Positions 1-64,000 of a DNA stretch of 64,000 nucleotides are shown piece after piece. Within the stretch, counting starts at the first letter, position 1. The number at the start of each line of letters is the position of its first letter. Source of the DNA: Clytia hemisphaerica (Eukaryota > Cnidaria > Hydrozoa > Leptothecata > Clytiidae); assembly GCA_902728285.1 (NCBI GenBank), contig CACVBU010000879.1:548734-612733 (forward strand), in the 5' to 3' direction. The notes under the pieces are model-generated. The model saw nothing but the letters and a program-made list of their open reading frames with translations. It was not told the DNA's origin and searched no databases. A program made the position numbers and the translations under genes.

Positions 1-2652
1 GAAAATTGGTACCCTAATGTCGGCACTACTCGATAGCGGTGTAAATGCATCGAGAGCGCTAGGTCTACTTTTCCTCAAATTTTTTTGATGATGTAGCGGC
101 GTTAGACGTTAAATTTTTACATTGCAATGGCTTCTCCTTGGGTACCAATTCTAAAAAAAACTCCAATCAAAGATGGCAGATATGTTTGGTCCAGGGTTAT
201 ATAAGGTCAGTGGTCGTAAGAGCCTTATAATGCCCCAAACACACCACATAATCCACGGCGTCACCGCCACCCGCCGCTGCCGCCCACGCATCGCTCTTTT
301 GTTTTCCTTCTAGTTATTCTAGTGTAAATGGTGCCTTAATAAAATCGAACGATCGAACGTTTTTATTCGAATCACGAATCGTCTGTCAAAATCATCACAA
401 AACATAAAAATAAAACAAAAACAAAAATGTACAAAGATGGCTTGTTGTTTCTTCGGCAATTTTGATTTATTTCTTGACAAATTCGACAAATTTGATTACC
501 TCCGTACTTCTTTGTCATAGAATATCCACTTGGTTTTGCAAGGTAAGTTTCGTTCACTAAAAGAGCACTCCTCCCGCCCGCGCGACTTGCAAAAACCTCT
601 CATTGATTGACCTTATTTGATACTTGATACTTGCTGTTAAAAGTCAAGGGATGATGAAGATCCTTCTGTCACCGTTCAAACATTTTTTTTTCCATTTATA
701 TGCAAAATAAACATTAAAAACCGAAGAACCACTGGTTAAATTGCTTAGATGCGTGCCGCCCGCCCGCGCGGCAATTTGATCAACTTCAGATTCTAAGTCC
801 GTGTTTCGGCTTCCGTTAATTTTGTTGGTGTTCACTGCTAGGGTACACCATTTTAAAACGGCATTTTTCGCAGTCCTAGCTACCAAACCGAGAAAATTTG
901 CGTGGCTTCAAGCCAAACCATTCAGGTCATTGTGATGAAATCATCGGTTGGAAGATGTGATTTATATAGCAAATTTTATAGCAAATTTTCGCTTGGGATA
1001 GAAGTTAAAGGTACGTGCACAATATAGCAAAACTGCTTCGCTCATAAATTCGCTTCGCAATAAAGATATACCTTTAGTTCTTTACACGATGCAACCAAGT
1101 CATTAAGAATATTAAAACAAGAATAGCTAAGCAAGTTCAGTCGAGGATTATGCCCTAAATAAGAGATATACTCTATTTAAGAGAAGGTCTCTTAAGTAGG
1201 AGATTTCTTTCTCTTAACTAGGAGACTTTTCTTTCTTCGTTAATCTTTGACCTTCTCATCATTTTGCGCAAGTTTTGAACTTCATAGATCGACTCAGCAC
1301 GTTTTTTTCTCCCTTCTAGCAAAATTTGGTTGAGTTCTGCTTTTGTTTCTTCATTATTTTAAAAATTACGTCAACACATGCAAATGAGGCTATTTATAGT
1401 TTTTCGAAGTTTGAAAAAGAATGAAAAGGTATTTTATTTTTGTTTTTGGGTCATTGGAATCACGGAAACGTGATCTTTCACGTGATCTTATTTTCATATT
1501 GCGCAAATAGTCTGTTCTGTAGTAAATTTGTGAAACGTACAGAATTCTCCTAGTTTAGGTAACGTTCTCTTAAATAAGAGACTGAAAATCTCCTAAATAA
1601 GGTAATCCTCTAACTTGGGTATTCTCTTATTGCGAAGCGAATTTATGAGCGAAGCAGTTTTGCTATATTGTGCACGTACCTTTAACTTCTATCCCAAGCG
1701 AAAATTTGCTATAAAATTTGCTATATAAATCACATCTTCCAACCGATGATTTCATCACAATGACCTGAATGGTTTGGCTTGAAGCCACGCAAATTTTCTC
1801 GGTTTGGTAGCTAGGACTGCGAAAAATGCCGTTTTAAAATGGTGTACCCTAGCAGTGAACAGCAACAAAATTAACGGAAGCCGAAACACGGACTTAGAAT
1901 CTGAAGTTGATCAAATTGCCGCGCGGGCGGGCGGCACGCATCTAAGCAATTTAACCAGTGGTTCTTCGGTTTTTAATGTTTATTTTGCTGATAAATGGAA
2001 AAAAATTGTTTGAACGGTGACAGAAAGGATCTTCATCATCCCTTGACTTTTAACAGCAAGTATCAAGTATCAAATAAGGTCAATCAATGAGAGGTTTTTG
2101 CAAGTCGCGCGGGCGGGAGGAGTGCTCTTTTAGTGAACGAAACTTACCTTGCAAAACCAAGTGGATATTCTATGACAAAGAAGTACGGAGGTAATCAAAT
2201 TTGTCGAATTTGTCAAGAAATAAATCAAAATTGCCGAAGAAACAACAAGCCATCTTTGTACATTTTTTTTTGTTTTTGTTTTATTTTTTGTTTTGTGATG
2301 ATTTTGACAGACGATTCGTGATTCGAATAAAAACGTTCGATCGTTCGATTTTATTAAGGCACCATTTACACTATAACTAGAAGGAAAACAAAAGAGCGAT
2401 GCGTGGGCGGCAGCGGCGGGTGGCGTTGTGACGCCGTGGATTATGTGGTGTGTTTGGGGCATTATAAGGCTCTTACGACCACTGACCTTTATATAACCCT
2501 GGACCAAACAATATCTGCCATCTTTGATTGGAGTTTTTTTAGAATTGGTACCCAAGGAGAAGCCATTGCAATGTTAAAAATTAACGTCTAACGCCGCTAC
2601 ATCATCAAAAGAATTTGAGGAAAAGTAGACCTAGCGCTCTCGATGCATTTGC
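1..2652. repeat. Large imperfect palindrome (fold-back element)
   Basis: The arm at about 44-1063 is the inverse of 1627-2648 with only scattered mismatches and small indels. The 1064-1626 spacer is unique and holds short CTCTTAA.TAGGAGA motifs. The outer 200 bases of each arm match the MITE at 55731-55993. The left end is cut by the window. Small open frames in the arms are mirror images of each other and carry no domain I recognise. Confidence 0.9.
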
Positions 2653-3049
2653 AACATAGTAGCGAACGTTAAATCAATGATTATCATGTTTTTCGTTTTA
2701 ATCGTTCAATCAATGGTTTTAGTTGATTTAATGATCAAAACTACGGAACTATGATAATACCGCTATACGGTTAAAAAGAAACCCGGGTATCTAACCCAAG
2801 GACACAAAGGGAAAGCAAAAAGTATACAGTAATTATTATACCGTCAGTACAACTTATAAGTTATCTTATTTGCTGGATGAAATAAAATCAAGATAACAAA
2901 GTTTTATCCATTGTTGCACAACTCGAAAAGCTTTGCTTTGTTGTCTTGATTTGAACTTTCTATCTAAAATTAAAATGGCTACCTTCAAATTGAATTTCTT
3001 TTAAACATACAGGAACAGATAGTTAAATACAACATATTATTACTTATTT

Positions 3050-3130
3050 ATGGCAGAAAATAATGATGGTGAGCAGCCGAGCAGCAGTGTTCCTCACAGC
3101 CATCACCGTCAAAGCGACCAAGAAAGACAA
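3050..3130 (+). CDS. Possible plus-strand first coding exon
   Basis: ATG followed by 26 codons (MAENNDGEQPSSSVPHSHHR, then QSDQERQ) ending exactly at a strong GTAAGT donor. The composition is unlike the surrounding AT-rich repeats. No partner exon was found downstream, where a transposon (3335-4267) follows. It could be the relic of a gene or of a mobile element. Confidence 0.35.
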
Positions 3131-3185
3131 GTAAGTAGTTTCTTCTTTGTGTTCAACTTTTTCATTTGTCACATTTTGTGAAAAT

Positions 3186-3310
3186 GAGGCGTCGAGTGGT
3201 GGAAAAACAAGTTTTTGTGATTGTTTTTTAACGCCCAGTCAGCACTTTCACCTTGAACTGACTGCCAAGTGAACCGCTGCGAGTGGGAATCAAACCTCAG
3301 TCCACAGTCC
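3186..3310 (-). mobile_element. Degraded tRNA-derived SINE fragment
   Basis: Shows the CCAAGTGAA and CGAGTGGGAATCAAACC pieces of the SINE at 28773-28985, in opposite orientation and much decayed. Confidence 0.45.
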
Positions 3311-3334
3311 ACAGTGCCTAATTTTTATGCATAT

Positions 3335-4267
3335 CCAGGGGATGTCAATCGAAAATTTCGATTGTCGAACCAATCGAACTCAACCAAAACCAATCGAACT
3401 GATTGGTCGAATCAATTGAACTCAATCGAAGTGATTGATCGGACAATCGAACCCAATCGAATATTGACATTTTTTTCTCGGTTGATTGGTTTCGATTCAC
3501 TTCGATCGAGCTCGATTGATTTGATCGATCAATTCAATTGAGTTCGATTGGTTTCGATAGACCTTTTTTCAAAGAAGCAACCCTGTTGAATAATTATGTA
3601 GTCCAGCCATACAAACAATGATACAGCAATGCATAATTACTTTTTCATGCATATTGTAATAATTATGCATAGATGTATCATTGTTTTTCTGCTGGACTAC
3701 ATAATTATTCAACAGGGTGGCCTCTTTGAAAAAAGGTCTATTGAGTTCGATTGGTTTTGATTGAATCGGATTGCCTTCGATTAAGTTTCCTTTTTGTGCT
3801 TGAGGATTAAAGTCCGAGCAATAACGCTGTGATCGTCTCCTTTCTACCCTTTATCGGCTCCCTTTACGTCAGCTCTTATTGGCGTTATTTTTTCGTCGCT
3901 GCCGTAATAAATAAGGGCCAGCAATAAAGGGGCCGGCGTAAAAAGGGCCAACGCTGGCCAATGAGGTAAATAGTCTAGATCTATTCCTTCTACGCTACGA
4001 CAATGAAAGCCTAGATTTAAGTCTAAGCCAATCGGAAACGATTGATCGAATCAACTGAACCCGATCAAACTCAATTGAAGTAATCGATCGGACAATCGAG
4101 CCCAATCGAAATTTTACATTTTTTACGACTTTGATTGATTTCGATTGTCCGAACGATCACTTCGATTGGGTTCGATTGATTCAATCAATCATTTTGATTG
4201 AGTTCAATTGAGTTCGATTGATTCGATTGACAATCAAATTCAATTGTGTTCGATTGACATCCCCTGG
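3335..4267. mobile_element. ATCGAA-rich inverted-repeat element
   Basis: Perfect 17-base inverted ends (CCAGGGGATGTCAATCG / CGATTGACATCCCCTGG). Inside each end are arrays of ATCGAAC-type words in opposite orientation. A TA-flanked MITE is nested at 3558-3740. No transposase is seen. Confidence 0.85.
3558..3740. mobile_element. Hairpin MITE, TA target site (copy 1)
   Basis: Nearly full-length palindrome with ends TAGACCTTTTTTCAAAG / TTTGAAAAAAGGTCTA. The flanking TA dinucleotides suggest Tc1/mariner-type transposition. Second copy at 10943-11124. Confidence 0.85.
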
Positions 4268-4334
4268 GCATAATGCATTTACAAGCATTTACCACTGAAA
4301 GGCATGATAGTAGATTGTGATCTGATATTACCAG

Positions 4335-4510
4335 ACAGTGTCAATCGAACAACTTCGAACAAAAATCGCAATCGAACGTAATCGAACGCAATCGAATAAT
4401 TGCGATTCGATTATCGTTGACTATGTTCCATTGGTTCGATTACGATTATGTTCGCTGAGTAATCGAAGCAATCGAACGGCAAATCCTGGGTAATATTCGA
4501 TTGCGATTCG
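4335..4510. repeat. ATCGAAC-type repeat fragment
   Basis: Runs of AATCGAACG words in both orientations, like those in 3335-4267 and 11544-12031 but without clear ends. Confidence 0.6.
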
Positions 4511-4804
4511 ACAAGAGCACGAAAGAAAGAATTTTTCTCGACTTTAGTGAAACTATCATAGCTTAATTAATGAATCACCTACCTAAATAATGTGAAATAT
4601 TGAGCGATGTTAAAACCTATTGTCCTCGTAAGCTCAGGATGATACGATTTGACGTCGCTCAATATTTTACGTTTTATTGCCCTCAAAAACACTTAGTATA
4701 GGCCCATAATATAAAGAGACGATACAAAGGAAGCCAGTCTATAGAGACCCTCATTTTATAAATTTTTAGTACTTTTGCAGGATTAAATCTATTTACAAAA
4801 CTTC

Positions 4805-5109
4805 CTATTCTGTAAATGCCGTTAAAAATTGTACTGCAGCTGAGGGTAGGTGATAGAGGTCATTGTCGTATAATAATTTAACCACGTAAAATTCTGCCTT
4901 ACTTCGTTTTTTCCGAATTATGCAGTTCCACGTCAACGATTGTTTCCTGCCAAGTTTATATTCACGGTTTTTAATCTTCTCCAAGAAAATACCTTCAATT
5001 TTCCGAGGGTATACGTCAGTTAACAAGAATAACCAAAACGAGTCTTGGTGAGAGGGGTCCGCGTATACTGGGACGATCATCCCCTTTTTAATAGCACCTT
5101 TGGAGAGTT
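4805..5109 (-). CDS. Unknown gene, last exon with stop
   Basis: 100 codons plus stop: KKGMIVPVYADPSHQDSFWL, then FLLTDVYPRKIEGIFLEKI and RSKAEFYVVKLLYDNDLYHL. Mixed alpha/beta look, no motif I can name. Phase 1 in, joined to 5949-5993. Confidence 0.7.
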
Positions 5110-8100
5110 CTAAAATCGAAATTGCAAAAGTAATTAGATAAAAGCCATTTCCTGAAATCGATAATGTTCAATTTGTATAGATGATTTCGTTTGTTTCCTT
5201 TTTATTCACTTTAGGAACATAACACATAGGGTAAAAGCTTTTTACAATGTGAAACTTTCTCAGTGAATCAAAAAGTTTCAACACAATTTTTCATTTTTGT
5301 GTACCGGGTGACCCAAAAAAAGTTTAAGTGTTTGGTGGCAACGTGGAGCCACCCAAATGGTTTTCTGATTAATTTTTATTTTCATTAGAAATTCTATTAT
5401 ATTAGATAGAGGAAAGCCCAACTTAAATTTTGAGCTGTAACTTTCCAATTTGGTTCAGAATTTACGAAGTTATAAACTTTTAAAGTAAAAAATACTTTAA
5501 AAAGGGTTATCAAATTAGGCATACTTTAATGCTTTCAGAGAAGTTTTTTTTGAAAAGTAAAGCTTTTAACTTCATGAAATACTGAACCAATTTCAAAAAT
5601 TTATACCTCAAATTTTAACTTAGGCTTTCCTCTATCAATAGAATAAAAATATGAATTAAAAGACCATTTTTAGCTCCAAGAGGCCATCAAACACTTTTTT
5701 GTGGGCTACCCGGTATTTTATGTAATCTGATAATTAAAAAAAAAACATAACGAAGTTTCAACTACAAAACTCTTTTGAAAAAAAATTATTTCATAGTTAC
5801 TGCTAAACACCCTAAATTTCTACCTGGTGCCATAAATCATGGAACTATATGAGTTTTTCAAAACAAAACGCATCATAGCCGAAATCATCTATTTATTGTA
5901 CTGTTTTTTTCGTTCCCTGATATAATACGACAAGAAGAATGTTCTCACCTATGACACCTTCAACAATATTTGAAGCTTCGACACGGCTTGAACCTAAAAA
6001 GAAAGTTTCTTTGTTAAAACAGGTAAAAACACATCAATCCGTCTAGCAGTTGCAAGTTGTAATATTGCAAATTAGATACTCGCTTAATAATTGGTATTCC
6101 CTCCTAATTAGGCTAGAATCTGTAGTAAATTCAAACATAAATTTGTTACAATTGTCAGAGTAATATTATTTTAAAAGTTCGATCACGACGGACGTCAATG
6201 TAAGTTTAAATTAAAAAAAGGGCTGTTGCGAACAAATCCTTTGGGAGTTTTATAGACGAGAAAGATAGAAATGGTGTGGCGTAAAGATCAAGCTTTAAGA
6301 TATTTTGGATGAACGAATACAACAACAAATTTCGTAACAGAACAATATAGATAAGTTTATCCAATTCCAACCAATTCGTTCTAACATTCCTTACCTTGGG
6401 TACTTAATTCGGTTTGAGTGGGGCACTGCACTTCTTCAATAGTACTTTCTGCTGACACTGAAATAAAATCAAATCAATACATTGTAGATGAAAAATTGAG
6501 CAAGAAATGGGTTGCTCTAAATTTTAATAAACGCTTAACGTCATAATGAAAGACGGGTTAGTAGAAATAATTAGCATTATAAAAACGAGCTATTTTGAAT
6601 TTGCTAAAATTTTGTATTTTTTATAGAAAATTATTGACTTGACACATAAGGTGAAGATTTTTTCGGCTATCAAAAACCAGAGAACACATTTAACTTACCA
6701 ATCACATTTTGCGTGGTTTCGCCGGTTTCATTTGGCACACAACGTTGGGGTACATCAGAGTCTGATAAACAAGCAGATTTATAGCCTTTAAATTTTCATA
6801 AGCTAAGCAAATAGTTTGTAACGGTATCATTTTTAACGCATCAGAAGGCTCTTAAAAAGATAACTTTATTTTAAAACTAAAAGTAATGGTAAAACGACGA
6901 ATCTGAACAGTGCAGGATTTCATTTCGTACCTTCGAACAAAAGAGTCACCGATGTCATCGCGTTATTTTCGTCGGACATTCCTGATTAATAAATAAAAGC
7001 AAGTTTGAAAAAAAGAACAGTTCTCCAAAGGCAAATCTAACAATGATTATTACTTAATACCCAAAGCATCACGGTTCACGATTACGTTTGTCCTATTAGC
7101 AAAAGGATCGAAAAAATGCGAGAAATAACTAAGCTCGGTTGAAAAAGCAACACACTTATGTCGAATTTTTTTCCAACAAAAAGGGAAGAACTTACTTTCA
7201 GTACCAGGACCAACAGTTTTGGAGGGTGTTTCAACAACGTCAGATGGTGCTTCAACCTCACTAGAAGGTGTTTCAACATTGTCCGATAATGTTTCAGCCT
7301 CATCAGAAGGTGTTGTAACCACAGATTGAGATTACGATAATCTAAAAAACATCGGTGAAAATAAGTTTAAGACTGAAACAAACAAAATCTTTTTAAGGGA
7401 AAACAGATGCTGTTAGATAGTGAAAAGTATACCTTTATATGCCATCTTTAATGTCTCCTTGATAACATCACCAAAAACAACATTATTCTCCACCACCAGG
7501 CTTTCCATAAAATGAGTGGCAAAGCCAGGAGTCGCATATCCATCGACATGGACCCTTTGCTCGCCACTCAAATAAAGCACAACGCAATGGCTGTTACACC
7601 TCTTGTTTAGGGTATTTAACTAGAGATAAGAAGAGAAACACGCTGAGAATAACATTTTTAGTTATGAAATTAAAAAAATTTCAAAGAATCAAGCTCATTT
7701 ACTATCTATCTATAAAACCTTTAAAAGTTTACTGTATTATTGGCTATACTAAGGAGGTAAAATATGAAAAAGAACAAAAAGGACCATTCATTTGCAAAGT
7801 TTCTAGGCTATTTTTTTCTAAACAGCAAAAGGTTCAACAAAAATTTTTAACTTACTCTTTTTCTGATAATATTTTTTGTTGGCACAGGTCAACTTTTCCT
7901 TTTGGGATGTCATCCATTGTTGTGGTTGTCAATTTTGATTGCTGCATTCCACAGAGACTGCACTTCTTACATGCGTTTACTGGGCATGGGCTCTCTGCAA
8001 TGTTGACAACACTGGAAAAATGCCATAAAAATATTTAACAAGTTTTGAAATTACTACCATGATATCGAGGGTTCGACTCCTTTTACCCCTTTGGAATTTA

Positions 8101-9536
8101 TTGAATTATGGATACACACATTTTGCTGTAAGACAGCCTTATATTGAAAGATCAAATTAGAGAACTGAAAATCTTGCTATAATCCTAACTTAAGAGAATA
8201 CATTCACAAAAGAATCTTTCTCACCTTGTTTTGCTTTTTGCCACAAGAACCACATTTCTGGCAGGCATTAATGTTCAGCGGTTCTTTACAGTGTTGACAA
8301 GACTAGATGAAAGGAAAGAGGTGACAGTTAGAACTAAATAATATAAAGTATTTATATCTTTATATCTCTATCTGAGAAAAAATTACAGGAAATCGTGAAT
8401 TGAGAAAAATTTTAACTTCAAATCTTAAAAGAATGTTCACATTAATAAAAGAGGTTCAAAATTATTTTCCTATATAGAAATGGCTAGCATTCTAAGATCA
8501 AGCCGTATCATTTTACCTTGTTTAATTTCTGCTTTTTTAAAGACGATCCACCTTGATCAACACCTTCCAAATTTACTGTACAACTATCTAAAAAGTAAAA
8601 TTAATAACCTTCTGTAAACATTATTTCTATATGAATCAACTAGCCACATGATATACACGGTCAGCAAACGATGTCATACCTCAGGATGCAAGCCTATTTT
8701 GCAATTTGTGGATCTGTAGACAGGAGTTTCATCATTATCAGTTAGGGTCAGGGTCAGGGTTGGAGTTGGAGAAGTCGTTTGCCAACCACTCTACACAAGG
8801 GTTATTTTTTATCAAAAGTTTTACAAACAAATTGTGAACAATTTGAGCTTCATTCAAAGCTTCATCTTTTATTAAGGGTACTCGATTAACTTTAGACTGT
8901 TTTAAATTTTCCTTACTTTGAAATTCAAAACTTACATTCCAAGTCAAAATGTTTTGTAAAGTCTCCCAGTCAAGTGTCCAACGTCGAATTGTCCAATGTT
9001 AAAGTCATCGTGATTTTAGTAATTGATGTCATGTCATGTCATGTCATGTCATGTCATGTCAGTTAGTTAGTTAGTTAGATTGTTTATCAGTCAGTAATTT
9101 GTACACGTAAATTATTGAATTACTGTATTTACTTGTAGCTGAAAAAAGGTTGAAAAATATTTTACTGAAACATAATGGGTGTCATTGGACCCTTCAAAGC
9201 CCATCTTAAAACCTCCCTTCTCAATATTATGTAAAAAACTCACCCTTTCGTCCTTCTCTTCAAAAAAGGGCCTGATTCATTTTTATTAAGGTCTCTCAAT
9301 AATGTTTTAAAAATGATTATTATAACTAATTATACCCTTCTTTAATGTACAAAAAGTAACATGTAGATTCTTAAAGGAGTTTAGGGGAAAGAATTGGAAA
9401 GCAAGACATTCTTGTATTTCTCCGATATCGGCTTATGGTTAGATTTTAAGAAGAAGAACATCACATTAAAAACAATGATGTATACCTTTAACTGATGATG
9501 GTTGGTTTTCTTTCAAGGTTCTCTTGTTAGTTGTTC
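4805..9536 (-). CDS. Unrecognised multi-exon gene, Cys-rich modules plus C-terminal domain
   Basis: I do not recognise the family. At least eleven minus-strand exons can be traced by splice sites and phase: 9486-9536, 8517-8587, 8225-8302, 7856-8011, 7433-7619, 7196-about 7341, 6931-6981, 6699-6761, 6395-6457, 5949-5993 and 4805-5109. Two adjacent exons encode a repeated module of pattern CQHCxEPxxxNACxKCxxCG (zinc-ribbon-like, inferred). Next come a module with HCVVLYLSGEQRVHVDGYA, a repetitive TPSDEAETLSDNVETPSSEV linker and a 100-residue C-terminal domain. Several short exons are symmetric 1-1, so they could be skipped without frame loss. Exons 7856-8011 and 7196-7341 have frame breaks, so this may be a decaying copy or the assembly may have small indels. 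The 5' end is not found. Confidence 0.6.
5302..5715. mobile_element. Inverted-repeat MITE, about 414 bp, in intron of the unknown gene
   Basis: Ends TACCGGGTGACCC / GGGCTACCCGGTA, with loose inverted similarity through the interior (GAGGAAAGCCCAACTTAAAT versus its inverse). TA at both tips. Confidence 0.75.
5949..5993 (-). CDS. Unknown gene, 45-base symmetric exon
   Basis: Encodes SSRVEASNIVEGVI, bounded by TTTTTAG and GTGAGA. Phase 1 to 1. Confidence 0.6.
   Translation of the reverse strand, partial: VQAVSKLQILLKVS
6395..6457 (-). CDS. Unknown gene, 63-base symmetric exon
   Basis: Encodes SAESTIEEVQCPTQTELSTQ, bounded by TATTTCAG and GTAAGG. Phase 1 to 1. Confidence 0.62.
6699..6761 (-). 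CDS. Unknown gene, 63-base symmetric exon
   Basis: Encodes SDVPQRCVPNETGETTQNVI, bounded by TTATCAG and GTAAGT. Phase 1 to 1. Confidence 0.62.
6931..6981 (-). CDS. Unknown gene, 51-base symmetric exon
   Basis: Encodes MSDENNAMTSVTLLFE, bounded by TTAATCAG and GTACGA. Only the phase-1 frame is open. Confidence 0.6.
7196..7341 (-). CDS. Unknown gene, Pro/Glu/Ser/Thr linker exon (frame problem)
   Basis: Encodes four near-repeats of the type ETPSxEVEAPSDVVETPS. This frame leads correctly into the next exon, but the only AG acceptor (TTTTTTAG at 7342) is one base out of register, with a TAA between. Either one base is missing or this copy is damaged. Confidence 0.5.
7433..7619 (-). CDS. Unknown gene, 187-base exon
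   Basis: Encodes LNTLNKRCNSHCVVLYLSGE, then QRVHVDGYATPGFATHFMES and VVFGDVIKETLKMAYK. Phase 0 in, 1 out; TATCTCTAG and GTATAC boundaries. A folded domain by appearance; no family recognised. Confidence 0.62.
7856..8011 (-). pseudogene. Unknown gene, second Cys-module exon with broken frame
   Basis: Starts CCQHCREPMP, the match to the neighbouring exon, then needs a shift of one base within a CCC run to continue as VNACKKCSLCGMQQSKLTT. Read straight it hits TAA. The exon length (156) is a multiple of three, so a compensating change near the A6 run would restore phase. Confidence 0.5.
8225..8302 (-). CDS. Unknown gene, first Cys-module exon
   Basis: 26 codons, phase 0 to 0: SCQHCKEPLNINACQKCGSC, then GKKQNK. 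Four CxxC-spaced cysteine pairs across the two module exons suggest zinc binding (inference). Confidence 0.65.
8517..8587 (-). CDS. Unknown gene, 71-base exon
   Basis: Encodes SCTVNLEGVDQGGSSLKKQK, then LNK. Phase 1 in, 0 out; bounded by TTTTTAG and GTAAAA. Confidence 0.55.
9024..9080. repeat. Microsatellite (ATGTC)n then (TTAG)n
   Basis: About seven copies of ATGTC followed by about five of GTTA. Simple slippage repeat. Confidence 0.9.
9486..9536 (-). CDS. Unknown gene, most upstream exon found
   Basis: Encodes TTNKRTLKENQPSSVK, phase 1 to 1, bounded by TTTGTCAG and GTATAA. No start codon, so more exons lie upstream of it, unidentified. Confidence 0.5.
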
Positions 9537-10019
9537 CTGACAAATATAAAATACATCATAAATAACCTAAAAAAGAATTTCAAATTTGTATAAGTTACTC
9601 CTCAATTTAATTGAATCATCTACATTTGTACTCAAAGTTTAAAACCAGTTTCTTTCACACATCGTTTGATTTTTATATTTAAAACAAGTCTTTACTTTAC
9701 TTGAAATACTTAATCAAAAAGAAATTTCAAAAAAAAATTATTGAAAGAAATATATCTTTCTTTTACTCCTTTTTATTTGGGGAATTTCTAGGTTGTAAGT
9801 GAGAGATCAGGAAGAAAAACAAGGAATTTTAAAGGCACATTTTTATGGCCTCAGAAAAATAAACAACAAAATAAGGCTATTTTCATCTTATTTTCTGGTT
9901 ACAGAGCATGGTTTAGGTGTGTTTGCAGAATCAAACTGCAGTTTTTGATTGGTTGAAAGTCACAGTTTGTAGGCTTTACTCGTCCAAGCAAATACAGAAA
10001 CTCCATAAACCTAGCGGTC

Positions 10020-10320
10020 ATTCAACCTAATGATCAATCAACCTAACGATCCATCGACCCAACAATCCATCAACCAATCTATCAACCAACCTATCCACCA
10101 ACCACCAATTCATCAACCTACCAATTCATCGCAAACCAATCTGTCAACCTACAAACCCATCAATCTACCAATCCATCAACCATCTAATTTGCTGACCTAC
10201 CAATCAATCAACCTACCGACCCATCAACCTACCAACCAATCAACCTACCGACCCATCAACCTACCGACCCATCAACCTACCGACCCATCAACCTACCAAC
10301 CCATAAACCTAACCAGTGCA
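10020..10320. repeat. Irregular CATCAACCTACC-type minisatellite
   Basis: Degenerate 12-20 base words (CCCATCAACCTACC) in a row. It gives a repetitive His/Gln/Pro/Thr open frame that I treat as non-coding. The same words resume at 11165-11535 and 12035-12100. Confidence 0.8.
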
Positions 10321-10942
10321 TAACAAAGTGCAACATTCGCCTTACATGTTCAATTCCACAATAATTTATAATTGTAATTTCGGTCAGTCGAGGGTTCATC
10401 ATATTGATGATAAAATATATATAGATAAAACTAAAAAACAGGGGCGTTAATAATGTATGTAATATTAATTCATAATTTATTTATCTTCAATTCTTACGAA
10501 TACAAAATTGGCTTTGTTGCTTCTATACCAAGAGATTGGGTAACTTGCATCAGTGGAGGCTAACATGCATAGCCCTCAAATAAAAACCTGGCTGGTCATT
10601 AAAATACAACTATGCAGCTCCGCTCGCAGCTTTACTCTACCATTTTTGTTTTGATTTAGCTTTGTTTTTTAATGAACAGCCACGGTCATTTATTTGAGGG
10701 CTATGCATGTTAGCCTGTATTTTGACTTCACGGTACTTATCCCCGGATGGTTTCAGTTGTTTAGAAGTATGACAAAGCATAATTCCAAAATGCCCGTCCA
10801 CCCAATTCACTCAATCATTTTAAATTTACTTTAATTATCCTATGATTTCTAAAAAAATTAAAACTTTTAATTCATAATTATATAAAAAAATAAAAAAGTT
10901 TGATGCTTCAGTGAAATATTTCAATAAATTCCTACTTTTCAA

Positions 10943-11124
10943 TAGACCTTTTTCAAAGAGGCCACCCTGTTGAATAATTATGTAGTCCAGCAGAAAAACA
11001 ATGATAAAACCATGCATAATTATTACAATATGCATGATACAGTAATTATGCATGGCTCTATCATTGTTTTTATGGCTGGACTACACAATTATTCAACAGG
11101 ACGTCCTCTTTGAAAAAAGGTCTA
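10943..11124. mobile_element. Hairpin MITE, TA target site (copy 2)
   Basis: Same family as 3558-3740, inserted between two blocks of the CATCAACC repeat. Ends TAGACCTTTTTCAAAG / TTTGAAAAAAGGTCTA. Confidence 0.85.
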
Positions 11125-11164
11125 TTTTCAGTGGGCATTTATCTAGCGCTTTGATTATCGCACT

Positions 11165-11535
11165 ACTAAACGATCAAACAACCTCACGATTTATCCACCT
11201 AGTGATCTATCCACTAGCCAATCTGTTGACCTACCAATCCATCGACCTACCAACTCGTTGACCGATCCATTCATCTATCCCACCCACCAATTCATTGAGC
11301 AACCATCATTCCCCCGCCGACCTATCAATCCAAACGATCCATTGGCCTATCCATCAACTAACAAACCCATATACCTACCAATCCTGCAATCCATTGAGAA
11401 TTCGTCAACCAAAAACAATTAGTTGACCTACCTTCTTCGTTGACCTACTAAATTCATCAACCAACCAATCCGCTGACCTATACCCAATCCATTGACTACC
11501 AATCCCTTAACCAACCAATCCATTGGCCTGCCAGC
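11165..11535. repeat. CATCAACC-type minisatellite, second block
   Basis: Continues the word pattern of 10020-10320, strongly degenerate. No gene seen. Confidence 0.7.
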
Positions 11536-11543
11536 CAACTAAA

Positions 11544-12031
11544 CAGACGATCTCAATCGAACAGAATCGACGGTCGAACCAGTCGAACCAAATCGAATGC
11601 AATCGACCGATTGAAATTCGATTGTTGAACGCAATCGAATCTCAATCGAATATTACCGCAATTTTCAGATTTGATTGATATATATATCGATTGCGTTCAA
11701 TTGATGTTCGATTGCGTTCGATCGTCGATTCATTGACCCCCGGATAGTTCATCGCATAATTTCTACGGGAAATCGAAAGTAATTTCATTGGGCTTGTGAT
11801 GTTTGAGAGGTTGGATGTTGGGAAGCTGCAAGAATAAAGCCAGACAATCTCAATTGAACAGAATCGACGATCGAACCAGTCAAACAACAATCGAACCAAT
11901 CGAATATTACCCAGAATTTTGACGTTCGATTGAGATTCAATTGCGTTCGACAATCGAATTTCAATCGGTTGATTGCGTTCGATTTGGTTCGACTGGTTCG
12001 ACCGTCGATTCCGTTTGATTGAGATCGTCTG
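11544..12031. mobile_element. ATCGAA-rich inverted-repeat element, second type
   Basis: Inverted ends CAGACGATCTCAATC / GATTGAGATCGTCTG. A second internal copy of the left end at about 11843 suggests one element nested in or fused to another. Related in wording to 3335-4267. Confidence 0.8.
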
Positions 12032-12570
12032 GAACTAACCAATACGTCAACCAACCAATTTGTCGACCTATTGATCCATCAACCTAACGATGATCAATCG
12101 ACCTACAACAATGATCTCCATATCATAATGACCAATCCATATCATCCTGCTAACTAGCGCACTAGCACTAGCTAAAGCTGATCCATATTATTATATCGAT
12201 TGGTGGATGATATCAGATGTCCAGATAATTATATACCCACTGATTGATGATCCTTCTGTGATGAAATTTGAAAAAAATAAAACAAACAAACCTTTTTCTT
12301 GCTTATTAGAATCCATAACGAGATAACTAGCAATGTGTGTTTGTCAATTTGGATATAAGAGCACAGTCGATTGGCACTGAATGAAGTATGAGCAGAATAC
12401 AGGGAAATCTTACGCAACTAGGATACCATTATTAAAGCGCAAACTAAATGAGGAGGAGTGAGCGCAAGGCGGCGGACACGGCACTTAAAAATCACGGATA
12501 ATCATTGATTTAAGACTCTTGCGAAATTAATGATTATCGTTGATTTAACGGTGATAACGGGTTGCATGGC

Positions 12571-13967
12571 TAGGTTGGATTGTTAAACAGTGGACTAGGT
12601 TGGATTGTTAAACAGTGGACTAGGTTGGATTGTTTAACAGTGGACTAGGTCAAATTGTTTAACAGTGGACCGGACATGACTATAGGTTGGCTTGTTAAAC
12701 AGTGGATTAGGTTGAATTGTTAAACAGTGGACTAGGTTGGATTGTTTAACAGTGAACCGGACATGGCTAGGTTGGATTGTTAGACAGTGGACTAGGTCAG
12801 ATTGTTTAACAGTGAACAGGACATGACTATAGGCTGGATTGTTAAACAGTGGACTAGGTAGGATTGTTTAACAGTGGACTAGGTCAGATTGTTTAACAGT
12901 GAACCGGACATGACTATAGGTTAAATTGTTCAACAGTGGACTAGGTAGGATTGTTTAACAGTTGACCGGACACGACTATAGTTTGGATTGTTAAACAGTG
13001 GACTAGGTAGGATTGTTAAACAGTGGACTAGGTTGGATTGTTAAACAGTGGACTAGGCTGGATTGTTAAACAGTGGACTAGGTTGGATTGTTAAACAGTG
13101 GACTAGGTTGAATTGTTAAACAGTGGACTAGGTCAGATTGTTTAACAGTGAACCGGACATGACTATAGGTTGGATTGTTAAACAGTGGACTAGGTAGGAT
13201 TGTTTAACAGTGGACTAGGTCAGATTGTTTAACAGTGAACCGGACATGACTATAGGTTAAATTGTTCAACAGTGGACTAGGTCAAATTGTTTAACAGTGG
13301 ACCGGACATGACTATAGGTTGGATTGTTAAACAGTGGACTAGGTTGAATTGTTAAACAGTGGACTAGTTTGGATTGTTTAACAGTGAACCGGACATGGCT
13401 AGGTTGGATTGTTAAACAGTGGACTAGGTCAGATTGTTTAACAGTGAACAGGACATGACTATAGGTTGGATTGTTAAACAGTGGACTAGGTAGGATTGTT
13501 TAACAGTGGACTAGGTCAGATTGTTTAACAGTGAACCGGACATGACTATAGGTTAAATTGTTCAACAGTGGACTAGGTAGGATTGTTTAACAGTTGACTG
13601 GACACGACTATAGTTTGGATTGTTAAACAGTGGACTAGGTAGGATTGTTAAACAGTGGACTAGGTTGGATTGTTAAACAGTGGACTAGGCTGGATTGTTA
13701 AACAGTGGACTAGGTTGGATTGTTAAACAGTGGACTAGGTTGGATTGTTAAACAGTGGACTAGGTTGGATTGTTAAACAGTGGACTAGGTTGGATTGTTA
13801 AACAGTGGACTAGGTTCGATTGTTAAACAGTGGACTAGGTTCGATTGTTAAACAGTGGACTAGGTTGGATTGTTAAACAGTGGACTAGGTTGGATTGTTA
13901 AACAGTGGACTAGGTTGGATTGTTTAACAGTGAACAGGACATGGCTAGGTTGGACTGTTTAACAGTG
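12571..13967. repeat. 25-bp minisatellite with higher-order structure
   Basis: Unit GGTTGGATTGTTAAACAGTG plus GACTA, about fifty copies, mixed with longer variants carrying GGACATGACTATA. A mixed block starting near 12819 recurs almost unchanged near 13451 (offset about 632 bases). Confidence 0.95.
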
Positions 13968-14089
13968 AAATACTTTCTGGTCTGTATTTTATAACATTAT
14001 TAGGTTAATCGACATTAGGTTATATTCTTTAACAGTGCTCTCCACTACTAAAGAATCCAACCAGTGACCACGCTAACTGCACCTGATCC
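13868..14089. repeat. 222-bp sequence duplicated across the assembly gap (left copy)
   Basis: End of the minisatellite plus its unique flank. Identical by eye to 14435-14656. Confidence 0.9.
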
Positions 14090-14424
14090 CACGTATCTTT
14101 AATTGAGCCGCGTTGAATTGTGGGATTGCAACTCGTACAAATGTCAAAAAAAGTGAAAAGTAATAATTATGACGTATGCATTGCGGAGCGCTATTAAATT
14201 GCGTTTTTTGGACAAAAATGTCCGCTAAATTAAATTCCCGCCAAAAGTTCTTCCTTTAATGTATATGAAATGATGTTTGTGGGTGTGTATCTAATAAGGT
14301 TGATGATCAGCGTTCCCGGGTGATATTATTTATGCGACACGTGTGATACACCAACCACGCTAACTCGTCTTATAACTCCAATGTTTACTACAGCTATTTC
14401 TTTTGTAAGATTTCTATGTTTTTA
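14090..14424. other. Segment between the duplicated edge and the gap
   Basis: No gene. Contains GTAATAATTATGACGTATGC, also found with small changes at about 32690-32710, so part is an interspersed repeat. Confidence 0.5.
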
Positions 14425-14434
14425 NNNNNNNNNN
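14425..14434. other. Assembly gap (10 N)
   Basis: Ten unknown bases, a fixed-size placeholder. True length unknown. Confidence 1.
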
Positions 14435-14656
14435 GATTGTTAAACAGTGGACTAGGTTGGATTGTTAAACAGTGGACTAGGTTGGATTGTTTAACAGTGA
14501 ACAGGACATGGCTAGGTTGGACTGTTTAACAGTGAAATACTTTCTGGTCTGTATTTTATAACATTATTAGGTTAATCGACATTAGGTTATATTCTTTAAC
14601 AGTGCTCTCCACTACTAAAGAATCCAACCAGTGACCACGCTAACTGCACCTGATCC
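14435..14656. repeat. 222-bp sequence duplicated across the assembly gap (right copy)
   Basis: Matches 13868-14089 base for base by eye, then diverges at CTGATCC. Confidence 0.9.
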
Positions 14657-15560
14657 GAAATCAATTAAAATCTAGCTTGTTATTTATCCAGTGTCTATAT
14701 TAAATTCATACTTCTAGATAAAGGAGGTATGGGACGGTTTTAAAATTTCAATAAGGCGAGGCCATTTTAACTTGTTGTTTTACGGGCCAAGCTACCCAAA
14801 AAAGAGGGTCGGTCGGTAGCGGCGAAAAAATAAAGATAACAGTAGAATTTCATTTATAAAATCTCCTAAAAAGAAAGCAAAAACTACTATCTTTACAAAA
14901 ATGCGAGAAAGAAAATAAAAAGACACAAAAAGCTCGAATTCATAGATAAAATGAAAAATCAAACATAAAATTCTCGAAACCTTTGATGAAAAACTACCAA
15001 AATTTTGAAAATTTGGCAGTATGAAGGATGAAAATAAACATATAATATGAAAATTAATTTTATTTTTTATTTCGATTTTTAAAATTTCAGGGTAGGTCGG
15101 GCCGGTAAAAAAAAAAAAATAATCAAATTGGTCGCTCCTAACTAAATTTAAAAAAAGAGAAGATTTTCTGGCTAAAAGCTTTATTGTATTAAAAATTGTA
15201 GACTATAATTTCATTTCCATGTAAAATGTTAGAATCATAGTCACTAGTTTGAGTAAAGAAAACGAGTCTTAAGTTAATTTCATAATCAATAATTTGAAGC
15301 AAAATTTGGTGACGAAGTTGATGGAGAAAATTGACAATGATCTGCCCGTATCTGAGAGTGGGTGTGTGCTTACCCATTCCAACCAGTAACAAAACCTCCA
15401 AAACGACCCTTAATTAAAAACCTTCTCAAGAACAAAAAAAATTACAACGTAAGCTAACGATAAAAGCACGATGTACGCAGTTAAAATCGTTAATGATCAT
15501 AAGAAAATAACAAAATATGAAAATAAATCTAAAAAGTTCAGAACGGGAAAAAACAGGCAA
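14657..15560. other. AT-rich interval, no gene seen
   Basis: Poly-A/T rich sequence with short open frames only. None has recognisable content. Probably the 3' flank of the CenH3 candidate. Confidence 0.5.
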
Positions 15561-15567
15561 TCCTTGA

Positions 15568-15862
15568 CTACGGCTCAAATTTCAAGATATTCAATAATTT
15601 CATATCTTTAACCATTAGCGTAACACGACCAGCATGTAAAGCGCAAAAGTTTGAGTCTTGAAAATATCTGACAATAAAATCTTCTGTTGCTTCTTGGAGG
15701 GCCTCCAGTGCTATTGTTTGTATGCGGAGATGTTCTGCACCAGCACTGCATAAAAGTTCTTTAATTAAACGACAAAAACTCAACTTAGGTATAAGATTAA
15801 ATGTGGTCCGTTGGTAAAACCGAATTTCTCCGACAGTTTTAATTAACGATTGCTTCATTCTC
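15568..15862 (-). CDS. Centromeric histone H3 candidate (CENP-A/CenH3), histone-fold exon
   Basis: Encodes a divergent histone H3 fold: VGEIRFYQRTTFNLIPKLSF aligns with the alpha-N region and ALEALQEATEDFIVRYFQD with alpha-2. The ending CALHAGRVTLMVKDMKLL has the LHAGRVTL wording of CENP-A. Three canonical H3 residues are replaced (Q68 to C, F84 to I, T107 to S) and loop 1 is one residue longer, all described hallmarks of CenH3. From the first Met in the exon the fold is 96 residues. The exon begins after TTTAAG at 15863 in phase 2 and ends at a stop. It would replace H3 in centromeric nucleosomes. Not a replication-type H3: too divergent, and spliced. Confidence 0.8.
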
Positions 15863-15922
15863 CTTAAAGAATAAAACGAGTTAAAAGTACACAAGTAAAT
15901 AACGTAGAACCCAAGAGATAAA

Positions 15923-16122
15923 AACACCCCCTTCTCACAGATCCACTGGAAAAGTTGGCAAAAATATCGTCCCGGTGAAAAATTATCCTCCAATTTTTGT
16001 CCTCAGTGAAAATAATCAAATAAACCAATCCTCACTGCAAAAAACTTTACTATTTTTCCCATTCCTCACTGAATTTTATGAGGCTGAAAAATCCTACCGG
16101 ATATGTGAGAAGGGGGTGTATA
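15923..16122 (+). mobile_element. MITE inside the CenH3 intron
   Basis: Inverted ends ACACCCCCTTCTCACA / TGTGAGAAGGGGGTGT, flanked by ATAAAA on both sides (likely target duplication). Copies share the CAGTGAGGATTGGTTTATTT core with 19010-19165 and 36320-36540. Confidence 0.75.
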
Positions 16123-16346
16123 AAACATGGATTTGAATGTGGAGGAATCCCCTTTTATTTTCTTTAGAAGATAAATTATACGAAGGAAGAGTTGTAAGAG
16201 GTATCAAAGTGTAAACTTATAAATCTTTATCTTCAAGATTAGTTCTGTCACCAATTCGTCGGTCTGGTAGTTAAGATTTTTATAATTATCGGCTGTGATT
16301 TTAAGAATATGTATTGGTTTCCAAGAGAATAGAAAAATAATGTTAC

Positions 16347-16473
16347 CTTTTCTTTTCTTTATTTTTTCTCTTCCTCGATGATTTCTTTGATTTCTCGTAT
16401 TTTTGTTTGGTTTTGTTGGTAGATTTGAGCAGCGTTGCAAATGGTGTTTTGGTGCAAGTTTGATACGGACCAT
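16347..16473 (-). CDS. Probable CenH3 N-terminal tail exon
   Basis: Starts ATG GTC (MVRIKLAPKHHLQ), very basic, ending KIKKRK before a GGTAACA donor. A TTTCATTAG acceptor-like site lies about 26 bases upstream of the ATG. It sits 0.48 kb upstream of the histone-fold exon and is the obvious tail. The problem: in the ATG frame the exon ends in phase 1, but the fold exon needs phase 2. The next frame (ending STNKTKQKYEKSKKSSRKRK, then NKEKKR) has the right phase but no ATG. One base is therefore out of register (error, polymorphism or missed exon). Confidence 0.5.
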
Positions 16474-17305
16474 ATTTATTAATCAATTTGTTGTAATTGC
16501 TAATGAAAGTGTATGAAAAATAATGCATTTTTAAAGGAGAGGAAATGGAACGAACACAAATTGTTGTCTTTGATACTAAGAACAACATTGTCGGGCTAGG
16601 ACTATTAAACGTGATGAACGAAAAGGTACATGGAGAAATTAGAATATTTTGAAGCAATAGTTCTGATCTTAAATTATCTAATTGATCGAAATGCTTTGTA
16701 AGAAGAGGCGAAAACTTCACGCAATAGAATGAATACAAAATTGCTCATGAGACTGGAGTATTCCAGTATCTATCCCTACCGATCTATCTATATCTATTTC
16801 GATTTAGAATAATCAGTTACATACAGTGCTAAGAATCTTAATCAAAACTATTAATACAAAGCGCTAGAATGGATAAGTCTAAACAGGGGCAAATAATTGA
16901 AAACACAAGTTTGAATTGACCTTCATAAACCTTTAAAAGTTAAATCCTAATGATCTAAAATTCTAATAAATCCTGAAGTGTAGTTTGACTACAAAATAAA
17001 AAGTTATGGGTGCGCGTTCTAAAGGTGCCTAAAATAAATTTAAAAGGTGCTGTTGTCTGTCTGACATTTTTTTACGTTTTGAAACAAAAATCGGACGGTG
17101 ATAAACTCCCCGGACGTTTATTAATTCTTTCGGTTTTTGGGAAGGGGGGGGCTCTGAGATAACAGTGTTAGTTATTGTATTTTGAAAATGCGATTTAAAA
17201 AGGAACTAAAAATAAAAAATTTTGGTCTATAAATGCTGTAATAAATTAGAATGCTTAAAATGATAGAAAAAAATCTGCATTAATCTAAAAAACAAAAACT
17301 AGAAA

Positions 17306-17983
17306 TCATTCAATCCTAGACTTGTATCCATTAAAAAGTTTCTTTTGTCCAAACTTGAAAATTTGGATCATCCATACCAAACTCAACCCATAAAAAGAAA
17401 ATCCACAAACTTTCATGAATAGTGTAGTTTCAGTGGCGTGGTAGAGATAATACGCCACTACCGTACCAACCACCGTTCGAAGGATGAAAAACAAGACAAA
17501 AAACACCAAATCATTAATAAAACCAAATATGCTTTGATAATTCCCTGTTTCTCGTAAAAACCAACGTATCTGTAGAAAGGGATTAGTTAATTCAGAGCCC
17601 CACGTGGTTAGCAACACTTCAGAGGCTGAATGTTGCGTCCACAGGCTGATCAACATGGAAGTGATACTAATGGCATGATGTATGACCATTAACACACCTT
17701 CAGTGCGCATGTACAAACACCACGTGATCTCAAAAATAAAATAACCAGCCGTTAAACATAACACGAGGTTTTGGTGATGTGTGTTTAAGAAGCCCATTGT
17801 GTCAAAGGGCCATGTTTCAAAGTACGCTGTGTATTCTGCAGAACGAACGATAGCCAAAGCATGTGTGAGAGAGACCATACGACTGATCCATTCTGCATTG
17901 TATTTTTTGCGAAACAAAAAGTACAACAAGAAATAATATGCTGACCAGATTGCAGCGAAGAATAGAAGTGCATTATAGTACAT
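17306..17983 (-). CDS. TLC-domain protein, TLCD5/TMEM136-like (copy 1)
   Basis: 225 residues, one coding exon, complete from ATG to stop. It is the closest of the three to vertebrate TLCD5 as I recall it: GVLMVIHHAIS with the paired histidine (102-103), and GSELTNPFLQIRWFLRETG (129-147). Predicted multi-pass ER/plasma-membrane protein of the TLC family. A TATTTTTCAG acceptor-like site lies 18 bases before the ATG, so the 5' UTR is probably spliced just ahead of the start, as in both sister genes. Confidence 0.88.
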   Translation of the reverse strand: MYYNALLFFAAIWSAYYFLLYFLFRKKYNAEWISRMVSLTHALAIVRSAEYTAYFETWPFDTMGFLNTHHQNLVLCLTAGYFIFEITWCLYMRTEGVLMVIHHAISITSMLISLWTQHSASEVLLTTWGSELTNPFLQIRWFLRETGNYQSIFGFINDLVFFVLFFILRTVVGTVVAYYLYHATETTLFMKVCGFSFYGLSLVWMIQIFKFGQKKLFNGYKSRIE

Positions 17984-19009
17984 TGTGTTTTTTTTTTAAT
18001 TCTGAAAAATAAGAAATGAAAAACGTTAGATCATGGTGAAAAGTATTCGTTCAGCACAGCTAAGTTCAAAAAATAAACCGAATAATAAAAGGTGAATCTT
18101 TTACTACCATATGGCCTCGACATCTAATTTGCTTAAAATTGATTTTATTTTTTTGGGGAAATGAAAAACATCAGCATCAGCAATGTTTGCTTAACCCCGT
18201 TAAAAAAAAGCTGCCCTGACCGAAAAATTGGGATCGACGAAAAGTAGGTACAATTTCCGCAGACCAAATTCGTAAAAATCTATTCTCAAATGCAAGAAAA
18301 AGTTCAAGATAAAAATATTTGTTTTCAAAAAAATACTACGGTACAATGCATAAAAATATTACCACTTATAAACATTTTAACTTTACAAATCTCCAAGTTA
18401 CAACAAATCGAAATAAAAAAAAGCAATTCGAAGCCCTTTCAAAATGCCACTAATTGGGTACTTACTTGAATAATTCAAATATTAATTCTGAATGTCAGGA
18501 AGTAGATTGATGGAAGTAGATTCAATCAGCCTATTTTATAAATTAGGTCACGTAAAACCTCTGCCTCGTATTGAAACGATTGCCAAGGTGATTCAAGTCC
18601 CTTGAGACATCCAGTCATTTTCTTAATCAAGCTTCTGAAGAAGAAGCTTGTTCAATTTTTATCCAAGCCAATACTGGAATGTCAAGGTATAATTTTGATA
18701 GACGAGCGAGGCATTAGCAAACAGTTTTCTTCTAATTATCAATTAGTAGTAAACATAAATAATAGAGAATAAAGAGCTTTCCATTTTTCTAGCCTACGAA
18801 TGGAATAAAGCGCGTTCAAATCTTTCAGAAGTTGCTGAGTCGAAACTAAAATCAAGTTTCAAGGGTAAGGAGAAATTTAACAATCAATTCTAAAAAAAGT
18901 TCTAAACATAAACTGATAACATTTTTTTTGAATAAATATAAAATAGACTATGAACAAAAGATTTGATGGAGATATTATTTTATTTTCGAGTCAGAAAATT
19001 TAGTGGGGT

Positions 19010-19165
19010 TGGGAGAAGTAGCGTAATATTTTGAAGTGAGGATTGGTTTATTTGATTATTTTCAGTGAGAACAAAAATTGGAGGATAATATTTTCCACAG
19101 GGGACGATATTTTGTACAATTTTCCCAGTGGGAAGGGGTCCCAGTGGGTCTGTGAGAAGGGGATG
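19010..19165. mobile_element. Partial MITE of the CTCACAGACCCACTGGG family
   Basis: Shares its GTGAGGATTGGTTTATTTGA core and TGTGAGAAGGGGATG end with 15923-16122. Confidence 0.65.
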
Positions 19166-19358
19166 TTTTTAACTTTGTAAGTAGTAACTAAATTTTAATA
19201 TAAATATCATTTTTGATAGTACAAAAAAGGTTGAAAATTCCATTAAAAATCTTTTTTTAATTACTTTTTTCCTTCTTTAAAACCCTTCAAAAAATTGCAA
19301 CACGCGCGAAAAAGCACTGGAAAGGGCTGGATTAAGAAAGGACCTCCAAGGTGTGTCA

Positions 19359-20045
19359 TCATTTCTGCTTATCACCTTTAGCATTAGAGGGAGGATACAA
19401 GAAGCCGAGTGCTCCCTCGATCATCATTTTCCCCATCGCAACATTGACGAAAGTGAAAGAAATGGCACCAAGTCGCACCACCAACAAACTGCGACCAATC
19501 ATGAAAATGTGATAAATGACGTATGTACCGAATATGAATCTCAAGGATAAGAAAAACACAAAGAAGAGTATGTCGTTGATGAGAGCAATGATTGACCCAG
19601 CAAATCTTTCACTGTGCTGGAAGAAGTACCGCAAGTTGCAAAACATATTTGTAAATTCACCATACCACACACATATAATAACTTCAGGTCCTGAGGTTCC
19701 TGCATAAGTGGTACCAAGGAAAATAATTGTTGCTAGCAAGTGGTGAGCTTTGATCATTACAGATTCTTTGATGATAAAACAAATGAGTGTGTCATATAAA
19801 AAGTAAGCTGCACTGATGGTCAGCACTGTCTTTTGAAGGGGTGACACAGGGCCTCCAAACCGGTTAAAATCCCACAATTGCTCGGTCACAATCAGATATT
19901 CACAAGAGCGCGCTGCAAACAACCCATGTAAGAAAGCAACTGCATACGAAGTTGATGTAGTGGCAAGGCTCCATTTCCATTGAATCAGTTTAAATATAAA
20001 AAACCAGAGCACAATTCCAATTCCTAGCAAAATGTAATCTATCAT
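19359..20045 (-). CDS. TLC-domain protein, TLCD5/TMEM136-like (copy 2)
   Basis: Second tandem paralogue, 228 residues from the chosen ATG at 20045. The paired histidine (residues 101-102) is present. The signature ELTNP of its sisters is altered to GEFTNMFCNLRYFF (129-142), so this copy is the most diverged. An upstream in-frame Met at 20168 would add 41 residues, but TTTCTTCAG followed by GAGAACACT sits 5' of the inner ATG and looks like a 3' splice site in the 5' UTR. Several membrane spans are evident. Single coding exon, minus strand, between its two paralogues. Confidence 0.83.
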   Translation of the reverse strand: MIDYILLGIGIVLWFFIFKLIQWKWSLATTSTSYAVAFLHGLFAARSCEYLIVTEQLWDFNRFGGPVSPLQKTVLTISAAYFLYDTLICFIIKESVMIKAHHLLATIIFLGTTYAGTSGPEVIICVWYGEFTNMFCNLRYFFQHSERFAGSIIALINDILFFVFFLSLRFIFGTYVIYHIFMIGRSLLVVRLGAISFTFVNVAMGKMMIEGALGFLYPPSNAKGDKQK

Positions 20046-20169
20046 TTTTAGTGTTCTCCTGAAGAAACGAAACAAAAAATAAACAAAAAGCAAATGAACA
20101 ATGTAAACGATTTTTAAACCAAAACCTTTAAACTGCCTATCATACCTTAATTCATCAAAATAATTCAAA

Positions 20170-21400
20170 AAATAGTCGAGATCAGTCCATAAAGAAATCC
20201 TACTTTGCTTACATGGTTCTTAAACAAAAAGTTAAAGGAGCCTTATCCGGAAAAATATTGAAAAACCATATTATTCTCAAAGATTTTCAAAATGTATGTA
20301 ATATATTTCTTAGCTGCTACATAAAATCTGAAATAATGTATAATCTACACCTACAACTTTTAAATCAAATAAAGCATCGTCTTTCAAATTAGGGACAATA
20401 ATTACAGTCTTTGGGAATTTTCGGGCCAAAGAGAAAATTAGATGGTAGAATAATTTTTTTTGTAAAGACTGATGCCAGGCAACAAAATATTTGATTGATC
20501 CATATTTCCTTAAAGAATCAAAATATCTACAACTAGACTAACACCAACAAAATATTCATTTTTCAGGCATGTATAAAGACCATCGTCATCCTATTATTTA
20601 ATAAACAGTGGAAAACAGCACAAACCTTCATACTGCTAGTAGGAAAAAAGGTGGAGTCTCAGCCAACTAAACCAACACTACTGTGTAACGATAGAAAATA
20701 TCATCATAAAGACATTAAACACCTTGAATGATACTCATCTTACAATTTCAAAATACCTAGATTTTTGGTTTTTATAATAAAATTCAGAATTCAAAATTCA
20801 ATTAAAATGAAACAATATAGAAATATATAAAAATAAAAATAAAATGGGAACAAATATAATATCTACTCTAAAATCTCGGGCTTTTTATAATTAATACTAT
20901 TTATTTACAAATACAACAAAAACTTTTCAAATCTTATCATTAAACCACACAAAGTTGTCAATTATCATCCCAATCTTTGCATATTTTTTGCATAGAAAAC
21001 AAGTTTCAAAATGATGAGCAATTTAGCATTAAACCTGGAAAATTGATGTGACAAACTATGCAAATTCAAAGCATCAATAATTATTATTTATACCATGTAG
21101 CAAGTTTATATCTGTGTTTGTTTTGGATGTTTTTAAAATGGCCTATTGATGACATAATACAATGCAATGTTCTTAGGTGAGAGTTATAACCTGGTTTGGT
21201 ACTGATTAATCCACTGTTAAATAAAAGTAATGTCATGGTTGTCAATAAAGTATACTTCATTTAATTAAATACATTTAACTCAATCAGGTCCAAAAAATTC
21301 TAAAAACATGAATAATAAATTACCAATCAAAAACAAGAAATAGAAGGAACAATTTCATAGAACATAAATCCATATGTAAATTCAATAACATTTTAAAAAG
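20170..21400. other. AT-rich spacer between TLC genes, nothing recognised
   Basis: No open frame or repeat I can name. It presumably contains the promoter and 5' UTR of copy 2 and the 3' end of copy 3. Confidence 0.5.
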
Positions 21401-21401
21401 T

Positions 21402-22049
21402 TTACATCAATTTTCTTTGGATGAATCCAATAATTTTATAACTCCATGACAATCCAACAAAATAAAACAATAGTCCAAATGCTTTGATGAGGGTGTGAGT
21501 TTTAGGTGCAACCATAAATTGATAACATAGAACAGTAAAAAAGATCACCCTAATGATCAAAAACACAACAGCAAATACAAAATCATTCCAAAAAGCTAAC
21601 CTGCTTCCTTGCATGGTGTAGTATTTCAAATAAAATCGATATTGGAGGAAAGGATTAGTGAGCTCTCCTCCCCATAGCGCCACACAAATCTCGGCACCAC
21701 TTGATCCATACCAATGTGATAAAGGAAGCATTAACACTCCAACAGCATGGTGTGCCAACATCAGGGGATCTTCATCAGACTTAACAAAGAGCAGCCAAAT
21801 TGTGTCAAAAATGAAATAAGAGCAAGCAAACATTAAAATCTTTTCTTCCATAACAGTGTTTGTGCCACCAATTCTGTGGAGCGGATTTCCATCTGTATAT
21901 GCACTATATTCTATCATACGACATATGACCAGAGAATGCAATAGTGTTAATGCTCGATTACACCATTCTTCAGGTTTGCCAGATAAAACTCTTAGCATCA
22001 AATATAATGTGAACCATAGAAAGGATAAGACAGTGATCTCAAAAATCAT
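21402..22049 (-). CDS. TLC-domain protein, TLCD5/TMEM136-like (copy 3)
   Basis: Multi-pass membrane protein of 215 residues with a TLC (TRAM-LAG1-CLN8) fold. It shows a paired histidine (HH, about residues 100-101), then GGELTNPFLQYRFYL (about 127-141), the pattern I know from TLCD5/TMEM136. At least five hydrophobic segments are visible. An in-frame Met 22 codons further upstream exists, but a TTTACAG acceptor-like site about 50 bases before the second Met suggests that the extra stretch starts in an intron, so the internal ATG is preferred. Coding sequence is one exon. Biochemical role of the TLCD4/5 group is lipid-related and not settled. Lies 1.4 kb from its sister gene, same strand. Confidence 0.85.
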   Translation of the reverse strand: MIFEITVLSFLWFTLYLMLRVLSGKPEEWCNRALTLLHSLVICRMIEYSAYTDGNPLHRIGGTNTVMEEKILMFACSYFIFDTIWLLFVKSDEDPLMLAHHAVGVLMLPLSHWYGSSGAEICVALWGGELTNPFLQYRFYLKYYTMQGSRLAFWNDFVFAVVFLIIRVIFFTVLCYQFMVAPKTHTLIKAFGLLFYFVGLSWSYKIIGFIQRKLM

Positions 22050-22617
22050 AATTAGAAAATAACACACAATGTGCAGTAATTTTGAAATTTTTCGTCTGTA
22101 AACATAACAAATCAAAATTGGTCATCTCAGGTTGGAAGGTTGTAGTTGTGAAAGATAAAAAACTCAATGACTCTATTTTAAGAAAAGTCAATAACCCTTA
22201 AGAAATTTGGGATTTGCCTCTAGGGATTTGCCTCTACAAAATTTTAGAATAGATCAAAAGAACAGGGAAAGAATATGATTGAAAAGCACATTTCTTGAGT
22301 TAAATTCTGTTGTCCCAAAAGGACTTGGTAAAAGCACTCCTATAAAAAATCTGTTGGAAACACATGGACTTTTCTTCTTAAGCTAAAGTCCCAGTCGAAC
22401 TTTACCAGAATTTCTAAGTTAGATAACTGTTCAATTTGGTTCGGTAATCGAACAGTTATCTTCAATTCCTTCAATAAATTGGTGGGTTGACATCGCTGAC
22501 TGGGTAGATTTTGAGTTGTAGATGAAAAGATTTGACCTGCCAGTCAGGAGTTTTTGCCTAAAGTATTTTACAATTTTCCCATATTTCCTAATTAGGAAGG
22601 CTATAGTGAAGTTATAT

Positions 22618-22745
22618 GCACTGGGGATAAGCTGAAGTTTTTATAAGATACTTCACTAATTGGTCATTTGAAGTGATAGAGATGACGAGTTCTTTAGAAA
22701 AAGAAACAAAAAACTCCAGCTTGTCCCAAGAAAATACAAACTAGC
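22618..22745. mobile_element. Degraded MITE of the AGCTGGAGTTTTTACAAG family
   Basis: GAAGTGATAGAGATGACG and ACTCCAGCTTGTCCC match the better copies at 27116-27285 and 29340-29493. Confidence 0.6.
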
Positions 22746-22999
22746 GACTAACCAAGATAATCTGTTTAATAAAAACCCAATATACATTTTGGAAAAAAGA
22801 AATACAGAAAGTAAAAAACAAAAGGAATGCACAAGACACAAAAGGAAGTGATAAGCTGAAAACCGAAGTCTGAGATCAGGTGCGGTACCAAGAGTAAGCA
22901 TCTCCTGCCACTCTAGAGTAACCTGTCAGTTTAACAAGAAGAAAGAAATTAAAACATATGCACAAAGTCTGACCATACAGTTTAACAAGCTACATGCTG

Positions 23000-24098
23000 A
23001 ATGGACCTACCTGAAGATTGATGTAATAAGACAATTGAAAAATGAGAACAATAGTATGAAAATGCAGAATAATACGAGAACAACTCGAGAAATTCATGGA
23101 ATCCGGCGATTCTCGGCTGTTTTGGCGATTTTTAGAAATTTCCTGTACCAAAATCAGTTTCATTGAAAATTGAACCATGCTTAATCGTGGACATTCTTAT
23201 AAATGATGTTTTTGTTTGAAAAAAAACAATGACATGAAAAAAAAAAATCCAATGAAAATCTGCAAAAACGGAAATTTCCGGCTTTTTTGGCCGGAAAAAC
23301 ATTTTCTCAAAAATCGAACGCAATCATGTTTTGAGTATTGCGAATACGCATCATTCTGCAAAAAATCAGAGAAAAATAAAGATGAAAATTCGAGAAAATG
23401 TCAAAAAACCGGTTTTTCTGGCATTTTCGGCCGGAAAAAAATGTTTTTTCGAAAATTGGGCCCGCCACATTTTAGGTGTTGTCGTTTTGCATCAGTGTGC
23501 AAAATTTCATAAAAAAATATAAAGTACAGCTTGAGAAATTCAAGAAATACTGTCTTTCCGGCGAAAATAGGTTGTTCTAGCAATTTTTGAATAGTTCCGG
23601 GTTCAAAAATCAATTTCATTGAAAATTGGAACATACTTGATGGTGGGCATTGCTATTAATAATGTTTTTGAATGAAAAAACAACCAATTATAAGGAAAAA
23701 GTCCAATAAAAATCCAGAAAAACGGCGATTTCCGGCATATTTCCGGCATTTTTGGCCGGAAAATTTTTTTCTCAAAAATCGGACTCGGCCATGTTTTGAG
23801 CATCGTTAATACGCATCTTTGAGCAAAAATTCAGAAAAAAACTAATAATAAAATCTCGAGAAAATGCCAAAAAACAAGTTTTTTCCGGCATATTTCCGCC
23901 ATTTTTGGCCGGAAAATTTTTTTTTCTCCAAAATCAGGCTCCGTCACATTTTGGGCATTGCCATTTTGCATCATTGTGCCAAAAATCAGAAAAAACTAAT
24001 GAGCCAATCCTGAGAAAAGCTGGTAACAGACGGACGAACGAACGGACAGACGGACATCGGTTAATTTATAGGACCTCCGAGGTAGGTCCAAAAAGTAC
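23000..24098. mobile_element. Element with GGACCTACC ends and internal GGCCGGAAA units
   Basis: Ends TGGACCTACCT and AGGTAGGTCCA are inverted. The interior repeats a unit of about 200 bases marked by TTTTGGCCGGAAAA and TCAAAAATCGG. Related copy at 34382-34800. Open frames here are by-products of the repeat. Confidence 0.7.
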
Positions 24099-24139
24099 AG
24101 CAGAAAAGGAAAGGTTGAAAAGTCAGCCTAAAACCTGAT

Positions 24140-25335
24140 TTGGCGTCCCGTGGAAAAACTTTTCAATTAGGAAAGTGAAACTATTTTCATAAATTTTGCA
24201 AAAAATACAAAAAGTCGCATGTTCCCAACACAGTCACACTTCAATTCTCCTTGGTTAGTTACAAAAAGCTGTACCTATTTTTTTTCTTTTCTCTTTACAG
24301 AATCAACATAAGCAATTGACACTGTAAATTCCACACATTTCCTCATCTGAAACTTTTAAATTATCTGACATTAAGACTTTCTTGAAGCCATTCTGAAATT
24401 AACCTTTTTTGTCAAAAAGAATTCCCCACACTATGGAACTGCCATGTCATTTGCATTTTTATTTAGCCATATATTTGCGCTAAAAAATAGCCATTATACT
24501 TGGGCTAAAAATACTTAAAGCCATTTTTTTCTCACATGCTCAAGCGAAAACTGAAGTTAATTGATATTCTTCAAAGAGAGAACGTCAGAAAAGAAACCCA
24601 TTGACCAAAAGATGTATTTTGTAGTTAAGAATCGATCCTGTGAACATGAAAAAATTTCTGCAATGCGTTTTTTTGGAACGCTGAAATAAAATCGTAAACC
24701 TAGAATATCGAGGTTCCACCTTACACTGCAACAGCATTATTTGATAATAGCTACCTCCTGAAGAGAAATTTTCAAGTTGTATTTTAAGCGGCGGCTTGAG
24801 ATATGGCTTTAAAAAAATGTTTTGATAAAACCCTTTCTACATGATGCGGAAACAAAATTATTTTAAAATGTGTCCAGGGTTTTAACGCTTTGAAATTGCC
24901 TACTAGGAAAGTTATTCATTCTGGGTGGTATATCTCAATGCTTTGCCCATTAGAGTTCATATTTTTTGCACATAGACAGTATAGCCCTAACTCTTCATAT
25001 AAAATTTACGGGAAGCACATATTTGAACTTTGTACCCAATGGTGCTTGCAAGCACTTAAGTTCAGGGGGAGGTCTAGCAGTTGATCCAGAACATCATCCG
25101 TAGTAACTGATTTTTGATGATTTTTAGGACCATGAAAATATAATGAAATGAAAGAAATCAGTATCATCAAGAAAGTATCATCATGAAAATATAAAATCTA
25201 GAGAAAATGACTAAATCTAGTATGTACAGGTAAGAATATAAATCAAAATGATAAAACTCAGTATAATAACAAAAATTATTGTATGCCTAAAAAAAGATTC
25301 AAATATCTCTTTTTTAGAATCAAATAGCAGTCTAG
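24140..25335. other. AT-rich interval, nothing recognised
   Basis: No credible gene or repeat identified by eye. Confidence 0.4.
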
Positions 25336-25338
25336 GTA

Positions 25339-25959
25339 TTAACCCTTTAAGTGCCGATGTCGTATATATACGACATGGGCTATATAGGAGGGCGAAGCCC
25401 TCCTGTAATGCCCAGTTTGAGTTAGAAATCGTTATTTTTGGTCGAACTCGTAGGAATTAGATTGTCCTTTATGGTCAAGCAAAAAAAAATTCAAAAGTGA
25501 GTCTTTCCAGCGAAATTTTAAGCAAAAAAGTCAAAAAAATGCAAAAAATTGACAAAAATTCACTTTTTTGAGATTCTGACCGTTTTTTGACTATTTTTGG
25601 TCAACGAGTGATCCAAGAACCTCCAAATTTGGCCCTGTTTTACTTTATTCTGTCTTCTAGTGAATTGATTTGAAATTTTACCACTGGGCACCTTTTCATC
25701 AGTTCAGTCAGGTCCGCGCAGCGGGCCTGACTGCTTTAATTCCCTAACCTACCCCCCCCTTGGCCGCCGCCCACCACGCCCTTCCTAAATCGGGCGGCGC
25801 CGAAGGCGCCCAAAAGAAAGAAGAGACTCTAAGCTATCCAACGAGCTATATACGAGCTTCTAATTCCTTCTAGATCAGGAGATATAAGCCCTTAAAGTTT
25901 GAACTAGCGATTTTTTAAAAAAAACTTAGAAAAAAGGACCCTGGCACTCAAAGGGTTAA
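25339..25959. mobile_element. piggyBac-type non-autonomous element
   Basis: Flanked by TTAA on both sides (25339-25342 and 25956-25959), with inverted ends CCCTTTAAGTGCC / GGCACTCAAAGGG. TTAA target duplication and CCC..GGG tips are typical of piggyBac. No transposase frame. A perfect inner palindrome TGTCGTATATATACGACA lies near the left tip. Confidence 0.8.
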
Positions 25960-26633
25960 TAACTACCTTTATTGTTTATAGAGCTTCTTGAGCTTTAAAG
26001 ACCATTATATGGTCGTAACTCGGGAATGTCTTTCTTAACTTGGTAAAACAAGATACCGGCAAAGTACAAAAGAGTAGAATGTATGCATATGAATCCAAAA
26101 TTGAATGTGAATCAATGTAAACAAAGTTTATTTTTTTTGGTCTTCAAAATAGATTTACCTCACTTAGAGTGTTTTCACTGTTTGTTCAGTGTGGTAAAGT
26201 TATTTGGAAAACATGAAAAAAGTTTGTATATGCGCACATTCAACTTTTTCAGTTGTGATAGCCTACGTAATAACTTGCGCTCCAGTAGTTTGGTGAAATA
26301 GCTCAAATTCTAGCTTTCCAAGTTAGGAGGGACCTTCCCGAAGGCATTTAACGGTGGTTAGACTAGGCACGCAGACAGTCAGACAGAAACACCATAAAGT
26401 GAAAGTATATAGCTTTAAACTCAGAAAGTCTAGCTTCCTGAAGGCACGTCTCTTCGTTGTCTGTGCTGCAATCGTCTTAATGGATTCAATCTTTTCAGCT
26501 TGGAGAAAAGATTGCATCATTAAAAAGTACTATGCACTTTAAAAAAAATTAGGCGCATTTCAACTTCTAGGATTGGTTTCTATTTCGCCCTATTTAAGAT
26601 GGCGCAGAACTGTTTATTAGGCAAAGTAGCAAT

Positions 26634-26690
26634 AGAGAATCAATCAATCAATCAATCAATAATTAAATCAATCAATAATCAAATCAATTA
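26634..26690. repeat. Microsatellite (AATC)n
   Basis: AATCAATCAATCAATCAAT followed by degenerate copies. Confidence 0.9.
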
Positions 26691-26736
26691 ATTATTCCTG
26701 ATTATTTTTTATGTTTCAATCTTTAAAGCATTACAA

Positions 26737-28686
26737 GGGGGGGGTTTTCAGGGGTCTTAAATACCGTCATACCGACAAGATTTTGGGTCAAATACCGTAA
26801 TACCGTCGGTGAAGGAAGCCTAATACCGATACCGATATTATATTTATGTTTTTTTTCTCGAAAATAATGAGTTTTTAGTTATCAAATCTATTGTGTAGTA
26901 ACAAATGAGAAATTGTACAAACAAGTTTTGTACTTTATGAGGCCCCCCAGTCAACCCTCAATTCAGGTATTCACGGCACAAATTTTTGCCAATTCACGTA
27001 TTCACGCGCGAAAAAAACATTTTTGCTTTTACATCTTTGGTTAAACGATTGTGACCTTATTGGGCTAAATTTAACCTTTTTATGGTCTCTTTTAAACAGA
27101 TTGACCTATTCTTATGGGATGGGCTGGAGTTTTTACAAGAGACTTCACTAATTAGTTATTTGAAGTAATAGAGATGACGCGTTCTTTAGAAAAAGTAACA
27201 AAATTGTTTTATTACAGGTTAACGACCAACCAAATCAAACGAGAGCTTGTAAAAATTCCAGCTTGTCCCATTCTTATACCAAACATTTTCGCCAATAAAG
27301 TTTTTTGCTAGTTTTGTGACCTTGTTCTCGATATCGTCCACTTTTTAAGGCCTCTTTTACAGCTATTTGAGCTTCCATAAAGCAATATTTTAGGTCTGCC
27401 GCGCCAAAGTTACTTGCTTGTTACGGGAGGCAAATGCAAAAATAAGCCTTTTCCCCAATAATTTCTTCTTCGCAGACCCATAAGATGTCTTTTATATTGA
27501 GAATTAATTCAAAATCGAGGTTTGGGCCGATCATGGTCTGAGAAGCCGTAGACTTCAACACAGGCTTCATAGAGGTGGTGCTGTGGTGGAACTAGAGGAC
27601 GCAAATTCTAAAGTTTAACCCCCCCCTATCGGAGGAAAGAAAAAAAATATAAAAAAGAACGCGAGCGAAGCGAGCGCGAAAATTTTTCGAGAATTTTCGC
27701 TCTCCTTTGTTATTGCCTTAATACGCTATTGTTAGCCAAGTATGCCTTGTTTGGTCATACAATTTTTGATTTTATTTAACACTGACCATTTGTTGGCAAA
27801 AATATGGTACGGCGAGCGACGTACCTGCCGTACCCGGTTCGGCGTTCCAAGAATTTCGCCCAAGAAAAAATTTAAAATTTAGAATGCCTAGATTGCCTGA
27901 AAACGCATCATGTGCATCATGATGTGAATTATTTTTTAATCGTTCGATGCTGCACAAGATTCACCGGGGTGTTTTGAAACCACAATCGATTTGTAAGTGC
28001 TCTAAAGTAGGTTCGAAGGGTAGAGTTTTAACGCTAGACTTAAGACTTACGACCTTAGGATCTGAGGATCCAAAAGTTTAAAAATGGTCCAGTAGGGCTT
28101 GAAATATAGCCTAGAAACCAATAAATCCCTCCCAGATCGAAATAATCGATGAAATCAAGTTGGGGGCCTGAAATTGACATTCTCGCTCGAACTTCAATTT
28201 TCGAAAAATGGTAAATTAGCCAAAAGTGCAAATATATTATGGCACGGATTGTGGATGCAGTATTTGCATCACAAAAGTTGTCATTAAAAAAATGCGCCCG
28301 CAGAAAAATAACAAAAATTGTTTAGTTATCGTAAAGTTTTGCTTATTTTGAATAACCTCACCATGACAATAACTCAATAGGACATCGTAGATTGTGCGAG
28401 CGAAGCGAGCAAGAAAATTTTACTGGTTAAAATAGCGGAAGAGACTTATCTTTTTTGAAAATTTTTCTGCATGAAACTCATGAAGAAACTAAAAGGTAAA
28501 CAGTTTTATACCGAAATACCGTTTTTTATTGATAAAAATATCGAAATACCGACAAAAAAACAGGCAATTTACCGATACCGGTAGAAAATGAAATACCGTA
28601 ATCCCGTCGTTTTTTTCTCGTAATGCCGATTTACCGGGGGTAAAAAGGCCCAATACCGTCATACCGTAAAAGTGAAAACCCCCCCC
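26737..28686. mobile_element. 1.95-kb element with G8/C8 ends
   Basis: Starts GGGGGGGGTTTTCA and ends TGAAAACCCCCCCC, flanked by TTACAA on both sides (likely target duplication). Subterminal arrays of ATACCGTCATACCG words occur at both ends in mirrored fashion. Contains a nested MITE (27116-27285) and GCGAGCGAAGCGAGC words. No transposase seen. Confidence 0.75.
27116..27285. mobile_element. MITE, AGCTGGAGTTTTTACAAG family (nested)
   Basis: Ends GGGATGGGCTGGAGTTTTTA and AAATTCCAGCTTGTCCC are inverted. It is the reverse of the copy at 29340-29493. Confidence 0.75.
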
Positions 28687-28772
28687 TTACAAGCTTTATA
28701 AGTGCATGACATGACGCCTTTCATTGGGGGCATTTAGTGAAAGCTATGACTAGTTTATATTTATATATATGT

Positions 28773-28985
28773 ACAGGCGGCCAGGGTTCGATTCCCACTT
28801 ACGGCGTTTCACTTGACAAGTGAATGAACCTTCGCCCGGGTCAACCCATGCCATGTGAAGGGAATTGGGTAGTCAGTTCAAGGTGCTGACGGGACGCTCA
28901 TTAGTAAGCGTCTATAGTTGCGAGAATAGGCCTCTAAAGCCTCCTGCAACTCAACCAAATAGAAATAGAAATTTCATATAAATAG
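28773..28985 (+). mobile_element. tRNA-derived SINE (family A)
   Basis: A B-box-like GGTTCGATTCCCA near the start, then a conserved body (CCATGCCATGTGAAGGGAA) also seen inverted at 47690-47843. Ends in AAATAGAAATAGAAATT. Confidence 0.7.
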
Positions 28986-29339
28986 ACCGTTTCATAACTC
29001 AGGTAAGTTATAGCTTGGCATGTCTCAAAAACATGAAAATTAGCATAATTTTAAACACCACAAATTAATGAAAAAAGACAAAATTGTTGTGATTACATAT
29101 AGATTAAAAAATTATATTTCGGATATATTCATGATAAGCGTTAAAAATGGTTATTAATTACAAATTGATGTGAGTTTTTATTTACATAATATTTTCTTAG
29201 GATAAAATATATTAAATCATTAAAACACAATTATTTATTTTTAGATTATAAAACATATAACTGAGTTACATTTAATTGTAAGGTTTCTTTAACTTATCGA
29301 GTTATTTCTACTGTCAATAAATTTGAAAAGTAAAACGGG

Positions 29340-29493
29340 ACTAGCTGGAGTTTTTACAAGCTCTCGTTTGATTTGGTTGGTCGTTAACCTGTAATAAAAC
29401 AATTTTGTTAATTTTTCTAAAGAACGCGTCATCTCTATTACTTCAAATAACCAATTAGTAAAGTCTCTTGTAAAAACTCCAGCCCATCCCGGG
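29340..29493. mobile_element. MITE, AGCTGGAGTTTTTACAAG family
   Basis: Ends GGGACTAGCTGGAGTTTTTA and TAAAAACTCCAGCCCATCCC. Confidence 0.75.
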
Positions 29494-29570
29494 AAATTAA
29501 ACAGTCATAACCCCCTCAAAAACTACATACAAAACAATAAATCACCTTATAAATGAAATAATAAAAAAAA

Positions 29571-29840
29571 CCGTGGCCAGGCAGCTCAGTTGGTAGATTA
29601 TTCACCTTACAATCTAAGGGAAATTGGTTCGATGCCCGATCACCACCAAATCAGTGAATGAGTTACTTAGATTGGGTAATCTGATATAGATTGTAAGTTA
29701 CTGTGAGTTGTGAGCTGTGGAGTAGATTTGGCGCTCCGCCACCTCAACATTCGATCTCCCAGGTCGGTCTAGCGCAAATAAAAAAGGGGATAGACTCCCC
29801 CACTCCCGACTCGATGAATATACTTACTTACTAACTTATA
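29571..29840 (+). mobile_element. tRNA-derived SINE (family B)
   Basis: Box A AGCTCAGTTGGTAGA, box B GGTTCGATGCC, unrelated body with GGTCTAGCGCAAATA, and a TACTTACTTACT tail. Second copy at 39811-40031. Confidence 0.8.
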
Positions 29841-30213
29841 CACAGTGAACGCGAAACACACTTTCTGAAATAAAAAAATCAAGGGGCTTAGACAACCTGC
29901 ACTCATCATTCGTGAAGGGTGAAGAAAATTAAATGACCCCGTGTTAAATTGAAAATTTTACGAAAAAGATGTAAAAGTAATAAAAAAGAATTACAGTAAA
30001 AAATAAAATGAAAAAATAAATAAAAAAGAGTTTTTCAAATAGAACTTTTCAAAGTTCTTCGAATATCAGACAGAGCTTTTCACAAAGTTCTTTAAATTTT
30101 AAATTTTAGATGTTCATTTAGGCCTTTCGGAAAACAATTGAAATTATATACCCTATAAAGTATTTCATATTTTACTGGAAATATTTAAAAATTTGAAAAA
30201 AATTAAAAATTCC

Positions 30214-30600
30214 TCATTTGATATCACATAGCAACGCCACTCCCCGCAAAATCCAGTGATCCGGTGATTGTACTGTCCGTAAATCAACTTCCGTAACAAA
30301 AGTCAAATCCGTTCGGACAGGCTTCTTATAAATCGGACATGGATATCGACTTTGTTCTTTGGAGGGCGGATTATTTGCGGCATAAATATGAATCACGGGC
30401 ATGGGCGTGAAAAGAACTTTCGAGGGCGGTTCAACAAGTTTGTTGCCACGTCGATCCCAACCAGCGCCTTCAAGGAATAAACCATAAACGTAAACGCCCT
30501 CGGTTGGGGCGGAGGTGATGTCATCTTTGTAATGTTTAAGAACGTCGTTCTGCAAAATAACGCTATCCAAAGCCCAACCTCTGTGTGCGCGAGTAACTTC
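30214..30600 (-). CDS. Dynein exon 40, last exon with stop
   Basis: 128 codons plus stop: [40 protein letters not shown] and the C-terminus [15 protein letters not shown]. The [12 protein letters not shown] motif here is the best evidence for the DNAH5/DNAH8 group. Confidence 0.97.
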
Positions 30601-33600
30601 CTGTTTATAAATGAGATTCGAAAAATATATCTAGGATGTTTTTGGAACTAGTATTCATTGACTGCAGATAGATCAGGTTTCCAAACACAAACAATTCATG
30701 ATATTCATGACGTTCTTTGTCATTAAGTGGCAAATTTATACTAGACAAAAGTTGTATAAAATTTGCTACTACTGGCAAAAACCGGGGTCTTTCCGTAGAG
30801 AATATCACGTCATGAATATGCTGGTTGAAAAGGTTAAATACCTTAAGGGGATAAATTTTGGCGGGGATTAAATTTGGCGGAATTGGCCAAATTGAATCCT
30901 CGCCAAAATTTCCAAATTCGGCAATTCGCCAAGTTAAATCCCCGCCAAATTTAACAAAAAGAGAATTATGTGAAAAATCACAACTTTTTAGTATATTTTT
31001 GAGTAATTTTCACCCATTTCAGTGTGACAAAATTTCCAATTCGCCAAATTAAATTCCCGCCAAATTTGACGAAATTGACCTATCGCCAAATTAAATTCCC
31101 GCCCAAAATCGTATTTTGGCCAATCACCAAATTAAATCCGCGCCAAAATTTATCCACTTAAGGTATTTGTCTGGATAATACCGTAAGTTGGTTTAAAAAA
31201 ACTATATTTCTCTGCTCAGCGATCAGAAGGAATAAATATTTTGTTCATCAGTGATTCCGACATTTCTATTATTCCTATCTCCCTTCTTCTCATGAAGAAG
31301 GTTGTCGGAATTAGAAGAGGGTGTCGTCATTAGACCAACTTACGGCATAGTACATGCAGCTCATATGGGATGACCGATTTACATTAAGGGATCACCTCTA
31401 CAGATTCTAAGTGGCTTTCATAGTTGCGGTAATTACGTAACCTCGTACTCTTGTGTGCTTAATTGTAGGGGGTGAAATAAGCAGGGGGCTGGGTACTCCA
31501 GATAAAAATCAACAAAATGGGGGGACACAATTAAGTGCTATTGACCTGATTTTGCTACAAATCCCTAGGAAATTGAAGGTAGCATAAAGGTCATAAAAAT
31601 GGGGGGGGGGTCATTATAAAGTGATACGGGGGTGATTATTTTCCAAAAATTGCAAAATAACCCCCCTTCCCTCCTCTCCAATAAAGCATACAAGAGTACA
31701 TGAAAAATCTCCGTAAAAGTACAAAAAGGGTACCTACCTGTCTCATAGCAGTCAAGAAACCTTGTGGGTTGAAAAACCCAGTCATCCAGAAAGAATGTGG
31801 ACGTCCTTCGTTTATCCATGTGGCAAATTGAGTATTACGCTCTAGAAGCTCGGTAAACCAGAAACCCAGGGTCGATGATTCCCAAGATATCTAAACAAAG
31901 AGATAATAGAAAGTTTATTGGAGAAGTAGACAAGAATTTCTAGAGTGTTTCAAAAAGCTATTTTATTTTAGTTTCAAACCAACAAACAGTTATTGCTCAC
32001 AAGACTAAAAAATTCCACGATAAAGAGCTATCGAGCAACCAAATAGAAAAGAGGTATATTCTAGCTTAGCTGTTCCTCAGGAAATTTCTATACAAAAAAG
32101 ACCGCAAAGTGGGAGACAACCTGAAGGCTCATCTCTTTCAATTGCTATCTACCCAAAGTGAAAGAAGAGCGTCACTCTTTTTCCACTTGTCCCTGTTCGT
32201 CTCTTTAATTACTGAGCTTCAATCAGAGAGACATTTAGATATGAATCGACGGGAGGGGGGATTGAATACATGACTTTGAGACCGTATCTGAAAGCTCTAC
32301 CTTTGAACCACCGTTCGCTATATGAAATATTATATACAGTTTACGCTCTCTAATTCGAGGTTCTAATATTCGATACACTCCAACTATTCAATAATATTAA
32401 AAGTGACCGCAAATACGAAACTCTCATAAACGACGCTCTACTATTTGATATGCTCCCTTATTTAATGAAAACCCAATTCTCCTTGAAAATCGAATTTAAT
32501 AGCATGCCGTAGTGAGACTAAAAATAGACATCAAATTTACTGTTATTCCGAGTTTTAATCCCATCATCCTTTACATTAATTGCTTTTCCAAGTCAATTAC
32601 GCTTATTGACAATACAAAAGTAATAACTTGCACGCATTACGAATCAAGATGAAAAGGATTGTGGGATTGAATTTCGATCAAATGTTAAAAGTAATAATTA
32701 TGACGTTTGCATAGCGGTGTGCTATTGGAGAGAGTCTACTGTATCAAACTTTTCATATACTCACTCTTTGCCAATGACTTGGGATCCTCGCATCATATAT
32801 ACAATCTAACGAATCTCTCAATGTCTCGTTCATGATAATCGTCCCATCGATCGCTAGCTTCAAATCCATCAATGTCGTGCGCACGGACGCTATAACGCGC
32901 TGCATACGATCTATTTCTTGTCGAAGGAAAATATTGATAGGTTGATATTGACCCATTTTTTGTAGTTTAGAACGCACCTGGTAATAAAATAATACATAAG
33001 GATAACTATATGATCGTGGACAGGCTATTCCAGAAATCGCCTCTACCCCCTATGTTGAGGAGGTGTGACGCCCAGGGTGATCTGACAAAAGAGAAAAAAA
33101 GGGGTCCTAATTTTTTTTAGATCCACAGGGGGGGAGGGTGGTACCTTTTACAGAAAAGACCTCCTCAACATGGGGGTAAAATCTTTTTTGGAATAGTCTA
33201 TTGAGTTTAAAGCTCTAAGAGGAATCTCCAACCTCCAACCTTTCTCACACAAGAAAAAGTGAAGCCTTGAAAGTGATTTTTTTAAGAATGACGGATTGAA
33301 TTGAGCTCGTTCTTTATTTTTGAGCGGTATATTCTTTGAAATCTAGCGATAGCTTTTACTTTTAATCTGCCGTCTGCATGAAAATCACCCGGGTCACGCG
33401 TTTTAGTTGGGAAATAAGTGGCTTCGTATCCATCCAAGAGTTATAAGCGAGTTTATGTATGTGTGTTTTTCAGCGACGGAGACGGTAAGGTTCTAATTTG
33501 AGTAAATCCTGACCAACTGAGGACGACGGTAAATCAGCACTTTTACCGTCCTCGATTTTGCGGGGCGGAATTGCGGGTTTTTCCAAATCGCTTCAGTCAC

Positions 33601-36600
33601 TTTACCGTCCTCAAAAGTACAAATACATAAACTCGGTATAACCTCTAGCCGTTTGGGTTCTTTAACTCAATGAACCTAATTGGAGGTAGGATCAAAACCT
33701 CACACCATATAGATAAAATACAAACCTCATGTTTCAAATAGTTCGGCGGTAATTTTTCTAACATATCATCCGCCAAACGTTGGACAACCGCTTCTCGCGT
33801 CTCTCCGCCTGTTGTCGCGCTATCTTTCGGCTGGATACTCAAAATGGTTGCCAGGCAACTTTTAGCGACACTGCTCTGATATCTGCAAAATATGAAAATA
33901 AAGATAATTTGTACTTAATACATATATTTTTAAATTTCGATTGCAAGGAAGGTGATGTAATGGACTAGTTATGATGTCGGTCCTTGGAAGTTAGGTTCAT
34001 TCAATGGGGGTACATGTTTTTTTATAGGCAAGTGACTTCCCCTTGGCCAGGCTCATGTATGCTTAAGCTTTCAAAGCATCCAGGCATAGCATATGCTTAT
34101 TATATGCTTATGAATTATAATGCTTATAATTCACCCGAGCCAATTTTTCTAAAAATCTCAGAAATTTTGAAAATATTCGATACAAAAAGCGTTCAGATTT
34201 TGGGAGCAGTGAATGTGGCTAGTCGTAAAGGTCTTTTTTACTTGATTAATTCCAAAACTGTTTGAGCAGAAAAAATTATCGACTTTGAAAATATTTCAGA
34301 CTGGCTTATATGGCTTATGTTATGCTTAGGAAATCTGCAAATCCGAGCCTTCATTAATGCTTATAAAACAAGTAATACTTTAATGGACCTACCTATTTAT
34401 AAAACGAATAATTAGAATTTAATGGAAGTAATGTATAATTTTAAATTTCGATTTATATATCTATTGGAACGGAGAAAGCAATTAAGAAACACCTTTTCGG
34501 CAGTACTAATGTGCATCTATGTGCAAAAAATCGCAAAAAACTAATGATAAAATCTCGAGAAAATCTCAAAAAACCGCTTCTTTCGGGACATTTCCGGTTC
34601 TACCGGCCGGAAATTTTTTTTTTTCGAAAATCGGGCTCCGTCACATTCGAGGGTTTATAGTAATGCACCTTTGTGCAAAAAATCAGAAAAATTGAATGAG
34701 CCAATCTCGAGAAAAGTTGGTAACTAACGAACGAACGAACTAACTAACTAACGAACACAGGTTAATTTATAGGACCTCCACCCCACCGGGGTAGGTCCAA
34801 AAAACATGTATAAAGGGTATTAACTCATTAAATGTCGTCACTCCGCAACTTCTAATTTTCAAAATGTATATTTGGATTTCAAGACACATCCCTAAGAAAA
34901 AATGCCAATCTCGAGTTTGTTTTTTATTCGGGCTGGGTAAAAAAATCGCGGCGCTCCTAGGCCCAGAAATGGAGGTATCAGACCGAACAAATAGAGTGTG
35001 ATGAAAATTCATAATTCAAGCACTTTATCACAAGAATCATTGTAAATGTAAATGAAGCACTTACGTTATATCTGCATTGGGGTGCAAGCCAAAGACTTCA
35101 GGATTATCAACCGTGGGCAAACTTTCGATATAATCCAAGTAGTGGTCACATTTATTACACTTTGGGATTGTGTAACCATGGTAAAATTTGAAGGTCGGCA
35201 AAAACATTGACTCACTGAACCAGACCTATAGATTAACCAGAAGTTTGACAATCAGTGATTTAAAGGGAGAATCAAATGTCCAAAGATGAAATATTAGAGT
35301 TGCAAGCTTTTGAATTTTGGCGTAGAAACATGTAAAAGCCCATTTTCAAAGATTTTAAATGGACTTTGGAAAAGAAATTAGACAAAATTATTTGGAAGTT
35401 AGACGAAAGTCTATCTGATTATCCCTTTACGGTATTTCGAATGACGTTGATTTAATCTATCACGCATTGGAATAAAATTTTAATCAAAACCATTGACTAG
35501 TCAAATAAATTGAAAATGGGAGCCTAGACTGGAATACTTGATGTATACCGAGTTCATCGTTCATTACTAAGCTCATTTGACGCCAATCAATACTTCGATT
35601 ATCAGCCGGATTGAGAGAGAATGATATATGAGCAAAGGCAGAGAGTCTATCAACATATTTCCCTTAACACCCTGCCTGGAAGAGCTTGGGATTCGAACAC
35701 AGTCCATTGCGGTGAAAGTCTGTGATCGAAACCTTCACACTACCAATCGGCAGAATGTTAGTGAGATATAGTGATAGCCTTATCCAGATGGCGAGTGAAT
35801 GTTTACTGGGTTTATCGTTCTATATCTGGAATACTTGAATTGATCAAAGAAGGACACAGTATAATGTACCTTTGTGAAGGTGTTCAGAAGTCTCTTATCG
35901 TAATCGTCCGTAACTCGTCCGCCGTATTGAACCTGGCCGATCATGTATCGCACGGTTGTCCAGGAAACGCCTCGCTTGATGTCCATATCATCCAAATGGT
36001 TTTGTATAAATTGTACGGAAGACGAGAAATCTGATTGGTTGAATTCGTATGGGATATTCCAACCCAGACTCCCAAATTTGCGTCTCTCTTGGACAGTTGT
36101 GTGAAGGAAGGCGACTGCGTATAACATGGGTTTCCATTGGTGGAGGTTGGTAATGTCTAGTTGGTCTTGCGTGATTCCTAAAAATGGTTGAGAAAAATAT
36201 CATTATTGACAGTGGTATAGAAGTGATATGCATCTCCTCCTCAAAGACTGAATCTCGATGGAGATTAATTTTTTTTAATGGCTGAGGATTTGAATTCCGT
36301 TGTTTTCAAGTTAGAAAAATCAGTGGGGATGGGAAAAATAGCACAATATTTTGTAGCGAGCCCAGCTGGCACACAACGCTGTATCAACGTTTATCTAACG
36401 TTCAAAAGGTCTATATAACGTTAAGTGAACGTTAAAACAACGTTGTGTGCCAGCTGGGAGGATTTGTTTTATTTGATTATTTTCAGTGGGAATAAAAATT
36501 GGAGTATAATCTTCCATTGGAAACGATATTTTGGCTATCAAAAAAAGGAGTTCAAAAAGATAAAAAAATCTTGTATTTACCTGTGTATGTTCGTTTCAGT

Positions 36601-39600
36601 CCAGGTTTCAAGCCTTGTGGTGGCTCATTGGTAAATTTGATGGACATTTGAAGCAACGTGATCGGGAAGTGTGGATGAACTTCCGTTGTTATCCACAAGC
36701 GAAAGGAGTTGTCAACGTTTTCAGATGTGGTGATAAGGTTCATTAATTCATCCATAAATGGAAGACCCAAATGACAGTTCTGGAGTAACACCCAACCACC
36801 CTGAAAAAATTAGCTCTAGTTTAGACGGCCCATTTTTTACCCTGCCTATTCTAATTGTGAATTAATGTGGGCATAAAGTGTGCTGTCTAAAGTCAATGCA
36901 TTGCCCTCTTTTGACGTCAATGCAATGTCTTCTTTCAAACTTTTCCAGCTTTTTCAAGCAAAGATTTTAACTGCCAACTTTATGCCCTCTTTCTGCCTAC
37001 TCTAACAATTAGAATAGGCAGGGCAGAAAGTCGGCCGTCTAAACTAGAGCTTAGAATATTGTTGCACGCATTTATCTAGTTTAATCTTTATACTTGGAAA
37101 ATACAAGTGATACTTTTATGGACCTACCTGGTTATGCATTTAACACAATAATTAATATCTTACGAAGTGAAACTTTTCTGATTACCACTCTGCAAATGAC
37201 AGCATTGAGCGCACTTTTGTACAATAGTTTAATCTTTATATGAAACCCATTGAAGTAATACTGAGACCAGTGCTTTAGTTTAAGAAATCAGGAGCTTTAA
37301 AAAGGAATATTAGTCCTGTAGAATTTGGAGTCAACCTAGAAAAAATTCGAATAGAAGGGATCTATACACCGTTGGAAAGATAATTTTATCAGCTTTCGAA
37401 TGTGAGGTAGAGTCAATTTTTACACCTTGGGCAAAATAAGTTATTGACAAAAGAGTGACAGGTGGTTAATACCGAAAATGAGTTTTTAACTTTAAGTTAT
37501 TAACTTGCTCTTCTCGGACACGATGAGGTTAGAACTCAGCCCAATTAAAGTCTATTCGCTTTAAGTGTGCACTCTTTCTTGCAATCATGTAGAAACCAGT
37601 CTCAAGAAAATAACTCTTGCAATTAAGCTGGCATGGTTTTCACATGGTATCAAAAAAGAGTCACAATGGAGATTTGCCCAGAACGTTCATTTAAAGTCCA
37701 TATGCATTATAATATAACATTAAATCAACGTTGTGTGTAAACCGAGAGGACTGGTGAGGAGTTATTATGGCTTTTGGATTTGAATCGAGCCAGAAAAACA
37801 ACAACAAAAAGACATACAGTTTGCATAGATTGGTTGATCAAACGTCTTGCGTGTATTTCTTGACCTTGTCCCATTGATACTGCTCGACATTCTGGTAAAA
37901 AGAAAAAGTAAGCAATTCATTCATTTTACGGTTAACCAGATGTATAGTAAATTTGCCGCGGGTTATTTCTTGTTAAGATAATTTGGGATAGGCCATAACG
38001 GTAGAGCTTACGTCAAATATGCACATTTGATCTGGGCCTGTTAAACGTATAATAGAGCGGAGCCTCCTTAACTCGAAAACGCACAGGGGATTAAAATTTG
38101 CTCGAGTTATGGAAAGTTCAAGTTATAGAGATTTCTTTATAAGGATTTGTTAACTGAAGGAACCAGCAAACCTGTTCGAGTTAAGGAGTCATTCGTGTTG
38201 CAGAGGTACGAGTTATGGAGGCGAATCATTAGCTTTTGAAAGGATTTTTCCTCATTGTAAAAAACTCTCAAAATTGCAACCTTATTGAAATCACAAATCA
38301 AATCACATAATAGATCTTACCTAGCTTCATTCGTTTAGCCAACTGCTCGATACTGACGGTAGGATCAGAACCCATTGAAAGGAAACAGATCAAAGGTGTC
38401 TTGGTGTCACTCTCCGACCACGTTTCATGAAGATCGAGGATAACTCCTTCTGCATATTTCCGACCTAATGATTCTTCGATGTATTTTCTCGCTTGTGATA
38501 AAGTACGGTCTGGTGCCCAGGACCTGAAAACCATACCGCAGTATTTGTTTGTATCATTACATCAGAGCTTATGTACGTTCAAATGATCATTCTTTATATA
38601 AATTTTATTTCAAACAACACTTCGACCTCCCTATACAAACGTTCAGTTGAGATCATTGCTTTAACGTCAGAAAACATCAATGAAATGACCTCGACCTGAT
38701 ATGTGAGAGCATTGCCATTGGTATCCAGCACCTAGTCTATTTATTTGTATATCTTCGGGTACCTAATAAACCGGGGGTTTGGAATAAGCGGGGTTGGTGA
38801 AAAAATTCTCAAGACTTAATAAGCGGTGGTGTTGGAATAGGAAAGTCCTGGGTGAAAGATTTTTGAAAAGGAGGCTAATACAGCAGAATTAGGACAAATA
38901 AGAGGGAACTTTCAAAAACATTTTCCCAAAAATCAATAAGTGGGGGTGGAGGTGGAATAAGAATGTCCTGAGGTGGAATAAGAATGTCCTGAGGTGGAAA
39001 GTTTTCGAAAATTAATTAGGGGGACGCTTATTAGGTACCCTGTAGTAAGAAAGAGCGTTTATTTCTAAATTCTAATTACTTTACACTGAGCTTTCTCAAC
39101 CTTTACAGGCAGACTTGTTAAATAGTTAAGTAAATAAGACATGTGTTTGGGGGTCGCCTACATCGAGACACCGACGTGATTAACCTGAATCGCCGTCAAA
39201 ACCGACAGCGAAAGTCGTAAAAAGCCTTATTTTGTGACCCCTTGAAACCGAAATAACATCGTTTTTTTCTTTACACACCGACAGAAAAAAGGGTTAATAC
39301 CGACACACCGTCACACCCGTACGCCCCTAATTAACATATCAATGCAATTTGACTTTGATTTTACCTTATGAGGAGAAGTTTTCTGAAAGTATCAAGAGAG
39401 ATGTGATAACCATCAGGAATTTCCGCTTCTTCAGGCGTCTCCTTGTCAAACCAAACTTTCCACTGTTTCTCATTACGTCCGATCTGAAAAAGTGAGCAAA
39501 ATTATAAAGATATTTATATAAGATATCAATGTTGTAAACACCATAGTCATTATAAAAACACTGGTCTGGCAATGTATTGTTTTAGCTTTTTGTTAAATTT

Positions 39601-42600
39601 TCTTTTGTTACAAACAAAAGACAAGTTGCGATTTACATATTTTTTGATCACGTTACCAAAATCTCCTCTTGGGATTGGTCTATTTTCCAATCACATGATC
39701 AAAAAATTTGCAAAATAAATTGATTTTGGTACGTAAACTCCATCTTTCAACAATAAAAAGGGACAAAAGCCTTCCAGACCAGTGTTTTTATAATAAATAT
39801 GTAAACACACTACGCCGAGTAGCTCAGTTGGTAGAACATTTGCCTTACAATCCAAGGGTTGTATGTTCGATCCCCGGTCTAGGTTTATATTGTAATCTGG
39901 TCCAGGTAATAAGAGCTGAGAGAAGGTGTGGCGCTCAACCTTATAGGTCTAGCGCAAATAGATAAATGGATAGATTTCCTCAATCACGGCTCCGCCGACA
40001 GCCACCAGGATGAAAACACTTACTTTAATCACACGCTTTGAGTCATTTTTATATTACTCTGAGTTTAAAGTCGCACGACGCCATCCGGCTAGTTACTCTA
40101 TAGATAGTAAAGCCAAAATTTTATCACGAACGTTTCGGAAAATTATGTGTAGACTTTACAACAAGTATGAGAATCTAGCACAAATTCTTAAGCCAAGCAG
40201 GGGTTTTGCTTAGTTTTTGGTAGGCTGCCGAATGAAAAATTAACTCCTGGCGATTTCTAGATTCTAGGTCGGCTAATTCTTGGCAAGCGCAGTGTATTGA
40301 TTAGCGTGAAAATATACTTGTGGCGGCGAACCGAACTTTTCGAATCGTAACTTTTTCATGCCTTGGACCGGCGAAATTCGCCGTACGCTGGGCCTAAGTA
40401 AGACCCTTGGCCAAGGGCACTTTTTCGTTGTAGAGGCAATACTACTAAATAATATGTACTAAAGAAACCATCGAAATATCTGACATAGGGTAATCAATAT
40501 CAAAGAAGCACAACATTAAGCTTGGAAGTGTCCTGGTATCTGTGGAAAAATATCAAAAGCTTAACCCAATTTGGACCGGACGATTTTGATCAAACCATTT
40601 GAAAAAATATCCAAAGCTTACGCCAATTTGAACCGAGCGATTCATCCTCCTGGACATTCTCCACCTGACAAAAATTCTACCCTTGCACTTTTCAACTTAG
40701 TCTCCGGTCCGAACAAGGTAAAAGGTAAAAGTGTAATTCAGAAACATCCAGAAAGCAAACTCTGTCAGATGGTTTTTGGTTCCTACCTCATGGCGGTATA
40801 ATCTAGGGTTTTTAGCGGGAAGCTAGGAACTTCGAGTGTTTGTATTTTTGTTCCGTTTAAAACCTTATACATGTAAAAAAACAGACAACAAAACATTGTT
40901 TTAACCCTATTAGTTTAAATGCCGAGCAAATAATCGTTTTGTGTATTATCACCTGGTTGAGAATGTCAGTGAATTGTGGAAGTTTGCTCAACTCCACCAA
41001 GTTCAACCAAGTCATATCAAGGATCCATTTGCAAGGTTTTGGTGGAACCTGCTTCAAATCCAATGATGCACCTCCTAAAATGAACGAATGAATGATTAAT
41101 TTAAAAGTTGCATGGATGAATGAATGTATGGATAGGTGGATAGATGAATGAATGAATGTATGAATGAATGAATGAATGATTTAAGAATTGAACGAACGAA
41201 CGAACGAACGAACGAACGAACGAACGAACGAACGAACGAACGAACGAACGAACGAACGAACGAACGAACGAACGACGAACGAACGAACGAACGAACGACG
41301 AACGAACGAACGAACGAACGAACGAACGAACGAACGAACGAACGAACAAACTAACGAACGAACGAACGATGCAAAACCGAGACCGGCGTTTTTTCATATA
41401 ACGCGCTTTAATGCTAAACTACCTTTGATGAAAGTGGAAAATTCTCTATGTTTGATCAAATTGGATTGCATATCGATCTTCAGTGCCAGCAACAAGGTGA
41501 AAAGAAATTTGTCTTTCTCATACAAGCCACGGCATGAATATTTAAAGACGTCGTACGTCAGACAAGCAATTATGTTCGTGATACGTTTGGTCGTGATCGG
41601 TGATTGAGGGGACCTGGAAAGAAACAAATATTTCACATTACCAAGAGCACAGGTCATTTCACAGTCGAAATGATTCATGGGTAATCAGGACTGATTGCGC
41701 CCGCCCCGATAACGGTTTCCCGTTGGTTAGGCGCAAAAATCTTCAAACATTTTCAAAACTTTGGACCAATAGTAAGTCGTCATAAGCGCGCAGTACTCCT
41801 GATTACCTATTACGCTTTGGAACTGTGAAATGGCCTATTAAAGAGTCTTTATAGTCGCTTACATGTTATACAGTAATACAGGTGTGATATAGGTGTTATA
41901 TGATAACGCATTAAATGTGTTAATGTTAGTAATTCAGTCTTTTATATTATGCCCTACCCTCTCTTGAATCTAATCGTCTACCATGCCAGACATTATGTAA
42001 TTCAAGCGACCCACTCGGAAGTAGTGCCAAGAAACCCTTGCATTAACTAACGACGTGCCAACTTATTTAGAATGTCAATACACTATCAACTTTTAAAACG
42101 CGAGGAGAATGGGTTAAAGTTTACCAGGATGACGTCAAATGTGATACGTGGCAAGATGTTTTAAATAGCACCCGAGGGCCATTATTACAATGTCCATTAG
42201 CGCACAAAGTTTTGAATCTCACCTTTCGATAGCTTGATCGAATATCCCGAGAAATTGTTTGAGTGATGTTTGGTACATGCAATTAACGAAAGACATCTCG
42301 ACAATCAAAAAGTATAAAATGCTTCCACGTGTTGCAACTTTGGGAAAATGAAATCAGAAATTAATGAAAATGAAATCAGAAATTAGCAAAAACCTTCAGA
42401 TATTTTAATAAAGTAAGTAAGTCTGCGGCCGCAGTCGGATGCGACCCGAAGGCTCCTCTTTCCATAGCTATCTACCCGAAGGTAGAGGGGCCACTCTTTC
42501 TCCCTGGATTGCTCCACTTACCCTTGATCCTTTCTCTTAATTGCTGAGCATCAAGCAGAGAGGCATCAAGTACCATTTTGGGAATCTGTGGAATGAACCG

Positions 42601-45600
42601 GCCAGGGTTTGAACCCACAACCTTGCGAACCGTAGCCGGATGCTCTACCACTGCACTACGGTCGCTTTAAAGGACGTTAATAAAGGAAGATACATTTATA
42701 GAGGTTTTTCATGTTTGGTTAAGTTAAGCAGCTCCCACCATTATGAGATGGTGCATTATTTTTCCTCGGGAAGCTCTATCTAGTTTTTTTTGTATGATAT
42801 CTGTATGTATAAACCTATCAACACCTTGGCGTATTACTCGCTTACCATTTCTGAATTCTTCTCTCGCGTTGTTGATCTTAAGTTCAGTATCAGCGGCAAC
42901 TGCTAATTTCTGTGCCACCTCTTCGGCAGTCCTTTTCGTGATACTCAACACTTCGATTAAAGATTCGTCGTCCACAAGAGAGCCTATGGGAAAACAAAAA
43001 CATCAGCATGATATCCAAATAGTTATAGCTTATAACCACCGATCTTTATATACCCTGAACCAAGTTAATTCACGATTCTGATCGGAGTTGGTAAAAAGAC
43101 GTCACATTTCAAAAGTTTTGGCCTACTAATGGTAGGTCCATTTCTCGTTTCTCCTTGATATTAATTTAGATTATTAATACAAATAAATGTAAGAAAAGCA
43201 GAATGCATTTCAAATGTAAGTCCCCGTTGATAAGACCAAACATAGGGTTGAAAATCTTTTTTTGCCTGTGTGCCTGGAAAAAGCAGCGGAAACATCTCGG
43301 AAATGCTGCAAGAACACTTTCCCGGGAATGAAAAAGTGTAGCCATCCTAATTTGCAAAAAAGGGGAACAGTCAGAAAAGACACAATTAAAGGGCTTAATT
43401 TTGGAGTAATGTTTTTAAAGGAAAATTTTCACCAAAAACAAACCTTCGACACTGGTGAGGCGATACAACAAATTATCTTCCAGCTCCTTCATCTTACGTT
43501 TGTTGAAAGAAACGTCTTCAATCAGTTTCAATCGTTCTGCTTCTAACTCCTGATAGTAAACAAGTTGGTAAAACAATCACTAACTTAAAAAATGGTAGCC
43601 GATATGTAGACAAAATACTAAGTTGACTAAATACTGAGTTGACGCAAAAATTTCTGAAAATCTCGTCCTAACCCTAAACCAAGCAAATTAGTATTATCAG
43701 TGATTCGAAACCCGACTCGCTAACCACTGGGCTGAAGATTTCAGTAAAGTGAGAAAATTTACAACGTGACATACATAAAGTATGTAATGGGTAACCAGAC
43801 CTCCATACGCTCTAACCACGCTCTAGGCTTGTGTTAACTCAGAATTTAGGTGCTTCTGATAAAATCCACTCACTTTTAAAAGGTTCACTGAAAACAATAG
43901 ATTTCCATTACCATTACTCTTGAAACCCTTTGTCTAGAAAATCTCACATGCTGAGATAGGGGTGTATGTCACAGTTATTGTAAAGTGAAGTTCTCTCACA
44001 CGTTTTTTCTCTGGATTGAGAGCAGTACTTTAAAATTAAGGCAGTCGATTAGTTTTTAATACAGTTGACCCTCTCACATTCGATCTTTAAGAGGCCAACA
44101 AATATTCCAGAGAGTAAACTTTCCAGCTGTGGGGACCAATAATACAGAAAGTTCGTATACTAAAGGTTTCGAATTAAAGAGGGAGTTATCTGTATTTTCA
44201 AACAAAAATTGATGACACTAAATTTGTTCTTACGCTTTTCTCAGTGAGGATGACACGCCCAAGTAATTGATCTTCTAAACCTTTCATTGTGACCGTGAAA
44301 TCAATCATGGAGGTCCGTGCACTGATCTATAAAAATATTTCACAGGAATTGGCTTGAAGCAGTATTTAGTTTATCTCGACCGCGGTCGAAAGATGATGTA
44401 TGATGATGATCTGTAGTATAGGCTGTATAATAGGCAGCACCAGGCTTTTAGGCCTTAGCTCTAGTTTAGACGGCTGACTTTCTGCGCTGGCTCTTCTAAT
44501 TGTTAGGGTGGGAAAAATGTGGGCACAAAATAAGCTCTAGTTTAGACGACCCGCACATGTCACCCTGCCTATTTCAATTTCAAATTTAAGTTGCAGAGAT
44601 TTGGCTGTCTAAAGTCAATGCATTGCCATCTGTTGACGTCAATGCAATGTCTTCTTTCAACCTTTTCCAAGCAAAGATTTTAACAACCAACTTTGTGCCC
44701 ACTTCTCGCCTACTCAAACAATTAGAATAGGCAGGGCAGAAAGTCGACCGTCTAAACTAGAGTTTACTTCTCAAAGAGTGATAAGAGTTCTAGTTTTACG
44801 TTCAGAACGAATGAAGATATAGTAGCCTAGTTTGTAGTGACTGTTCATTGGTCAAGTAGAAGGACAATCATTCGCAGTATGTTCCTCTGAAGAATCCTGC
44901 ATTGTAACACGCATGCGTAATTTGTCGTTCTTTAAACCATATGTAGTTAATTCCCGTGATAAACAAAGAGGAATGAAGACATTTGTCGTTCTTTATGAAA
45001 TTTGTCGTTTTTTTTTGTCTATTTTTAGTAAATGCAGGATTCTTTAGATAACCCCCTTTCGCAATGGATATGTTGGGCCATCACTTATAATATTATACTT
45101 CACGTCACACTAGTTTTACTCAGGAACCTAAAAGTCCCGTGAGGCATGAGCTACTTGATAGCGGCAATAGGTTGAACCGATATTCTCTGATTGGCCAATC
45201 GAGGTTAACGTTTACAAACATTATCCCAGCTGGCACACAATGTTGTTTTAACGTTCATCTAATGTTCACAACGTCCATTAACGTTAGCGTTAGATGAACG
45301 TTGAAACAACGTTGAGTGCCGGCTGGGATCAATGTAGGTAGAACCTTTCAACACATGGAGTTTTTTTATTTACTATGGAAAATTTGAAAGGCGTATTGGT
45401 TATCATCCTTGGTGATTCCTAATTCTTCATGGGTAGGGCCCACCCCGAATGCATTCGGAGGGCTCAGATCATCTATTTATCTTAAAAATTAGACAAACCT
45501 CTGGAGTGTAAGAAGGGTTGGGCAATTTGGTTGTGATGTACATTGTGAAGCCATTCATCACGTCTACTTCTTTGTCACCGAGTTTCACCTGGAGTATAGA

Positions 45601-48600
45601 AAACGTAAGTAATGAGTTTATCGACCCAGTGATAGTTATATTGGACGTTTATCGTGGCTTGGATTACGAGATTTACGTTTGTTTGGCCTGGTTTGGCTAC
45701 TATTTAAGACCCTACCTTCCAACTTTAGAGAATTTTCAGCCTAGATGCCCAGGACGAAGATCATCAACATTTTTATTTGCACGTTATTTGATATTTTGGC
45801 CCTAGTGTTTAAACATGTTCATTATAGAACCCTGGTCTGGTGATGTATTTGTTTTAACTTTATTGTCAATTTTCATCAGGTTACCATTTTCGATTCTTGG
45901 GATGATCAAAAAAATATGCAAAACAATTTTTTTTATGTACGGGAGCTCTAACTGTTAACAATAGAAGGAAACAAAAGTAATGGTTCAATGGTGAAAACGA
46001 TTGCGTAGTCTCGAAATATTTATCTTTGTTTCAACATTAAACATATTTTAAAAATATATGATTTCCCAGTTAACTGAGTTATGTCTCTTGTTGGTGATTT
46101 GTTCTTTTTCGTGACCCTACTTGAGAGCATCCCCAAATTGTTAGAATTTATCCTTTCTTACAGGGGTCGCAGCTCCCCTTTGAAAGTTATAGGGCCATAA
46201 TAGGCAGACTAAGGTAGCACCACCATGGTTTACGCCGGCGGGTAAAGTTTTTTTTGAATTTTAACCCTTCTAGATTACCTAAAACAGTTTTGTTTCAACG
46301 TTATTAAACAGATTTGGCTCGATTAGTAAATTTTCTTTTGTTTTGAAAAAATGTCTGTCTTACCTTGAAACTACTTCCCAATTTGATAAAATTCTTTTCC
46401 AAGATATTATCGAGAACTGGATCGAGTTCTTCGCCTACATCTTCAATGAGTAAAGGTCGTCCGAGAGATAACGCATCTTCAAGGTGTGTTCGGAAATATT
46501 TGTGGTTCAGTGAAGTCACCTACATGAAAGAGAATGATTCAAGTTAATTTTCCAAACAAAGGCTAGTTTGGACCTGATTTACAGTCAGCTCTCTCTTATT
46601 CGAATCTCTATTATTCAAACCTTTCTGTAATTCGAACTAAATTATTGGTGCCCTCAGCTAGAAAGTGGTAAAAATTACTCTCTGCAATTCGAATCTTTCT
46701 GTAATTCGAATTTTTCTCTAATTCGAATAAAATGATTCTTCCCTTGAAGATCGAATTAGAGAGAGAAGTGAATATCGCAAAAAATATTGCTCCTATTGCT
46801 TTCGAAAACCTGCGAAGCTTCTTATTGTTCAAGCGCTGAAATTTTATTGTAATCTCACGTGGCCTAGAAAGGATTTCCTACCTAACCTCGGCATACTTTT
46901 CAGCCAAAGCACGACATCTAGCCCTTCGGGCTTTATAAATCTTATGAGTTTGACCTTTCAATTTAAAAACATTCAAAAAGGATTCCAAGATTTCACCAAG
47001 AAACCCATTCTTCCTTACCTGAAGGCCGTGGTCTTTTTCTTTATTTTTGATCCAGATTTTTCCTTGACTTTGTGGATCGATGAGAAGGGGGTAGCGAGCG
47101 GCTTTGCTGACAATAATACCGTTTTGAGACGAAAGCTCGTCATTTGGGAGGCCTTGTAAGCTCCACTCTGCTAACTGTAAACAAAAAAAGGATATTTACG
47201 AGTGGATAGAGCCTCTACAGAAACAAGTGCTTGAGAACTAAGCCTGTCAAGATAAAATGATCAATGTATTATCTTTAACTGAAAAATGGAGGATGAAAGT
47301 CGACGCAACATACGTGTTCAATAAAAGGGGTTTCAAGCGTTCCGGAATACTAACTCTCTCCACTCTGTTTGTATAGCAAGGGATTTACCAAAGAGGTCTA
47401 ACCCAGACTCGAGATATTGCATTTTTTGCATTTTTATTGCATTTTTTGTGTGATCGGGTCCAAAATGGCAAAAAGATTTCCCACTTTTCAAAATCAGCCA
47501 AAAGCCTCATGACTTCCCTCGCTGTATTCTTTTATTTTATTTCATTCAGTTTTCCAAAAGTTCTAAAAACCAAATTATTGAGCAGACAGACACTGCGGCT
47601 TGACAGGCGCGAACTGCTAAGCAATGGCGTATACCATGACACTAGAATGACACTGGGAGAGCGATGCTCACGCGAGGCCGAACCTCGTGGGTGACACCAC
47701 ACACCACAATGTCTGTCTCATTCACACACTCCTTTCAGAGTAATGGTACCCAGTTCCCTTCACATGGCATGGGTTGGTAGGGCGAAGGTACATTCACTTG
47801 CCAAGTGAATCTAAGTGACACGACGGGAATGGAACTCGGGCCCGTTTTTTTATTGAAAAAATAATAAAATTCATGATATAATGTGTTTGTTGAACAACCC
47901 TTAAGAGTGCTCAATACTCTTCGTAGAGCAAATTCATAAAGTTATCACCATATGTAAAAAACATCCTAACAACACATCATCATTTATTTTATTTGGTGAT
48001 TTTTGAAATATAACTTTATAAAATTCATGATATTTATACATGGGAATGGAACTCGGAACCGCTTTTTTATTGAACAAAAATGACAAAATTCATGATATTT
48101 ATACGCACCGTAGCTGTATCTACCAAGAGTGAAGTAACGTTTAATTTGAAAGTGAAAGGAATTTGTCTCTGATGTAATTCCTTTTGCCAGTTCTTCTCCA
48201 GGGATTTACGGAACTCTTGGTTGAAAGGACCACTGTAGGAGAGGAATGCTGTTCCTAGCAACACATCACCAACCAAACTGGAAGTGAAAAAAGTTTGAGT
48301 AAATAATCATCTTACGTTGTTTCAACGTCCATCTTACGTTTATTGTTGCTGTTGCGCGAGGTCGGAAATTAAGCTACCACCAAAATTTATTTTTTGCGCA
48401 ATCCGTGAAATTAGAATCTCGCCAAATCTAATTTGTTCCGTACATTCTCGGATTTCTTACTATTTAAAAGGCTTTAGCGAGGTGTTTTCTTTGCTAATTT
48501 AATAATGATTTTTAGCTAAAATAGGTGCGGATTATTCAAAATCGCTTCAGTCACTCCTCCGTCCTCAAAAGTGCAAATACCTAAACTCGATGTTACGTGC

Positions 48601-51600
48601 AAGATTTCCATATGAGTTTCTTTCAACAGTGACAGGTGTGTTGACTCTAATTCGAAGAAAAGTAGTCCTATGAAGATCGAATAAGATAAAGGCAATGTAA
48701 ATGTAATCTTTATACTGCATACCGTTCAGTTTGTTGTGCGAATTCTTTACTTTGTTCTGTCCACCGTTCTTTTTCACCACCAAGTCCATTGATCAGGGCT
48801 GATGCAGCTACCATTTTGCGTTTGCATGTCTCTGCATCGTCGACTAGAATCTATGATCGAGATAAAATTATTACAAGTCAGTAGAACAAACCTTTACGGA
48901 CTTTTAAAGGTTTTGTTTTTAATAAAATTGATATCGTTTGCTGCTTACTAATCATTTTTAAATCACAAGCTTTTTCACATTGAATTGACACGAATGTGGA
49001 GCAAGATTGGTCAGAAAGAGGAAAACAAAAACATTTTTTTGCTTATATAAGCCTAATATAATAGGTAGACACTGTCCTGATATGAAAGGGGAACACAAAA
49101 TAAAACCTTTAATACGTTCAATGCCGAGCCCTTTTCAGGAATCGAAAATTTGATCTCTTGGTCTTGGAATTTCTTTGAAAGTTTGACATTCAGAAGCTCC
49201 CGTATCCTTAGTTTTGCCTTCAGTTTGTATATCAACCGACTTGGAATTAAATGGCTCTTTGAAAAACTGCCGGCATTTTGACCCCTAAACTACGAGTATA
49301 CCCGTAGTCGGCAGCGAACGTGGTAAAACATCAATTTTTGTGTGATATTTCTTGATAAAATTCTAACACATTTCGAACATTCTTATTCCAATTCCAGAAT
49401 CTTTGTGCCCTGGATTTCCTACCTGTTTTTCGCGCATGGCACTTTCATATTCTGCCTGTGCGGCATCTAATTCTTTCTGTTTTTCGTCCAACTGTTGTTG
49501 AGCTGTTTGCAAATCACTCATCGCCAGTTCTAACTTTGCCTCTTGAATTGAAAGGTTTGCCTAAAAGTTGAGAGTTGTATAAGAAAAAACTATATAAGAA
49601 CATAAGACTTCGATGACCAAAGTGTTTAGAGCAAGTTAAGAATATTTTAAGGCTTTATGGACTCTTTAAACACCCGATTTATAAGGAAAATGGAAAAAAA
49701 AACTCCCGATTTGGTGAAAATAAGAACATGTTAAGAAAACTTTTAGGCGTCAATCTTAAAATGTTAAGAACATCCGAAGGCTTTAAAAATTTTGGATGCT
49801 TTTATAAAAGAAACGTGTAAAATCTCAGTTGTCTATGATAATCAGTTATCAGTCATCAGTTGGTCATGACATAACAAATTTTTGATATCCAGAATAAAGG
49901 GAAGTTTACTTTAAGAGGAAGGACTTCTTTATTGACGGAGAAAAATTTGGCCATTGCTTTCGTCCACGAACACAACCCGGCTACGTTACCACAAACCTAT
50001 AATACAAAGGTAAATTAGTACACCTGATATGAAAACTTTTAAATAATCATAGTATATTTAAAACATATCCATCCTGTTGTGATCTCATCACAAGTCCTCT
50101 CATTGAAACACCCCTGTGTCACAGACTCGCTGGGACCTCAGCCCAACTGGAAAATTTGGCAAAAATTTCATCCCCGATGGGAAAATACCCGGGAATTTCA
50201 GCCCCACTGGGAATTTGAATTTGATTTCATCCCCATTCGAGATCCTATGTTCAAAAATTGCACTCCAAAACTGGAATCCCCACTGGAATTTTCGAGTTTG
50301 GAACAATAGAATTTATATCCCCATTAGGATTCCAATAGAAATTTTTACCCCCACTGTAAAAAGTTCCAACGAGGCTGTGAGCAAGGGGTGTATAGAAAGA
50401 GAAACATGAATTGAAAGGGAAATCTTACAAAGATTTTTCAAGTTACGCGACTTCCGCCATTATGGAAGCAAACGTTCGATTTACGTAAGGGATCGCTTCT
50501 ACAGATTCGAACGTTTGTTTCCATAATGGCGGAAGTTACGTAACCTAAGAGAACAAAATGAATACTCGTTTAGCATTTTCCATGGTGTAATCTTCAGCTT
50601 TGAAGTAAGGCTCCATTAATTCCACCATCTCTTCATTTATAGTGTCCTTTGGGAATTCTTGCAGCGCTTGAAGAAAACCCGCTTGTGACATGAACTATAA
50701 AATTAGAAGTTTACCAAAGTATTTTTTAGCGAATTATGAAGCCCAAAACTTCAAGATTTTCATTACCTAGACGTTTATAGTCAAGAATAAAATATTATAA
50801 TCAGACAGGAAAGACTCAAATATCTGCCTGCTTATTGCTGGTTGAAAGTTTAGATAAAAAAAAACGTAAAAAGTAAGTCGATGCAACTATACAAAATTCC
50901 TACTACACGAAGGAAAATGTAGTGTTTTTTTTAGAAAAAGAGCTTTAAGAAAATATTTTTTTACCCTGAGTGATTCAGACCAAGACGCTTTATTTCCAGG
51001 GCGGTCAGGATCAGGAGTGACTGGATCAAGACCCTTCCTGGACAGTATCAAGACACAATCCATGATTCTCATGATCAGTGGAGGTGGTTTCCCAAGGCGG
51101 CGCACTGTAGCGATGTCAGCTGCTTTGATTGTCTGGAATAATTTCACATGAATAGAATAGGGTCTCATGAGGGACTTTTTTTTGAGGGACCTTTTTTTAT
51201 TCGTGACAAAACTACAACTTGCCTTTTTCTTCTAAAAGTCTATCTAAATACAACAATCGGATGAAAGTATTTTTAGGGCGATTAACCAGCCTAGGCTGGC
51301 CTAGGGCCTAAATTTTGTGTAACCTATCAAAAATTACCAAGTACTAAATAAAAATATGACTTACCTGAAGTGCGGCTTCTGCTTCTTCAAGGGCAGGCTT
51401 GGCGGCTTCCAGTTTCACTTCGGCCACTGCTTTATCCTCCTATCAAAAAGAAAGGTATCGTGTGCAAGCAGGTAAGTAATTATTTTAATTTATGCCCAAA
51501 AATCTCTCAAATACACGGTACCTGTTTTCCTAAGTAATACCCCCAGTGTTCTCTTGGAAGGGGTAAAATTATTAAAGGCATTAGATAATTATGAATATTT

Positions 51601-54600
51601 TGATTCAAAATCTCCCTTTGAAAAAGAAAAATATCAGAAAGAAATTCAGACCGAATACAAAAACATCAAGAAAATGAAACTTTGAATTTCCGTACCCCGA
51701 TTACATCCACAATAGCTTGCGCTCGATCTTTCACTTCTTGGACTTGCGATTTCACTTTCTCAGCAGCGTGTGCTGTTTGTGTTACTTCCTTCAAGACGGC
51801 CTCCGCCTTTACTGAAGCCACGGCAAGTTCTTTCTCCTTGACCAACAACTCTTTAGAGAGTTCGGCCACGGACCTGCTTGCCTCCATTAGCTTATCGAGA
51901 CCGATATTCATTCGGTGTGCAAGGCCGTCGATCTCAGTTTTCTGAGCTGCATACACTTGCTTGTAAGAGTTCATAAAGGAAAGGTATGACTTTGGAGTGA
52001 CGTGTGTTTGACGACGAAATCTAAAATATAATTTAGTAAAATAGAATTTTGGTTTCAGATAGAAAATAGATTTTACACTATCAAAGTCGATATATATTGA
52101 GGCAGGAATATCATCTTTCAGCATTGTTGAAATAGAAATTCGTTTGAGACTGAAAAACGTTGAGCCCTGATAAAAAATGATACCGCTTTTGAAGCATCGT
52201 ACATCCCCTCAAAAAGTTTTTCCGACATCACCTCATTAACAGAAATACCACGACTACGTCTCTGTGCATAGTGACAAAGAAGTTTCCACTAGACTATTGT
52301 TTGACAAAGAAGTTTCCGCTAGACTAGTGTTTGACAAAAACGTTTCGGCTAGAGGGCTAGACTAGTGCTTGGTAAAAACGTTTCCGATAGACTAGTGCTT
52401 GGTAAAAACGTTTCCACTAGACTAGTGCTTGGTAAAAACGTGTCCACTAGACTAGTGCTTGGTAAAAACGTTTCCGATAGACTAGTGCTTGGTAAAAACG
52501 TTTCCGCTTGACTAGTGTTTGACAAAAACGTTTCGGCTAGACTAGTGTTTGACAAAACGTTTCGGCTAGACTAGTGTTGACAAAAACGTTTCGGCTAGAC
52601 TAGTGTTTGACAAAAACGTTTCGGCTAGACTAGTGTTTGACAAAAACGTTTCGGCTAGACTAGTGTTTGACAAAAACGTTTCGGCTAGACTAGTGTTTGA
52701 CAAAAACGTTTCGGCTAGACTAGTGTTTGACAAAAACGTTTCGGTTAGACTAGTGTTTGGTAAGAACGTTTCCACTAGACTAGGATCTGGAAAAAACGTT
52801 TCCGCTATATGGTTTGGTAAACAAGTTCCGCTAGACTAGAGTCAAGCTAACCTTTCAAAGTAATCTTTGCAATAGACAGCGACACCATCATGAATGGAAC
52901 CCATTGCTTTCACCAATTCATTCTTTGTTTCTTCAGTACATTTGATCTCGAAGTTCGACAGATAATGCATTGCAACCTGGTGTCCGAAAAAAAAGAATGA
53001 CAAGTAAAGTGTCCGCTAGTATTCGATCTGACAAAACTTTTTTGACAGTATTCGATACGGCGAACATGATAAATGGGCCAGGAATCAAATAACCCGATTA
53101 AGTACACGTTTTTTAAAATAAGAACAAACTATATAAGAACATTTTAAGACAAAAATACTCAAAAAAAACGGTGAAAATGAGAACATGTTAAGAACATTTT
53201 TAGGCTTAAAACTAAAAAGCTTTTAAGAACATCCGAAGGCTTCAAAAGGATGTTCTTATAAAAAAAACGTGTAGAATGACATGATAACACCAAAGTGCAA
53301 TGTTAAGAAATTTGGAACTTGGTCTTTTATAGTAAAGTAAGGAAAAGGTCTGTAAACTTAAGAATCCCTCTAAGGCTATACCTGAATCTCTTAAAGTATA
53401 CGGATTTGTGCTATAGAGATCTCTTGATAAATAGACCAGGAATCAGATTATAGCCCGATAGAACAGATAAACATTCATGATTACAGTAAAGTAAAGTCTG
53501 TAAAACCCAGTTTTTTTTATTTCAGAAATGTCCAGAGGAAGGTGAAACTAAGGAATCCCTCATAGTCTATACCTGAATGAGTGCTTCTTTAGGCCACCTT
53601 TGGAACCAATTGATAGTGCATCCACTGATCAAACCGGGAAATTGTAAGGCGCGTTGTCGGAACTTCTCGCCAACCTATAAAGAAGTTTTGAAGAGAAAGT
53701 TTTATTGTACGAAAGTCAATTAATTTATCTCGAAATTCCCATCTTCATGACTAAATGCCGGTGTATATTCAACTTTCGTCTCTGTAAAAAAAGATTAATA
53801 CGCCTATAATATCAACCTATAAAGTGTGAAGAGGCTGTGTTCAAGTTTGTCTGTACACAGACCAGTATATCTACAGAATATTTCAAAATTCATTATCGTA
53901 GAGAGTCTGGTGTCATCGTTTTTTTCTCATTTGAGATTTTTCAAACCGACCGCTGCGATGGAGTGTTGGTGAAAGAGGGGAGACGACGAGAGAAGTGTTA
54001 CTATTTATAAATCATACTTCATCGCAGGGGTCTCCGTACGGGAACTTTTTTATCAAACAGACAGTGCGCACGGAGTGTACTACGAAGCAGGTAGTAGTCT
54101 CTGGTACAGAGTAGGTTCGAGTCTACTAGGAAGAATAACTTCAAAAATGTCATTGTATTGACATCATCACTAAACGAAGATTAACATTCCTCAAAAGCCG
54201 ACCACGACATTAATGGTTGTTAGGTGTTTACGTTAATCTGTTTTGTCGTGGCAAACTGTTTCGTTTGTAGAGAGATTGTTGATCACGAACAATCAGTTGC
54301 GAAAAAAAATGGAGTTCCGGAAAATATCTCGAAAAATGAAGAGAAATAGACCTTATCGGAGTTTTTGATTTTTCTAAAAAAGCGATGCATTGTGGGATTG
54401 TTTCGAGTGTATTACAACAGAAATCTTTTAGGAATTCCTCGAGGGAATTCTATTGTAATACACTCGAAACAATCCCACAATGCATCGCTTTTTTAGAAAA
54501 ATCAAAAATTCCGATATAAGGTCTATTGCTGATCTCGAATTTTAATAAAATTTCTTACCGGCGAGAAACATAGAACAACGTGTAAATTGCTTCGAGCTCG

Positions 54601-57600
54601 ATTGATGAAATACTCGTAAAGGTTTTCAGAAGTTGGTGGACGCCTTGGGTACTCTTTCTTCATGACGGGGATAAGTTCAGATGTGATTTCGTCGATCTCG
54701 TCACGCGCAAATAAATTGGATACCTAAAAATGTGGTTTGTTAACAGGTAAGGTAAAGATTTCAAATAGTTGATTCGGTTTGTTTTTAATGGAGGTGATAA
54801 GTATACAGAGCAGGCAGACAAATAAGCTTTCTCCAGCAAAAAAAAAGTGAAGCCAAAATTTGACTTTTTAAATTTCGTGCCGATGGATAGGATCTAGCAT
54901 TTTAATTGTTTTCGGAGCGCGAGATAAAAAAAAGTAGACAGCAAACCCTATTTCGCATGTTTCAAACCAGTGAAATTGCTTGTTGTCACGTGATTTCTTT
55001 GGTAGGAAATCCTACCAAAACCTGCTTCACTTTTCGATAAAGGCCGTGGATCTAGCCCATCGGGCTATGATAAATCAGTAGGGCTAACCCGGGTCCACTT
55101 AAAGCTTTCTTAAATACTGGATGGCGCGATTAGTGGCCCGGTAGGCAGCAGTAGGATATAGCAGTTCTCCATTTTGAAGTTTCGTTTAGGTGGACTGTAA
55201 AACAGACTCTTATTCCATATTTGAAATACAAAATACATTTTTTCTTTTTTTTCTAAAAACAATGATTACAGTGGACTCTCCATAATTCGAACTTCTTTTA
55301 TTCGAAACTTAAACACCGGACCCTTTGCTAGAGAGTAGTGTAAAATGCTCTCTCTATTTCGAATTTTTCTTTAATTCAAAGAAAAGTCTTTGTCTGTATT
55401 TGGTAACGTGATTAAAAAATAGGCAAATCGATTTTTTAATTTTTGTTATTAACAAAGAAAAAGAAGTTATCCTTACCTCACCCGATGAGAGGACATTATT
55501 TAGATATTCCAAGAAGCCTTCATCTTTAACTTCTTGGTCAGTGAAAACGAAAGTGATTCCTTTGCCTTGCTCACCAGCCACTCGATACAAATATTTCAAA
55601 TCCTCCATCAGATTCGTCAGGTTGTAGGATCTTGTAATAAAATAATTTATATTGGAAACTTTTTATTTTACATTATTATGAGTTTGGCTACCCTCTTTTT
55701 AAAACGCTTATGAGTAGTCTAAAGCACTGACCTTTATATACCCTGGACCAAGTTTCTCAAACCCGTTCAAGCAAAATCTTTGATCGGAGATTTTCGAAAA
55801 GTGGTACCCTAATGGTAGCACTACTCAATAGCGGTGAAAATGCATCGAGAGCGCTAGATCTACTTTTGATGATGTAGCGTAGTTAGACGTTAATTTAACA
55901 CTGCAATGGCTTCTTTACGGGTACAAATTCAAAAGAAATTTTGATCAATTATGGTGGATATAGCTTGGTCCAGGGATATATAAAGATCAGTGATCCAGAA
56001 CTCTGCACCGTGCACCGATCATTGAGAAAAAAGGTCCGAGGAAATTTTTTAAGATTAGAAGTAAGACTTCCGGAAACTCACTGACCTTGTGATAGTGATT
56101 TGGAATGTTTTATAACCAGCAATAAAAGAAGCGAGTCTTGTCAAACTCTGTTTACCAGATCCTCCAACGCCTACCAACAATGCATTGCCACGCGGCGTTG
56201 CTAGGATACGAGAAATCTGTAGAAGAAAAAAGAAAATAAGATTCATGATATTCATGACGTAATAATTTCTACGGAAAGACCCCGGTTTTTGCTAGTAGTG
56301 GAAAATTTTATACAACTTTTGTCTAGTTTAAATTTGACACTACTGGCTAAAACCAGGGTATTTCCGTAGAAAACATTACGTCATGAATATCATAAATAAA
56401 TTAACATCAAATATTCTTGCTCATCAGCACACTCAAGTGAGATTAAAAATGAAAAAATATCAATATTAAACTTTTTGGCATACTTACGGGAAGTCTAACA
56501 GAAATTGGGAAGTTGTTTGGGCAGGTCAAAAGCCTGGGAGGACTTACTAGATCTGAGAACTACCGTATGTAAGGACATAAATTAGGATCTCAATATTGGA
56601 CATTTACAGTGAAGAGAAAATTTAGCCAAATTTGAGTAAAATTGGGCGAAAAGTCGACCCTTACTATGCAATTTCCTGAAAGTTTTTAAACTATTTCAAA
56701 ACAAAAAATAGTTTCTTTAAATATGTTATGTTGTAAAACAGAACTGTTCCATTTTGGTACTGCTTTTGCAGACTATATTGCGTAGCACAAACCCTAAAAT
56801 TGCAAACCCTGTCAAATCTCTCTTCTATGCATTTTCTTGAAAGTTTTTGTCTATTTTAAAACAAAAAATGCTATGCTCTAGCCGGGCTCTAGCACACAGG
56901 GCTGTGTTCCACTTTTGATATTGCTTCTACAGACTATATTGGGTAGCAGAAACGTAAAGTTGCAAATTTTCTCGACAAACTTTACCTTCAGCAAGCTGGT
57001 GATAGCATCTTCAAAGAAAACCAAATCAAGACCAGAACCACGAACGCTTTCATTATATTGGTGCATGAAGTGTGACAATCTCTCGCGTAAGCTGACCATA
57101 CTTTCAATCTTTAAAAAAAAAGAGAAAAGGAGATAATTATGAAACCGTGAATGCATTAGACTAGACTTAGGCTTTGGTTGGTCTTAAGGAGTCAGTAACC
57201 GAGATTTTTATCAATGAAAGAAAAAAGGGATGTTTACGAAACCTAGAATGTACTAGACTTAGACTTTGGTTGGTCTAAGTGAGTCAGTGACCGAAGTTTT
57301 TCTACGAAAGAAAAAGGGATAATAAAAATCCTCAATGGATTAGTCTAGGCTTAGGTTGGTCTAAGGGACCGAAGCTTTTCCAATCACCCGATAAATCTCG
57401 CTGACCTGCTCCAGAAGCCGCTGAAAATAGTGCATCACACTTTGAGTCATTTGTTTCAAATATGACAAAAAGAAAAGTGCCAAAGACAGCATAGTTACGA
57501 GTCATTAATCAAAAATAAAACTTCCCTTATTGAATAAAGTGATGTCGAAATTTAACTTGCGCGATCCTTGATATTTTTAAGTCATTACAGTGTCAAAAAC

Positions 57601-60600
57601 AGTAAAAACAAAGGTTGCTACTGTGTTCTACTTTCAGCAAAGATGGCGCATTATTTTGCTTCACCTGCCTTGGAAGATGTAGAATAGCTCTATCTAGTAT
57701 TTTATATAAGATATGTGATAGTTACGGGTTCATAAATCTTGGGAGCTTCGAAATCAGCATCATCTGGTTCATCTCCTGTTGGCTCTGGCGCATCTCTGAA
57801 AAAAATGATTAAAATACAAGATTGAAGTGAAAGATAAAAACTTTTGGTAGCAGAGGAGCAATCCAGAAGGCTCTTCTTTTCAATAGCTACCCAGAGGTAG
57901 GGGAGGGCACATAACTCTTTCTCCCTAGATTGCTCCACGTTAAGAGTACCAGTAAACACCAACTTAAGAAATTCACATTAAGTCACCAGGTATCTAATTC
58001 AAAATAATTTTGACGAAAGTGAATTCGGCTTTTTAATGCGATACCATTTTTTATAAAGGAAAAACTGAACCAAACCAAAACATTATAGCGATCATAAGGC
58101 TATGGGAAGTCAGATATCAGATTGGATCGTTCTGGGGAGTACCATAGTGGAAATCTGATATCAGATTGGATGGTTCTGGACCATCGACAAAAAGATGCAT
58201 CAAACTTAACATTATTTTCCTTGGTAACTATTCTCGACTTTTTCAATCTTCAAAGTTGTTTTAAGTTTTAGTGGGAGGCGTTCAGCTATTTATAACCACT
58301 AACACTCCGCCATATGAGATAAGAAGAGTTTAATTCCATAGCACAAAATGTCTAGCTAACCACGTCTTAACTCACCTTAAGAAATCGACAAAGTAAGCTT
58401 CCTCTTCCAAGCATGACAAATCATGATTCGCCCCAATCTCCTCATTACAAATCTGTACAGCAACTTTTCTGAACCAGCTCTTATCCGTTTCATTCACGAA
58501 GCGGTCACAAATAACGCGTGTGCACTCGTGTTGCCATAGAGACAAAAGCGTGGACGTTTCTGTGATGACGTCACTGACGGCGTTAAGCAACCCTTGCCAA
58601 ATACGTGATAAATCACGTAAGTTAAAGACGTAATGAAATTTCGCCGGCGTTGGCAACATTTTGACCTAAAGTAAGGCGCGACAGTAAGTAATTAAACGGA
58701 AAACAATGCGGAGAGAGAATATTATTACAAAACCATAAAACGGATAAATCCTGTAGAGCAAGCTATTCATGATATGCACCATTGCAATGTCTTCCACAGA
58801 CCCAACAGCTGATTGGTTGAAAGTGAAGTATTGACTGATTTTACGTCACTTACAACCAATCAGCTGTTGGCGGGTCCGTGATGTAATGTAAGAAGACATT
58901 GTAATGGTGGATATCATAAATGGAGGTTGTTCATGTTTCGTTGAGTTACATAATCTCCACCATTATGGAATCAAACGTTCGATTTGCGTAAGGGATCCCC
59001 TCTACAGATCCGAACGTTTGCTTCCAAAATTATGCAAGTTATGTAACTTATCAAACAGGAAACACCTCTTTATCATTTTACACCAATTAGGTAATGGTTT
59101 GTATTGCTCAACCTTTAAACCTAGAGATGACTCGTGGGGTAACGATCCCTAAATCGACGCTCTTCTATTCAATACGCTTCATTATTTGATAATATTGAAA
59201 GTCGCTGTCAACAAAAAACACTTTCTACCATTCGATGCGCTCCCTTATTCGATGAAAATCCAATTTCCTTTGAAAATCGAATCAGAGACCCGTTGACTGT
59301 ACACCTAAACTTTAAAAAAGGATTTATTTAAAATTCAGCCATTGGGTCGATATCTTAAAAGATAATTAAGGCATCTTTTTGTTTTAAAAGGTTTACGATT
59401 GAGCTGACTTGTGGCAAAAATACGACAGCTTCTTTTGAAGACAGGCATTATAAGGTAGAAATGAACAAACCTTGGTATATTGCCACAACCTTCTTGTGCA
59501 AGCAACCAAATCATTTGCCAGAGTTCTAACTTCGTCCGTGAAGCCACGCTCTTTGCAGAAATGACCACGACAAATGACACCTGGCAAGTGAAAAATATTT
59601 ATTGCAAAAATTATTAAACTGCGATATATAATCGGGACATTATTCCAAATCGATTTACACAATCTGCCGTCCTCAAAAGTGTAACTCGAAGCAAGACGCA
59701 TTCAAATAGAATAATATTGCATTCGAAATTATTTTCCCTGCAAAAATCTAATTTGAAAAAAGAATAAGCAGATCTTTGGATATTTTATGTGATTTGAAAA
59801 CCTTTGAGGAGAGCAATTAGATTAGATATTAGAGATTTGGAATTTACAAATTTAACTTGGAGGCTTCTTGCTTAAGACACCAATCAACCTTTAAATTGTG
59901 CAAAGACTGGGTTCGAGTTTACCAGGAAGGAATGACATCAAAATATCTGTAGTCGTTACATTAATATTCTTAAACACAACGAATTTTGTCGTCATATCCC
60001 TGTTAATTACCAGTCCCCTTAGAAACCGACCACGCACTCAAAGGTTGGTAGGTGTATCACCAAGCATTGGGCCATTCCATTTTATATCCATGCAGGGGGG
60101 TGGACGAAAATTTCCAGGGGGTCATCCGAGAAAAATTTCCAGGGGGTGTTTTTTCATTTTTCTAAGGGGGTAAAAAGTCATTGTAAAATTCCTAGGGGTA
60201 AATGACTGATTTTAGTTCGTCCACCCTCACCTTAATGTATGAGAAGAATTTTTTCAAGGATATTTTTGCAAATTTTGCCATTTTCCAGGGGCTGTTCACA
60301 CATTTTCAATAATTTCTTTTTGACTTGAAAAGGTTCGTCCAGCCCCATGTATGGTTTTTTAATGGAACAGCCCATTTTTGGATAAGGACTTACCAAAGAT
60401 CTTGTCGATAGAATTGTTAGAGGGTAGAGTGCAATTGAAAATAGAGAACTGTCTTTTTAAGCGTTCAGGAATATCTTTACGCCCGCCACCCGGGTGGATC
60501 ATGGCGGCAAGGAATTGGATATCAACAATTGTGGTGAAGTCACCAGGTTTATCAAGGTTGTAAAAACCACCATCGCTCATTAGTTGACGCACGATTTCGT

Positions 60601-63335
60601 TTGTTACCTATAATTAAAGGTTTTGTTTTTTTAAATAAGTCGACATCGATCGTTGGCTTACTCATCAATATTTTAATTTACAAGCTTTTCAATACATTAA
60701 ATTGAAACGGGTGTGAAACAACATTGGTTAAAAACAAGGAAAGGAAAACTTTTTTTTGTTTATTCAGCACAAAATCGAACACAATATAACAATAGGGGAC
60801 ACCGGCCTAACGTAAAACATGTGCCTGATATGACACTGAAACACAAGAATACTTATGTAGAATATCCTTTAGTACACGCTTTTTATGAGAATTTTCATGA
60901 TGAACTGTTAAAAATAAGCATAGCCACCGGAAAGAAATATACGGTAAGCTTAATCCGCTAGCGAAATGCAAATCGCTGCAGAGAAAGGCTCTAGACACGT
61001 ACGGATATTATCACAGTGGAGTATCTCCACTATCGTGGAGACAGGCCCGCCTTTTAGAGTGTCCGCTAATTAAATATTCTTATGTGTAAAGATTTGCATT
61101 TAATAAAAACAATCAATAATAAAACAACCTCACCTGATCGCCCCACTCATTAATGACCGGCATGTTAATATCATCGATGAATACGGACATACGTTTACCG
61201 GCCACCGGACCGTACGTACTTCCCATACGTTTGTCCACGTAACTTTCAATCGTGCGCTAAAACGTAAAACAATGACGTAAAAAATGTTAATAGAAATTCT
61301 TACGTTCTGTAATGTAAAGCAAGCGTTAATAGATATTTTTAAAGTATAAAAAAAGTAAAAAGTAAGAACATTAATCGGTTGGTTTATCTCAAACTAAAGA
61401 GAAAATAACGTTAATTACACGCGCCACCATTATATAGTAATAACCGAGTTTATGTATTTGCACTTTCGAGGACGGTAGAGTGACTGAAGCGACTTGGAAT
61501 AACCCGCAATTCCGCCCCGCAAAATCGATGACGGTAAAAGTGCTGATTTACCGTCGTCCTCAGCTGGTCAGGATCTAGTCAAATTAGAACCTTACCGTCT
61601 CCGTCGCTGAAAAACACACATACATAAACTCGGTATAAAAACGCAAAAGGCGGAGAAAAATCTTTAGAAAAACACAGACAAAAATTTTCTTTTATTTTCA
61701 ACATTTTCGAGTACTCTCCGAATGTAACTTTTTTATTCACTTGAGTATAACTTTAAATCTAATTGATCAAATGTAATGAATGACCTATCAAAATTTAAGT
61801 TCATCTTTCTTCTTTCCAATGGAAAAGAAATGGTTCTCATAAAATCTTTCGATTTCGCGAAAACTAGTTTCAAAGAGAGAAACCTATTCGTTGCACACCC
61901 AATACTTGACAATTGAAAGAAAATTTTGAAGGGGTGACGAAATTTTTCCCGACGAAATTTATCTCCGTCATTTTATCACCCGACCAAAACTTTTACCCCA
62001 TTTTTTTTATTCCCGAGCGAAAATTTTACTCAAAATTTCACACTCCAACCAAATATTAAATCCAAATTTTTACACTCTGAATTACAGAAGTTAGTGCTTT
62101 AAACGTCGAATTACAAGATCTTTTTCGAGCTAGTGAAGGAGACCATTTAATTTGGACGATTTAGTCGGGTGGAAGTGACTAAATTGTAAATTTGGTCGGG
62201 GAAAAGAGACGAATTTGAAATTTTGGTCGGGGAAAAGTGACGATGAATTTGACATTTTGGTGGGGGAAAAGCGACGAAAATGCCTCTAGGTGACGAAATT
62301 TTTCATACCTGGAAATGCATTGGAGTAGAAGCAGAAGAGAAGTTGAATCTTTTGGTGAGATGAACTTCAGGGTCATAATGTTTCATGTAACTTTGTATCA
62401 TAATTGTCTTCGCTGTCCCTTGTTCACCGATCAAAAGAGCAGCCTGAAAATATAGAGGAGGTTTAGACGCTGTATCGTCCGTTACAGTGATAGTAAAGGC
62501 GATATACGGGAAAAAATCGGCGGGAGAGTTTCGAAGAAGACTGGCAAACTCGACCGGCTGTAAACTCTTTTCGACAAAAAAACCCGTTTGCAAATTTTCT
62601 TCGGCTTTGGGCTATTTTCTTAAATAGTGATTCGTCTTAGACTATAACAAAGTCTAAGGAGATTACGCAACTTAACAAAACAAACATGAAAACCTACACG
62701 AATTTCTAATAATTATATAAAAGATTATCGGCGATCCAAAAAGTATCTGCAATCTGATTGGTTAAAAAAGTACAATATATCTTGTAAAAATATATATAAA
62801 TTGACGAAAAGATGTTACTGCATTGTAGCGGTAGCAGCAATCTAACGTCACTTTGCTACAAAAGTGCCCTGCGCTTTTTTCTAACACAAAAAAGTGCATT
62901 TTTGGTCACCGATATACCAGTTATCAGACATTTGTCCGATAACTATTACATAAAAGTCCGAGAACATTCATCAAGACAAGAAATTTTCTCATATTTGTCG
63001 AAGTGCCTTCTTTATCATATGTCAAATACAAAACCCTATCAGCTTTGTTACCAAACAGAATATTTTAAAACTTAACTGCTTAACTAATAGAATGATAAGC
63101 ATAATGCGAGCCTGGAATAGGGACAGACACTTGCTTATTAAAAAAAACATGCAACGTTATATGGACGTGTTATGAGCGTTGAAAGTACATACCTTTCCCT
63201 GTTTAGCAATGGTATCGATTAAGAAGTTCGTTCGAACGTTGTCTACATTGGGAACCAAGATGGAAGAATACTCAGGACTGTGGTCTGTAGGGTAAATGTA
63301 CTCTTCGACGCGTGAAGACCAATGACACCATTTCC
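30214..63335 (-). CDS. Axonemal dynein heavy chain, DNAH5/DNAH8 type (3' 40 exons)
   Basis: C-terminal half of an outer-arm dynein heavy chain, the ATP-driven motor that slides doublet microtubules in cilia. I traced 40 exons on the minus strand. All introns are GT-AG and all junctions are in phase, giving 6,266 coding bases and about 2,087 residues ending at the stop at 30214. In order the protein shows AAA3 (GEQGTAKT Walker A, FIDDIN Walker B), AAA4 (GVGGSGKQS Walker A, FVFTDQE Walker B), the stalk coiled coil with the microtubule-binding domain between its helices, AAA5, AAA6 and the C-terminal domain. The ending [12 protein letters not shown]...[13 protein letters not shown] matches, from memory, the DNAH5/DNAH8 (outer-arm gamma) group; DNAH5 versus DNAH8 cannot be separated by eye. 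The tail, linker, AAA1 and AAA2 lie beyond the right edge. Introns are packed with MITEs and SINEs, yet the frame is intact, so the gene is probably functional. Confidence 0.95.
30693..30828. mobile_element. Hairpin MITE, ATGATATTCATGACGT family
   Basis: Inverted ends around GGCAAAAACCGGGGTCTTTC. Same family as 56244-56398. Confidence 0.75.
30837..31168. mobile_element. Inverted-repeat MITE, CGCCAAATTAAAT family
   Basis: Ends AAATACCTTAAGGGGATAAA and TTTATCCACTTAAGGTATTT. Interior has repeated CGCCAAATTAAATTCCCGCC words. Confidence 0.8.
31370..31446. mobile_element. Degraded hairpin MITE (GTAAGGGATC family)
   Basis: CATTAAGGGATCACCTCTAC AGATTC matches the loop of 50455-50545 and 58945-59050. 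Confidence 0.5.
31738..31890 (-). CDS. Dynein exon 39 (C-terminal domain)
   Basis: 51 codons, phase 0 to 0: [19 protein letters not shown] and [18 protein letters not shown], a dynein C-terminal signature. Confidence 0.96.
32097..32330 (-). mobile_element. tRNA-derived SINE (family C), decayed
   Basis: Minus-strand copy of the 42420-42667 SINE (GAAGGCTCATCTCTTTC, TTACTGAGCTTCAATCAGAG). Promoter boxes much mutated. Confidence 0.6.
32335..32505. mobile_element. Decayed pogo/Tigger-like MITE
   Basis: ACGCTCTCTAATTCGAG then ATTCGATACACTCC and TTCTCCTTGAAAATCGAAT. Related to 59155-59305, and in end wording to 44055-44190, 46585-46770 and 55270-55380. Confidence 0.5.
32765..32977 (-). CDS. Dynein exon 38 (C-terminal domain)
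   Basis: 71 codons, phase 0 to 0: [20 protein letters not shown], then [17 protein letters not shown] and IPSHWQR. Confidence 0.96.
33022..33201. mobile_element. Hairpin MITE, CTATTCCAGAAA family
   Basis: Inverted ends with CCCCCTATGTTGAGGAGGT / ACCTCCTCAACATGGGGG. A related CCCCCTGTTGAGGAGGT piece occurs at 63857. Confidence 0.8.
33447..33641. mobile_element. MITE, ACCGAGTTTATGTATTTG family (copy 1)
   Basis: Ends GAGTTTATGTATGTGTG and CAAATACATAAACTCGGTAT. Inverse copy at 61438-61640; fragment at 48535-48595. Confidence 0.8.
33726..33882 (-). CDS. Dynein exon 37 (C-terminal domain)
   Basis: Encodes [20 protein letters not shown] and ends LPPNYLKHE. Completes the split Thr codon of exon 36. 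Confidence 0.94.
34382..34800. mobile_element. GGACCTACC-ended element, short copy
   Basis: Begins TGGACCTACCT and ends GGGGTAGGTCCAAAA. Has the ACCGGCCGGAAATTTTT unit and an ACGAACGAACGAAC microsatellite near its end, as at 23000-24098. Confidence 0.7.
35065..35225 (-). CDS. Dynein exon 36
   Basis: Encodes [20 protein letters not shown] and [12 protein letters not shown]. The true frame differs from the longest open frame here; homology and phase decide it. Confidence 0.94.
35640..35765 (-). mobile_element. tRNA-like SINE fragment
   Basis: On the minus strand, GATTGGTAGTG and GTTCGAATCCC resemble A and B boxes. No matching body found. Confidence 0.4.
35870..36177 (-). CDS. Dynein exon 35 (AAA6)
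   Basis: 308 bases: [40 protein letters not shown] and [20 protein letters not shown], all conserved. Ends phase 0. Confidence 0.96.
36361..36458. mobile_element. Palindromic MITE, CCCAGCTGGCACACAACG family
   Basis: Ends CCCAGCTGGCACACAACG / CAACGTTGTGTGCCAGCTGG, interior rich in AACGTT. It interrupts a copy of the 19010-19165 repeat. Confidence 0.85.
36581..36800 (-). CDS. Dynein exon 34 (AAA6)
   Basis: Begins [19 protein letters not shown], a dynein-wide signature, and ends [11 protein letters not shown]. Its acceptor is only about 10 bases from the end of a MITE (36810-37053). Confidence 0.96.
36810..37053. mobile_element. MITE, GCTCTAGTTTAGACGGC family, beside dynein exon 34
   Basis: Inverted ends GCTCTAGTTTAGACGGC / GCCGTCTAAACTAGAGC, flanked by TTA on both sides, consistent with a 3-bp TWA target duplication (PIF/Harbinger-like, inferred). 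Second copy at 44456-44766. Confidence 0.85.
37818..37891 (-). CDS. Dynein exon 33 (AAA6)
   Basis: A 74-base exon coding [20 protein letters not shown] plus SMQT, donor GTATGT. Too short to show as an open frame, but homology and phase are clear. Confidence 0.94.
38321..38523 (-). CDS. Dynein exon 32 (AAA6)
   Basis: Encodes [20 protein letters not shown], then [20 protein letters not shown], the strongly conserved AAA6 core. Confidence 0.95.
38757..39040. mobile_element. MITE, GGGTACCTAATAA family
   Basis: Ends GGGTACCTAATAA / TTATTAGGTACCC. Interior GGTGGAATAAGAATGTCCTG is tandemly repeated. Confidence 0.75.
39365..39483 (-). CDS. Dynein exon 31 (AAA6)
   Basis: Encodes [20 protein letters not shown] and DTFRKLLLI. 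Ends two bases into a split Arg codon. Confidence 0.95.
39530..39808. mobile_element. Inverted-repeat MITE, AAAAACACTGGTCTGG family
   Basis: Ends ATAAAAACACTGGTCTGG / CCAGACCAGTGTTTTTAT, with inner GATCACGTTACC against its loose inverse. A one-ended relative lies at 45800-45960. Confidence 0.8.
39811..40031 (+). mobile_element. tRNA-derived SINE (family B), second copy
   Basis: Box A TAGCTCAGTTGGTAGA and box B TGTTCGATCCC. Body and tail match 29571-29840. The acceptor-stem ends do not pair, so it is not a functional tRNA. Confidence 0.8.
40953..41074 (-). CDS. Dynein exon 30
   Basis: Encodes [20 protein letters not shown], a dynein hallmark. Ends phase 0 (ILNQ). Confidence 0.95.
41186..41375. 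repeat. Microsatellite (CGAA)n
   Basis: About 45 copies of the 4-base unit with a few CGA slips, in dynein intron 29. Open frames on both strands are artefacts. Confidence 0.97.
41423..41613 (-). CDS. Dynein exon 29
   Basis: Encodes [20 protein letters not shown], then [18 protein letters not shown] and REFSTFIKG. Confidence 0.95.
41651..41836. mobile_element. MITE, AGGTCATTTCACAGT family
   Basis: Ends AGGTCATTTCACAGT / ACTGTGAAATGGCCT, and inner GGTAATCAGGA / TCCTGATTACC. Confidence 0.8.
42223..42337 (-). CDS. Dynein exon 28
   Basis: Encodes [20 protein letters not shown], then [17 protein letters not shown]. Its phase (1 in, 2 out) links exons 27 and 29 exactly. Confidence 0.94.
42420..42667 (-). 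mobile_element. tRNA-derived SINE (family C)
   Basis: On the minus strand, box A GTGCAGTGGTAGAGCATC and box B GGGTTCAAACCC are clear, followed by a body with GGAGCAATCCAGGGAGAAAG. Decayed copies at 32097-32330 and 57848-57960. Confidence 0.85.
42846..42983 (-). CDS. Dynein exon 27
   Basis: Encodes [20 protein letters not shown] and NNAREEFRN. An open reading frame continues past the donor GTAAGC for about 120 bases into intronic repeat, but homology stops at the donor. Confidence 0.95.
43444..43549 (-). CDS. Dynein exon 26 (AAA5 to AAA6)
   Basis: Encodes [20 protein letters not shown], continuing [16 protein letters not shown]. Ends after one base of a split Gly codon. Confidence 0.95.
44234..44326 (-). 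CDS. Dynein exon 25 (AAA5)
   Basis: 31 codons, phase 0 to 0: [20 protein letters not shown] then [11 protein letters not shown]. Confidence 0.95.
44456..44766. mobile_element. MITE, GCTCTAGTTTAGACGGC family, compound copy
   Basis: One left end at 44456 and a second left end at about 44547 share a single right end (GTCTAAACTAGAGT). Suggests one copy inserted in another or a partial duplication. Confidence 0.8.
45225..45327. mobile_element. Palindromic MITE, CCCAGCTGGCACACAA family, second copy
   Basis: Ends CCCAGCTGGCACACAATG / CGTTGAGTGCCGGCTGGG. Interior AACGTTCATCTAATG words. Confidence 0.8.
45499..45588 (-). CDS. Dynein exon 24 (AAA5)
   Basis: 30 codons, phase 0 to 0: [20 protein letters not shown]. 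Canonical AAA5 sequence. Confidence 0.95.
46364..46519 (-). CDS. Dynein exon 23 (AAA5)
   Basis: 52 codons, phase 0 to 0: [19 protein letters not shown] in the middle, a dynein-wide signature. Confidence 0.95.
46585..46770. mobile_element. pogo/Tigger-like relic
   Basis: CAGCTCTCTCTTATTCGAAT at the left and repeated TTCTGTAATTCGAA words, facing TCGAATTAGAGAGAG. CAG..TCTC..TTCGAA tips are usual for pogo-type elements. Confidence 0.5.
47019..47174 (-). CDS. Dynein exon 22 (AAA5)
   Basis: 52 codons, phase 0 to 0: [19 protein letters not shown], then [17 protein letters not shown], the conserved AAA5 block. Confidence 0.95.
47690..47843 (-). mobile_element. tRNA-derived SINE (family A), minus copy
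   Basis: Inverse of the 28773-28985 body (CCCTTCACATGGCATGGGTT) with a B-box-like GAGTTCCATTCC. Confidence 0.65.
48109..48277 (-). CDS. Dynein exon 21 (AAA5)
   Basis: Encodes [20 protein letters not shown] and then [15 protein letters not shown]. Start of AAA5. It begins by completing a split Ser codon. Confidence 0.95.
48723..48850 (-). CDS. Dynein exon 20 (CC2 to AAA5)
   Basis: Encodes [20 protein letters not shown] and [13 protein letters not shown], a signature of all dynein heavy chains. Confidence 0.95.
48890..49110. repeat. Intronic repeat shared with 60602-60850
   Basis: AAAGGTTTTGTTTTTAATAA ... ACAAGCTTTTTCACATTGAA ... CCTGATATGA is matched in order and orientation next to dynein exon 4. 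Confidence 0.65.
49423..49560 (-). CDS. Dynein exon 19 (stalk helix CC2)
   Basis: 46 codons, phase 0 to 0, all helical: [20 protein letters not shown], continuing with [17 protein letters not shown]. Descending stalk helix. Confidence 0.95.
49910..49996 (-). CDS. Dynein exon 18 (microtubule-binding domain end)
   Basis: 29 codons, phase 0 to 0: [19 protein letters not shown], then [10 protein letters not shown], the conserved return into the descending stalk helix. Confidence 0.95.
50105..50395. mobile_element. MITE, CACAGACTCGCTGGGA family
   Basis: Ends ACCCCTGTGTCACAGACTCG and CGAGGCTGTGAGCAAGGGGT. Interior CCCCACTGGGAATTT words. Distantly like the ends of 15923-16122. Confidence 0.75.
50455..50545. 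mobile_element. Hairpin MITE, CTTCCGCCATTATGG family
   Basis: ACTTCCGCCATTATGG / CCATAATGGCGGAAGT ends, loop GTAAGGGATCGCTTCTAC. A weaker copy at 58945-59050 and a relic at 31370-31446. Confidence 0.85.
50566..50694 (-). CDS. Dynein exon 17 (microtubule-binding domain)
   Basis: 43 codons, phase 0 to 0: [20 protein letters not shown] and ends ENAKR. Its donor (GTATTC) lies about 20 bases from a hairpin MITE at 50455-50545. Confidence 0.93.
50965..51132 (-). CDS. Dynein exon 16 (microtubule-binding domain)
   Basis: 56 codons, phase 0 to 0. [20 protein letters not shown] and [15 protein letters not shown] mark the start of the microtubule-binding domain. Confidence 0.95.
51365..51439 (-). CDS. 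Dynein exon 15 (stalk CC1 tip)
   Basis: 25 codons, phase 0 to 0: [20 protein letters not shown] followed by EAALQ, the conserved end of CC1 before the microtubule-binding domain. Confidence 0.94.
51696..52020 (-). CDS. Dynein exon 14 (stalk helix CC1)
   Basis: The longest internal exon. It opens [19 protein letters not shown] and runs into a heptad-rich coiled coil ([20 protein letters not shown]...), the ascending stalk helix. Confidence 0.95.
52275..52840. repeat. 30-bp minisatellite in dynein intron 13
   Basis: About 18 copies of a 30-base unit containing TTTGACAAAAACGTTTCGGC plus TAGACTAG. The last copies run up to the donor of exon 13. Frames in it are repeat artefacts. Confidence 0.95.
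52852..52976 (-). CDS. Dynein exon 13 (AAA4 to stalk)
   Basis: Encodes [20 protein letters not shown] and ends CKDYFE plus two bases of a split Arg codon. A 30-bp minisatellite begins within about a dozen bases of its donor site. Confidence 0.94.
53103..53277. mobile_element. MITE, ACACGTTTTTTATAAGAAC family
   Basis: Ends ACACGTTTTTTAAAATAAG and GTTCTTATAAAAAAAACGTG. The relative at 49588-49821 shares GAACATGTTAAGAA and GAACATCCGAAGGCTT. Confidence 0.75.
53573..53674 (-). CDS. Dynein exon 12 (AAA4)
   Basis: 34 codons, phase 0 to 0: [20 protein letters not shown] then [14 protein letters not shown], a very conserved dynein block. Confidence 0.96.
54347..54525. mobile_element. Hairpin MITE, TAGACCTTATCGG family
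   Basis: Nearly complete palindrome (GCGATGCATTGTGGGATTGT and its inverse) with TA at both tips; Tc1/mariner-type insertion inferred. Confidence 0.9.
54559..54723 (-). CDS. Dynein exon 11 (AAA4)
   Basis: 55 codons, phase 0 to 0, with [28 protein letters not shown]. Standard AAA4 sequence before the stalk. Confidence 0.95.
55477..55630 (-). CDS. Dynein exon 10 (AAA4 Walker B)
   Basis: Encodes [19 protein letters not shown] and [20 protein letters not shown], with the AAA4 Walker B in FVFTDQE. Ends phase 0. Confidence 0.96.
55731..55993. mobile_element. MITE, CTTTATATACCCTGGACCAA family, full copy
   Basis: Ends ACCTTTATATACCCTGGACC and its inverse GGTCCAGGGATATATAAAG. Interior (AATGCATCGAGAGCGCTAG) equals the outer arm sequence of the palindrome at 1-2652. 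A fragment lies at 43033-43070. Confidence 0.85.
56086..56216 (-). CDS. Dynein exon 9 (AAA4 Walker A)
   Basis: Encodes [19 protein letters not shown] and the AAA4 P-loop GVGGSGKQS, ending ...FQITIT plus two bases of a split Arg codon. Confidence 0.96.
56244..56398. mobile_element. Hairpin MITE, ATGATATTCATGACGT family
   Basis: GATATTCATGACGTAAT / ATTACGTCATGAATATC ends, inner CCCCGGTTTTTGCTAGTAGT. About 28 bases upstream of the exon-9 acceptor. Confidence 0.85.
56986..57108 (-). CDS. Dynein exon 8 (AAA4 start)
   Basis: 41 codons, phase 0 to 0, with [18 protein letters not shown], a highly conserved segment before the AAA4 P-loop. Confidence 0.95.
57726..57795 (-). CDS. Dynein exon 7 (acidic AAA3-AAA4 linker)
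   Basis: A 70-base exon coding an acidic stretch ([17 protein letters not shown]), as seen between AAA3 and AAA4 in axonemal heavy chains. The donor GTAACT is weaker than its neighbours; it is chosen because it keeps phase and joins EP to the I-E-S of exon 8. Confidence 0.85.
57848..57960 (-). mobile_element. SINE family C, tail fragment
   Basis: Matches the 3' part of 42420-42667 (CTCTTTCTCCC.AGATTGCTCCAC). Confidence 0.6.
58376..58665 (-). CDS. Dynein exon 6 (AAA3-AAA4)
   Basis: Encodes [20 protein letters not shown] and continues with the conserved RIWQGLL helix and a [13 protein letters not shown] segment. It ends after two bases of a split Arg codon. Confidence 0.95.
58772..58920. mobile_element. 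Hairpin MITE, CACCATTGCAATGTCTTC family
   Basis: CAACAGCTGATTGGTTG and CAACCAATCAGCTGTTG face each other inside ends CACCATTGCAATGTCTTC / GAAGACATTGTAATGGTG. Confidence 0.85.
58945..59050. mobile_element. Hairpin MITE, CCACCATTATGG copy
   Basis: AATCAAACGTTCGATTTGCG and the GTAAGGGATC loop identify it with 50455-50545. Confidence 0.7.
59155..59305. mobile_element. Decayed pogo/Tigger-like MITE, second copy
   Basis: ATTCGATGCGCTCCCTTATT, TCCTTTGAAAATCGAATCAG and AGACCCGTTGACTGTA; related to 32335-32505. Confidence 0.5.
59471..59580 (-). CDS. Dynein exon 5 (AAA3 end)
   Basis: Encodes [14 protein letters not shown] and then [13 protein letters not shown], the small-domain helices at the end of AAA3. 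It completes the split Gly codon from exon 4. Confidence 0.93.
60069..60374. mobile_element. Inverted-repeat MITE, GGGCCATTCCATT family
   Basis: Ends GGGCCATTCCATTTTATATC and AATGGAACAGCCCA. Interior TTTCCAGGGGGT words. It lies just outside the exon-4 donor. Confidence 0.7.
60394..60607 (-). CDS. Dynein exon 4 (AAA3)
   Basis: Begins [20 protein letters not shown] and contains [20 protein letters not shown]. This is the sensor/arginine region of AAA3. It ends after one base of a split Gly codon. Confidence 0.95.
61134..61256 (-). CDS. Dynein exon 3 (AAA3 Walker B)
   Basis: 41 codons, phase 0 to 0. It contains [17 protein letters not shown] and the Walker B region [17 protein letters not shown] typical of axonemal dyneins. 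Confidence 0.95.
61438..61640. mobile_element. MITE, ACCGAGTTTATGTATTTG family (copy 2)
   Basis: Inverse of 33447-33641 over its whole length (GCTGATTTACCGTCGTCCTC, TTACCGTCTCCGTCGCTGAA). Confidence 0.85.
62309..62443 (-). CDS. Dynein exon 2 (AAA3 Walker A)
   Basis: 45 codons, phase 0 to 0. It carries GEQGTAKT, the AAA3 nucleotide-binding loop, followed by [13 protein letters not shown]. Confidence 0.95.
63193..63335 (-). CDS. Dynein exon 1 of window (pre-AAA3)
   Basis: Encodes [17 protein letters not shown] and then [19 protein letters not shown], the conserved segment just before the AAA3 P-loop. It starts with the last two bases of a split codon, so at least one more exon lies upstream beyond the window. 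Donor is GTATGT. Confidence 0.93.
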
Positions 63336-63690
63336 CTACAAAGATATATTAGGGGGATAAGATGATTGAGGTTACTAAGTTTTTAACTCGATTCAATATA
63401 CGATTAACAGCGTACGAGGCTCTGTAGGTAAACGATCTACTCTTAAATGCGTCAAGACCAATGACACCATTTCCCTACCAAGATATATTAGGGAGATAAA
63501 ATGATTGAGGATACTGAGTTTAATTCTAAATGTGATGCAGCATGTAGATCACGACAGATATACAAGGCTCTATAGGTATATGATGGACTATTCATTGCAA
63601 AAAGACCGTGGATAACAATATACAAGGCTTAATTTGTAAACAATGGCGAGAGGACACCATTTCCCCATAAAAAATAAATCGAGATTTAAC
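63300..63690. repeat. Partial tandem repeat of the exon-1 5' edge
   Basis: The block GACCAATGACACCATTTCCC plus TACAAAGATATATTAGGG recurs at about 63455-63495. Shorter GGACACCATTTCCCCAT occurs at about 63650. The spacing units share TACAAGGCTCTATAGGTA-type words. Confidence 0.75.
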
Positions 63691-64000
63691 TTGTATATTT
63701 ACACAGTTAAAACCGCCCGAAAATTAGAATTCGGATGGTTGTTCGGATAAGAGCACTCGTCAAAAACTCGTCAGTAATTCGTTGTCGTTTTTTCAGATAT
63801 TCGTCAAAACAAATCCGTTATCATATATTGGTCTTTTCCAGAAAAAAATCGTGCACCCCCTGTTGAGGAGGTCCATCTCCGTTCCAAGTGAGTAAGGTTT
63901 GAAATGCAGTGGAATTCCATAAGGGTAGACGAAAATCCGTCAAAAAGAAGCGGAATTCCAAGGGGGTAATGATTGAAATGCAGTGGAATTCCATAAGGGT

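Follow-up and report, generated by a model that had tools for sequence, protein, structure and literature searches.

Does a divergent histone H3 exon in the 64,000-nucleotide stretch of the Clytia hemisphaerica genome analysed here (hereafter the window) belong to a centromeric histone, CenH3, and does its gene still serve the centromere? Our best explanation, which we regard as quite probable, is that this hydroidolinan hydrozoan carries, at the window locus, an old H3 paralogue of CenH3 type (CENP-A-like), the third of its kind, which derives from the same ancestral gene as two other loci in its genome. The evidence in hand consists of an intact fold exon, family membership, a shared intron, and a near-identical second copy on another contig. 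The best reading of the locus would be an old CenH3 paralogue that is now relaxed or specialised. In the text that follows, loci are named by our labels for their contigs, with C605 for the window locus, C541 for its second copy, and C882 and C274 for its two sister loci.

The part of the locus that carries the fold has the following features.

15571..15862, minus strand: fold exon (exon 2), with a complete CenH3-type histone fold; alternative first exon bases are 15862 and 15859 (the sequence reads AAG-GAG-, with a possible cut after either triplet)
15568-15570, minus strand: stop codon TAG of the fold exon
15180..15185, minus strand: AATAAA, ~385 bases 3' of the stop

The open frame at 15568-16002 on the minus strand holds the full H3 fold at 15571-15858, which comprises 96 amino acids when read from an internal Met (from MKQSLIK; MKQSLIKTVGEIRFYQ...NILKFEP). 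Both the Pfam histone profile PF00125 (E=5.5e-21) and solved H3 chains in the PDB (best E=5.8e-19, for H3.Y) match this sequence at levels far above chance, which confirms the proposal that the exon at 15568-15862 encodes a complete H3 fold. There is also a Pfam match to CENP-T_C that falls below the cut-off, at 27.6 bits. The predicted structure of the fold has its helices in the expected order and, with a mean pLDDT of 54, is too weak for a structure search. Because the top solved chains are of the H3.Y, H3.3, and H3 types, sequence similarity alone does not make the fold a CenH3, and human CENP-A is absent from the best 60 of the 176 solved chains that match.

Searched as a protein against the genome (951 contigs, 417 Mb in total), the window fold gave 38 matches from 39 candidates. 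Five places are clearly nearer to the window fold than H3 is, namely C605, C541, C857, C882, and C274. The C541 fold is 100% identical to that of the window at the protein level, and identity is 69% for C882 and 58% for C274, compared to 47% for canonical H3 (84-89 aligned residues). C857 is a copy of the fold exon only, with a few intronic bases (L013:1595-1928; 334 bases, 97% identical, one extra base). Its protein matches the window fold at 93% over 67 residues and then at 80% over the rest in another frame, and what else C857 shares with the window consists of short, dispersed repeats. The remaining genome matches are canonical H3 and pieces on C212 and C869 (43-47%), and an intron-bearing H3.3 on C250 is matched in two pieces.

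Several other histone genes were encountered in the genome. C212 and C869 hold 25 equal-scoring H3-type matches (22 and 3, respectively), mostly spaced ~6 kb apart, and the one stretch of these clusters that was read (L014) also has H4 and H1 frames. Among the H3 matches in the genome, no obvious counterpart of the intronless H3.3 of Hydractinia is present outside the C212 and C869 clusters, an observation that carries no weight because the cluster copies were considered as a group rather than singly. C928 carries an H2B-like pair in divergent orientation (L015:407-889 and 1176-1541), in which one gene has SPRK/SPKK repeats like those of hydrozoan sperm H2Bs. The other is very divergent (Pfam Histone, E=2.7e-9), and the name H2B is our own. 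A CENP-C_C domain (PF11699) was not found at E<=0.001 by an exon-by-exon search, which can miss such a domain.

Complete in-frame models based on simple ATG-GT-AG logic can be built for both sister loci. The C882 model has two exons and encodes 160 amino acids (MAKTKANQLRHEPK...), including a short and basic tail. The C274 model has three exons and encodes 232 amino acids (MARTKQTQQRRRK...). This latter gene is located at L011:3249-4827 on the minus strand, and its protein starts with MARTKQT like canonical H3 and continues with a long tail rich in Ser/Thr and acidic residues. Given these complete models, we rejected the possibility that the window locus is the only CenH3-type locus of the genome. 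All three genes have a phase 2 intron ahead of the fold. With acceptor 15859, the position of this intron in the window locus is that of C882 and C274, and acceptor 15862 would place it one codon earlier. Judged by this gene structure, the three loci are DNA-level duplicates of one gene.

Alignment with H3 bears out two residue-level claims of the original prediction. At the positions that we take to be H3 residues 68, 84, and 107, the canonical Q, F, and T are missing from the window fold and are replaced by C, I, and S, and its loop 1 exceeds that of H3 by one residue. C68, I84, and S107, together with P63, are common to the window locus, C882, and C274. The fold also carries changes at conserved positions that are presumably numbered L109F, K115G, and P121V. 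A further proposed resemblance, the sequence LHAGRVTL as in human CENP-A, is indeed present but is not diagnostic. Because the sister loci (C882 and C274) read IHAKRVTL and FHSRRVTV, the window motif is probably a convergence on human CENP-A, and we rejected it as a sign of kinship with that protein. Human CENP-A, whose sequence matches PDB 3nqu over its full length, is like the window fold in lacking Q68, F84, and T107, in having a longer loop 1, and in carrying LHAGRVTL. However, it has S, W, and A at the three positions, its loop 1 is two residues longer than that of H3, and it is 41% identical to the window fold.

Phylogenetic placement was assessed with 13 fold sequences, which comprise the three CenH3-type loci, two H3-type sequences of the same genome, and eight further sequences (three verified against the PDB). 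The window locus, C882, and C274 form one clade (96/100). A clade uniting the H3 rows with the window row is rejected (p-AU 4.8e-5), and in view of this result and the 47% identity to canonical H3 we discarded an H3/H3.3 identity for the locus. The H3/H3.3 clade is set apart from all CenH3 rows with a support of 93/86, which is not starred, and the deeper branching order is unsure because only one of the ten inner branches is starred. In this small tree, human CENP-A, Cse4, and Cid branch outside the trio. Within the trio, C274 is the partner of C605 in the best tree (80/47), and a pairing of C605 with C882 is also tolerated (p-AU 0.44). The end branches measure ~0 for C882 and 0.69 for C605, and the window copy is therefore fast-evolving and C882 conservative. 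As the most conservative locus, C882 is likely the main centromere histone.

The 3' flanks of these genes also differ from that of canonical H3, in which GGCTATTTTTATAGCC is located 30 bases from the first base of the stop, with two mismatches to what we take to be the histone stem-loop consensus. Within 400 bases downstream of the window locus there is no good match to this 3' stem-loop, with the best having four mismatches; the best matches over the same distance have four mismatches at C541, four at C882, and three at C274. The lack of a good match at the CenH3-type loci is what would be expected of replication-independent genes. An Rfam search at the gathering threshold, covering six sources, found a single stem-loop beside H1 in L014 and none at the CenH3-type loci, a silence that is weak because the stem-loop of H3 itself was also missed. 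The assignment of the window locus as CenH3-type rather than H3/H3.3 is supported by the tree, the signature residues, the intron that it shares with its sister loci, and a 3' flank in which no histone stem-loop is recognisable. Thus, the CenH3 candidacy put forward in the original prediction holds as a class assignment, but the locus is not "the" CenH3 of this genome. CenH3 is a functional name that lies beyond proof by sequence.

Upstream of the fold exon, the arrangement of features is less straightforward.

15863..16346, minus strand: phase 2 intron, like those of C882 and C274; its length is 484 bases with acceptor 15862
15924..16119, no strand assigned: MITE-like insertion inside the CenH3 intron, 196 bases, with 21-nt inverted ends (ACACCCCCTTCTCACA...)
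16347..16473, minus strand: originally predicted tail frame, from ATG 16473 (MVRIKLAPKHH...); phase 1 at the donor
16347..16528, minus strand: putative tail exon from ATG 16528, in frame with the fold via 15862 or 15859; ATG 16588 is an alternative in-frame start

Three donors score above 2 within 15862-17310, at 16779 (2.6), 16346 (2.5), and 16097 (4.1). Of these, 16097 is intronic and terminates just a 10-codon ATG frame, and 16346 is the predicted donor that fits a tail exon. These scores come from an approximate donor matrix, under which the C882 donor scores only 0.9. The intron length of 0.48 kb given originally agrees with the 484 bases obtained with acceptor 15862. In contrast, we rejected the basic exon proposed upstream, read from ATG 16473, as the tail under a simple splice model. 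Specifically, acceptors 15862 and 15859 require phase 2, whereas this frame reaches donor 16346 in phase 1, and the joined product stops after 43-44 amino acids. The open acceptors that take phase 1 and keep the frame open are 16001 and 15827. The former is located within the MITE-like insertion, has a fair tract (12 of 17 pyrimidines), and would add ~50 intron-derived residues; the latter is located within the fold exon (8 of 17 pyrimidines). The window has two further near-matches to the end sequence of the MITE-like element.

The tail that joins the fold in frame is part of a stop-to-stop ORF at 16343-16744. This tail reads ...STNKTKQKYEKSKKSSRKRKNKEKK followed by R at the junction, and it finishes in the basic run SKKSSRKRKNKEKKR. 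Products that start at ATG 16528 or 16588 and are joined to the fold would contain 157-178 amino acids. The residues F, W, Y, L, I, V, and M make up 25% of the 60-residue tail from 16528, compared to 9% of the C882 tail and 14% of the C274 first exon. A search with the C882 protein finds no tail counterpart at the window locus at E<=1e-10, although a weak counterpart could escape this threshold. A tail-less start of the window product is also possible, since an ATG sits just after the fold-exon acceptors. In the C541 copy, the last exon base before the donor (16347) is changed from G to T, which lowers the donor score from 2.5 to -1.6.

The second copy on C541 is part of a larger duplicated block that includes the CenH3 locus and neighbouring single-exon genes.

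14657..25342, no strand assigned: 10.7-kb block also present on C541 (403150-412329), in pieces 94-99% identical, with unrelated flanks
17306..17995, minus strand: TLC-domain gene inside the block, neighbour of the CenH3 locus on the same strand

Across the 2.3 kb that hold the locus, C605 and C541 are 98.8% identical (~14 mismatches). The fold exon is open in both, and its single difference is synonymous, which proves little because the neutral expectation for this exon is one to two differences. The high identity would also be seen if C605 and C541 were structural alleles or an assembly artefact of one locus, a reading that does not compete with those on gene identity. We consider this unlikely, as the 70 kb of C541 compared match the window in the block alone, apart from two matches on the opposite strand, of 263 and 338 bases, in a comparison that covered matches longer than 200 bases. 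Moreover, C882 and C274 (at least one of each among the matches listed) are each listed once; although these counts are lower bounds, they suggest that haplotypes are generally collapsed in this assembly. A segmental duplication is therefore more likely than uncollapsed haplotypes.

The surroundings of the block have features of their own. The region a short way to its left (12000-14091) is repeat-like, with at least 50 genome matches including itself when 40 of 1075 candidates were scored. Over ~10000-14100, the GC skew of this repeat-like sequence forms a mirror image (-0.30 then +0.32). The part of it searched, 12000-14600, has many relatives, and one 107-nt inverted pair is located at 11544-12031. 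A minus-strand dynein heavy chain gene lies to the right of the block, with Pfam matches at 30.2 and 36 kb and one below the cut-off at 52 kb. Next to the CenH3 locus, three tandem single-exon genes of membrane-protein-like character occupy 17306-22121, and two of the three have a Pfam TLC match. Elsewhere in the assembly, the mitochondrial contig C900 (14,551 bases, 10 kb read) has on one strand the order nad2-nad5-nad6-nad3-nad4L-nad1-nad4-cob-cox1, with genes named from sequence and TGA occurring inside the cox1 match. In its protein-coding genes, this fits the order nad2-nad5, rns-nad6-nad3-nad4L-nad1-nad4, cob-cox1 given for the hydroidolinan Physalia in the available text of its description (PMC4655093), and it points to a hydroidolinan hydrozoan.

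To examine selection, a branch codon model was applied to 96 codons. Omega is 0.043 on the stem leading to C605 and C857, where omega=1 is rejected at p=0.04 only, in a fit that also produced an extreme value on another branch. In eight of nine fits, two or more of the three deep branches are at the length bound, and hence saturated, so the low stem omega is only indicative of long past constraint on the window locus. At the tips, omega is 0.61 for C605 and 0.59 for C857, which differs from the deep branches (p=0.0006) but not from 1 (shared-tip test, p=0.48, of low power). C605 and C857 differ at 10 codons, seven of them in the encoded amino acid. Recent constraint on the window locus is not demonstrated by a tip omega of ~0.6.

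We propose that, for most of its history, the locus would have made a histone that paired with H4, replaced H3 in centromeric nucleosomes, and was loaded outside S phase. The window fold would then have diverged fast, with an H3-like start that is no longer in frame. Today the locus may be a paralogue whose tail is new or absent, or it may be losing function. Both of these outcomes are within our best explanation, and we place decay slightly ahead. Decay, in which an old CenH3 duplicate lost its tail frame and drifts with a fold exon that is intact only because the loss is recent, has close to an even chance. It would account for an H3-like ATG that is out of frame through the ordinary acceptors, the donor change in C541, the frameshifted C857 copy, the substitutions at conserved positions, and the tip omega. 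What it explains less readily is that the fold exon is open in two copies and that in-frame tails from ATG 16528 or 16588 exist, and the donor scores and tip test on which it draws are approximate and low-powered, respectively.

The intact fold in both copies would suit a living, specialised CenH3 paralogue (for example, germline-restricted as is fly Cid5) with a tail from ATG 16528 or 16588 or with none, which has a somewhat smaller chance. The basic end of the in-frame tail and the AATAAA downstream point the same way, as do the divergent tails and germline roles described for Drosophila CenH3 paralogues in the available text of PMC8200288. However, the in-frame N-terminus is aromatic-rich, with more F, W, Y, L, I, V, and M than the C882 tail and the first exon of C274, and the tail frames have no conservation support in the C882 search. 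It is very improbable that the locus is instead a non-centromeric divergent H3 variant, such as a sperm H3, that is related to CenH3 only by fast evolution. The functional definition and uncertain monophyly of CenH3, as stated in the available text of PMC3380720, would permit such a case, as would the long tree branches and the H3-type nearest solved chains. Nevertheless, placement with H3 is rejected, and the locus shares 69% identity and an intron with C882, whose two-exon layout is that of the published hydrozoan CENP-A (PMC5011920, available text). We therefore retain the old CenH3 paralogue as the preferred reading. The original prediction named, as a case that would refute it, another intact CenH3 beside a dead copy at this locus; half of this case applies, with intact models at C882 and C274 and a window copy that may still be alive.

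The closest known system is Hydractinia echinata, for which the available text of PMC5011920 describes one CENP-A gene with two exons that is replication-independent and has transcripts highest in males. In the tree of Torok et al. 2016, CENP-A was not clearly separated from H3 (PMC5011920). The likeness is that of a hydrozoan, H3-derived centromeric histone with two exons and replication-independent character. In contrast to the one gene there, Clytia has three CenH3-type loci, one of which has a second copy, together with a fragment. The natural counterpart of the Hydractinia gene would be C882 rather than the window locus, a match made by gene layout and not by sequence. Animals that carry two or more CenH3 genes whose tails have diverged are known from Cid1/Cid5 of Drosophila virilis and from mosquito Cid paralogues, as covered in the available text of PMC8200288, although their origin is very probably independent. 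The gametic specialisation of Cid paralogues was seen by cytology (PMC8200288), and for the window locus it is a mere possibility. Caenorhabditis hcp-3L offers another case of recurrent CenH3 duplicates, mostly short-lived, but in holocentric nematodes (PMC9577544, available text), whereas the Clytia duplicate appears old (its deep branches are saturated). In the literature searched, as far as its text was available, we saw no hydrozoan described with multiple CenH3 genes, and Hydra "CENP-A homologs" are mentioned without a number in the available text of PMC8141815.

It is a tentative and rather doubtful proposition that three old and diverged CenH3 genes, each with a tail quite unlike the others, are retained in one cnidarian, with the window gene alive as a germline- or stage-specialised centromere histone. 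If the window copy is dying, this is how duplicates ordinarily end, and it is of little importance. If three CenH3 genes are kept and the window gene is living, a division of labour among centromere histones would have arisen outside Bilateria too. The presence of three CenH3-type loci in one hydrozoan would make centromere-histone specialisation testable in a non-bilaterian.
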